Shown here in pieces: positions 1 to 46,443 of a DNA stretch of 46,443 nt (positions within the stretch are counted from its first letter, which is position 1; each line of letters opens with the position of its first letter). The notes below the pieces were generated by a model that saw nothing but the letters and a program-made list of their open reading frames with translations, searched no databases and was not told the origin of the DNA. Both the position numbers and the translations under genes were made by a program. This DNA is from Roseibacillus sp. (GTDB lineage: Bacteria; Verrucomicrobiota; Verrucomicrobiia; Verrucomicrobiales; Akkermansiaceae): NCBI GenBank assembly GCA_002709395.1, contig PAQU01000079.1, positions 7,268 to 53,710 of the forward strand, written 5' to 3'.

Positions 1-2
1 AC

Positions 3-758
3 GAGCGGGCGATCTTCGACAAGCTGTTTGGCGAAGAAGACCTTTCCGCCAAGCGCCGTCAGATCGAGAACGACCAGCGGATCTTACGGAGCCTTTACCG
101 CGACATGGCGCAGCTCAAGCAGCGCGGCGGAGACCAAACCAAGATCGATTCCTACCACACCGTGATAGCGGAACTCGAGGCACGGCTTGCCCACGAGGAA
201 TTCTGGCTCAAGGCGAAGAAGCCGGCGGTGCCGGACAGTCTGAGCGACGACCAGGAGTTCGCCTTCTCGACCAAGGTAAGGAATCTCTTTGAATTGGCGA
301 AGCTCGCTTTCCAGACGGATTCAACGCGGGTGATCACCGTTTCGCTCGATTGGATTTATGGCGCGATCAACGTGCCCGGAGCAACCGGTGGCTGGCACAC
401 CTTGTCTCACCATGGAGGTAAAGCCGATGCGCTTGCTAAATTGAGCAGGATCGAGATCGATATCGTGAAGCACCTCAACCGCTTCCTCTCCGATTTGGAT
501 GAAATCAAGGAAGAGGGGGGCACGTTGCTCGACCAGACCACGGTGGTGATCGGGAGTAACTTCGGCGATGCCTCCAACCATACCCATAACAATCTCCCCA
601 CCATCGTGGCGGGTGGAGGGTATCGTCACCAGGCTCACACGGTCCTGGACCGGCCCACTCCGCTCTGCAACCTCTACCTTGAGCTGCTCCACCGCCATGG
701 GGTGGATGCGGCGGGGTTTGGCAGCAGCGAGAGGAACATGGAACTGCTGAAGGGGTGA
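3..758 (+). CDS. DUF1552 domain-containing protein, C-terminal part (5' truncated by window)
   Basis: Frame is open from base 3 (ERAIFDKLFGEEDLSAKRRQIENDQRILRSLYRDMAQLKQR...) into ORF 105..758; FDKLFG, coiled region and VVIGSNFGDASNHTHNNLPTIVAGGG resemble the DUF1552 family. Confidence 0.8.
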   Translation, partial: ERAIFDKLFGEEDLSAKRRQIENDQRILRSLYRDMAQLKQRGGDQTKIDSYHTVIAELEARLAHEEFWLKAKKPAVPDSLSDDQEFAFSTKVRNLFELAKLAFQTDSTRVITVSLDWIYGAINVPGATGGWHTLSHHGGKADALAKLSRIEIDIVKHLNRFLSDLDEIKEEGGTLLDQTTVVIGSNFGDASNHTHNNLPTIVAGGGYRHQAHTVLDRPTPLCNLYLELLHRHGVDAAGFGSSERNMELLKG

Positions 759-777
759 GCTGCGGGGGAGAATAGTG

Positions 778-2919
778 CTACCAGCTGACCTTCCCCCCAA
801 TAACAGCATTGATCCCGGCCTGGTTCACTCCCGACCCGTGGATGCGGTAGTCCTCGTCGGTGATGTTCTCAAGGGCGGCAGTGAGCTCAAGGTTCTCAGT
901 GACCTGCATTCCGGCCCGGATTGAGGCCACGAGATAGCCCGGAGTGCCCCCGGGAGGGATCCGCTGGGTGTCGGTCTGGTCTCTGGCACTCAGTTCGCCC
1001 TGTTTTCCGGCGGCGGTGATCCGGCCCTCCACCCACCAGCGCTGGTCGGGGGAGTCGTAGCGCAGGGCCACACTGCCCACGAGGGGGGAGAGCCTGCTGA
1101 CAGGGGCCTCGACGGTTGGCCCACCGAGGAAGGAGGGGCTGGTGGTATCCCCTTCCTGCCAGGTGAGATGCCCGGAAAGGGTCAGATTGTCGAGGATGCG
1201 GACGGCCGCTTCCAATTCAAGACCGACGATTTCGGCTTCCTGGGCGTTGGCAGCTGAGACCGTGTCGCCTCCCGGGGCGGTGGGAACACTGATGATGAGG
1301 TCGTCAACGAGAGTGCAGAACCCCGCCGCTCCCAGGCTCAGGTTGCCGTTGGTGAAACGCGAGCCCAGTTCGAAGGTCCACGATTTCTCGGGTTCGAGGT
1401 CGAGGGAGCCGAGTTGCTGCTGTCCGCTCCGGGAGGTGATATTGCCGCTGAGGTCGTTGGCGTTGGGAGCTCGAAACCCCTGACTCGCTCCCCCATAGAG
1501 ATTCCAGGAGTCGTTGAGCTGGTAGAGGGCGCGGGCGTTGAAGACCACGTTGCTCCAGTTCTCAGTGGCGGAAATATCCTCGCCGCTGGCGGGATCCCAG
1601 ACCTTGCCCAGGTTAGCCTCGGCTCGGGTGAGGCGCGCGCCCACGGTGGCCTCCAGGTTTTCGGTAACCGGCCGGCGTAACTGGGCAAAGGCTCCGAGGA
1701 GGTGGTAGGTTGAATCATCGGCTACCGGACGCCGGCTCCGGGGATCCCGTCCGGTGCGGGTTCCGGCGGAGTCGATCCCGTCACGGTAGTAGTCGATTCC
1801 GTAGATCAGGTTTCCGCCGAGCAGGGCGCTTTCAAGCTGGACGTCTAGCCCCAGGGTATCGACGTCAATGACCTGGTTCCGGATATCGGTGGGACTCCGG
1901 TCTTGGAACTCGCTGTCCTGAGAGCGCTGGAAGGAGACGGTAGCACTGTAGTTCTGGACCGGACCTTCCTGCAGATCGCCGGTAACCTTGAGGTAGGTGA
2001 GGCTTCGTTCCTGGTCGTAAATCCGGGCTGGGAAGGAGCCCGCTCTGGTACCGTTCCAAGGGGTATCGTTGAAGATAGTGCTGTGCCAGCGCCAGACATC
2101 GTCCTGGTTGAGATACTGGTGAGCGAAGGTAACCCGGGTTCCGGGGTTGAGCAGGGTCTCGATCTTGAGGTCCAGATTCTGCTCCGGGTAGCCGGTATTT
2201 TTCATCCGGCCCACCCCGCTGTCCCGGATGTCTCCGAAGTCTTTTCCGGTCACCCCGAGGGATGCTCCCCATACTCCGCCCTCTCCGAACCGGGTCTCGA
2301 GGCGGCCCACTCGACTACTGCTGTTGGTATCGAACCGGAATTGGGCGCTTCCACGCCGGAACCACCCGGGATCGGCCTCAAGGAATCCGGTTTCTGCGGT
2401 GAGGATGTTCATGGTACCCCCGAGCGCATCGCTGCCGTATTGCACTGAGCCCTGGCTGCGGACCAGTTCAAGGCGGTCCATGGAGAATCCGTCCACGGTA
2501 TTCCAATACTGCACGGGACCGCTGCGGTAGGTGCTGTTATTGATCCGGACACCATCAACCAGAAGAAGGTTCTGCCGCCCGGTGAAGCCACGGATGAAGG
2601 GACTGCCGTGTCCATGGGTGGTCTTCTGGACCATCACCCCGGGTGTGTTGGCAAGGGCCTCCGGGATGGTGCGATAGCCCTGCTCCTGGAACTGGGCAGC
2701 GGTGACCACCCCGATCGAGCTCATTGACTGGAGGGAGTCTTCGTCTGTCCGGCTGGCAGTGACGACGGTTTCGGGTAGGAGCAGGGTTTCGGCAGCGCGG
2801 AGCCGGGGGCTGGCAATACCAGAGCAGAATACAAGGGCCAGGATGATGAAGGAAGACAGATGCGGGTCTTGGAATTTGACGAAAGGAGCTTTCCTACTGG
2901 CAGGGAAGTGGCGATGCAT
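778..2919 (-). CDS. TonB-dependent outer-membrane receptor
   Basis: Signal peptide; plug domain (ETVVTASRTDEDS, PGVMVQKTTHGHGSPFIRGFTGRQNLLLVDGVRINN); C-terminal beta-barrel motif ENITDEDYRIHGSGVNQAG. Confidence 0.93.
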   Translation of the reverse strand: MHRHFPASRKAPFVKFQDPHLSSFIILALVFCSGIASPRLRAAETLLLPETVVTASRTDEDSLQSMSSIGVVTAAQFQEQGYRTIPEALANTPGVMVQKTTHGHGSPFIRGFTGRQNLLLVDGVRINNSTYRSGPVQYWNTVDGFSMDRLELVRSQGSVQYGSDALGGTMNILTAETGFLEADPGWFRRGSAQFRFDTNSSSRVGRLETRFGEGGVWGASLGVTGKDFGDIRDSGVGRMKNTGYPEQNLDLKIETLLNPGTRVTFAHQYLNQDDVWRWHSTIFNDTPWNGTRAGSFPARIYDQERSLTYLKVTGDLQEGPVQNYSATVSFQRSQDSEFQDRSPTDIRNQVIDVDTLGLDVQLESALLGGNLIYGIDYYRDGIDSAGTRTGRDPRSRRPVADDSTYHLLGAFAQLRRPVTENLEATVGARLTRAEANLGKVWDPASGEDISATENWSNVVFNARALYQLNDSWNLYGGASQGFRAPNANDLSGNITSRSGQQQLGSLDLEPEKSWTFELGSRFTNGNLSLGAAGFCTLVDDLIISVPTAPGGDTVSAANAQEAEIVGLELEAAVRILDNLTLSGHLTWQEGDTTSPSFLGGPTVEAPVSRLSPLVGSVALRYDSPDQRWWVEGRITAAGKQGELSARDQTDTQRIPPGGTPGYLVASIRAGMQVTENLELTAALENITDEDYRIHGSGVNQAGINAVIGGKVSW

Positions 2920-3029
2920 GCAGGGAAAGTGAAGATGGGGAGCTCCTCAGGCAAGGGATGCAGGGGCCTGCGTCCCGGTATCTGGGCAGAGTTCAGTTTC
3001 TGTCCACTTGCTGCCTACCCGCTGTTCAG

Positions 3030-4328
3030 TCAGGAATTCTGCAGGCGGCGCCGCAGGGTAGTCCGGTTGGCGTGGAGAGCCGAGGCCATCCGGGCCAGTT
3101 TACCGTCATAGCGCTTCAGCAGGCGGCGAATCAGGGTGGCTTCCAGGTTTTCCGCGAGGTCCCGGTAGATTGTTTCTCCTTCTTCCTGAAGGCGGGCATC
3201 GAGCCAGCTGTCGAGGGCCTGGACGAGAAGAGCGGGGACCTTTTCGTCAATTTCCCGGGGGTCCTTTCTGAGATATTCCGGCAGGTCGGCGTCCTCGATG
3301 GCCGTGGCCCCGGAATTGACGGTCAGGGCGAAAGCGATAGAGTTGTGCAATTCACGCAGGTTGCCGGGCCAGTCGTGGGACATGAGTCGGCCCAGGGCCG
3401 TCTCGGAGATGGACAGGTTGCGGTCGGGAACGAGCTGGCCGATGAAGTAGGAGACGAGGGCCGGGAGGTCTTCCATGCGGGCGGACAGCGGTGGCAGGCG
3501 AAGTTCAAGGACTTGAAGGCGGTAGAAGAGGTCACTGCGAAAGGCCTCCGCCTCGACCAGATCGCGGAGATCATCACGGGTGGTAGCTATCAGACGGGGA
3601 AAATTTCCCGTTGTTCCTGCCTCGATCTGGCTAACAAGCTCAGCCTGGCCCTCCGGGTTAAGGGAGGCGATTTCCTCCAGTATGACGACTCCACCGGCTG
3701 CTCGTTGGAGGGCAGAATTCAGTTCCTCACTGGAGGTCGTAGGTCCAATTACGAGGGTCTCCGATGGCCCGTTCCGGATGCTGTTCCCCTGAATGAGGCT
3801 GGCGGCATGGGACTTGCCGGTGCCAGTAGCTCCCCTTACGAGAACAGGGTCGTCGGAGGCACAGCAGTGGGCGATCTGCTGAAATACCGGGCGCATGCTC
3901 AGGGCGGCGCCCACGAAGGCCACCGTCTCAGGAGCGGGAGGGTCCGGGACTGACTTTTGCCGGCGTGGCGTGGTGATGCGGGCCAGGACGTCCTGGAACT
4001 CGTCAAAGTCGAGAGGCTTGGGAAGAAAGTCAACCACGCCGAGCTTGCGGGCAGCGATGGTATTCTGGATCTCGCCGTGGGCGGTAATGACGATGGTGGG
4101 GGGGCGTTGTTCCGCCGGGAGGGACTCAAGAAATTCCAGCCCATTCTGGTCGGGAAGCCCGATGTCGAGGATCATGGCCTCGTAGCTCGTGCCCGATTCG
4201 AGTTGGCTTCGGGCCCGCGTTGCAGTAGGGGCGAGGTCACTCTCGACACCTGATTGGCGAACAGCGGCTGCGAGAGCAAGAGCAAGGGCATGTTCATCTT
4301 CTACGATGAGGACGCGTGGAAGCTTCAT
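3030..4328 (-). CDS. NtrC-family response regulator (REC-AAA+-Fis HTH), lacking an evident GAFTGA motif
   Basis: REC domain (VLIVEDE, MILDIGLPDQNG), Walker A GATGTGKS, FRSDLFYRLQVLELRLPPL, C-terminal Fis-type HTH MASALHANRTTLRRRLQ. Confidence 0.9.
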   Translation of the reverse strand: MKLPRVLIVEDEHALALALAAAVRQSGVESDLAPTATRARSQLESGTSYEAMILDIGLPDQNGLEFLESLPAEQRPPTIVITAHGEIQNTIAARKLGVVDFLPKPLDFDEFQDVLARITTPRRQKSVPDPPAPETVAFVGAALSMRPVFQQIAHCCASDDPVLVRGATGTGKSHAASLIQGNSIRNGPSETLVIGPTTSSEELNSALQRAAGGVVILEEIASLNPEGQAELVSQIEAGTTGNFPRLIATTRDDLRDLVEAEAFRSDLFYRLQVLELRLPPLSARMEDLPALVSYFIGQLVPDRNLSISETALGRLMSHDWPGNLRELHNSIAFALTVNSGATAIEDADLPEYLRKDPREIDEKVPALLVQALDSWLDARLQEEGETIYRDLAENLEATLIRRLLKRYDGKLARMASALHANRTTLRRRLQNS

Positions 4329-5695
4329 GAGGGGTCTTCAGTTGAGGGGTGAAGGGGAAAATCGATGACTATGAGGGCCCCACCCTGCGGGGTGTTGGAA
4401 GCCTGGATTGATCCGTCGTGGGCCTGCACGACTTCCCGGGCCAGAGTCAGCCCGATGCCCATGCCTCCCTCTCGTTCCGAGAAAAAAGGCTCCCCGAAAT
4501 GGTCGAGAGCCTCGGTGCTGAATCCGGGCCCGGAATCCTGGATGGCCAGTTGCACGTGTTCTTGATCGAGTTTGAGGCGGGCCATGATCCTGCCTCCCTC
4601 CGGCATGGCCTGGCACGCATTGACGATGAGGTTGCGGATCACCTGTTCGATCCGGAGTTTGTCGCATGAGATCATGGCGGGTCCGGGAGTTTCGATTTCG
4701 AGGAGCGCCCCGGCATGGGAAAGGGCAGGTCGCTGCCTGCGTGCCACCGCGTTGAGCATTTCAACCAGGTCATGGGGCTGACGCTTCGGGGGGGCGGCCC
4801 GGGCGACAAAAAGCCACTGGTTCACGAGATCGGTAATTCGTTCGACTTCCTCGCGGATAAGGGCGATGGATTCAGACCCTGAGGCCTCTACCCGTGGCTC
4901 AATCAGGTCGGCGTGCATTCGAATTGCAGCGGCAGGATTACGGATCTCGTGGGCTAGACTGGTGGCAATCCGGCCGAGAGTAGCGAGCCGCTCGGATTGG
5001 TGACGTAACTTCTGCTCGCGAAGGAGGGACTGGTGAGTTTCCTCAAGAGAGCGGGCAAGCTGTCCGAGTTCGTCAGCCCGGGTAGAGAGAGAGGAAGGAA
5101 TGGGGTCGGTTGGGTCCTGGTCACGCTTGAGATTGGGCAGCCAGCGGGTGAGGACCGTCAGTGGGCGGACGATGCGATTGGCGAGAATAAAGACCAGACC
5201 GCCAAAGGCAGCGGTCAGGAACAGGGTTGGGATCAGGACCCATCCACCCAGCCCGGTCAGCCCTCCCTCCTTGTTTCGGACGAGGACAAGCCGGTCCGGT
5301 GACCCGGTGAGTGGAGTGATGGCCAGGTCGTGCTCTCCGACCTGGATAGCAGTAGTGGTGTCCCGGGAGAACCGCTGGAGGACTCTCTTGAGATCACGGG
5401 GCCATCCGCTGTTGGAAGAGAGCACCAACTCTCCTCCCTCTTGAAGGAAGGCGACCCTGACTTCAAGGATCGTGGAAAGGCGTTGTGCCATTTCCCTGGA
5501 ACGAGGGAGGGGGACCTGTCCCATGAAGCCGGCATTGCTGAGGGCCGTTTGCTCAAAGCGCCGCAGGGATTCCCTCCGCTGGAGAGAGGAAATCCAGATG
5601 GCCAGTCCAAGGGAGGCCAGAAGCACAAAGGCGGAGAGCGGAATGACAAGCCGCCTGTAGAGACTTCCCCGGCGAACTGGAGTAGTGGTAGCCAC
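4325..5695 (-). CDS. Membrane sensor histidine kinase (HAMP-HisKA-HATPase)
   Basis: Two TM segments, HAMP, LATSLAHEIRNPAAAIRMH H-box, N/G boxes (NLIVNACQAMPEGG, DSGPGF, GMGIGLTLAREVVQAHDG); 4-bp overlap with the regulator gene. Confidence 0.93.
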   Translation of the reverse strand: MATTTPVRRGSLYRRLVIPLSAFVLLASLGLAIWISSLQRRESLRRFEQTALSNAGFMGQVPLPRSREMAQRLSTILEVRVAFLQEGGELVLSSNSGWPRDLKRVLQRFSRDTTTAIQVGEHDLAITPLTGSPDRLVLVRNKEGGLTGLGGWVLIPTLFLTAAFGGLVFILANRIVRPLTVLTRWLPNLKRDQDPTDPIPSSLSTRADELGQLARSLEETHQSLLREQKLRHQSERLATLGRIATSLAHEIRNPAAAIRMHADLIEPRVEASGSESIALIREEVERITDLVNQWLFVARAAPPKRQPHDLVEMLNAVARRQRPALSHAGALLEIETPGPAMISCDKLRIEQVIRNLIVNACQAMPEGGRIMARLKLDQEHVQLAIQDSGPGFSTEALDHFGEPFFSEREGGMGIGLTLAREVVQAHDGSIQASNTPQGGALIVIDFPLHPSTEDPS

Positions 5696-6063
5696 TTACT
5701 GCTCAGAATGAACACAAAATGACCATTTCCGAGCCATAAAAGCAGTTTGATTAACTCCTTCAAGTTCTACGGGACATCGGGGGCTGTGATCCCCGGGGGC
5801 AAGAGGAAGACAGAGATAGCCGCCGGAGCTTATGACAACTCTCTCAAAACCCAAAAAGAGAAGGTTGCACGTTGGCGCAGACGGCTACCCCAAAATCTCA
5901 CCTGATTCCCAGTGGCCGTTTCGAGAATCCTTTGAATCCTGCCACCGCTTGTATTTTCGCGCTATTAGAAAGCGGGGGCTCTTTTGTAACAGCAGAGGGA
6001 GGAACCATATGCTTCCCAACAGTGGGCTCCCTCGGGAGGTTCTGATGATCTGGCCTTCCGATT

Positions 6064-7089
6064 TCAGGACCAGTCGAGGACGACCTTGCCGCTTTCACCG
6101 GAGAGCATGGTCTCAAAGGCCTCCTCAAAGTTTGTGACTGGAAACTCATGGGTGATCACGGCGGAGGGATCCAGACCGGCCCGGACCATGGAACTCATTT
6201 TGTACCAGGTCTCAAACATTTCGCGGCCATAGATTCCTTTCAGGACAAGCCCCTTGAAAATGACCTTTTCAAAGTCGACCTCAAGTTTGTCAGGAAAAAT
6301 GCCAAGCAGGGAAATTCTGGCGCCGTGGGAAGTATGTTCAAGAATGTCGGCCAGGCCGGAAGGATGGCCGGACATTTCAAGCCCGATATCAAAGCCTTCT
6401 TTCATGCCGAGTTCCCTCTTCACGTCCGCCAGGGATTCCTGCGAGATGTTGACGGTGCGGGTTGCTCCAAGCTGCATGGCGAGTTCAAGGCGAAAGGCAT
6501 TGGGGTCGGTCACAACTACGTGGCGGGCACCGGCGAACCGGCAGATTGCGGCAGCCATGCAGCCGATGGGTCCGGCTCCGGTAATGAGAACGTCCTCGGC
6601 GACCAGATCCCAGGACAAGGCTGTGTGGATCGCATTTCCAAGTGGGTCGAAAATGGCAGCCAGATTTTCGGGGATGGAAGGGTCCAGTTTGTAGACATTC
6701 CGGTAAGGAAGGGAAAGAAACTCTGCGAAGGCCCCCGGACGATTGACTCCCACTCCTTCGGTATTGGGGCAGAGGTGCCGCCGCCCAGCGAGGCAGTTCC
6801 GGCATCTTCCACAGACGAGGTGCCCCTCTCCGGAGACGTAGTCGCCGGGTGCGAGGTCGGTCACCCCTGATCCGGTTTTTTCTACGTAGCCGCAATACTC
6901 ATGCCCCACCGTCATGGGCAGTGGGATGGTCTTCTGGGCCCACGGGTCCCAATTCCAGATGTGGAGGTCTGTTCCGCAGATTGCGGTCCTGGAAATTCGG
7001 ATGAGAACGTCCATGGGCCCGATTTCCGGGATCGGGACATCGAGGAGTTCAAGGCCTGTTCCGGGACTGTTCTTGACCAGTGCGCGCAT
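6064..7089 (-). CDS. tdh: L-threonine 3-dehydrogenase
   Basis: 341-aa zinc alcohol dehydrogenase family; [46 protein letters not shown] and [15 protein letters not shown] are characteristic of Tdh. Confidence 0.95.
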
Positions 7090-7125
7090 ACCCTTGCGTC
7101 ATGGGCTATGCCGGGTCCGATGTGA

Positions 7126-8295
7126 TTGCAATCGCCATCACCGAAGATTTCGATTTCCAGAGAGCTGAATCCAGATGACTCTTCGGACGGGATGACGCTG
7201 GAAGAACTGGGATGGAACACGTTCTTTGCCGGTGAGTTTGCGCCCCATGCCGGGCAGGGGCTGGTGCCGGCCCGATTGATCCGGGAAACCAAAATCAATT
7301 TCAGCGCGCTGCTTGAGGGTGGAGAGGAGGTCGACTGCGTGCTTGGGGGCAAGGTATGGCATGAGGCGGAAACGGATGCGGATCTGCCTGCGGTGGGCGA
7401 CTGGGTAGCACTGGACCTGGGAGCGGAAGGTGACGAGGTGATCATCCGGGAGCGCCTTGCACGAGTTTCCCGGTTCTCCCGCAAGGTGCCCGGGAAGAGC
7501 GCCGAGGAACAGGTTCTCGCTGCCAACGTGGATATCGTGGTAGTGGTGACTGATCCAGGCCCGGATTACAGTCTGAGGAGGATTGAGCGCTATCTCATGC
7601 TCATCGAGAGGTGTGGGGCCAAGCCGGTCGTCCTGCTGAACAAGGTTGACTTGTTTTCCGAGGAGCACTGCGCGAACGCAGCAGATGAGCTGAGGGGGTT
7701 AAGTGAGATGGCCGAGATTCACCTGACGAGCGCGCGGGATTCCCAGGGGCTTGAAATCCTCCGGGGCTACCTGCAGCCCGGAGTCACGATTACCCTTGTT
7801 GGTTCCAGTGGGGTGGGCAAGTCGACTCTCGTGAACCAGTTGCTGGGAGGTGAATGGCAGGAGACGAGCGAGGTTAACGAGGTTACGGGGAGGGGGCGGC
7901 ATACAACTACTCACCGCGAGTTGATCGTGTTGCCGGAAGGAGGGTTGCTCATTGACAACCCCGGGGTGCGTGAGATCCAGATGTGGACCGATGAGGAGAC
8001 TCTGCGGGAAAGCTTTGTGGATGTGGAAGAGCTTGCAAGCCGGTGCCGGTTTTCCGATTGCAAGCATCAGAAGGATGCCGGTTGTGCGATTGAGGCTGCG
8101 GTAGAGGCGGGGAGTCTCGATCTGGAGCGGTACCAGAGTTATCTCCGGCTTGAGGAGGAAATTGACGAGCTTAACCGCAGGAGGAGGAAACGCCGGATGG
8201 CCACGGAACGCTGGGCCAAGCGTAATCGCCGGGTGAAGGCGCGCAACCTGGCTGACCGGATAGAATTGGAGAAGGAGGAGCGGGGAGAGGCCTGA
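7126..8295 (+). CDS. rsgA: Ribosome small-subunit GTPase RsgA (alternative start about 7192)
   Basis: Circularly permuted GTPase: LLNKVDL then GSSGVGKSTLVNQL, TGRGRHTTTHRELIVLPEGGLLIDNPGVRE, zinc-binding C-terminal CRFSDCKHQKDAGC. Confidence 0.95.
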   Translation: MQSPSPKISISRELNPDDSSDGMTLEELGWNTFFAGEFAPHAGQGLVPARLIRETKINFSALLEGGEEVDCVLGGKVWHEAETDADLPAVGDWVALDLGAEGDEVIIRERLARVSRFSRKVPGKSAEEQVLAANVDIVVVVTDPGPDYSLRRIERYLMLIERCGAKPVVLLNKVDLFSEEHCANAADELRGLSEMAEIHLTSARDSQGLEILRGYLQPGVTITLVGSSGVGKSTLVNQLLGGEWQETSEVNEVTGRGRHTTTHRELIVLPEGGLLIDNPGVREIQMWTDEETLRESFVDVEELASRCRFSDCKHQKDAGCAIEAAVEAGSLDLERYQSYLRLEEEIDELNRRRRKRRMATERWAKRNRRVKARNLADRIELEKEERGEA

Positions 8296-8353
8296 AGAGA
8301 TGCCCCGGCGGCCCGGTCTCTGGTTGTCAAGGCGACTTCCGGGACCCGGGTAT

Positions 8354-8671
8354 TCAGGGGATGCGGAAGATTTGACCGTTGCTGGGATCCTTGGCGAAAT
8401 CGCCTTTCTTGAAGGGCTCCCCGGTCTTTGGGTTCTTGCTGATGTCGATCAGGTTATGAGGGGGGAAGGGGCTGATGACATGGTTGGGATTCTCGGTCCT
8501 GTAGGCTTTCTTGTAGCTTCCCGGGTTACTGGAGGGCGATGGAGCCGTGCTCTTTTTGACCCCGCTCCCCGCTGCTCCCTGATCAAGTGTGCACGAACAG
8601 ATGCTGCACAGTGAGATTGCTGCCAGAAAGGCAGGAAGGCTTTGCCTTAAGGAAATTAGCAGGGGAGTCAT
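8354..8671 (-). CDS. Small putative lipoprotein
   Basis: Internal ATG at 8671 (MTPLLISLRQSLPAFLAAISLCSICSCTLDQ...) gives a lipobox-like signal peptide and removes overlap with the next gene; no family recognised. Confidence 0.55.
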   Translation of the reverse strand: MTPLLISLRQSLPAFLAAISLCSICSCTLDQGAAGSGVKKSTAPSPSSNPGSYKKAYRTENPNHVISPFPPHNLIDISKNPKTGEPFKKGDFAKDPSNGQIFRIP

Positions 8672-8750
8672 GACTCGGGCGTGGGTTGAAATTCCTCCGG
8701 GGCCGGGATCATAGTGACAGATGCAAACCGGGGCGAACCTTAATTGCCTG

Positions 8751-9587
8751 TCAGCAGAGGAACTGGCGGCAGAGGATGCTGAATTTCCTGATGCTGGAGA
8801 GGCGATATCTCCGGTCAAAGACTCGGAACTGATCCTTGCGCATTTGTTTCAGGATGGCGTGGTAGATCTTTCGCATGACCTCGGCGGCACGGAGAGCCTT
8901 GAGGTCGGAGGGAGGCAGCAGGCTCGCAGTCTCTTCAAAAAGACGTTCCGCGCGTTCCGCCTCAAAGTTCATCAGGGAAAGGAAGCGTTCGTCGTATACA
9001 CGCCCCTGGAGGTCCTCTTCAGTATACTGGAATCGTTCAAGGTCTGCGAGAGGGAGGTAGATTCTAAGTCCGTTCTCAAGGTCCTCCCCGACGTCCCTGA
9101 TAATATTGGTGAGCTGGAGACAGTGGCCGAGGCTGATCGCATAGTCGCGGGCCTGCTCGCTTGCGCCGAAGAGGGGCATCAGGATGAGACCAACGGTGGA
9201 GGCCACCCGGTAGGAATACCCCTGGAGATCTTCCCAGGTCTCAAAGCGCTGGGGACTGAGGTCGGACTCGCAACCGCGGATGATGTCCCTAAGGAGTTCC
9301 GGGTCGAGGGAATGGCGCTGTTGCATGGACACTACCTCCGCCTCAAGGCTGCCTTCCGGGTGGTCGTCCTGTTCGAGGGCCTGTTTCCAGGTTTCCATGG
9401 CAGATTGTTTGTCCCCGGATGGAAGGGTAGTGTCATCCGCAATGTCATCAATTACCCGGCAGAAGGCGTAGAAAGTATTGAGATCGGGGAGCCGGTCCCG
9501 GGGAACACACAAGAAGGCAAAGGCCAGGTTGGACTTGGCGCGGCGGGTAATTTCCGCGGAGTTGCTTGTTTGGGGTGTGCTCGTCAT
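8751..9587 (-). CDS. Squalene/phytoene synthase family protein
   Basis: FYAFCRVIDDIADD and LTNIIRDVGEDLENGLRIYLPLADLERF prenyl-substrate motifs. Confidence 0.92.
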   Translation of the reverse strand: MTSTPQTSNSAEITRRAKSNLAFAFLCVPRDRLPDLNTFYAFCRVIDDIADDTTLPSGDKQSAMETWKQALEQDDHPEGSLEAEVVSMQQRHSLDPELLRDIIRGCESDLSPQRFETWEDLQGYSYRVASTVGLILMPLFGASEQARDYAISLGHCLQLTNIIRDVGEDLENGLRIYLPLADLERFQYTEEDLQGRVYDERFLSLMNFEAERAERLFEETASLLPPSDLKALRAAEVMRKIYHAILKQMRKDQFRVFDRRYRLSSIRKFSILCRQFLC

Positions 9588-10822
9588 TTGATCAGTCCCC
9601 AGTGTCCGGTGTTAAAGGGCCAGAGCGCAATGAGGGCAGGCCCGACAAGATTGTATTCGCTGACCTGACCCCAGTAGCGGGAGTCCAGGGAGTCATCTGT
9701 ATTATCGCCCAGAGCAAAATAGCCGCGCTGGAGGGACAGCTCTGGTCCGGTGCGGCCCTCGGCCTGAAGGTCATCCCGGTCCTTCAGCTGGACAGAGTCA
9801 CCCTGTTTACGGATGAACTGAGGGAGAATGTCGCGATAATTCCTTGTGGGCTGATAACCCACTCCGTCCTCCGCATAGACTCCTTCCTGATTGCCGATCA
9901 TGCGGAGATACTTCTCGCTGGCTGGCTGGTCATTGATCATGAGGATCGGTTCTTCGATGTGGACCCTGTCTCCCGGCACGGCAGCCAGTCGCTTGATGTA
10001 GTGGGAGCCCGCTCCCTGTTCCCGTTGGCTGCGCAGGTGAATTCCTTCAATGCCACGGGTGTCGAAGACAAAGACCTCGCCGCGTCTGGGTCGCCGGAAA
10101 TTGTAGGAGACCTTGTCTACCAGAACGAGGTCGCCGGTAGTGGAATATCCGGAGACTATGGTCTTCGGGGGTATGTAAAGGAGGCCGAGTTCGTAGTCTG
10201 TTTCGATCCTGAGGCCCATGTCTTCGAGCGCACTTCGCGGTGCGGGTAGCCTTACAACCTCGGGGGCCTTGTTGAAGTCGTCACCCTTGAAGTGCAGTTC
10301 AGTGACGGTGAAGAATTGCAGGCGCTGTCCCTCCTCGATCCGCTCAAGATAGCGTCTTTCGGTGGAAGGGTTGAGCTCTTGGTGAATGTAGCGCTTTCCG
10401 CTCGTGACAGCGTGCCACGCTTTGACCGGGAAGATGGGGAATTTTTCTTTCTCCAGTTTGTGACCGACGATTCCGTTAAGAGTGGGCTGCATGGAGCCGG
10501 TTGGAATCCTGAAGGGCTGCAGGAAATAGGCACGAATGCCGAGAGCAATTACGATAGCGACGAAAAGGATTTCGATGTTTTCCGGGATGATCCCGGGCCT
10601 TCGGTAGTCAGGCAGGGCCTGCTCACAGGATTCGGCGAGGAGTTTGCAGGCTTCCTCCACCGCTTCCCGGTCACTGCTCCTTATGGCCGCATTCAGGTTT
10701 TCGCGGGCCTCCTCGAGATTCAGGAGGCGCTGTTGATCCAGCAGATCCCGCTTGTACTGGAGAAACTTGCGGGCACCCTTGGAGAGGAGCTTCGCATCTT
10801 TCTTCCAGCGGGGAGAGAACAT
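9584..10822 (-). CDS. lepB: Signal peptidase I (copy 1)
   Basis: RIPTGSMQPTL (catalytic Ser), GEVFVFDTRG...SHYIKRLAAVPGD (catalytic Lys), GDNTDDSLDSRYWG; start set at MFSPRWKKD by comparison with copy 2. Confidence 0.93.
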   Translation of the reverse strand: MFSPRWKKDAKLLSKGARKFLQYKRDLLDQQRLLNLEEARENLNAAIRSSDREAVEEACKLLAESCEQALPDYRRPGIIPENIEILFVAIVIALGIRAYFLQPFRIPTGSMQPTLNGIVGHKLEKEKFPIFPVKAWHAVTSGKRYIHQELNPSTERRYLERIEEGQRLQFFTVTELHFKGDDFNKAPEVVRLPAPRSALEDMGLRIETDYELGLLYIPPKTIVSGYSTTGDLVLVDKVSYNFRRPRRGEVFVFDTRGIEGIHLRSQREQGAGSHYIKRLAAVPGDRVHIEEPILMINDQPASEKYLRMIGNQEGVYAEDGVGYQPTRNYRDILPQFIRKQGDSVQLKDRDDLQAEGRTGPELSLQRGYFALGDNTDDSLDSRYWGQVSEYNLVGPALIALWPFNTGHWGLIK

Positions 10823-10833
10823 GGGCCGCGGGC

Positions 10834-12102
10834 TTATTTGATAAGGCCCCAGTGGCCGGAGCTGAGGGGCCACAGAGAAAAGAGGGCTGGACCAACCAGG
10901 TTGTAGTCCCGGACCGGCCCCCAGTAACGGGAGTCGAGGGAGTTTCTGGTATTGTCACCCATTGCGGCATATTCACGGCGAAGAGTGGCCTCGATGCCTC
11001 CCATTCCAGCCGCCATCTGGTCTGCCCTGCTCTTCAGTTCAAGGACATCGCCGGGATCGTCGAGGAAGCGTTCCCACCTTGCCCGCCCCTCGCTTGCCGC
11101 AAGCTGATATCCGGGCCAGCCGTCATGGCGCCCTTCCCCTCTCATGACCTGGCGGATCTCCTTCTCTTCGGCAGGCTTTTTGTCGACATAAAGATCACTG
11201 CCCACTACTTCCAGGCTGTCTCCGGGAACACCTACCAGGCGTTTGATATAGTGGGACCCGGCACCCTGGGGACTGTTGGAGCGCTGCTGGATCCCCTCGA
11301 TCCCACGGGTGTCGAAGACAAAGACCTCCCCGCGCCTGGGTCGCCTGAAATTGTAGGAGACCTTGTCGACGAGGACGAGATCCCCGCTGGTAGTGTAGCC
11401 GGACACCACGGTATTGGGGGCGAGCCACCACCTGGAACCGTCTGGGCTGTGTTGCAGGTGCTCCCCTGTTCGGACTCCCATTTTTTCGAGGGCGCTTCGC
11501 GGGGCACTGATCTTTTCCACGCCATCCTCGAAGTGAATGGTGGTCTCGGTGAAAAACTGCAATTTCTGCCTCTGCTCGATATAAGGCAGGGGCATCCCCC
11601 GGGGGTCCCTCCGGGTGGGGTGAGTCCGGATGTAGCGTTTTTCCCCGGCACTCAGTTTTTTGTGGATGTATTTCCGGCCACCGGTGACGGCCTGCCACGC
11701 CTTGACGTGAAAGGCAGGGAATTTTTCCCTCTCCAGTTGATGGCCAATGATTCCGTTGAGGGTGGGGCGCATGGACCCGGTAGGGATGCGGAAGGGTTGC
11801 AGAAAGTAAGCCCTGATGCCCAGCGCGATGACGATGGCGACAAAAAAGACCTCGATGTTTTCTTGGAGAGCGTTGGGGCGGCGGTAGCGGGGAAGTGCGC
11901 CCTCACAGGCCTTATTGACTAGTTTCTCGGCCTCCCTTGCCTGGTCGCGATTGCCCTCCTTGATTGCTTTCAGAAGCTTGTCGCGGGCCTCTTCGATACC
12001 CGATATCTTTTCTTCCTCGAGAAGGTCCCGCTTGTAGTTGAGGAATTTCCGCGCCCCCTTGTAGAGGAGCTTGGATTCTTTTTTCCAGCGGGGAGTAAAC
12101 AT
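10834..12102 (-). CDS. lepB: Signal peptidase I (copy 2, tandem paralogue)
   Basis: RIPTGSMRPTL, SHYIKRLVGVPGD, GDNTRNSLDSRYWGPV; near-parallel sequence to copy 1 including the N-terminal xFxPRWKKxxKLLxKGARKFLxYKRDLL. Confidence 0.93.
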   Translation of the reverse strand: MFTPRWKKESKLLYKGARKFLNYKRDLLEEEKISGIEEARDKLLKAIKEGNRDQAREAEKLVNKACEGALPRYRRPNALQENIEVFFVAIVIALGIRAYFLQPFRIPTGSMRPTLNGIIGHQLEREKFPAFHVKAWQAVTGGRKYIHKKLSAGEKRYIRTHPTRRDPRGMPLPYIEQRQKLQFFTETTIHFEDGVEKISAPRSALEKMGVRTGEHLQHSPDGSRWWLAPNTVVSGYTTSGDLVLVDKVSYNFRRPRRGEVFVFDTRGIEGIQQRSNSPQGAGSHYIKRLVGVPGDSLEVVGSDLYVDKKPAEEKEIRQVMRGEGRHDGWPGYQLAASEGRARWERFLDDPGDVLELKSRADQMAAGMGGIEATLRREYAAMGDNTRNSLDSRYWGPVRDYNLVGPALFSLWPLSSGHWGLIK

Positions 12103-12265
12103 GGCAAGGGCGGTCTAAGGGTGCCGGGAGCAGCAGGGTTTATCAGAGGGTCGCGGGTTCGTGCAATGTTAGAGGGAGGCTCCTCAAGGCCGCGCTAGTT
12201 AGCACGGCCGCCGTTTTGGGGCAAGGGGAAGAGTAAGGCAGGACTCGGAGGCGGCTCATGAGCGT

Positions 12266-14065
12266 TTAGTCGCCGCTCTTCAGGACCCGAATAAAGGCGT
12301 CCTGTGGAATATTGACTTTTCCAATGGCTTTCATCTTGGCCTTACCCTTTTTCTGTTTCTCGAGGAGCTTGCGTTTGCGGGTGATATCGCCGCCGTAACA
12401 TTTAGCGGTGACGTTCTTGCGCATCGCGCTGATGGTTTCACGGGCAATGATCTTGCCCCCGAGGACGGCCTGGATTGCTACTGAAAATAGTTGAGGGGGA
12501 ATGACGTCCTTGAGCTTTTCCGCAAGGCGCCGACCGTAAGGAGCGGCCTTGTCGCGGTGCACGATGGTGGAAAAGGCATCGACGGGTTCTCCCGCGATGA
12601 GCATGTCCATCTTGACCAGATTGGCGGCCTGATAATCGTGATGCTCATAGTCCATCGATCCGTAGCCACGGGTGGCGGACTTCAGGCGATCATTGAAATC
12701 AACGAGAATCTCGGAAAGGGGTAGCAAGGCATGCAGCATGACCCTGGCCTCGTCCACGGTCTCGGTGTGGTCGACACTCCCCCTCTTCTCCATGACCAGC
12801 GCCATCATTTCACCGATATATTCTGAAGGCGTCATGATGAAGACCCTGACCATGGGCTCCCGGATTTCATCGATTTCGGAGAGGTCGGGCAGCAGGCAGG
12901 GATTATCCACCAGCAGTTGTTCGCCGCTTGTCTTGCTGACCTCGTAAATGACCGAGGGGTAAGTGGAGATGACGTCCATGTTGAATTCCCGGCGGAGCCG
13001 TTCCTGCACGATTTCCATGTGCAGGAGCCCCAGGAACCCGCACCGGAACCCGAATCCGAGGGCGACCGAGCTTTCCTGCTGGAAGCTGAAGGCGGCGTCG
13101 TTGATCTGGAGCTTGCCCATGGCGGTCTTCAGAGCCTCGTAATCGGAGGAGTCCACCGGGTAGACTCCGGAGAAGACCATGGGGCGGACTTCCTTGAAGC
13201 CGGGGAGGGCCTCCGGGCAGGGGTGGACGTTATCAGTGATGGTGTCGCCGATCTTCACCTCGCTGGCGGCTTTCATATTGGCGATCACGTAGCCTACGTC
13301 GCCTGCCTCAAGGGTGTCCTCCTTGGTCATCTTGGGCGTAAAGTGTCCCACCTCCTTTACCTCGTAGGTCTTCTCGGTTGCGAACAGCTTGATACGCGTC
13401 CCACGTTTCATGGATCCCGAAATCAGGCGGACGTAGGAGACTACCCCCCGGAAGGAGTCGTAGACTGAATCGAAGACCGATGCTCGGAGTAGTCCGTCTT
13501 CCGCTTCCGAAGGAGGGGGGACGCGTTCCACTATGGCCTCAAGAATCTCTTCTATTCCGATGCCCTCCTTGGCAGATGCCGGGATGGCATCCTCGCCGGG
13601 AATGGCGAGGATATCTTCCAGTTGCTTCCTGCACTTGTCGACATCGGCAGCGGGAAGGTCGATCTTGTTGATGACCGGAATGATGACGAGGTCCTGTTCC
13701 ATCGCGAGGTGGACGTTGGCGACGGTCTGGGCCTCGACCCCCTGGGCGGCATCGATCAGCAGAAGCGCTCCTTCGCAGGCCGCGAGGCTTCTTGAGACCT
13801 CATAGGAAAAGTCAACATGGCCGGGCGTATCGAGGAGATTAAGCTTGAGGCGCTGTCCGGTAGCGGCCTGGTAATACATGGTGACCGGGTGGGACTTGAT
13901 GGTGATTCCCCGTTCACGTTCAAGATCCATGGAGTCAAGGAGCTGATCCTGCTTCTCCCTTTCCGAGATCGTCTGGGTTCGTTCAAGCAGTCGATCGGAA
14001 AGAGTGGTCTTCCCATGATCGATGTGGGCGATGATGGAAAAATTCCTGGTCAGTTCGATGGACAT
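12266..14065 (-). CDS. lepA: Elongation factor 4 (LepA)
   Basis: [45 protein letters not shown]; LepA-specific C-terminal [38 protein letters not shown]. Confidence 0.98.
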
Positions 14066-14242
14066 GCTATCCGAAAGAGGAAGGTCGGTGGGACCGTTGC
14101 TTTCCCGGGGCGGGGAAGGTCGGGGTGAAGGAAGCGCGATTCTAACCCAAGGGTGCAGGAAAATGAAGTGATTTGGGGCAGGCTCTGTCCATCTCCCCGC
14201 CGATCCGGTAATGTTGTTTCCTCAGGATATTTCCAAGGCTGT

Positions 14243-15151
14243 TCAGATGACACGATGCTTGGCCATGCGCGCCATGATGCCTTTCTGGATGTGGAGGCGA
14301 TTTTCCGCCTGCTGGAAGATGGTGTCGGCATGCTGCTCAAGAACATCCTCGCTGATTTCCTTGTCCCGGTAGGCTGGGAGGCAATGAAGGACAATATGCT
14401 GCGGGGCCGCTTCCTTGAGCAGGGTCTTATTGACCTGATAGGGTGCGAGCTGGGCCTCCTTGTCGGCTTGTCCCTCCTGTCCCATGGAAAGCCAGACATC
14501 GGTGTTGATCACGTCTGCGCCGGCGACGGCCTCGGCAGGGTTGGAAGCGATGCTGATGTTGGGGGCGGCGATGCGGTCGAGGAAGTCACTGGGAGGCTGG
14601 CATGTTTCGGGAGAACCGATGGCCAGCTGGAAACCGAGGTGCTTGGCGGCCCAGCACCAGGAGCGGGCCATGTTGCTGTAGCCATCTCCCACGAAAGCTA
14701 TTTTCCGGCCATCCCATCCGCCAAGTTTCTCCCTGATGGTGAGCAGGTCGGCGAGAATCTGGCAGGGGTGCTCATCATCGGTAAGGGCGTTGATGGTGGG
14801 GATACCCGAGAAGGAGGCAAACTCCTCGACATCATCCTGTGCGTAAGTGCGGATGATCGCCCCGTGAACCATGCGTCCCAGGACCCGGGCGGTGTCCTTG
14901 ATTGGTTCTCCGCGCCCAAGCTGAATGTCATTGGCACTGAGAAAGAGGGGGGACCCTCCTAGTTCCCGGATGCCCACTTCAAAGGAGACTCTAGTCCGGG
15001 TTGAGGACTTGGAAAAAATGAGAGCCCAGACCTGGCCAGTAAGGGGGAACTCCTCGTGCTCACCCCTGCGGGTCTTGAGGGTGACGGCATGGTCGATATA
15101 CTTGACCATGTTCTGCGGATACATCGACTCAATGGAGAGGAGGTGTTCCAT
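14243..15151 (-). CDS. argF: Ornithine carbamoyltransferase
   Basis: SKSSTRTRVSFEVGIRELGG, HPCQILADLLTI, ADVINTDVWLSMGQE, HCLPAYRDKEIS. Confidence 0.96.
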   Translation of the reverse strand: MEHLLSIESMYPQNMVKYIDHAVTLKTRRGEHEEFPLTGQVWALIFSKSSTRTRVSFEVGIRELGGSPLFLSANDIQLGRGEPIKDTARVLGRMVHGAIIRTYAQDDVEEFASFSGIPTINALTDDEHPCQILADLLTIREKLGGWDGRKIAFVGDGYSNMARSWCWAAKHLGFQLAIGSPETCQPPSDFLDRIAAPNISIASNPAEAVAGADVINTDVWLSMGQEGQADKEAQLAPYQVNKTLLKEAAPQHIVLHCLPAYRDKEISEDVLEQHADTIFQQAENRLHIQKGIMARMAKHRVI

Positions 15152-15264
15152 ATCTTCTGGATATAAGGGGTTCGCTGGATGAAGGGCCGGGAGAGGGGGA
15201 AAGAGAAGAACTTGCCGGGGAATCCCGGGGGAGGCAAGGAAAGCGGGAAAAAAATCCCTGAGTG

Positions 15265-16518
15265 TTATCCGGAGGTCCGGTCAAGGGTGTGCCGAAAGAT
15301 TTCGAGAGCTTCATCGATTTCTCCGGAAGAAACGGTGAGCGGTGGCATGAGGCGCACGGTATCGGGTCCGGCGGGTGGGGAGAGCAGGCCAGCGGAGGCC
15401 AGCTCTCCGGAGAGATGAATGGAGGCGGGGAGACCTTCCGGCACCCTGAGGGCCTCGATGTTGAGCCCGATACCGAGCAGGAGGCCTTTTCCGCGGACTT
15501 CCGTGATGGCGGGATGCTGCCAGGACGCGATGGTTTCGCGAATGGTGCGCTCGTGCCGGAGGGCACGTGCGGGGAGCTCCTGGTCGATCACCTCGCGGAG
15601 GACTGTAATGCCAGCGGTGCAGGCGAGCGGACTGCCACCGAAGGTTGAGCCATGAGATCCGGCGCCCATGAGACCAAACAGGGGTGTGTTGTCCGTGACA
15701 ATGCGTTCGGAAATCCAGAAGGCCCCGATGGGGAAACCGCCTCCCAGCCCCTTTGCCCAGGATACGGCGTCGGGGATCAGGCCGGGTTCGATGCTGCGCC
15801 ACCCCGCCATTTCGCCTGTCCGCCCGAGACCACACTGGACTTCATCAAGAAGAAGGAGGAGGTCATGCTCCTTGCAGAGTTCCTGAACGCCCTGCAGGAA
15901 CTCACGGGAGGCCAGATGGATTCCGCCCTCGCCCTGGATGGCTTCAAGCAGGATCGCACAGGTCTCTGGCCGGATGTTGGAGGTCAGGGAGGACAGATCA
16001 TTCAGTTCAAGGTGTCGGAAGCCGGGGAGGAGAGGGGCAAAGCCCTCCTTCACCTTTTCCTGGCCGGTAGCTGCGATACCTCCGAGGGTGCGCCCGTGAA
16101 AGGATTTGTTGAAGGTCAGGATCTCGTGCCGGGGCTGTCCAGCGGGGCCGGGCCGGGCCTGTCCGAAGCGCCTTGCCAGTTTGATGAGCCCATCGTTGGA
16201 TTCTGCTCCCGAGTTGCTGAAAAAGACCCGTCCAGGCAATTCGAGGCATTCATCAACAAGGCACCTTGCGAGTTCGACCTGCTTGTCAATCTGGTAGAGA
16301 TTACAGCAATGGATCAGCTCGCTGGCTTGCCTGGCGATCGCGCGGGACAGGGGGGTGTCGCCATGTCCGAGGGAGCAGGTGGCAAGCCCGGCGCAGAAGT
16401 CCAGATAGCGGTTTCCGTCCTCGTCCCATAGAAGCGTGCCTTCGCCCCTGACCGGTGCCACGGGAAACCGTGCGTAGGTCGGCAGGACGTATCTGGCGAG
16501 GTCTTCGGCTGTGTTCAT
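15265..16518 (-). CDS. argD: Acetylornithine aminotransferase
   Basis: GEGTLLWDEDGNRYLDFCAGLATCSLGH, FFSNSGAESNDGLIKLAR, LLLDEVQCGLGRTG, GSHGSTFGGSPLACTAG; start chosen at MNTAEDLARYV. Confidence 0.94.
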   Translation of the reverse strand: MNTAEDLARYVLPTYARFPVAPVRGEGTLLWDEDGNRYLDFCAGLATCSLGHGDTPLSRAIARQASELIHCCNLYQIDKQVELARCLVDECLELPGRVFFSNSGAESNDGLIKLARRFGQARPGPAGQPRHEILTFNKSFHGRTLGGIAATGQEKVKEGFAPLLPGFRHLELNDLSSLTSNIRPETCAILLEAIQGEGGIHLASREFLQGVQELCKEHDLLLLLDEVQCGLGRTGEMAGWRSIEPGLIPDAVSWAKGLGGGFPIGAFWISERIVTDNTPLFGLMGAGSHGSTFGGSPLACTAGITVLREVIDQELPARALRHERTIRETIASWQHPAITEVRGKGLLLGIGLNIEALRVPEGLPASIHLSGELASAGLLSPPAGPDTVRLMPPLTVSSGEIDEALEIFRHTLDRTSG

Positions 16519-16601
16519 GGAGAAGCGGAATGAGGGTCGGCAAGGGGGAGTCCAGAAGTCAAGTATTGCGGCTTCGGAGCGGCGCCTCAAGGGAGTTCCA
16601 G

Positions 16602-17588
16602 CTACCGGGTGATTTCCGTCCCGACTCCCTCGGGAGTGAAAATCTCCAGGAGAATTGTGTGAGGAGTGCGGCCATCAATGAAGTGAACCTTTTCTACTCC
16701 AGCCTCCAGAGCCTCCGTTGCAGAACGAATCTTGGGGATCATTCCTCCTGAGATGATTCCCGATTTAATGAGGGTCTCAGCCTCCCCGGGAGTTACGGAA
16801 GGGATCAGGCTGTCCGGATTTGCAGGATCAGCGAGAAGGCCGGGAACGTCGGAGACGTAGACCAGTTTTGCTGGTTTGAGAGTGCACGCAAGTGCCGCTG
16901 CGGCAAGGTCAGCATTGATATTGAGAGTTTTCCCGGTGCCGGTTTCCCGTCCAAGGGGCGAGACCACCGGGACAATATCGGAGGTCGTGGCATAGAGGAT
17001 GTCATCGGTGTGACATGATTCGACTTCTCCCACCCGGCCGATGTCGACTGCCTCCCCATTCTCGCCGGTGCCCTGAATACGCCGGGCCTCGAATACCCCG
17101 GTTCCGGGAATGCCGGTAGCGCGTCCTCCGTGCTGGTTGATGAGGTTGACCAGTTCCGGGTTGATGGTGTTTCCCAAGGTGTTTTCCACCGTTGCGATCG
17201 CCTCCGGGCTCGTGACGCGTAATCCCCCGACAAACCTGGCTTCAAGACCAGCAGCTTCCATGGCAGAGGAGATTGCCTTTCCACCCCCGTGGACAAGGAC
17301 AGGGTTGATTCCGGCAACTTCGAGGAAGACGATATCACGCATGAGAGAGCTCACCAGATCGGGATTGTCCATGGCGGATCCCCCGATCTTGATGAGCAGT
17401 GTCTTTCCCCGGAAGCGCTGCAGGTAGGGCAGGGCTTCAATCAGGGTGGCAGCTTTGTCTTTGGTGGTCAAAGGGAGGCCGGGGTTGGAAGGAGCCGTCC
17501 TCTCCGGAGGGGAGAGAATTTGGCCCGGGAAGGAAGGACTTAGTGCCGTGCCGCCCGGGCGAAAAGTGGAAAATGTAACAGGAACCAC
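16602..17588 (-). CDS. argB: Acetylglutamate kinase (start codon uncertain)
   Basis: LPYLQRFRGKTLLIKIGGSAMDNPDL, VLVHGGGKAISSAMEAAGLEARFVGGLRVT, LNINADLAAAALA, ISGGMIPKI. Confidence 0.95.
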   Translation of the reverse strand: MVPVTFSTFRPGGTALSPSFPGQILSPPERTAPSNPGLPLTTKDKAATLIEALPYLQRFRGKTLLIKIGGSAMDNPDLVSSLMRDIVFLEVAGINPVLVHGGGKAISSAMEAAGLEARFVGGLRVTSPEAIATVENTLGNTINPELVNLINQHGGRATGIPGTGVFEARRIQGTGENGEAVDIGRVGEVESCHTDDILYATTSDIVPVVSPLGRETGTGKTLNINADLAAAALACTLKPAKLVYVSDVPGLLADPANPDSLIPSVTPGEAETLIKSGIISGGMIPKIRSATEALEAGVEKVHFIDGRTPHTILLEIFTPEGVGTEITR

Positions 17589-18938
17589 CTAATCGATGGT
17601 CGCAGCAGTAGCAGGATCGAGGTCAGGGGCCGATTCCCGGCGTTTGCGGGGGGGAAGATAGCGAGCCATGCGGATGGCGAGGATCCAGCCAGTCAGGGCT
17701 GTTGCGAGGCCCGGGGCAAAGGGACTCCACTGCTGGGAATTAAGGTAGAGATTGGCCAGAAGGGCAGGGACTGCAACCAGAAGCCCGGCATAGGAGAGGT
17801 GGCGCAAGGCAGCCGGTAGGCCGAGCAGGAGGGCTGCAATCACCGCGATCATTCCAAGGAGAGCGATCTCTTTCAGCAGCGTCAGTCGCTGGTGAGTCTC
17901 AAGGCCCTCGGGTCGGGGAAGTCTGTCGAGGGTGGCTATTGTCTGGAGGGTGGTGTTTTTTTTCTGAAGGGCGGAGGATGCCTCGCTGCCCGGATCAGCA
18001 AAAAGGACACAGGCTGGGACCGTATCGGTCTTCTCACTGATGGCAGCCCGGGTGCTTGCGACCTGGCTGGGGCTGTAAGCCTCAACGGCCAGTCTCTCGA
18101 TTGCGATCGGAGGGTTGACGGGTTCGATCTGTAGTGCGCCAAATTCGTCTATGGGGATCATCGGCCCGCTTCCCACCCGGATATTTTGTCCCAGGTTGAT
18201 GTGAACCTCGTGGGCAGAAACATTGGACTGGGCCATTGTCACGGCGAGAGGAAAGGAAGGGATGATGTGATCTCCCCATCGCAGGATGGCAAGGTTGTCC
18301 GTGCCCGTGCCCTCACGGGGCCGAAAGGCAAACCTGACGTTGGGTGCGGGGGTAACGGAGGGAGGAAAGAGGACATGGTTGACATCGATGAGGCTGTTGG
18401 TCTCGCCGGTTACATTCGAGAGTGGAATCGCACAGGCCTGCAGATAGGTTGGAATGGGCTGGCTTCTTTGCAGGCGGTCAAGGTCGACGGTCAGGACCAC
18501 GGTCTCAAACTGGGAGAGAGCGGTGTTGAGGCTGGCGAGTCTTCCGAGGTGAGCGACCCCTTCTCCTTTCCAGGAAAGAGGTTCCTCGATGGCGGCAATG
18601 CGGGACCCAACCTGGTGCGCGTGGTTGAAAAGCCCCCACCAGTCCTCAGGTTCCAGCGGGTAGTGGAGGTCCTCAGCGGCCCGTTCATCGACGGTGACCT
18701 GGAGGTATGTTCGTGCTGTGCCCGGGACCATCGGCCGGACGAGGCGTTTGCGCAGGCTGGGCTGCGGGTTGTCGATCACGAATTCTTCCCCTTCCCTCGA
18801 ACTCGCGAGGAGTCTTGCGAAGATGGCGTCCTCCTTTTCCCGCAAAGGCTCCCAGCCCTCGGCCAGGAAGGCCACGCAGATTCCGGCCTCGAGAGCAAGG
18901 ACGAAAAGAATGAGGCGTGTCAGCCAGGAGGTCATCAA
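17589..18938 (-). CDS. Hypothetical membrane protein
   Basis: 449-aa ORF with N-terminal and C-terminal hydrophobic segments and codon structure consistent with a gene; abuts argB. Confidence 0.7.
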   Translation of the reverse strand: MMTSWLTRLILFVLALEAGICVAFLAEGWEPLREKEDAIFARLLASSREGEEFVIDNPQPSLRKRLVRPMVPGTARTYLQVTVDERAAEDLHYPLEPEDWWGLFNHAHQVGSRIAAIEEPLSWKGEGVAHLGRLASLNTALSQFETVVLTVDLDRLQRSQPIPTYLQACAIPLSNVTGETNSLIDVNHVLFPPSVTPAPNVRFAFRPREGTGTDNLAILRWGDHIIPSFPLAVTMAQSNVSAHEVHINLGQNIRVGSGPMIPIDEFGALQIEPVNPPIAIERLAVEAYSPSQVASTRAAISEKTDTVPACVLFADPGSEASSALQKKNTTLQTIATLDRLPRPEGLETHQRLTLLKEIALLGMIAVIAALLLGLPAALRHLSYAGLLVAVPALLANLYLNSQQWSPFAPGLATALTGWILAIRMARYLPPRKRRESAPDLDPATAATID

Positions 18939-19008
18939 AGGTTCAGAGCTTCAGTCGGTCTTCCTCGAAGAAGGCGCAGGTTGATGATGCAGGACGGTAA
19001 ACAGAATT

Positions 19009-19965
19009 CTATTTTTCAATAGCGCTTTCCAGGATTGGTCGCAAAGCCCCCTCCAGTGGAGTATTCTGAACCTGGGAGAGTAGGAGTTTTGCTGCTGCAG
19101 GGATGTGCTGTGCATACCAGTCGAGGTGTTGCTCGTGGAGGATGTGGGCGTAGGCCCCGAGGGCCTGCATCAGGCGCTGGGTTGCACAATCGCGCAGCAG
19201 TTCCGGCACGGGACGCTCCTCGGAGATGTCCTCCCAGAGATCAAGGAGCTTTGCCTGATCCTCCTCAGAGTGATCAAGGTAGGGATCGTAGAGGAGAGAG
19301 GCGAGGTCATACTCCTGTCGCCCGAGCCGGAGGCCCTGGAAGTCGATCAGCCATGACTTGTCGTCATGGAGGATGATATTCTGGGACTGGAAGTCACGAT
19401 GGATGAGATTGCGGTGAGATGATCCGAGATTGCTGCTCAATCTGGAGAGGTTCCCGTCGTTGCGGAGATCCGTGCCGTCGAGGCCGAGGTGCTTTTCCAC
19501 CAGATTGTCGATGAAGTAGTCCTGTTCCCAGGCATAGGTTTCCGGCCCGAATGCCGGGGAAAGTTCGAGGTCCCGGGGTGGTCGCGTGTAAAAGAGGCGG
19601 TCCAGTTGCTCAAGGGCACTGCGGTAGTATGGTTCACGATGTTCCCAGGGCTGTTTTGCGATTGAAAGGAGGTCTTCCTCCCCGAGGTCCTCTACAAGGG
19701 CGATGTGGCGTCCCGGATTATCGTAGAGGACTTCTGGAACATTGATGCGGTTCTTCTTGAGAAAACGTGCAACGGGCAGGAAGTAGCGGTTGTCCTTACG
19801 CTCCAGGGTGTAGTGGATCCCGATGAAGGGGGGGTGGCCTTCTGCCCTGAGGCGGACGATGGTGCGCCCTGAAGCTCCACGCTTGATGGGTTCAAGGATG
19901 ACGGTGTGGTCCGGGTCGAGCTTGAGGTGTGCACGAACGGCGGTAAGCAGGGTATCGGCGGCCAT
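19009..19965 (-). CDS. Aminoglycoside phosphotransferase (APH)-family sugar kinase, possibly AmgK-like
   Basis: Brenner-type motif NLIHRDFQSQNIILHDDKSWLIDFQGLRLGRQEYDLASLLYDPY. Confidence 0.85.
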   Translation of the reverse strand: MAADTLLTAVRAHLKLDPDHTVILEPIKRGASGRTIVRLRAEGHPPFIGIHYTLERKDNRYFLPVARFLKKNRINVPEVLYDNPGRHIALVEDLGEEDLLSIAKQPWEHREPYYRSALEQLDRLFYTRPPRDLELSPAFGPETYAWEQDYFIDNLVEKHLGLDGTDLRNDGNLSRLSSNLGSSHRNLIHRDFQSQNIILHDDKSWLIDFQGLRLGRQEYDLASLLYDPYLDHSEEDQAKLLDLWEDISEERPVPELLRDCATQRLMQALGAYAHILHEQHLDWYAQHIPAAAKLLLSQVQNTPLEGALRPILESAIEK

Positions 19966-20065
19966 GGGAAAACGCTGGAAGACTGCGCCATTTCTGGCTT
20001 TGCAGTGGTTGGGGAGGGGGTGTGATCGATAGGGATTGCCGGTGTAGAGCCTTGGAGGACCCGGG

Positions 20066-20974
20066 TTAGAGGTCGGCGTTGTGCCGGGTCCCGGTGACGG
20101 GAGTGGATGAATAGACGATACAGTTTGTCAATTGCGCACCTTCCTCGACCTGACTACCGGGCCAGAGAACCGAGGCCAGGACAGTGGCGCCTGCCCCGAT
20201 TGACGCTCCGGGGCCGATCGAGGAGGCTTCTACCATTGCAGATTGGCTTACAGAGGCCCCGGGATGGCACAATGTACCGAGTTCCCGGTGCTGATGGGCG
20301 TCGAGGTAGGATTGACGGGTCCCGAGGTCCAGCCAGATCCCGTCATCGTGAGTAGAGGCTCCAAGCTCGCCTTTGCGGATGAGTTCCAGGAAGGACGGGA
20401 TAATGGAAATTTTTTGGTCGGGGGGGATATCCTGAAAGGCAGCGGAGTTGATACAGTAGACTCCTGTAAATTGGTGCGTCCCGCTGGCTTTACCCAGGAG
20501 TTCCCGGATATCCACGATTTCGTTGCCTTCAACGGCGATATGGGTTTCGTGCCCCGAGGAACGGAGTGCCAAGGTGGCCGTTCTACCTGAACTTGTATGA
20601 TCCTTGATCAGGGTTGTGAGGTTCAAGCTAGTAAGGATATCGCCATTGCAGACGAGAAGGGGTTGGTCTCCGACCCAGGATTCGATGTTTTTCAACCCTC
20701 CTCCGGTTTCAAGCAGGACCGGTTCGTGGAAGAAGGTCAGGGGCGCCCCCCGGTAGGAGCTTCCGGGGAAAGCCTCCTGCCACTTCTCGGGCAGGTGATG
20801 GGTGTTGATGGCAAATTCCTCGATCCCGGCAGCGAGACAATTATCAAGAGTATATTCGACCAGCGGGCGGTGAAAAACCGGGATGAGAGGTTTTGGGAGA
20901 ACGTCGGTAAGGGGGCGCAGGCGTGTGCCCAGGCCAGCTCCCAGCACAAATGCTTTCTTTATCGGGGTGCTCAC
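20066..20974 (-). CDS. NDP-sugar nucleotidyltransferase with C-terminal hexapeptide repeats
   Basis: AFVLGAGLGTRLRPLTDVLPKPLIPV, LVCNGDIL, C-terminal left-handed beta-helix-like repeats (SVSQSAMVEASSIGPGASIGAGATVLASVLWPG). Confidence 0.9.
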   Translation of the reverse strand: MSTPIKKAFVLGAGLGTRLRPLTDVLPKPLIPVFHRPLVEYTLDNCLAAGIEEFAINTHHLPEKWQEAFPGSSYRGAPLTFFHEPVLLETGGGLKNIESWVGDQPLLVCNGDILTSLNLTTLIKDHTSSGRTATLALRSSGHETHIAVEGNEIVDIRELLGKASGTHQFTGVYCINSAAFQDIPPDQKISIIPSFLELIRKGELGASTHDDGIWLDLGTRQSYLDAHQHRELGTLCHPGASVSQSAMVEASSIGPGASIGAGATVLASVLWPGSQVEEGAQLTNCIVYSSTPVTGTRHNADL

Positions 20975-21087
20975 GGAGGGAGGGAGTTGGGCAGTCTCTG
21001 GAGCTTCTCCTGGCAGCAGGGAGGTCGTGGTCGCCCTTCCGTCTGGTAGCGACGTTACTTGTTGCTTTTTCCAAGTGATGGGCAGCC

Positions 21088-21789
21088 CTATCCAGTCTTT
21101 ACGGGGTCTTCCGGGGTGAGACCAACCACCAGGTCGAGGCGGGCGGTAAGCTCGCCAGCCTTGGATCCGGCGAGTGGCTTGAATGGAATGGTCACGAGCT
21201 TCTGCAGCTTTGGGTCTCCTCCACCGATCCTTCGATAGAGGAAGTCCTTGAGGTTCTTCTTTTCACCTTCGATATAGAGCTGAGTGGTCAGGATCCGCTT
21301 GTTCCGATGGGAAACGGCAACATGAATATGCGGAGTGCGCCCGGGGTAGGAGGGAGGTTTGATCGTGCGAAAGTGATACTGGCCCTTGGATCCGGTCAGG
21401 AAACGCCCGTAACTCTGGAAATTGCGATCCCGCTTGTCCTGTCCCTGAGCCTTGGAATGGAGGTAGATGCCCTGGTTGTCGACCTGCCAGATTTCAACCA
21501 CGGCATTACGGAGAGGCTGACCCTTGGTATTCATTACCACGCCACTGAGATAGGAGACCGCACCCACAGCGGGGCTGATCTTGTCGTTGACGATAAGAAG
21601 GTCGTTGTCCGTATCCAGCGGGAGGTTATCAGGATAAAAGGGGCCCTCCGCATCCGTGGGCGTGCGGGTGAGGGCCTCTGCGAGGGCACCGGGTACCGTG
21701 AAGAAGGCAGCCGATCCCGCCAGAGCGTTCTGGAGAAATTTACGCCGGTGGTAGTCAGGGCAACCGGAAAGGGTGTCGATGGGTCTCAT
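21088..21789 (-). CDS. Intradiol ring-cleavage dioxygenase-like protein with Tat-type signal
   Basis: DYHRRKFLQNALAGSAAFFTVPGALAEA Tat-like signal; TPTDAEGPFYPDN, NAVVEIWQVDNQGIY, PPSYPGRTPHIHVAV dioxygenase motifs. Confidence 0.85.
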   Translation of the reverse strand: MRPIDTLSGCPDYHRRKFLQNALAGSAAFFTVPGALAEALTRTPTDAEGPFYPDNLPLDTDNDLLIVNDKISPAVGAVSYLSGVVMNTKGQPLRNAVVEIWQVDNQGIYLHSKAQGQDKRDRNFQSYGRFLTGSKGQYHFRTIKPPSYPGRTPHIHVAVSHRNKRILTTQLYIEGEKKNLKDFLYRRIGGGDPKLQKLVTIPFKPLAGSKAGELTARLDLVVGLTPEDPVKTG

Positions 21790-21854
21790 GGGCCGGTAGT
21801 ATCGCATGGAATCGAGACCGGGAAAAGGACAGGTTGCCGCCCCCCGGAGAGCAA

Positions 21855-22883
21855 TCAAAGCAGGTCTGCGAGGGCTCTTCGGAAAGGGGAGGGCATGGGA
21901 AGGGTCCGGAGGGCATTGCAGGAGTGGAATTTTTCACGGGTATTTTTTCCCGGGGGAGGGAGCTGGGATGGGGTGCAGTGGTAGATATACATGGTCACCT
22001 TGTGATTGGTAATGCCATATTTACGGGTGGCCAGAAGTGGAAAGTCCGCCAACTGATCGTGGTCGCGCTCCGGTAGCTTCCACAGGCCATTGCGCCGGGA
22101 CCCCTCCTCCTTGGCCATCAGGACAGGTCCGTTACGCTTGCGGACCAGCAGGACATGCTCGTCGACTTCAACCCATCGGCGGCGCGGTTGTTTGAGGGGA
22201 AGCTTCTCGGGGTTGCGGGTGTTACAGAAATCCCGGACCGGACACTCGTGGCAGCGGGGAGAGCGGGGGGAGCAGTGGGACTGCCCCAGTTCCATCAAGG
22301 CGGAGTTGAAGGCACGTGCATCCCGGGAGGGCAGCAGGGTTTCAGCCCAGGACCAGAGCTGGTTCTGGTTTTCCGGAGTGGCGACAGGTTTCCACCAGTC
22401 GAAGAGACGGGACAGGAGGCGGGTGATATTCGCCTCCACGATCGGAGCGGGATAATCAAAGGCAAAGCTGGCCACCGCACCGGCAGTATACCGACCGATG
22501 CCGGGAAGCGACTCAAGGGCCCGGGGTTCGGGTGGGAATTCCCCATCATGTTTTTCGAGGATCACCCGGGCGGTTTTCTGAAGATTGCGGACGCGGTTAT
22601 AATAGCCGAGACCTTCCCAGGCCCGCAGTAGTTTGTTCTCAGGTGCCCGGGCCAGGGTGTTCAGGTCAGGAAATTCCTCGAGGAAGCGTTCAAAGCGGCG
22701 GTTCTGGATTACTGCGCGAACGGTTGTCTGCTGGAGCATGACCTCAGAAACAAGGATCGCATACGGGTCGGAGGTTTGTCGCCATGGATGGTCTGCTCCA
22801 TTTGCATTGAACCAGCGAAGGAGCGCACCGCGGAAGGCCCTGATGTTGCGCAGGGCATGGCGGGTAGCGACGGGTTTGGACAC
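21855..22883 (-). CDS. mutY: A/G-specific adenine glycosylase
   Basis: HPWRQTSDPYAILVSEVMLQQTTV, LPGIGRYTAGAVASFAF, 4Fe-4S ligand set CSPRSPRCHECPVRDFC. Confidence 0.95.
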   Translation of the reverse strand: MSKPVATRHALRNIRAFRGALLRWFNANGADHPWRQTSDPYAILVSEVMLQQTTVRAVIQNRRFERFLEEFPDLNTLARAPENKLLRAWEGLGYYNRVRNLQKTARVILEKHDGEFPPEPRALESLPGIGRYTAGAVASFAFDYPAPIVEANITRLLSRLFDWWKPVATPENQNQLWSWAETLLPSRDARAFNSALMELGQSHCSPRSPRCHECPVRDFCNTRNPEKLPLKQPRRRWVEVDEHVLLVRKRNGPVLMAKEEGSRRNGLWKLPERDHDQLADFPLLATRKYGITNHKVTMYIYHCTPSQLPPPGKNTREKFHSCNALRTLPMPSPFRRALADLL

Positions 22884-22936
22884 GGGGGAAACATCGGTTA
22901 TTGCAGAAGTCAGGTCGAACCTAGAAAGTCAGCGGG

Positions 22937-23860
22937 GTGGCATTAACAACCTACACACAGGAGATCGGGGAGGAGGATGTGGAAAGGTTGCGTGGGATCC
23001 TCGAGCGGGATGGTTTTGAGCTTCTTGAGAAAGCCCATGCGTATTACGGAGCGCGGAAGGGAAAGCTCAGTATTACGGTCTACAAGAAGGGGCCCAAGGT
23101 TCTGATACAGGGGAAAGAGACCGAGGACTTCGTGAAGTTCACCCTCGAGCCTGAAATTCTAGGAGAGGCGCGCCTGGGATATGAGGAAATCCATAATCCG
23201 GAGATGTTCGAACCGCATTTTGGGATCGATGAAAGTGGAAAGGGAGACTACTTCGGACCTCTTGTGATCGCCGGGGCTTACACGGACGGGGTGGGTACCC
23301 GGGCCCTGATGGAGGCGGGGGTGATGGACTCCAAGCGGGTGAGCTCGAGCGAGCGGATCAGGGGTCTTGCCGGAGCAATCCGAAGGACCCAGGGGGTGGT
23401 TGAATCCGTGGTGCTGATCGGGCCCGAACGTTATAATGATCTCTACGAAGGATTTTCTAACCTGAATGAGTTACTTGCCTGGGGCCATGCCACGGTCATC
23501 GAGGAGTTGTCCAAGCGAGTGCCGGATTGTCCGCGGGCCCTCAGTGATCAGTTCGCTAATCCCCGGGTTCTGCAGCGGGCGCTGGGGCAGAAGGGGGTGG
23601 ATCTTGAACTGCAGCAGCGGACGAAGGGGGAAAGCGACGTGGCAGTTGCGGCTGCTTCCATTCTGGCACGGGAGGCTTTTGTGAATTGGATCGAGCGGGC
23701 AGGGGATCAATGGGGCGTTGCTCTGGCACTCGGGGCGGGTCCGCCAGTTCTGGAGGCCGGCCGGGACTTTCTTGACCGCCACGGAGAGGAGGACCTGAGG
23801 AAAGTGGCAAAACTACATTTCAAAACGACAAATCAGTTGACCGACGGCAGAATTGAATGA
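22937..23860 (+). CDS. rnhC: Ribonuclease HIII
   Basis: FGIDESGKGDYFGPLVIAGAYTD, MDSKRVSSSERI, AVAAASILAREAFV with N-terminal TBP-like domain. Confidence 0.95.
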   Translation: MALTTYTQEIGEEDVERLRGILERDGFELLEKAHAYYGARKGKLSITVYKKGPKVLIQGKETEDFVKFTLEPEILGEARLGYEEIHNPEMFEPHFGIDESGKGDYFGPLVIAGAYTDGVGTRALMEAGVMDSKRVSSSERIRGLAGAIRRTQGVVESVVLIGPERYNDLYEGFSNLNELLAWGHATVIEELSKRVPDCPRALSDQFANPRVLQRALGQKGVDLELQQRTKGESDVAVAAASILAREAFVNWIERAGDQWGVALALGAGPPVLEAGRDFLDRHGEEDLRKVAKLHFKTTNQLTDGRIE

Positions 23861-23934
23861 GTTCTTCCCTGCCACTCATTTTGTCGTTACAATTGGCTCG
23901 GAGTGTGCTGTCCATAGAACTTGTAAGCTATTTG

Positions 23935-24267
23935 ATGTCTACGATTACGAAACGAGATTTGGTGGTCCGGATCAGCAATGAAACCGGGTTAACGCAGCAG
24001 CAGGTTTTTGACGTGGTGCAGAAGACTCTGGACGCGGTTACCCTGGAACTTGCTCAGGGAAATACCGTGGTTATGAGGAATTTTGGTACCTTTGAAGTTC
24101 GCCAGACGAAGGCCAAGGTGGGGCGCAACCCCAAGGATCCGGGGAAAGATGTCCCCATTCCTCCCCGTGCGGTGGTCAAGTTCAAGCCGGGCAAGGAAAT
24201 GAAGGAGAAAGTCGCCCGGATTCTTCCGGCTATTCAGCAGCAGGCTCAGGTAGACCTGCCTGAGTGA
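23935..24267 (+). CDS. HU/IHF family DNA-binding protein
   Basis: MSTITKRDLVVRISNETGLTQQQVFDVVQKTLDAVTLEL...VVMRNFGTFEVRQTKAKVGRNPKDP...VVKFKPGKEMKEKV. Confidence 0.94.
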   Translation: MSTITKRDLVVRISNETGLTQQQVFDVVQKTLDAVTLELAQGNTVVMRNFGTFEVRQTKAKVGRNPKDPGKDVPIPPRAVVKFKPGKEMKEKVARILPAIQQQAQVDLPE

Positions 24268-24405
24268 ATGCTCCGGATTCTGGCTTGCGTGGTCCCCGGG
24301 CCGGGCGGCTGGATTGAGCGGCGCTGATGGCAGTGTATTGCCTCTGTCCGGACTACCCGGTGCTGGAGGATTGTCAGGTTCCCCTTGTTCTGGCAAGGTG
24401 AGGTC

Positions 24406-24915
24406 ATGGGGAAATTCCTGGTATCTCTCTTCGCACTAGCTTCTGTCCTCCTGACCTCCTGTGGGGGAGGAGGATACAAGGGTTACATGACTCGTTCCTA
24501 CAGCATCAGAGGTGTGCAGTATAACCCGATGAGCGTGGAACAGGCTCTGAGTTATGAGGAGACGGGGATTGCTTCCTGGTATGATGAGAGCAGTTTCTTT
24601 GGCTTCAAGAGGGGCAATACTTCTCTTGGGGAAAAAGTTGGACGTTTTGATGTGAGCGGAGCCCACAAGACCCTGCCCCTGCCCTGCCGGGTTCGGGTTA
24701 CCAATCTTGCCAATGGCAGGACGGTCAAGATGCGACTTAACGACCGTGGTCCATTCATCGCAGGGCGTATCATTGATGTGACTCCGAGAGCTGCGAGGAA
24801 GCTTGGCTTCAAGGAGAAGGGATTGACCAGGGTGCGGGTGGAGTGCCTGAGCGTTGGGGATGGGAAGTATGAACGGAAGCGCAGCCGGGGAATTCCCTTC
24901 ATACCGTTTTTGTAG
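24406..24915 (+). CDS. rlpA: Septal ring lytic transglycosylase RlpA family lipoprotein
   Basis: Lipobox LLTSCGGGG; ETGIASWYDESSFFGFKRGNTSLGEKVGRFDVSGAHKTLPLPCRVRVTNLANGRTVKMRLNDRGPFI double-psi barrel. Confidence 0.92.
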   Translation: MGKFLVSLFALASVLLTSCGGGGYKGYMTRSYSIRGVQYNPMSVEQALSYEETGIASWYDESSFFGFKRGNTSLGEKVGRFDVSGAHKTLPLPCRVRVTNLANGRTVKMRLNDRGPFIAGRIIDVTPRAARKLGFKEKGLTRVRVECLSVGDGKYERKRSRGIPFIPFL

Positions 24916-25028
24916 CGGAAGAGCTTAACGGCCGGGCATTGCGGCTTCCGGGATCTCCGGGAAGGCCCCATAAATTCACTGGCACCACCGGGGGAAAGCT
25001 GTTAGGAGCGGCGCCCCTCAGACAGATC

Positions 25029-25976
25029 ATGGTGCAGGAAGAACTCAAGGAAGTGCGTGTCTTCGCCCCTGCTACGGTAGCAAACGTGGCCTGTGGCTAC
25101 GACGTTCTGGGGTTTGCGATCGAGTCTCCGGGCGATGAAGTTGTAGCCCGGCATTCCCCGGAACCGGGACTTCGTATTGTTGAGATCAGCGGGGATGAAG
25201 GGAAACTGCCCACCGAGGTTTCCGAGAATACCGCGGGCGTTGCGGCCCAGGATCTTCTCCGTCATCTCGGGATGCTTGATCGTGGGGTTGAGCTGGAGAT
25301 CCACAAGAAGATGCCCTTTGGGAGCGGTCTGGGATCCAGCGCGGCCAGTGCGGTGGCCGGGGCTTATGCGGTGAACAAGCTTATCGGTGAGCCCCTCACC
25401 AAGAAGCAGCTTCTCCCCTTCGCGATGGCAGGAGAGTCGAGCGCGGACGGAGCGTGGCATGCCGATAACGTGGGCCCGTGTCTGCTGGGAGGGATTATCT
25501 TTATCAGGTCAAATCAGGAACTCGATATCGCCCAGTTGCCCGGGCCGGAAAACCTCTGGGCGGCAGTGGTACACCCGGACATCGAGATCCTGACCAAGGT
25601 TGCGCGGGAAATCCTGCCCCGGGAGGTTCCCCTGGAAAATGTCACCCAGCAGGTTGGTAATCTCGGGGGATTGCTCTGCGGGTTGATTCAGGAGGACTAT
25701 GAGCTGATCAGCCGTTCCATTCATGATGTTATTGCCGAGCCCCGGCGTCAGAAACTCATTCCCGAGTTTTACAGGGCCAAGCGTGATGCAATGGCCGCAG
25801 GGGCCCTGGGATTCAGTATTTCGGGTGCCGGTCCCAGTGTTTTTGCCCTGTGTGAAGGAGAGGAGACCGCCCGGCGGGTGGGAGCGGAGGTGTCGCGGGT
25901 ATTTTCCGAGGCTCCTATTGAAAATCAGGTTTATGTGTCGCGGATCAATCCTCACGGGGTGCATGTGGTTGATTAG
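25029..25976 (+). CDS. thrB: Homoserine kinase
   Basis: GHMP kinase: VFAPATVANVACGYDVLGFAIE, KKMPFGSGLGSSAASAVAGAYAVN, GFSISGAGPSVFAL. Confidence 0.95.
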   Translation: MVQEELKEVRVFAPATVANVACGYDVLGFAIESPGDEVVARHSPEPGLRIVEISGDEGKLPTEVSENTAGVAAQDLLRHLGMLDRGVELEIHKKMPFGSGLGSSAASAVAGAYAVNKLIGEPLTKKQLLPFAMAGESSADGAWHADNVGPCLLGGIIFIRSNQELDIAQLPGPENLWAAVVHPDIEILTKVAREILPREVPLENVTQQVGNLGGLLCGLIQEDYELISRSIHDVIAEPRRQKLIPEFYRAKRDAMAAGALGFSISGAGPSVFALCEGEETARRVGAEVSRVFSEAPIENQVYVSRINPHGVHVVD

Positions 25977-26050
25977 CGGCGGGCAGGTGATAAGGGACCG
26001 GAGGGCATATCCGGGACGAAGCCGGAAACTGATAACCGAATAATTTCCTC

Positions 26051-27361
26051 GTGGCGCAGCGATTCTACAGCACCAGTTCGGCGAGTGAGTTTGTCGATCT
26101 CCGGGAGGCGGTGCTGCGTTCGCTGCCTCCTGACAACGGGCTCTACATGCCGGAACGTCTCCCCGGGCCCGAAGAGGTTTTGCAGCCGGGCTGGCGAGAC
26201 TGGTCCTTTGCGGAACTGGGCTACCGGATTGTTTCTGCTCTCTTTGCTGGAGCGGTCCCGGAAGATACCCTGCGAGAGATAGTTGGGGAGTCCATTAATT
26301 TTGATGCGCCGCTGGTGACCATTGCGGAGAAGATGCATGTGCTGGAGCTCTTTCATGGGCCTTCGCTGGCCTTCAAGGATTTCGGGGCGAGGTTCATGGC
26401 GCGTCTCATGGGATGGCTGACTCGCGAGGACGAGCGGGATCTCGTGGTGCTGGTGGCAACGTCGGGGGACACGGGGGGAGCAGTGGCGAGCGCCTTCCAT
26501 GGTGTGCCCGGGACAAGGGTGGTGGTGCTCTACCCGTCCGGGAAGGTGAGCGATCTGCAGGAAAAGCAGCTCACTACCCTGGGAGATAACATCACCGCGC
26601 TTGAGGTCAGCGGGACATTTGATGATTGCCAGCGCCTCGTAAAGGCGGCCTTTCTGAATCGCGAGTTGTCAGAGGAGTTGAATCTCACCTCTGCCAACTC
26701 GATCAACATCGCCCGGTTGATTCCGCAGGCGTTCTATTACTTTCACGCGGCCCGCCAGCTCCCGGAGGGTGCCGAGCCCGTTTTCGTAGTGCCCAGTGGA
26801 AATTTTGGCAATCTGACTGCTGGTCTGCTGGCTCGCCTGATGGGCTTGCCGGTCGGACAGTTTGTTGCGGCTACCAATGTGAATGATGTGGTTCCAGCCT
26901 ATCTGGAGAGTGGGATCTACGAACCCCGCTCCAGCCTCCCGACCATTTCCAACGCGATGGATGTGGGCGCTCCCAGTAATTTTGTTCGCATGCTTGAGAT
27001 TCACCAGCATCAGCATGGACTGATGGCGAGCCGGATTACAGGACACCGTTTTGATGATGATGAGACGAGGGCGGCCATCCGGGCGGTCAAGGCGGATACC
27101 GGGTACGTGATCGACCCGCACGGAGCGGTGGCATATCTTGCCGCGAAGTCCTGGCAGGCGGATCATCCCGGGGATGAGATGATCGTGCTGGAGACCGCAC
27201 ACCCTTCCAAGTTCCTGGATGTGATGGAGGAAGAGCTGGGCAAAGGGGTGGTTGAAATCCCTGAACGACTGGCCTGTCTGGCGGCACGCGAGAAGGAGGC
27301 CGTGGAGCTGCCCCCGGAGGAAGAGGTCTTTCTCGACTGGCTGGGTCAGATGTCGGGCTGA
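26051..27361 (+). CDS. thrC: Threonine synthase (GTG start)
   Basis: ELFHGPSLAFKDFGARFMAR, VATSGDTGGAVASAFHG, VPSGNFGNLTAGLLA, adjacent to thrB. Confidence 0.96.
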   Translation: MAQRFYSTSSASEFVDLREAVLRSLPPDNGLYMPERLPGPEEVLQPGWRDWSFAELGYRIVSALFAGAVPEDTLREIVGESINFDAPLVTIAEKMHVLELFHGPSLAFKDFGARFMARLMGWLTREDERDLVVLVATSGDTGGAVASAFHGVPGTRVVVLYPSGKVSDLQEKQLTTLGDNITALEVSGTFDDCQRLVKAAFLNRELSEELNLTSANSINIARLIPQAFYYFHAARQLPEGAEPVFVVPSGNFGNLTAGLLARLMGLPVGQFVAATNVNDVVPAYLESGIYEPRSSLPTISNAMDVGAPSNFVRMLEIHQHQHGLMASRITGHRFDDDETRAAIRAVKADTGYVIDPHGAVAYLAAKSWQADHPGDEMIVLETAHPSKFLDVMEEELGKGVVEIPERLACLAAREKEAVELPPEEEVFLDWLGQMSG

Positions 27362-27376
27362 ATTCCCTCCCTCTGT

Positions 27377-28117
27377 TCAGCTCCCGAACGGTGGAAGGAT
27401 TAATTCATCGCCCGGCTTAATGACCGGTGCTCCCCCGTCGGGGAAGGTCCCGCGAACAGGGTTGGCGGAAGCCTTGTTCTTCTCATCGGTCATGATGTGA
27501 TCGACTTGAAGCTGACCGTAGATGCCCGACTGGCGACGGATTGCGAGGACGGTCCCTGGCTGCAGCTCCCGGTGGAGCTCAATGATGGCAAAGCCTCCCG
27601 ACTGCTCGTCGGGCTGCTTGGCTACCCACTCAATCACCTTGGCCTGGAGCCAGGCCTTCCTGACCGTGGAAGCCCTGGCCTTTTGCTTTTTAGCAGCCTC
27701 AATCATGGGCTTTGAGATCAAGCCCTCCTTCGCCTCCTCCTTGAGGAGCTCATTTTCCTGTTCGGCTCTTGCCAGCTCTGCTTCCAGCTCTGCGCGGGTG
27801 GGCACCCCATCTTCGGAGTCAGCTGGAGTAACGGTGGGTTCGGCTGAGGGCCCGGGAAGAGGATCCGGGGGAATCGGAGAGGGGGAGGGCTCGGGAAGGG
27901 GCTGAACCGGATCTGCCACCAGGGAGCCAGGGTCTGGGGAGACTGCAGGAGAAGGAAGGTTGAACTGGCCCTGCTGGGCATTCAGAGCATCGAGCTCGGC
28001 GCGCAGTCTCCTGATCTCATCTTCATCGCTGCCTCCATTCATTTTCATCACGGCGAGCAAGACCGCTACGACCAGAAGGAGGCCGGTGGCTCCGAGCAGA
28101 GCGGTGATCATGTTCAT
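27377..28117 (-). CDS. Hypothetical protein with N-terminal TM, coiled coil and Pro-rich linker
   Basis: N-terminal hydrophobic segment MNMITALLGATGLLLVVAVLLAVM, charged coiled coil, PSPSPIPPDPLPGPSAEPT linker, C-terminal FAIIELHRELQPGTVLAIRRQSGIYGQLQV. Confidence 0.75.
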   Translation of the reverse strand: MNMITALLGATGLLLVVAVLLAVMKMNGGSDEDEIRRLRAELDALNAQQGQFNLPSPAVSPDPGSLVADPVQPLPEPSPSPIPPDPLPGPSAEPTVTPADSEDGVPTRAELEAELARAEQENELLKEEAKEGLISKPMIEAAKKQKARASTVRKAWLQAKVIEWVAKQPDEQSGGFAIIELHRELQPGTVLAIRRQSGIYGQLQVDHIMTDEKNKASANPVRGTFPDGGAPVIKPGDELILPPFGS

Positions 28118-28228
28118 GGTCGAACCCTGCGCTATCCCTGCGAAAAAGTCAAAACCAGGCCCAGAACCCGGTAATCACGGAACACGCAGGACTTGCGGCG
28201 ACGGGGACGGATCGCTACAGGAGGGTCG

Positions 28229-31003
28229 ATGAGCGCTCAGGAGAAGGGCTACAAGGACACATTGTCTCTCCCGCAGACGAGTTTTCCGATGCGGGGCGAT
28301 CTTGTGAAGAACGAGCCCAAGCGCCTTGCACGGTGGGAAAAGGACGGTCTCTACCAGAAGATTGTGGATCGCCGTCGGGCAGAGGGAGCATCCCGGTTCA
28401 TCCTCCATGATGGTCCCCCCTTCGCCAATGGGGATGTTCATATGGGAACTGCCTTGAACAAGGTGCTAAAGGATCTGGTGGTGAAGTCGCGGACGATGGC
28501 AGGTTTCGAGGTGCCCTTCATCCCGGGCTGGGACTGTCACGGACTTCCCATTGAATTCAAGGTAGTCCAGGAGGCTCGCGATGAGGAACCTGCTGAGATC
28601 CGGAGACGGTGTGAGGCCTTTGCCCGAAAGTGGATCGATATTCAGCGGGAGAGCTTCCGCAGGCTGGGTGTCTTTGGTGACTGGGAGAACCCCTACCTGA
28701 CCCTTGATCCCGGCTATGAGGCCGAGATCATCCGGGTCTTCGCCTCTCTGGTGGAGAAGGGAGCCGTCTATCAGAGTAAGAAGCCGGTACAATGGTCCTA
28801 CGGGGCGCATACAGCCCTGGCAGAGGCAGAGGTCGAATATAAGGAAAAGGTGAGTCCCGCGATCTGGGTTGGGTTTTCCCTGAACGAGGCATCCGAAGCG
28901 GCATTCCGAACCGCCACGGGGGCCACGGGGGAAGGTTCCCACCGTCTTGTGATCTGGACCACCACGCCGTGGACTCTTCCTGCGAACGTGGGAGTGGCCC
29001 TGCACAAGGACTTCGTATATGTGGCGGGGCGCTTTGCGAATGAGTCCGGAGAGGAGCAACGGCTGGTTGTGGCCAGGGAGTTGCTTGAGGAGTTTTCTTC
29101 CAAGACCGGGTTCTTGCCCCAAGGGGAGATGGTTGAGTTCAAGGGGGGACAGCTTGAGGGGCTCGAGGTGCAGCACCCGTTCCTGGACCGTTTGAGCAAG
29201 GTCATTCTTGGGGCGTTTGTTACAACCGAGACCGGAACGGGAATCGTCCATGTTGCTCCCGGGCATGGAGCGGATGATTATGTGGTGGGTCGGGAGTATG
29301 GTCTCGAGGTGGTTTCTCCGGTGGACAACGATGGCAGATTTACCGGGGAGGTCGGAGTTCCCGGTCTTGAGGGGCAGCATGTGTTCGAGAGCAACGAGGA
29401 AATCATTACGATGTTGTCGGGCCTTGGTGTCCTGCTTGGCCGGGAAGACTACCGGCATGACTACCCGCATTGCTGGCGTTCCAAGACTCCCATTATTTTC
29501 CGGGCGGTAGAGCAGTTCTTCATCTCGCTGGATGGATTGCGTGAAACAGCCCTGGCAGAGATTGACCGGACGGAATGGCTTCCTCACTGGGGACGCAACC
29601 GGATCTTCGGGACGGTGGAATCACGTCCGGACTGGTGCATCAGTCGTCAGCGGACCTGGGGAGTGCCCCTCCCGGTTTTCTTTACTCCCGGGGGAGAGGT
29701 TGTCCTGGATGCCGAACTGGCGCGCAAGGTCGCCGACCTTGTCGAGAGCGAGGGAACCAATATCTGGTTTGAACTTGAGGAAGCGGAGCTTGTCAGTCGT
29801 CTGGGCCTGCCTGAAGGGACTCGTAAGTGCCGGGATACCCTGGACGTATGGATCGATTCCGGGAGCAGCCATGTGGCGGTGATGGATCGTCACGAGGAGT
29901 TGGAGAGTCCGGCGGACCTTTATCTGGAGGCCACGGATCAGCACCGCGGCTGGTTCCAGAGCTCACTCATGCTGAGTGTAGCCTATCGTGGAAGCGCTCC
30001 CTACCGGTCGGTGATGACGCACGGGTTCGTGGTCGACCAGGACAAGAAGGGCAAACTTTCCAAGAGTGAGGCCGAGAAGGCCGGCAAGCCCATTGATGCG
30101 GCTCACTACTACAACAAGTATGGGGCTGATATCCTGCGACTCTGGGTAAGTAGCGTTGACTGGCAGAATGAAGTCCCCTTCGGGGAGGACCTTTTCAAGC
30201 AGGTAACGGAGCCCTACCGGAGAATTCGCAATACCCTTCGCATCCTTCTGGGTAATTTACATGGATTCAGTGCGGAACGTGATGCGGTGGCCCCGGACGA
30301 GATGCCGCTGGCAGATCGCTGGATTCTCGAGTGCCTGCATGAAGTGGTCAGCGAGTGTCGGCGTGCGTATGACGCCTACGAATTTCGCAAGGTTTTCACC
30401 GTGATCAACCAGTTCTGCGCGCGGGAGCTGAGCGCGATCTACATCGACCTTACCAAGGACCGGCTATACTGCGACCCAGTTGACTCCCGGCGCCGCCGGG
30501 CAAGTCAGACAGCAATGAACGAGGTTGTGGAGGCTCTGGCGAGGTTGCTGGCTCCCATTCTGGTCTTCACCGCGGAGGAAGCCTGGGAGCATGCGGGACG
30601 GAAGGGCAGTGTGCATGAACAGGACTTCCCTGTTCCTGATGAGCGTTTTGCCAGCCGGGAGGCGACCGGGACGGTGAGCCAGCTTATCGAACTGCGGGAG
30701 GTGATCCAGACTGCCATTGAGTCACAGGTCCAGGCCAAGGCCTTCAACAAGAACAACGAGGCTGCGGTAGAGCTGACCCTGCCCGCCGGGCATGCCCTGT
30801 GGGATCTTCTCAGTGACCGGGAGTTCTTCACGGAGTTCTTCATTATTTCCGATCTGGAACTGATTGAGGGGGAAGAGATTACGGCCAAGGCGTCCAAGAC
30901 CACCTATTCCATGTGTCCCCGATGTCGGCGTTACGAGCCTTTGAGCGCAGAGACCGGCTTGTGTAGCCGTTGTGAGGAGGTCATGTCGAACGCAGCACCA
31001 TGA
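28229..31003 (+). CDS. ileS: Isoleucine-tRNA ligase
   Basis: HDGPPFANGDVHMGTALNKVLKD, PGWDCHGLPIEFKV, KMSKS-type loop KKGKLSKSEAEK, C-terminal zinc site CPRCRRYEPLSAETGLCSRC. Confidence 0.97.
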   Translation: MSAQEKGYKDTLSLPQTSFPMRGDLVKNEPKRLARWEKDGLYQKIVDRRRAEGASRFILHDGPPFANGDVHMGTALNKVLKDLVVKSRTMAGFEVPFIPGWDCHGLPIEFKVVQEARDEEPAEIRRRCEAFARKWIDIQRESFRRLGVFGDWENPYLTLDPGYEAEIIRVFASLVEKGAVYQSKKPVQWSYGAHTALAEAEVEYKEKVSPAIWVGFSLNEASEAAFRTATGATGEGSHRLVIWTTTPWTLPANVGVALHKDFVYVAGRFANESGEEQRLVVARELLEEFSSKTGFLPQGEMVEFKGGQLEGLEVQHPFLDRLSKVILGAFVTTETGTGIVHVAPGHGADDYVVGREYGLEVVSPVDNDGRFTGEVGVPGLEGQHVFESNEEIITMLSGLGVLLGREDYRHDYPHCWRSKTPIIFRAVEQFFISLDGLRETALAEIDRTEWLPHWGRNRIFGTVESRPDWCISRQRTWGVPLPVFFTPGGEVVLDAELARKVADLVESEGTNIWFELEEAELVSRLGLPEGTRKCRDTLDVWIDSGSSHVAVMDRHEELESPADLYLEATDQHRGWFQSSLMLSVAYRGSAPYRSVMTHGFVVDQDKKGKLSKSEAEKAGKPIDAAHYYNKYGADILRLWVSSVDWQNEVPFGEDLFKQVTEPYRRIRNTLRILLGNLHGFSAERDAVAPDEMPLADRWILECLHEVVSECRRAYDAYEFRKVFTVINQFCARELSAIYIDLTKDRLYCDPVDSRRRRASQTAMNEVVEALARLLAPILVFTAEEAWEHAGRKGSVHEQDFPVPDERFASREATGTVSQLIELREVIQTAIESQVQAKAFNKNNEAAVELTLPAGHALWDLLSDREFFTEFFIISDLELIEGEEITAKASKTTYSMCPRCRRYEPLSAETGLCSRCEEVMSNAAP

Positions 31004-31614
31004 AGACCCTCCCGCGCCTCCTTCTTTTTCTTGTACTACCGCTCTATCTGCTGGACCAGGTAACAAAATGGCTGGTGGTCTTGAATTTCGAGGCCCCTGC
31101 CGCGGGGTTCAACTATTCTTCCGATCGGGTGGTTGTGGTGGAGGATTTTTTCACGATTGTCCGGGTCCACAACCAGGGAGCAGCCTTCGGGATGGGGAAT
31201 GGAACTCCCTGGGCTCCCATCGTGTTTTTCGTAATTGCCCTGATAGCGCTGGGGGCTCTCTTTCTCTTCTGGCGGCGGGGAGCCTTTGAGACCCTTCTGC
31301 TCCGGCTGGCGGGGGGATTGCTGGCGGCGGGAATCCTTGGAAATCTCACTGACCGGGTCCTGCAGGGGTTTTTTCTGCCGGCCTACAGGGAAGAGGGCTT
31401 TCTGGCCCGGCTGGCAGAGGGTTATGTTGTGGATTTCCTCGACTTCAAGATCGGCCTCTACGGCAAGCTCTTTCCCTCCTCTGGTGGGCATTGGCCCTCG
31501 TTCAACGTCGCGGATTCCTGCATCTGCGTGGCGGCATTTCTGCTGATCCTGTCGTCGTTCCGAAGCGAGACAGGTGTGGGGAAGGAGCAGAAAGAGGCTG
31601 ACACAGAGGCGTGA
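31000..31614 (+). CDS. lspA: Lipoprotein signal peptidase (signal peptidase II)
   Basis: LLDQVTKWLVV, RVHNQGAAFG, GNLTDRV, GYVVDFLDF, FNVADSCI; ATGA overlap with ileS. Confidence 0.95.
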   Translation: MKTLPRLLLFLVLPLYLLDQVTKWLVVLNFEAPAAGFNYSSDRVVVVEDFFTIVRVHNQGAAFGMGNGTPWAPIVFFVIALIALGALFLFWRRGAFETLLLRLAGGLLAAGILGNLTDRVLQGFFLPAYREEGFLARLAEGYVVDFLDFKIGLYGKLFPSSGGHWPSFNVADSCICVAAFLLILSSFRSETGVGKEQKEADTEA

Positions 31615-31715
31615 CAGACAGGAAAGGTGACTCGGAGAGTATGATCATTCCCGTGGGTGACCGAGAGCCGGAGCTGGTTCACCCGGGATTCAGCTGGTAG
31701 ATATCAATTAAGGGC

Positions 31716-32516
31716 ATGGAGATCTGGAAAGCTATTCTGGTGGGAATCGTGCAGGGGCTCTCGGAGTTCCTGCCCATCTCCTCCTCAGGACACATCGCCT
31801 TGCTCCAGCATGCGCTGGGGATGAGGGGGGCCGCCGCCGGGATCCAGCAGGACATTACCTTTGAGCTGGTGCTCCACGTTGGAACTTTTCTCAGTGTAAT
31901 CATTTATTTCCGGCGGCGTCTTCTGGCCTTGTTTTTCAGCCTGTGGCAGAAAGAACGGCAGGATGAGCGCAGGATGATTCTCTGGCTTATTCTGGCAACA
32001 GTCCCGGCGACCCTGGCGTTCTTCAGTGCCGGAGATTTATTTGAGCGGGCCTATGATTACCCGGTTCTGGTTGGTGGGTGCCTGATAGGGACGGGGGCCA
32101 TCCTGCTTCTGCCCAAGTTTTTTCGGAGCGAAGAGCAGGAATTTGGCCTGAAACAGGCGGTCTGGATGGGCGTGGCTCAGGCTCTCGCTATTTTGCCCGG
32201 AATTTCCCGGAGTGGTAGTACTATCACGGCGGGCCTGATTTCGGGGGGAAGGGCTTCCAGGGCTGCAGAATTTTCCTTTCTCATGTTCCTGCCTGCCATT
32301 GGTGGTGGGGTTCTCCTCAAGATGAGGGATCTGCAGGCGGTTGCCCAAAGTGATGCGGCTGTTGCCTACGGTTGTGGGTTCGCAGCGGCCTTTCTTTCAG
32401 GGTTGTTCGCGGTCTATCTCGTTCTCAGGATGATCAGGAAGGGCAGGTTCGAATACTTCGCCTATTACTGCTTTGTCGTGGGAATCGTGGCCATGATCTA
32501 CTTCGGAGTCAGGTAG
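31716..32516 (+). CDS. uppP: Undecaprenyl-diphosphate phosphatase (UppP/BacA)
   Basis: [20 protein letters not shown] and [18 protein letters not shown] signature motifs. Confidence 0.96.
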
Positions 32517-32583
32517 CAGGAATTCTTTCGCGGGGGCCGGGGGTTGGCAACCCGGGGGAATCGGTCATAGTGGGCGTGCCAAT

Positions 32584-33369
32584 ATGCTGGCTAAACGAAT
32601 CATTCCCTGCCTTGACGTAACCGACGGCCGTGTTGTGAAGGGCGTTAATTTTGTCGATCTGCGTGATGCGGGAGATCCGGTTGATTGTGCGGTGGCATAC
32701 AATGAACAGGAGGCCGATGAAATCGTGTTTCTCGATATTACGGCGTCCTCTGACGGGCGCGACACGATGGTGGAGGTGGTGCGCAGGACTGCGGAGCGCT
32801 GCTTCGTTCCCCTGACGGTCGGGGGAGGAATCCGTGAAGTCGAGGATATGCGGCGGATGCTTCTCGCGGGAGCGGATAAGGTGGGAGTTAACACCGCTGC
32901 GATCAAACGTCCGGAGGTTGTTGACGAGGGGGCGGGAACCTTCGGTAGCCAGTGCATTGTAGTCGCCATTGATGCCAAGAGACAGGGTCCCGGCAAGTGG
33001 GGCGTTTACACTCATGGCGGTCGCAATCCGGTGGAAGGGCTTGATGCCATTGAGTGGGCTCGAGAGGTCTACAATCGTGGAGCGGGAGAAATCCTGCTCA
33101 CCAGCATGGATGCGGACGGAACCAAGGATGGATATGACATAGAACTCACCCGGGCAGTGAGTGATGCCGTAGGTATTCCGGTCATTGCCAGTGGCGGTTG
33201 CGGAACACTCGATCACATGGTGGATGTCCTGCGCGAGGGCAATGCCGATGCGGTCCTCGCGGCCAGCATCTTTCACTTCGGGGAGTTTACCGTCCCGGAG
33301 ACGAAGAACTACCTCCATGAACAGGGAATTCCCGTCCGCCCCGCGTTTGAATCCCAGCGAGGCCTTTAA
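32584..33369 (+). CDS. hisF: Imidazole glycerol phosphate synthase subunit HisF
   Basis: [71 protein letters not shown]. Confidence 0.97.
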
Positions 33370-33399
33370 GCCGCGGAGGGGTAATTCCCGTCCCCTGGG

Positions 33400-34506
33400 T
33401 CACCCCGAGTAGATTCGTTTCACGCGGGGGGTAATGCCGGTGAAGAGCTCCCATGGAATCGTCCCGGCCTTTTGCGCGACCTCTTGGACAGGAATATTTG
33501 GTCCAAAGAGTTCTACCTCGTCGCCAGGGCGGCAATCGGGGCAACTAGAGAGGTCGGCCATGACTTGGTCCATGGTTACCCGCCCCAGGAGAGGGACGCG
33601 TTGACCCCGGACAAATACCTCCGGAGTGTGGTCGGCCAGGGCTCTGGGATAGCCGTCTCCATAGCCAATCCCAATAGTGCCTACTTTGGTGGGTCGTGTT
33701 GTGACAAAGGTCCGGCCGTAGGAGATGCCGTGTCCGGAAGGGAGGTCCCGGATCAGGGCGATACGCGATTTGAGCGACATCACGTTACGCAGGTCCGCTC
33801 CGTGCCCTTTCAGAGGCGATACCCCATAAAGGAGAAGCCCCGGGCGAGCCAGGGTTGTGGTGCGGGACTGGTAGCCGAGGAGGCCAGCCGAATTGGCAAG
33901 GTGGATATGTTTCAGTTCCCTCCTGTGGGGGAGGGACTCCACCAGATTATCAAACTGGTCGAACTGGGTGCGGGTAAATACAGGGTCCTCGTCTGCGGAG
34001 GGAAGATGGGATCCGAGGCCGGAGATCCTGATTCCGGGGAGGGCCCGGATAGCTTCAAGGGCAGCTGGGGCATCGGCGGGGAGAAAGCCACCGCGTCCCA
34101 TCCCGGTGTCCACTGTGAGGTGCGCTTCCACGACTGTGCCCCCATGGCGGGCGAGCTGGTCGAAGTGCCGTGCTTCTTCCATGGTGTTGAGGCAGGGCAG
34201 CCAGTGGTGGGCAATCACCTCCTCGCGTTCGGAAGGAAAGGTTCCTCCGAGGAGATAAATCGGTGCTCGGACCCCGGCCTTGGAAAGGCGGCGGGCCTCA
34301 CCGACATTGGCGACTCCGAAAAATGCGATCTCCTCCTGCTCCAAGGCGCTGGCTACGGCCTCCAGTCCGTGGCCGTAGGCACTTGCCTTGACGACCGCCA
34401 TGATCCCCTGGCCGCTTAGCTTGCGTGCGGTTGCCAGGTTATGTCGGATGCCAGATAGATCAACCTCGGCCCACGAGCGGGGTGGGCTTTCGGGAATCGC
34501 GCTCAC
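33400..34506 (-). CDS. alr: Alanine racemase
   Basis: MAVVKASAYGHG PLP-lysine motif; HLTVDTGMGRGGF; GTIGIGYGDGYPRAL. Confidence 0.95.
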   Translation of the reverse strand: MSAIPESPPRSWAEVDLSGIRHNLATARKLSGQGIMAVVKASAYGHGLEAVASALEQEEIAFFGVANVGEARRLSKAGVRAPIYLLGGTFPSEREEVIAHHWLPCLNTMEEARHFDQLARHGGTVVEAHLTVDTGMGRGGFLPADAPAALEAIRALPGIRISGLGSHLPSADEDPVFTRTQFDQFDNLVESLPHRRELKHIHLANSAGLLGYQSRTTTLARPGLLLYGVSPLKGHGADLRNVMSLKSRIALIRDLPSGHGISYGRTFVTTRPTKVGTIGIGYGDGYPRALADHTPEVFVRGQRVPLLGRVTMDQVMADLSSCPDCRPGDEVELFGPNIPVQEVAQKAGTIPWELFTGITPRVKRIYSG

Positions 34507-34656
34507 TTTGGCGAACGTATGCTACGCGAGGCCATTGGGCAAACCATGTAGGGCCTTGAGGCCTGACAAATCCAAGCCTTTGCCCGCAGGCTTCCCAGAG
34601 GGAGCAAACGAAGTGACTTCTACCGGATTTCCCGGGGCGTATGAGCCCCGGTGGCG

Positions 34657-34797
34657 CTACCGGTTCTGCGCAGCCTGGGAGGCATACTGCAGGTCACGCC
34701 CGAAACCTGAGATGGTTTCGCAGGAGGTCAGGGCGGAGAAGGCAATGAGACTGCCCAGGAGGAACACGGCTTTCAGGATCTTGCTGGTGGAGTTCAT
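34657..34797 (-). CDS. Entericidin A/B-like small lipoprotein (not in supplied ORF track)
   Basis: Minus-strand 46-aa ORF MNSTSKILKAVFLLGSLIAFSALTSCETISGFGRDLQYASQAAQNR; lipobox LTSC followed by an ETISGFGRDLQ core as in entericidins. Confidence 0.8.
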   Translation of the reverse strand: MNSTSKILKAVFLLGSLIAFSALTSCETISGFGRDLQYASQAAQNR

Positions 34798-34924
34798 TTG
34801 TTTTGCCTGATATTTCACAAGGTCTAATCTTTTTCCGCAAGAACCAAATGGGGAGAAAGGGATTATGACGAACCCGGCGGATCACCGCGGTCATTCCGGT
34901 TCAATTGAAATTGGCCGGTGAGGC

Positions 34925-35707
34925 TTACTTCTCAAGGGACTCCCTCTTCTTCCCCTTAGCTCCAGCTGGTTTCTCGAAAATCATGAAATGTTGCCAGGGA
35001 AGAAGCTTGGAGTCGGTACTCTTCCACTTCAGGCCAACGGCCTCCATTTCCTTTCGTGATTGTGCCACGCTCATCTTGTGAAGAGGCTTGATCGGAACGG
35101 TGGGATCCTCGGCGCGGTATTCCAGGAGGATGATGCGCCCACCCGGCTTGAGGGCCTTGAATAGAGATTCCATCATCTCGCGAGGATGAGAGAACTCGTG
35201 GTAGGCATCCACCATGAGGGCTGCATTGATTGAGCCGGGTTTGAGCTTGGTGTCATCGACTTCCCCGAGGTGAGCTTCCACGTTGGTCAGTCCCAGCTGC
35301 TTTTCCTTCCTCTCCAGGAAGTCGATCATTTCGGGTTGGATATCAACCGCCACGACCTTGCCCTTGGGCACCAGAGGAGCGAGGCGGAAGGTATAATATC
35401 CAGAACCTGCGCCGATATCGGCGATGACGTCGGTGGGCTTCAGGTTGAGCGCGGCAATGGCTTTGCTAGGGGCTTCCTCCTCCTCGCGGTTTGAGCGTTC
35501 CAGCCAGCGAATGGCCTGGTGCCCCATCACGTATGAAATCTCCCGGCCCATATAGTATTTTCCGGTGCCGTCGAAGGTCTTTCGTCCCTTGGAGTAATGG
35601 CTGGGCCAGGAGGGGTCCGCCTTGTTCTCCTTGTCGCCGGGTTTGACCTGGGCAGAGGAGGAGAGGGAGAGAATCAAGATCAGAAAGATGGCGGGGAATC
35701 GGGACAT
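34925..35707 (-). CDS. Exported class I SAM-dependent methyltransferase
   Basis: Start at MSRFPAIFLILILSLSSSAQ (signal peptide); VIADIGAGSGYYTFRLAPLVPKGKVVAVDIQPEMIDFLE. Confidence 0.88.
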   Translation of the reverse strand: MSRFPAIFLILILSLSSSAQVKPGDKENKADPSWPSHYSKGRKTFDGTGKYYMGREISYVMGHQAIRWLERSNREEEEAPSKAIAALNLKPTDVIADIGAGSGYYTFRLAPLVPKGKVVAVDIQPEMIDFLERKEKQLGLTNVEAHLGEVDDTKLKPGSINAALMVDAYHEFSHPREMMESLFKALKPGGRIILLEYRAEDPTVPIKPLHKMSVAQSRKEMEAVGLKWKSTDSKLLPWQHFMIFEKPAGAKGKKRESLEK

Positions 35708-35800
35708 GGTGCCGGACACGTGAAGTTTCTCTCCGGTACGATCAGCCCTCACGAGCCAGGGTGCAACCAGAAAGAGATACGGTTTCGCGTTCCCATGCAA

Positions 35801-35833
35801 GGGGTCAGACCCCGCCATTCCGGCTCCGGAGCC
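35801..35833. repeat. REP-like palindrome cluster
   Basis: GGGGTC-A-GACCCC (35801-35813) and perfect palindrome GGCTCCGGAGCC (35822-35833) in the gap between two minus-strand genes. Confidence 0.6.
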
Positions 35834-35873
35834 TGCGGCGTAGACGGCCGTCGATGGGCTGGTTCCAGCGCGG

Positions 35874-37133
35874 CTAATGCTGGTGAGCCCCGAAGTAGCC
35901 TTCTTGCCAGCGAATTCCCTGGGGAGGGATCTGGTTCTGGGATTTACGGCGGTCTGTATGGGTGAAGACGACAGCGAGGGGGGTCTTACCGGGGCGTGCA
36001 CCCCGAGTGTAGGTGCCTTCGCCCCAGTGATCGCCGATGGCGACGAGGTGGAAATCGAGGTTCCCGCTCTCGTCTTGTGGGCGCACATAGCCGTCGATTT
36101 CGCCTGTGTAGCCTCGTTTGCCATCCTTGGTTTCGAGGTGGAATGTTCCGGCGATACGGAAGGAGTTCCGTTCGGAGTCACCATCCACCGGGCTTATCCT
36201 GAATTCGAGTTTTCGGACTTCGTCCCTGCGCCAGTGGGGTGGTTCCCCGCGGGTGTTGTCCACGAGATGGAAACGGGCGATACGCATGGCGACTGAATCG
36301 GGAAGCTTCTGTCCGGGCTTTTCCCGGGCCAGGCTTTCCAGTTGATCGAACTCTGTGTTCTTGAGCCAGAGATGATCATTGGAGATACCAAAGCCCCTGT
36401 GCCGGTAGGTTTCGGTGTTGGTTCCCGGTTCCCCGCAGACGGTGTATTTGCCCTGGCTGTTTTTCCTGAGGGCGCGGGTGTGAACCTTGAGGGGAATGAT
36501 ATCGCTGGTAAGAGCCCTGACGTAACGTTTGTCGAGGGCTCCGGGGGAAAGTGACGAAACCTTGACGGCACCGGGGGTTCGTTCGGCAGGCGGGAGGGCC
36601 TGAAACCTGTCGAGGCTGTCCTTCAGCATCGAGGTCATGCGCCGCGGGTCCCGATTGTTATTGAATCCCAATAGTTTTCCGGAGGCAGTGAAGGTGTAGC
36701 GGCCCTGCCGGGTCGCTCCGCCAGCTCCCTTGCGGGGGCCTTGGTCTGCCACCGAGCGGAAAAACTTGCCGAGTGGATCGTTCTGCCGCCTCTGATACCA
36801 ATCATCAGCAGCAACGATTACAAAGTTTTCCCGCAGAAGCTTCTGCACATCGGGATGGCTGAAAACGAACTCACGGTCCGCGACCCCATTGTTTCAGGTA
36901 CAGCCAAGTGGATGGCCGTCCATCTCCCAGAGGAAGATGGGTTTTCCTTCCCGTGCCGCGCGTTGACGAGTCTTCCAGAGGTCGATCTCCCAGTCGAGCT
37001 CGAGCCAACCGGAGGCTCTTTCCGCAGGACTGCATAATTTCGTTAACTGAAGGAACTGGTCGCTGGTAATCTCCGCCGACCCGGGAGTCGTGAGGAAGCA
37101 AAGGCAGAAGAGGGGTCCAAGAAGCGTTTTCAT
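35874..37133 (-). CDS. Secreted thioredoxin-like/unknown protein with single in-frame UGA at codon 80 (candidate selenoprotein or interrupted gene)
   Basis: ORFs 36894..37169 and 35874..36848 are in the same frame, separated only by TGA at 36896-36894 plus 15 sense codons: ...GKPIFLWEMDGHPLGCT[UGA]NNGVADREFVFSHPDVQKLLRENFVIVAADDWYQRR... N-terminal signal peptide MKTLLGPLFCLCFLTTPGSA. Confidence 0.7.
36866..36880 (-). promoter_or_regulatory. Putative bacterial SECIS-like hairpin
   Basis: RNA sense CGGAC-CGUGA-GUUCG: 5-bp stem (one GU) with loop starting 19 nt after UGA and a G among the first two loop bases. Confidence 0.4.
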
Positions 37134-37326
37134 GAATCTGCCTGCAGCGGGAAAAAGGGAGACTTTCATTAGAAGTGGGAGATTACGTGGACCGGGACAT
37201 TGCGCCGGAAGTAAGATCCGGGACTATGACGCTCTTTCGGTTGCACTCCAAGGTATCATTTTCTATGGAGGGGAGATGATCTAACCGGGGAAGGGCATTT
37301 TCCTTCTTCTACCCATTTATCCTTCC

Positions 37327-38199
37327 ATGAAGACTCAATTCCCTTTTCTTCAAAATCTGCTGATTAGCCACCGCTCCCTTGCGGCCTTGCTTCCACTTTC
37401 TCTGATAGTTCTCCTGGGCGTGGCCATTAGCGCACCCGATGTTTCGAGGACGGTTGCGAACGCGAAGAAGGAAGAACCCCCGGCGCTGAAGGCTCTTCTG
37501 GTGACGGGCGGATGCTGCCACGATTACAACCGTCAGAAAGTGATTATCCCGGGGGGTGTCAGCCAGCGTGCGAAGGTAGACTGGACTATCGTGCACGAAG
37601 GGGGAACCTCCCGGAATCATAAGGTGAGCATCTACTCCGAAAAGGACTGGACGGCAGGCTACGACGTGATCGTGCATAATGAGTGTTTTGGTGGAGTGAA
37701 GGATGATGCCTTCGTGGAGGCCCTGGCCAAGGCCCACGAGACCACTCCGGCAGTGGTTCTGCATTGCAGCATGCACAGCTACCGCGCAGCCCCCAAGGGC
37801 GCTGAGGAATGGCGCAGGTTCCTCGGGGTGACCTCGCGCAATCATGGTCGGCATGCGCCTATCAAGATGAAGAACCTCAAGCCCGATCATCCCGTGATGA
37901 AGGGGTTCCCAGCGGAGTGGACCACGCCCAAGGGGGAGCTCTACCGGATTGAAAAGGTGTGGGATACCGCTACTCCACTGGCGGAGGGGACTTCCGGCCC
38001 GAACGAGAATCATATCTGTGTCTGGGTCAATCAATACGGGGAAAAGAAGAGCCGGGTTTTCGGGACCACCATAGGCCACCATAATGAGACCATGCTGGAG
38101 CCCACCTACCTGGACCTCGTCACCCGCGGTCTGCTCTGGGCCGCGGGCAAGCTTGGGGATGATGGTAAGCCCTTGCCCGGCTACGGGGCGAAGAACTGA
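37327..38199 (+). CDS. ThuA-like domain-containing exported protein
   Basis: KALLVTGGCCHDYNRQKVIIPGGVS, YDVIVHNECFGGVKDDAFVEAL, VVLHCSMHSYR, HPVMKGFPAEWTTPKGELYRIEKVW. Confidence 0.88.
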   Translation: MKTQFPFLQNLLISHRSLAALLPLSLIVLLGVAISAPDVSRTVANAKKEEPPALKALLVTGGCCHDYNRQKVIIPGGVSQRAKVDWTIVHEGGTSRNHKVSIYSEKDWTAGYDVIVHNECFGGVKDDAFVEALAKAHETTPAVVLHCSMHSYRAAPKGAEEWRRFLGVTSRNHGRHAPIKMKNLKPDHPVMKGFPAEWTTPKGELYRIEKVWDTATPLAEGTSGPNENHICVWVNQYGEKKSRVFGTTIGHHNETMLEPTYLDLVTRGLLWAAGKLGDDGKPLPGYGAKN

Positions 38200-38212
38200 G
38201 CGAAGCGGAACT

Positions 38213-38230
38213 ATTACCGGGTAATTTTTT
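38213..38230 (+). terminator. Weak intrinsic terminator-like hairpin after ThuA gene
   Basis: ATTAC-CGG-GTAAT followed by TTTTT. Confidence 0.35.
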
Positions 38231-38359
38231 CGGGAGATGGGGGTTTTCAGCCCTTGAGGAGAGTCATCGACAGTTGTGCGAGAGTCTGGTTTACTTTTGA
38301 TCCCATGAACGGTATCGCCGCCATGCGGATGATACAGGACCCAGCCGTTTTTTAGTTCC

Positions 38360-39196
38360 ATGAAAGTTACTCTTCTTTTCCCTTTATTCGGGTTCGGCCT
38401 GGGGGTCGGAGTAATTACGGCGCAGGAAGAGGGAGGAGACCAGGTTGAGGAGAACCCCGGGGAGAAGATCGAGATTCCTGCGCCCCGGGGAGAGAGAAAC
38501 GGAGCGCCCGGTTTTCTTGGAGTGAGTGCTGCGGAGCTGCCCGCTGCGCTGGCGGAAAAACTCAAGATCAATCACGGAGTACGCCTTACGGATGTGGATG
38601 CGGACAGCCCGGCCGGCAAGGCAGGCCTGGCGGTTGACGACATTCTCCTCGAGGTAGATGGGAGGAAGATCAGGAATATGCTGCAACTGCGGGATGCAAT
38701 CACTGCTCACAAGCAGGGGGACGAGGTTATTCTCGAGCTGATCCAGAAAGGGGAGAGAGTGAAGAAGAAGGCGACTCTCGCGGCGCGTCCCGCTCTGCCC
38801 CAGATCGTCATTCCTCCCGGCGCTTTTCAGGGGGGAGGGATCCAACTCGCTCCCAACGGAATTCAGAGGTTCCAGCGTTTTGGCCTCGGTGAAGACGGGC
38901 GCCGCTTCAAGATGCGGGACAACGACGGAACGGTGGAAGTAGCAGGAGCGCTGGAAGAACGGGAAGTTACCGTCTGGGACATGTCCAACAAGATCATGTA
39001 TGAGGGCCCATGGGTTACGCCCCAGGATAAGGCGGCACCCTCGGAGAAGATTCGTAAGCGTATCGAGCGGGTGGAAAAGACATTCGCTCTCCGTCTTCAG
39101 CGGCCCCAGCCCTTTGTTCTTCCACAGCGGAGACCCAATCCGGCCCCACGGCTGCCAGGTGCTGAGCCAAAGGAAAAGGAAGGCCCCGGTGAGTAA
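38360..39196 (+). CDS. PDZ-domain exported protein
   Basis: FLGVSAAELPAALAEKLKINHGVRLTDVDADSPAGKAGLAVDDILLEVDGRKIRNMLQLRDAITAHKQGDEVILELIQKGE. Confidence 0.87.
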   Translation: MKVTLLFPLFGFGLGVGVITAQEEGGDQVEENPGEKIEIPAPRGERNGAPGFLGVSAAELPAALAEKLKINHGVRLTDVDADSPAGKAGLAVDDILLEVDGRKIRNMLQLRDAITAHKQGDEVILELIQKGERVKKKATLAARPALPQIVIPPGAFQGGGIQLAPNGIQRFQRFGLGEDGRRFKMRDNDGTVEVAGALEEREVTVWDMSNKIMYEGPWVTPQDKAAPSEKIRKRIERVEKTFALRLQRPQPFVLPQRRPNPAPRLPGAEPKEKEGPGE

Positions 39197-39313
39197 AAGC
39201 AGGGGATTTGAAGGAGGGTGGCGATAAAGAGGTGGAGAGAAAGTGCGAGATTGGCAAGTGCTCCGGCATTGGATAGACCAGCCGCAAGGTTTTCCTGACC
39301 AAGCGGAGTCCCA

Positions 39314-42274
39314 ATGCGTTACGCCATCTTTTCAGACGTTCATGCCAATCGACAGGCATGGGAGGCAGTGCTGGAGGACATCGCGAAACAGGGGGCCGAC
39401 ACCCTGGTGTGTCTCGGGGATGTGGTGGGTTACGGCCCCAAGCCTCTGGAAGTTCTTTCCGCGGTCCGTGCGGTGACGGCTAACTTTGTCCTTGGGAACC
39501 ATGATGCGGCAGCTTGTGGACGCCTTGACCCTTCCATTTTCAATGAGCGGGCCCGTATTGTAATCGAATGGACCCGGGAACAGCTCGACGAGGATGCTTT
39601 GCAGTTCCTCACGCAAGTCCCTCTCCAGATGAATGGTGAGGAGGTCCTGTTCGTCCACGCGGAGGCAGTGAAACCCGGCGAGTTCGGCTATGTTGAAGGG
39701 GTGTCCTCGGCCGAGGTGAACCTGAAGGCGATGACCGACTCACTTGGATTCATAGGGCATACTCATCTGCCTCTCGCTTACACCATGCCCAAGCGTGGTG
39801 GTCCTGTCAGGCAGTTGCCACCAAGCGATTTTCAGCTAGAGAGGGGACAGCGCTATCTTGTCAATGTCGGGTCGGTGGGGGAACCCCGGACTACTGATGT
39901 CCGGGCCAGCTATGTGATCTACGATGATGCAGCCCGCACGATTTCTTTCCGCAAGGTGGTTTTCGATGTGGAGGGCTACAAGGCGGACCTGTTGGAGAGT
40001 GGCCTGGATATCCTGCCATACTTTGTGCAGGTGGTTGATGCCGGAAAGATGGCGGGCGCTCCCCGTCCTGCAGCAGCGCCCCAGCTGGCCCTTGCCCAGC
40101 TTCCCAAGGTCGAGGAGGTTGTGGCCGGCGGCCATGGCCACCTCGTGGTGGGGCGCCCGGCCCCCGGAGGTCATCTGCCCGGGGCCACCTCAATGGCGGT
40201 ATCGAGCCCCCGCTCCAGTGCGCCCTGGGTTATTGGTATCGCGGCCCTGGTTGCCGTCCTGATTGTGGTCATCGCTATTGCGGTGATGCAGGGAGACCCT
40301 GATCAGGAGGTTGTAGCCACCGGAGAGAGCCTGAAGACCGGGAAGGCAGATGGGAGGCGCGTTCCACCCAGAAGCATAGAAAGCACTCAGAGCGAAGGTC
40401 CGATTCGTGACCTGGTGGTTCGCCGCTATGCAAATAATTTTCAGAGCCTTGAAGAATTACGCGCCGCAGTAGATGAAGAGCATACCGAGGAGGAGGTGCC
40501 CGATGGGATGCTTAATCTTGCGCATGCGGGGGAAGGAGCCTGCGCGCTGGTATGGGAGGGTTACCTGAGGGTCCCTGAGCGGGGGTTCTACGAATTCACG
40601 CTCCAGGCATCCTCCGGGGCGGCCCTCGTGATCTATGAAGAGCAACAGGCTCTTTCCGGTGAGGGCGACCAGGCCTCCGTTCGTGTTCTTCTGCGCCGGG
40701 GGCATGCTCCGGTACGGGTGGAATACTTTCAGAAGGAAGGCGAGGATGCCCCGGCTCTGGGGCTTCGCTGGTCTGGCCCCGGCCTGGACGGAAACCTTTC
40801 TCTTGTCAGGAAAGGTGGCACTGCCGGAGTGGCCGTTGCAAGAAATACCGTGGCACCAGACCCGGATGCATCGGATCCCGCGGAGACGGACGCGGCTCCC
40901 GGAGAGGTAGCCGAACGAAAGGCGCCGGAGAATATGGCGCAGGATCTTGTTGCCTACTGGTCCTTTGACCAGCGCAGCCCAAAGACGGAGTCTCGCTTCA
41001 CCAAAACTGAGCAGGGGGTGAAAGAGAAGCTTATCATCAAGGGGCAGCCTTTGCGCTATTTCCGTCCAGCAGCGGATCCGGGGAGTTTGACCAGATGGAC
41101 CAGGACTGACTTTGATGATTCGGCCAACTGGCAGGATGGCAAGAATGGCGTTGGGTATGAGGATAAACCAGGGGATTTCAAGGACCTGCTGCACACCAGG
41201 ATCGAGACGAAGGCGGGGAAGCATCCACACAGCCTCTACCTGCGGATTCCATTCGAGGTAAAGGACCCAAGTGATTACAAGGGATTGGCGCTGTTCATAC
41301 AGTATGACGATGGGTTTCAGGCTTCCCTGAATGGCTCAGTGGTAGGTAGCGGGAACGCCCCCTTTCCCCTGCTCTGGAACTCGGGGTCAGAAAAGAAGAG
41401 GAACGACCGGGATGCGGTGAGGCCCGAGGCGGTTCCTCTGGGAACCCGCCGGATCCAGACGCTGGTTCCGGGTACCAATGTGCTTGCCATCCATGCCCTT
41501 AATGATGGCGAGGAGAGTAAGCCAAATGCGACAAATACCGGATGCACCAGCAGCGACATGCTTATTCTGGCTGAACTTGTGGGCCTGAGGAAAAGTGATG
41601 AGTTACCTGCAGAATCCCAGCCGGAGAAACCAAGCAAGTATGACCAGGAGATCGGGGAGTCAGTTATCAAGGGGCAGGTTAGCGAGACGTCTGGCCGGTT
41701 TGGAGAGGCCTATGACTTCAAGGGGGGGAGTCTGGACATAGGGCGCAGGAACGAGTTCGCTATTGCCGATCAGGCTTATTCCGTGAGCCTCTGGTTTACC
41801 CGTAATCCTGGCTCTACCGATGGGCAGGCCCGCCGGTTGATCTCAGCGGGTGGTGGTTCGGAACAGAAGGCCGGGTGGGCTCTTTGGCTTCAGAAGGATG
41901 GTAGCGGATTGACCTTTCGCATTGGTGATGGCGATTCAGCCTCGGACCTCACATCCAAGCATGAGAGCCTTGTGAACGGGGAGTGGCACCACGTGGTATT
42001 CACCGTGGAGAGGGAAAGCAGCAGGATCTCCCTTTTTCTCAACGGGGTCCTGGCGGAGGAGTCCAAAACGGCCACTCTCCTCGCGGGGAAAACCATTGGG
42101 TCATCCTCGGGGCTCTGTATCGGGCGAAACTCTGATGACCAGCAGCACCACCTTGGTAAGATCGATGATGTTGCGGTATGGCGTCGTGCCCTCCTGCCGG
42201 AGGAAATAGAAAGGATCTTCCAGTCCGGCAAGGCGGCAGGAGATCTCCTCGATGCGAAGGCCCAGGATCAGTAA
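39314..42274 (+). CDS. Metallophosphoesterase-TM-PA14-LamG multidomain protein
   Basis: N-terminal calcineurin-like phosphoesterase (MRYAIFSDVHANRQAWEAVL, LGDVVGYGP, LGNHDAAA, GHTHLP); TM WVIGIAALVAVLIVVIAIAVM; PA14-like GYLRVPERGFYEFTLQASSGAALVIYE; LamG-like YSVSLWFTRN...NGEWHHVVFTVERESSRISLFLNGVL...KIDDVAVWRRALLPEEI. Confidence 0.88.
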   Translation: MRYAIFSDVHANRQAWEAVLEDIAKQGADTLVCLGDVVGYGPKPLEVLSAVRAVTANFVLGNHDAAACGRLDPSIFNERARIVIEWTREQLDEDALQFLTQVPLQMNGEEVLFVHAEAVKPGEFGYVEGVSSAEVNLKAMTDSLGFIGHTHLPLAYTMPKRGGPVRQLPPSDFQLERGQRYLVNVGSVGEPRTTDVRASYVIYDDAARTISFRKVVFDVEGYKADLLESGLDILPYFVQVVDAGKMAGAPRPAAAPQLALAQLPKVEEVVAGGHGHLVVGRPAPGGHLPGATSMAVSSPRSSAPWVIGIAALVAVLIVVIAIAVMQGDPDQEVVATGESLKTGKADGRRVPPRSIESTQSEGPIRDLVVRRYANNFQSLEELRAAVDEEHTEEEVPDGMLNLAHAGEGACALVWEGYLRVPERGFYEFTLQASSGAALVIYEEQQALSGEGDQASVRVLLRRGHAPVRVEYFQKEGEDAPALGLRWSGPGLDGNLSLVRKGGTAGVAVARNTVAPDPDASDPAETDAAPGEVAERKAPENMAQDLVAYWSFDQRSPKTESRFTKTEQGVKEKLIIKGQPLRYFRPAADPGSLTRWTRTDFDDSANWQDGKNGVGYEDKPGDFKDLLHTRIETKAGKHPHSLYLRIPFEVKDPSDYKGLALFIQYDDGFQASLNGSVVGSGNAPFPLLWNSGSEKKRNDRDAVRPEAVPLGTRRIQTLVPGTNVLAIHALNDGEESKPNATNTGCTSSDMLILAELVGLRKSDELPAESQPEKPSKYDQEIGESVIKGQVSETSGRFGEAYDFKGGSLDIGRRNEFAIADQAYSVSLWFTRNPGSTDGQARRLISAGGGSEQKAGWALWLQKDGSGLTFRIGDGDSASDLTSKHESLVNGEWHHVVFTVERESSRISLFLNGVLAEESKTATLLAGKTIGSSSGLCIGRNSDDQQHHLGKIDDVAVWRRALLPEEIERIFQSGKAAGDLLDAKAQDQ

Positions 42275-42296
42275 TTGAAGGCCTTGACCCGGGTTC

Positions 42297-43829
42297 TCAG
42301 GGGTTTCGGTAGGCCCAGAGGTGATCTGTGCCCCGCAGGTAGATGGTGTCATGGTCGAGGGCGGGGGTAACGGAAGCCTCCTCGGGAAGCTGGAATCTCT
42401 GGACCATTTCAAATTCTTCGCCGGCCTTGACCACCGAGACAGTGCCCTCATCGGATAACAGATAGAGATGCCCGTTGGCGGCAACAGGGGAAGCGCTGTA
42501 CTGGCCGGTGCCCCCGAGTCTTCCACGATAGGTCAGCTTTCCCTTGTCCGGATCAACCGCCGCCAGAGTGCCGCCATTGCGGACCATGTAGATACGGTCC
42601 CGGTAAAAAAGCGGGGAAGGAATCTCAGGAACGCTGCGGTTGAGTTCCCAAGCGATGTGTTCCTTGCCCAGCTCTCCATTTCCACCGGGCTTGATAGCCA
42701 TGAGGATGGGGCGTCCGGGACGGTTGGAAATGTGGGAAGACAGCTCTTCCTCCGTCCATAGGTTATCGCGGTTCTTGTCCGCCCAGCCGAAGACACCCTG
42801 TTGTCGTTGACGGCGACGCTCCGGGTCGGAGGGAAGGGGAATCCCCCAGCCGGGATGCCCTAGGGGGAGCTCGGGCCTGAGGGGCCAGGTGAAGTGCTCG
42901 GTGATCTCGTCGCGGCCTATCTTGCCGTCCTTGTTCTGGTCAAATTTCAGCATTGCCTCCCAGAACGGCTTGGGGTCGATTTCGGCATCCGAGACCCCTC
43001 CGAGCTGGGCCGAGGAGATATAGACCTTTCCCTTTCCCTGAACCGGGACCGCTATGGTTTCTCGTGAAAACCCCCGTGCGAACCATTTTTCCTGTCCGCT
43101 GACCGGGTCGTAGCCGACCACCCGGCCATGACCGAGGATAACCAGTTCATCGCCGCCTTTGTGCTTCCAGATGGATGGTGTTGACCAGCCGCTCCGCAGG
43201 AAGGGTCGCGCCGTTTCCCAGACGAGCTTGCCGTTGGTGCGGTTGAATGCAACGACCCGGGATCGGCTGAGCTTACTCTTCTCAAGGTTTGCATCGTCGT
43301 CGATGACAAGGATCAGGAGGTTCCGGTATGCGATGGGAGAGGTCGAAGCTCCATACAGGCTTCGAGAGGCTTTGAGAGGCTTCTTCCAGATTTCCGTTCC
43401 GTCGTGGCGGTAGGCAATCAGGCCGTAAGAGCCGAAATAGACATACACGTTTTCCGCATCCACCAGAGCGGACGGAGAGGCGGCGTTGTTGGCCTTATGT
43501 ACCTTCTGAAGGGGACCTTTGGGGGCCATCCTGCGCCAGAGCTCCTTTCCATTCCTGCGATCGATGGCGATGGTAAGCAGCCGTTCCTTTTCGAAGGCAG
43601 TAAGGAAGAGACGGTCACCAGCGAGAACGGGAGAGGAAAGACCGGAGGGGACAGGAGTTTTCCATGCCAGTTTGGAAGAATCGATCTCGATGGGAGGTTT
43701 ACAGTCCTCTGCGACCCCGGAACCACCTGGGCCGCGAAACTGGTCCCAGTCTGTAGCAGAGGGGGAAGCGATGGTTGGGTTAGAACCAAGCAGGAGGCCG
43801 AGAGCGGCAGGGAAAAGTATACTTTTCAT
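42297..43829 (-). CDS. PQQ-binding-like beta-propeller protein with EF-hand pair
   Basis: DWDQFRGPGGSGVAED, LAWKTPVPSGLSSPVLAGDRLFLTAF, KELWRRMAPKG, EF-hand-like FDQNKDGKIGRDEI and ADKNRDNLWTEEEL; start at MKSILFPAALGLLLG. Confidence 0.88.
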   Translation of the reverse strand: MKSILFPAALGLLLGSNPTIASPSATDWDQFRGPGGSGVAEDCKPPIEIDSSKLAWKTPVPSGLSSPVLAGDRLFLTAFEKERLLTIAIDRRNGKELWRRMAPKGPLQKVHKANNAASPSALVDAENVYVYFGSYGLIAYRHDGTEIWKKPLKASRSLYGASTSPIAYRNLLILVIDDDANLEKSKLSRSRVVAFNRTNGKLVWETARPFLRSGWSTPSIWKHKGGDELVILGHGRVVGYDPVSGQEKWFARGFSRETIAVPVQGKGKVYISSAQLGGVSDAEIDPKPFWEAMLKFDQNKDGKIGRDEITEHFTWPLRPELPLGHPGWGIPLPSDPERRRQRQQGVFGWADKNRDNLWTEEELSSHISNRPGRPILMAIKPGGNGELGKEHIAWELNRSVPEIPSPLFYRDRIYMVRNGGTLAAVDPDKGKLTYRGRLGGTGQYSASPVAANGHLYLLSDEGTVSVVKAGEEFEMVQRFQLPEEASVTPALDHDTIYLRGTDHLWAYRNP

Positions 43830-43954
43830 GACAGTCGGGACGCTGGAGAGCATGATCCTACGATAGCAGAAGGGCGCTTTCAATCCTGACATATGAGGCC
43901 TCGGGAAAGGAACAGAAAGTTATTTGATGCTCTAACAATTATCATGTTTGAAAT

Positions 43955-43974
43955 GCAGAAAGAGAACTTTCTGC
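43955..43974. repeat. Perfect 8-bp hairpin GCAGAAAG-AGAA-CTTTCTGC
   Basis: Directly visible inverted repeat in intergenic DNA. Confidence 0.85.
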
Positions 43975-43996
43975 GGGGTGCAGGGGATTGCAGAAC

Positions 43997-44016
43997 AATC
44001 TAACAGAATCTAACAG
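43997..44016. repeat. Tandem 10-bp direct repeat (AATCTAACAG)x2
   Basis: Directly visible exact duplication. Confidence 0.9.
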
Positions 44017-44042
44017 ATAGGTCTGATTTCTGGAGGACAAGC

Positions 44043-44148
44043 GACATTCCGGAGGGTGTAAATGGTCGGAAGGGGAGCCAGAAAAGCCGGTTCTTCCCCA
44101 TGCAAGACATGTATCCACTGATTATTCCCAAAGGTTTTCCGGAATGTC
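44043..44148. repeat. 11-bp perfect inverted repeat (GACATTCCGGA ... TCCGGAATGTC) flanking about 84 nt
   Basis: Arms at 44043-44053 and 44138-44148, extendable by GU pairs; nested GGGGA/TCCCC hairpin at 44072-44099. Confidence 0.8.
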
Positions 44149-44253
44149 TGGAAGAAAAAGGGATTGTAACTCCCTCATTCTGAGAAGGCGAATCGTCCTG
44201 CCCTCATGTTATTCACAACATGCTCTCTTTTAGTGCTTTATGTAGATTATTGG

Positions 44254-44282
44254 TTGACCGTATTTTCCCCTCATGCTTTGAT
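44254..44282 (+). promoter_or_regulatory. Putative sigma70-type promoter of the large RNA
   Basis: TTGACC, 17-nt spacer, TTTGAT (each partial consensus match). Confidence 0.4.
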
Positions 44283-44288
44283 CAGGGC

Positions 44289-45369
44289 GTTCCTGAAAGG
44301 GGACTTGCTCTTTGACAGAACAAGGGCGCGAGTGAGGCGCAAGCCAAGCTCAAGGCGCTCCGGGATAAACCCAGGTGAAAACCTGGACAATGGTCGGGAG
44401 GAACTGGCGTTCCCGGCCCCTGTGAAATCGGGATTATTCATTAATGATGAAATCTGACTTCGCAGGCCACATCTCACCGGCTTCCTCGGAAAGGGTCGTT
44501 CCTTTCCGCGTTCAACGACCAGGAAGTCAGGCGGTAAGCGGTCCCGGGTTGTCACACGAATCAAAGTGGGGCAGAACGGGGAAACCAGCTGCAAGCCGAG
44601 TTATGCTTCAAGCGGTCCGTGGATTTGGACCCTGAGGTGAACACAGTCAGTCGACCTTAGACTGTCAGTTGCTACTGTGAGCCAGTGTGGTGATCCACCA
44701 CCCGACGGTGTCGAACGAACTAAATGCCGTTGTATCTATCTGGTGTCGCAACCGGATCGAGAAAAGAGGGATGGAACACCGCGGATTGAACGCTTTTCTG
44801 TGAACGCGCCGGGAGGCCGGCGAGGAACAGGAGGGGGTGATAAGATCCGAATACTGGGAGGCTCGCCCCAAAGGAGTGGAGTCGTCCAGAAGAGAAGGTA
44901 AAGGCAACTTGAGGGGTAAGAGACAAGACCCGTGGCGCGAGGCCAACGATCCGTGACTTACAGCTGTTTACAGCCTGTCGCAGATGCCGACCTCGTGCAA
45001 ATGGCAGGAGAAGTGCTCATTCTCAGAGCGCATCCCAAGCCAGGTTCAGCAGACGTTCGCTTGCAAGGCGGGCAGAGGCCGGGCCAAGAAGTCTCACCCG
45101 ATAAGTTGACGGTGCTTGCACTGTCAACCGGTTCCGCTGCGGGACCGGAACGGAATGCAATCGTTCATGCAGACCAGCGCAGCGTCGGGAAACTGACAGC
45201 CAGCAACACTCGACGGGTGAAGCTGGGCGCCAAATGTCAGTGTTCGGGGAAAGAGAGCGTGGCGAACTCCCAAGCCCCAGCCTTCGGTCAGGCCTCGGCC
45301 CGGCTGAAAGGATTAACCAAAGATCGAATTCGAAGAATTGGCCCGCGGACACTTGTCGGCGGGCCTTTT
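44289..45369 (+). ncRNA. Candidate large structured non-coding RNA (about 1.05 kb), family not recognised
   Basis: No credible protein; hairpins include CCAGGT-GAAA-ACCTGG (44371-44386), GGTCGTT/AACGACC (44494-44520), GTGGTG-ATC-CACCAC (44687-44701), CGCCGG-GAGG-CCGGCG (44807-44822), TTGACGGTG-CTTG-CACTGTCAA (45106-45127), CCGGTTCCG-CTG-CGGGACCGG (45128-45148), GTCGG-GAAA-CTGAC (45184-45197). Colinear long-range helices join 44308-44334 to 45207-45255; terminator at 3' end. Confidence 0.65.
45340..45369 (+). terminator. Strong rho-independent terminator at 3' end of the large RNA
   Basis: GGCCCGC-GGACACTTGTCG-GCGGGCC followed by TTTT; inner GAC/GTC pairing. Confidence 0.85.
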
Positions 45370-45517
45370 CATGTACCCGGGTCCAGGCATGGCTCCCGGG
45401 GCTGATTATTTGTGGTGTTTCCTGCGGGAATCCGTTCAGAATTACGCACCCTTTCCACCGGAGCCGAAAGGACGAGTGTTCCGAAGCCGTTTGATATAAC
45501 CTGATTCGTTCCAGATC

Positions 45518-46443
45518 ATGAATTCCACTTTCGTTATCGTTCCCGGGCTTCTGGCCCTTGGGATTCTTGTTTGTCCGGCAGGCCCATGGGCTGAGTGGGG
45601 AGGGAGCCCGGGCAAGAACATGGTCTCTTCCGAGAAGGGGTTGCCGGTCGATATTTCCGGGGGAGAAGAATCCGAGGAGCAGGAGGGACAGATTGACTTA
45701 GCCAGTGCCAAGGGGTGTAAGTGGGTGGTGAACCTGGGTTCGGAATCGTACGGGACCCCCACGATCGGAAGGGAACTCGTGCTGGTGGGGACTAACAATG
45801 AGAACCCGAGGAATTCGTCCATTATCGGCGATCGTGGGGTGGTCATGGCCTTCCGGGAGAAAGACGGGGCCTTTCAGTGGCAGTTGACGGTGCCGAAGTT
45901 ACCCGGTGGAGACGAGGTGGACTGGGAATACCTTGGGATCTGCTCGTCCACCCTCATTGAGGGAGACCGGGGATATGTCATGACCAACCGGGGGGAGGTT
46001 GCCTGCTTCGATCTCAAGGGCATGGCGGATGGAAACCAGGGTTTTGCGGATGAGGGCCGCTACATGGCCGGGCCGGGTAAGAAACCGCATGATCCGGGGG
46101 AGACCGATGCGGATATCCTCTGGACTTATGACATGATGAAGAACCTGGGGGTGAGGCCGCACAATATCACCAGCAGTTCGGTAGCCCTTGTCGAAGGCAT
46201 GATTGTTGCCACGACTTCGAACGGTTTCGATGAGGAGCACGATCATCTTCCGGCCCCGGAGGCTCCCTCCCTCATCACTCTTGATGCGATCACTGGGAAG
46301 CTCAAGGGCGTGGAGCAGGCTGGGATTTCCAAGGCTACCATGCACTGTAACTGGTCATCCCCCTGTATTGGCAGATACAAGGGTCAGCCAGCAGTTCTCT
46401 TCGGGGGCGGTGATGGATTCCTGCATGCCTTTGATCTGAAGGG
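45518..46443 (+). CDS. PQQ-binding-like beta-propeller protein (3' truncated by window)
   Basis: Open frame from ATG 45518 to window end: MNSTFVIVPGLLALGILVCPAGPWAEWGG...KWVVNLGSESYGTPTIGRELVLVGTNNENPRN...GVVMAFREKDGAFQWQLTVPKL...; absent from the ORF track because no stop lies in the window. Confidence 0.85.
   Translation, partial: MNSTFVIVPGLLALGILVCPAGPWAEWGGSPGKNMVSSEKGLPVDISGGEESEEQEGQIDLASAKGCKWVVNLGSESYGTPTIGRELVLVGTNNENPRNSSIIGDRGVVMAFREKDGAFQWQLTVPKLPGGDEVDWEYLGICSSTLIEGDRGYVMTNRGEVACFDLKGMADGNQGFADEGRYMAGPGKKPHDPGETDADILWTYDMMKNLGVRPHNITSSSVALVEGMIVATTSNGFDEEHDHLPAPEAPSLITLDAITGKLKGVEQAGISKATMHCNWSSPCIGRYKGQPAVLFGGGDGFLHAFDLK

Follow-up and report, generated by a model that had tools for sequence, protein, structure and literature searches.

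A 46,443-nucleotide stretch of Roseibacillus sp. DNA (hereafter the window) holds a free-standing gene for MISL RNA with its own predicted promoter, leader, core and intrinsic terminator. The gene belongs to the MISL family (RF03079), an assignment we regard as practically certain, and the explanation that accounts best for the whole of the data is probably that of a trans-acting RNA whose transcription would be controlled by DnaA and assisted by Nus antitermination. The family itself is already catalogued and is attributed to Weinberg et al., 2017 (in PMC10925082). What seems to be the new part is the combination, across Verrucomicrobiota, of paired DnaA-type sites and an rRNA-type boxA. This regulatory anatomy appears to be unreported in the literature that we searched, a scope outside which the original description of MISL lies. 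To our knowledge, most giant-RNA classes of bacteria have no assigned function, and a phylum-wide sequence link of MISL to DnaA and to an rRNA-type boxA makes the function of this RNA open to experiment.

The Rfam search matched RF03079 at 44363-45270 of the + strand with a score of 327.1 bits (E 4.1e-97), the gathering score being 274.6, and the alignment covers model positions 1-751 of 751 without truncation. The window gene is thus like the catalogued family in matching every model position above the gathering score, on the same strand and in single copy. It differs in its length of about 900 nt, a longer form than the 751 positions of the model, the extra ~150 nt being insertions typical of its Verrucomicrobiota family, and in having a boxB-like hairpin, a boxA, a stem P1, upstream DnaA-type boxes and a terminator, all of which are absent from the model. 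The predicted fold of the window RNA (-374.8 kcal/mol) beats 20 of 20 dinucleotide shuffles (z = -5.96). In a 12-sequence alignment made up of the genus of the window, the sister genus g3 and one outside sequence, two-sided changes that keep the pairing were counted at 95 of 230 consensus pairs, on RNAalifold's own structure and not on that of Rfam. These compensatory changes among relatives, together with the Rfam match and the shuffle score, bear out the structured non-coding RNA gene of about 1 kb that an earlier note on this DNA had placed on the + strand at 44289-45369.

The part of that interpretation which did not stand is the class. The earlier note had taken the RNA to be of unknown and, by inference, new class and had named beforehand a significant hit to a known family as removing this novelty; the match to RF03079 is such a hit, and a new class is rejected by it. 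MISL was the sole Rfam match even with E values up to 1 allowed, and OLE, GOLLD, ROOL, RNase P, tmRNA and group I and II introns gave zero matches, so that these other named families are excluded at that sensitivity, as had been proposed. The window RNA does resemble OLE, GOLLD and ROOL (PMC12286853) in being a large, ornate non-coding RNA without known function, but has no Rfam match to any of the three over this range of E values. Between the divergent PQQ-propeller genes, which by gene layout occupy 42297-43892 on the - strand and the region from 45518 on the + strand, lies a gap at 43893-45517 that contains no ORF of more than 157 aa, in agreement with the remark that nothing convincingly coding lies there. 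A protein-coding region was also tried and rejected, as no conserved ORF was found, and the "VIPKGF" upstream reading frame of congeners is closed in the window. ORFs of up to 157 aa do exist mechanically in the gap and could be read as a decayed protein-coding segment, but the full-length Rfam match, the covariation and the lack of a conserved protein leave this reading, and equally that of a wholly new RNA class, with a negligible probability.

RF03079 ends short of conserved 5' parts of the gene, which is relevant to the design of RNA constructs for SHAPE or cryo-EM. Alignment of 24 to 34 loci revealed a conserved leader 5' of the Rfam model. Transcription is expected to start at 44289 from a predicted sigma-70-type promoter at 44254-44282 of the + strand, consisting of TTGACC (44254-44259), a 17-nt spacer and TTTGAT (44277-44282). 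TTGAC is kept in 12 aligned upstream regions (read by eye), and congeners have TTAGAT as the second hexamer. The predicted transcript opens with a boxB-like hairpin at 44289-44304 (GTTCC-TGAAAG-GGGAC, taken from the hairpin listing), whose stem is constant and whose loop is variable in relatives (GTTCCTTCGGGAAC, GTTCCGAACGGAAC, GTCCTTCGGGAC). It lies directly 5' of the boxA-like element TGCTCTTTGACA at 44306-44317, and the succession of hairpin and boxA in the lineage of the window is the order of boxB-boxA. Between boxA and the Rfam model lies the leader stem P1 (44324-44360), in which 44324-44329 pairs with 44355-44360; a stem is present at this position in 33 of 34 leaders despite their unrelated sequences, the 34th having been missed by the search pattern. 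At the 3' end, an intrinsic terminator at 45340-45369 is formed by the stem 45340-45346/45359-45365 followed by TTTT, with two-sided changes among relatives (alignment columns 1167-1193). A simple consensus scanner lists neither the promoter nor the terminator of the window, and both calls are based on their conservation among relatives, which upholds the claim that the gene carries its own. The proposed ends hold as well, 44289 being the expected transcription start and 45369 the final T of the terminator. Further upstream, a block at 44120-44182 that is non-coding in the window is conserved in congeners as ATTCCCAAAGG..TTTCCGGAA..GGATTGTAACTC..TCATT.TGAGAA.

The most conserved block of the leader across loci is TTCTTTGACAGA, which has the form of an rRNA boxA and of which TGCTCTTTGACA is the version in the window. 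The strict boxA pattern was found in 63 of 98 loci that had been fetched independently by a pattern for the RNA core, against a background of 4 matches in 2.4 Mb of strand of random DNA (0.0017/kb). Several of the remaining loci have the variant CAGTTCATTGAAAGAACTG instead. The arrangement is like that of rRNA operons, in that a hairpin precedes boxA close to the 5' end of a long, structured and untranslated RNA, and the likeness extends to sequence, as some MISL-bearing genomes have a near-identical boxA in their rRNA operons. Among the five genomes that this comparison covers (no rRNA was found in Opitutaceae-type genomes or in the genome of the window itself), G159 has GTTCTTTGAAAG both in its 16S leader and at MISL, G059 has the near-identical GTTCTTTGACAA 3' of 16S, G280 and G325 have the near-identical GCTCTTTGACAT 3' of 16S, and G023 matches less well in its 16S leader (GTTCTTTTAAATG). 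In E. coli, the rRNA boxA prevents the Rho-dependent repression that a long untranslated RNA would otherwise bring about (PMC4807359). It is likely, judging from these resemblances, that MISL uses antitermination of the rRNA type. The difference from rRNA operons is that MISL RNA is non-ribosomal and that an effect of NusB/NusE at MISL is a prediction. In L097, L103, L147, L163, L181, L184 and others the place of boxA is taken by a variant leader element, the near-palindrome CAGTTCATTGAAAGAACTG, which may be a lineage-specific boxA. In nine Opitutaceae-type genomes that carry GTTCCTTGATAGAAC, it occurs once, at MISL.

A second conserved signal lies upstream of the promoter, where TTATTCAC(A) was found across MISL loci. 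There it occurs 3.1 times per kb in one set of 34 loci and 3.3 times per kb in a further 98, an enrichment of about 750-fold over the 0.0042 per kb found for 1.2 Mb of DNA from three genomes. Reversed or shuffled control words reach 0-0.03 per kb in the same upstream DNA, and 3' of the RNA core TTATTCAC itself reaches only 0.03 per kb. The distribution of the sites has its maximum 80-120 nt upstream of boxA. Under a looser site definition, same-orientation pairs are spaced by 2 bp in 71 loci and by 3 bp in 14, and each of the other spacings within 0-12 bp accounts for 0-3 loci; 1.2 Mb of random DNA yielded two box pairs in total. Across the phylum, 81 of 132 upstream regions have a double box with 2-3 bp spacing and 51 have no pair by this criterion. 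Relatedness and partial redundancy among the 132 loci mean that box counts should not be read as independent events. The enrichment is not circular, because the core pattern that fetched the loci sits outside the upstream DNA. It would be possible to see in MISL an ordinary RNA, long catalogued, with a constitutive promoter, and in the upstream and boxA signals a coincidence of alignment; we consider this highly improbable given enrichments of about 750-fold and higher and a sharp spacing peak in loci chosen by the RNA core alone.

In E. coli, DnaA has a preference for double boxes separated by 2 or 3 bp, from which it regulates transcription (PMC11317965). With respect to the order of the work, TTATTCAC was noticed first, the published 2/3 bp preference was learnt afterwards and only then was the spacing measured, which means that it was not preset. 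The MISL sites resemble the DnaA-regulated promoters of E. coli in being 9-mers paired 2-3 bp apart upstream of a promoter; they differ in preceding a giant non-coding RNA, in belonging to another phylum and in being predicted sites. Close pairs of TTATTCAC are rare, with four in 20 genomes, three of them at MISL, and in G092 the four sites within 56 bp at MISL form the densest cluster of the genome. TTATTCAC also occurs in the dnaA promoter of several MISL-bearing genomes. In the window, the candidate double box GTATCCACT-GA-TTATTCCCA at 44111-44130 of the + strand matches TTATNCACA in 6/8 and 7/8 positions, with 2 bp between its halves, and recurs in the congeners L027, L028 and L113 as TTCTCCACC-GG/GA-TTATTCCCA. 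A perfect DnaA-box-like site, TTATTCACA, lies at 44209-44217 (+); the 46 kb window has no other TTATNCACA, and the position of this site is conserved across the family. As the upstream region in the window contains one imperfect pair and a perfect box whose partner is weak, the case for DnaA is built on the family. These double boxes, like boxA, were missed by the earlier note and lie partly beyond 44289-45369. We judge that there is a good chance that DnaA regulates MISL through the predicted double boxes. A second, diverged copy of MISL in G156 (L026) has neither upstream TTATTCAC sites nor the TAAGAG core motif and is a candidate paralogue or decaying copy.

The same sites invite two further readings. 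Firstly, TTATTCAC could be recognised by another protein, a MISL-specific transcription factor, with DnaA uninvolved. Its scarcity over the genome and its concentration at MISL would suit such a factor, but TTATTCAC fits the DnaA box TTATNCACA, its 2-3 bp pair spacing matches the preference of DnaA exactly, it is found in dnaA promoters as well as in intergenic box clusters, and no conserved neighbouring gene offers itself as the factor. This makes the proposal unlikely. Secondly, the boxes might serve replication, either as a datA/DARS-like titration or reactivation locus or as an origin, with MISL transcribed alongside or remodelling the site. DARS2 of E. coli likewise has a double DnaA box (PMC11317965), and up to four boxes at MISL, as in G092, would be in keeping with it. 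Their fixed position relative to boxA, beside the promoter, is that of a regulator, however, and other evidence points the same way: in G092 and G325 MISL lies away from GC-skew switches and in G100 near the presumed terminus, in a coarse sampling of 20 stretches per genome that is noisy in G100; MISL and dnaA are anywhere between 0.036 and 0.36 of the genome apart; and congeners that have no MISL are viable. A replication origin at MISL was rejected for the three sampled genomes, on the lack of a presumed-origin skew switch there and on the variable dnaA distance, and the wider replication-locus reading is doubtful. Intergenic clusters of 4-5 DnaA-type boxes with TTTCAAAC/GTTTGAAAC repeats were seen elsewhere, at 7960-8250 of L276 (G280) and 7603-7940 of L275 (G325). 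They are unlinked to dnaA, and coarse GC skew shows no switch at the G325 cluster; they look origin-like and are candidates for replication origins or DnaA-titrating loci.

Regulation of MISL by DnaA remains the preferred reading, and a model can be drawn from it. By binding to the double boxes that precede the promoter, DnaA would link transcription of MISL to the replication-initiation cycle. BoxA would then recruit NusB/NusE, and RNA polymerase would escape termination by Rho over some 1 kb of structured, untranslated RNA. Once made, MISL would work in trans, either as a structured RNA or within an RNP. That it goes as far as a replication-coupled giant RNA of Verrucomicrobiota, timed by DnaA at the double boxes, made efficiently by way of boxA and acting in trans in a process of growth or the cell cycle, is a proposal to which we give an even chance; on that reading the DnaA regulon would include a large non-coding RNA.

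Of 291 genomes sampled from the phylum, 24 carry MISL, as do 11 of 145 from the family. A DNA pattern of the RNA core, built from Verrucomicrobiota sequences, hits at least 80 named records, and all those among the matches listed are titled Verrucomicrobiota or subgroups of it. No partner gene is conserved across families. Neighbours that vary between families while the RNA is kept are what one would expect of a trans-acting RNA, and we hold it very likely that MISL is one. Most of the Opitutaceae-type loci examined, L065 among them, have a divergent gene for an HrpB-like DEAH helicase upstream of MISL, and some have TypA/BipA downstream, both assigned by eye; these neighbours are confined to the Opitutaceae-type family f5.

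In seven congeners without MISL (L281-L284, L286, L288 and L289) the same two PQQ genes adjoin each other divergently across a short gap, and comparison of the loci indicates that the whole of MISL is missing there as one unit. In an eighth congener, G315 (L291), most of the gene is gone: ~1156-1313 of the reverse complement, next to the downstream PQQ gene, holds just the final 160 nt or so of MISL with the terminator. This fossil has no Rfam match and argues for loss of MISL. Since most genomes of the phylum, and at least eight congeners, do without MISL, a core or essential role in replication is unlikely, and from this genome comparison MISL is dispensable. The assemblies of MISL-free congeners are mostly smaller (3.5-4.0 Mb) than the MISL-bearing ones (up to 5.1 Mb).
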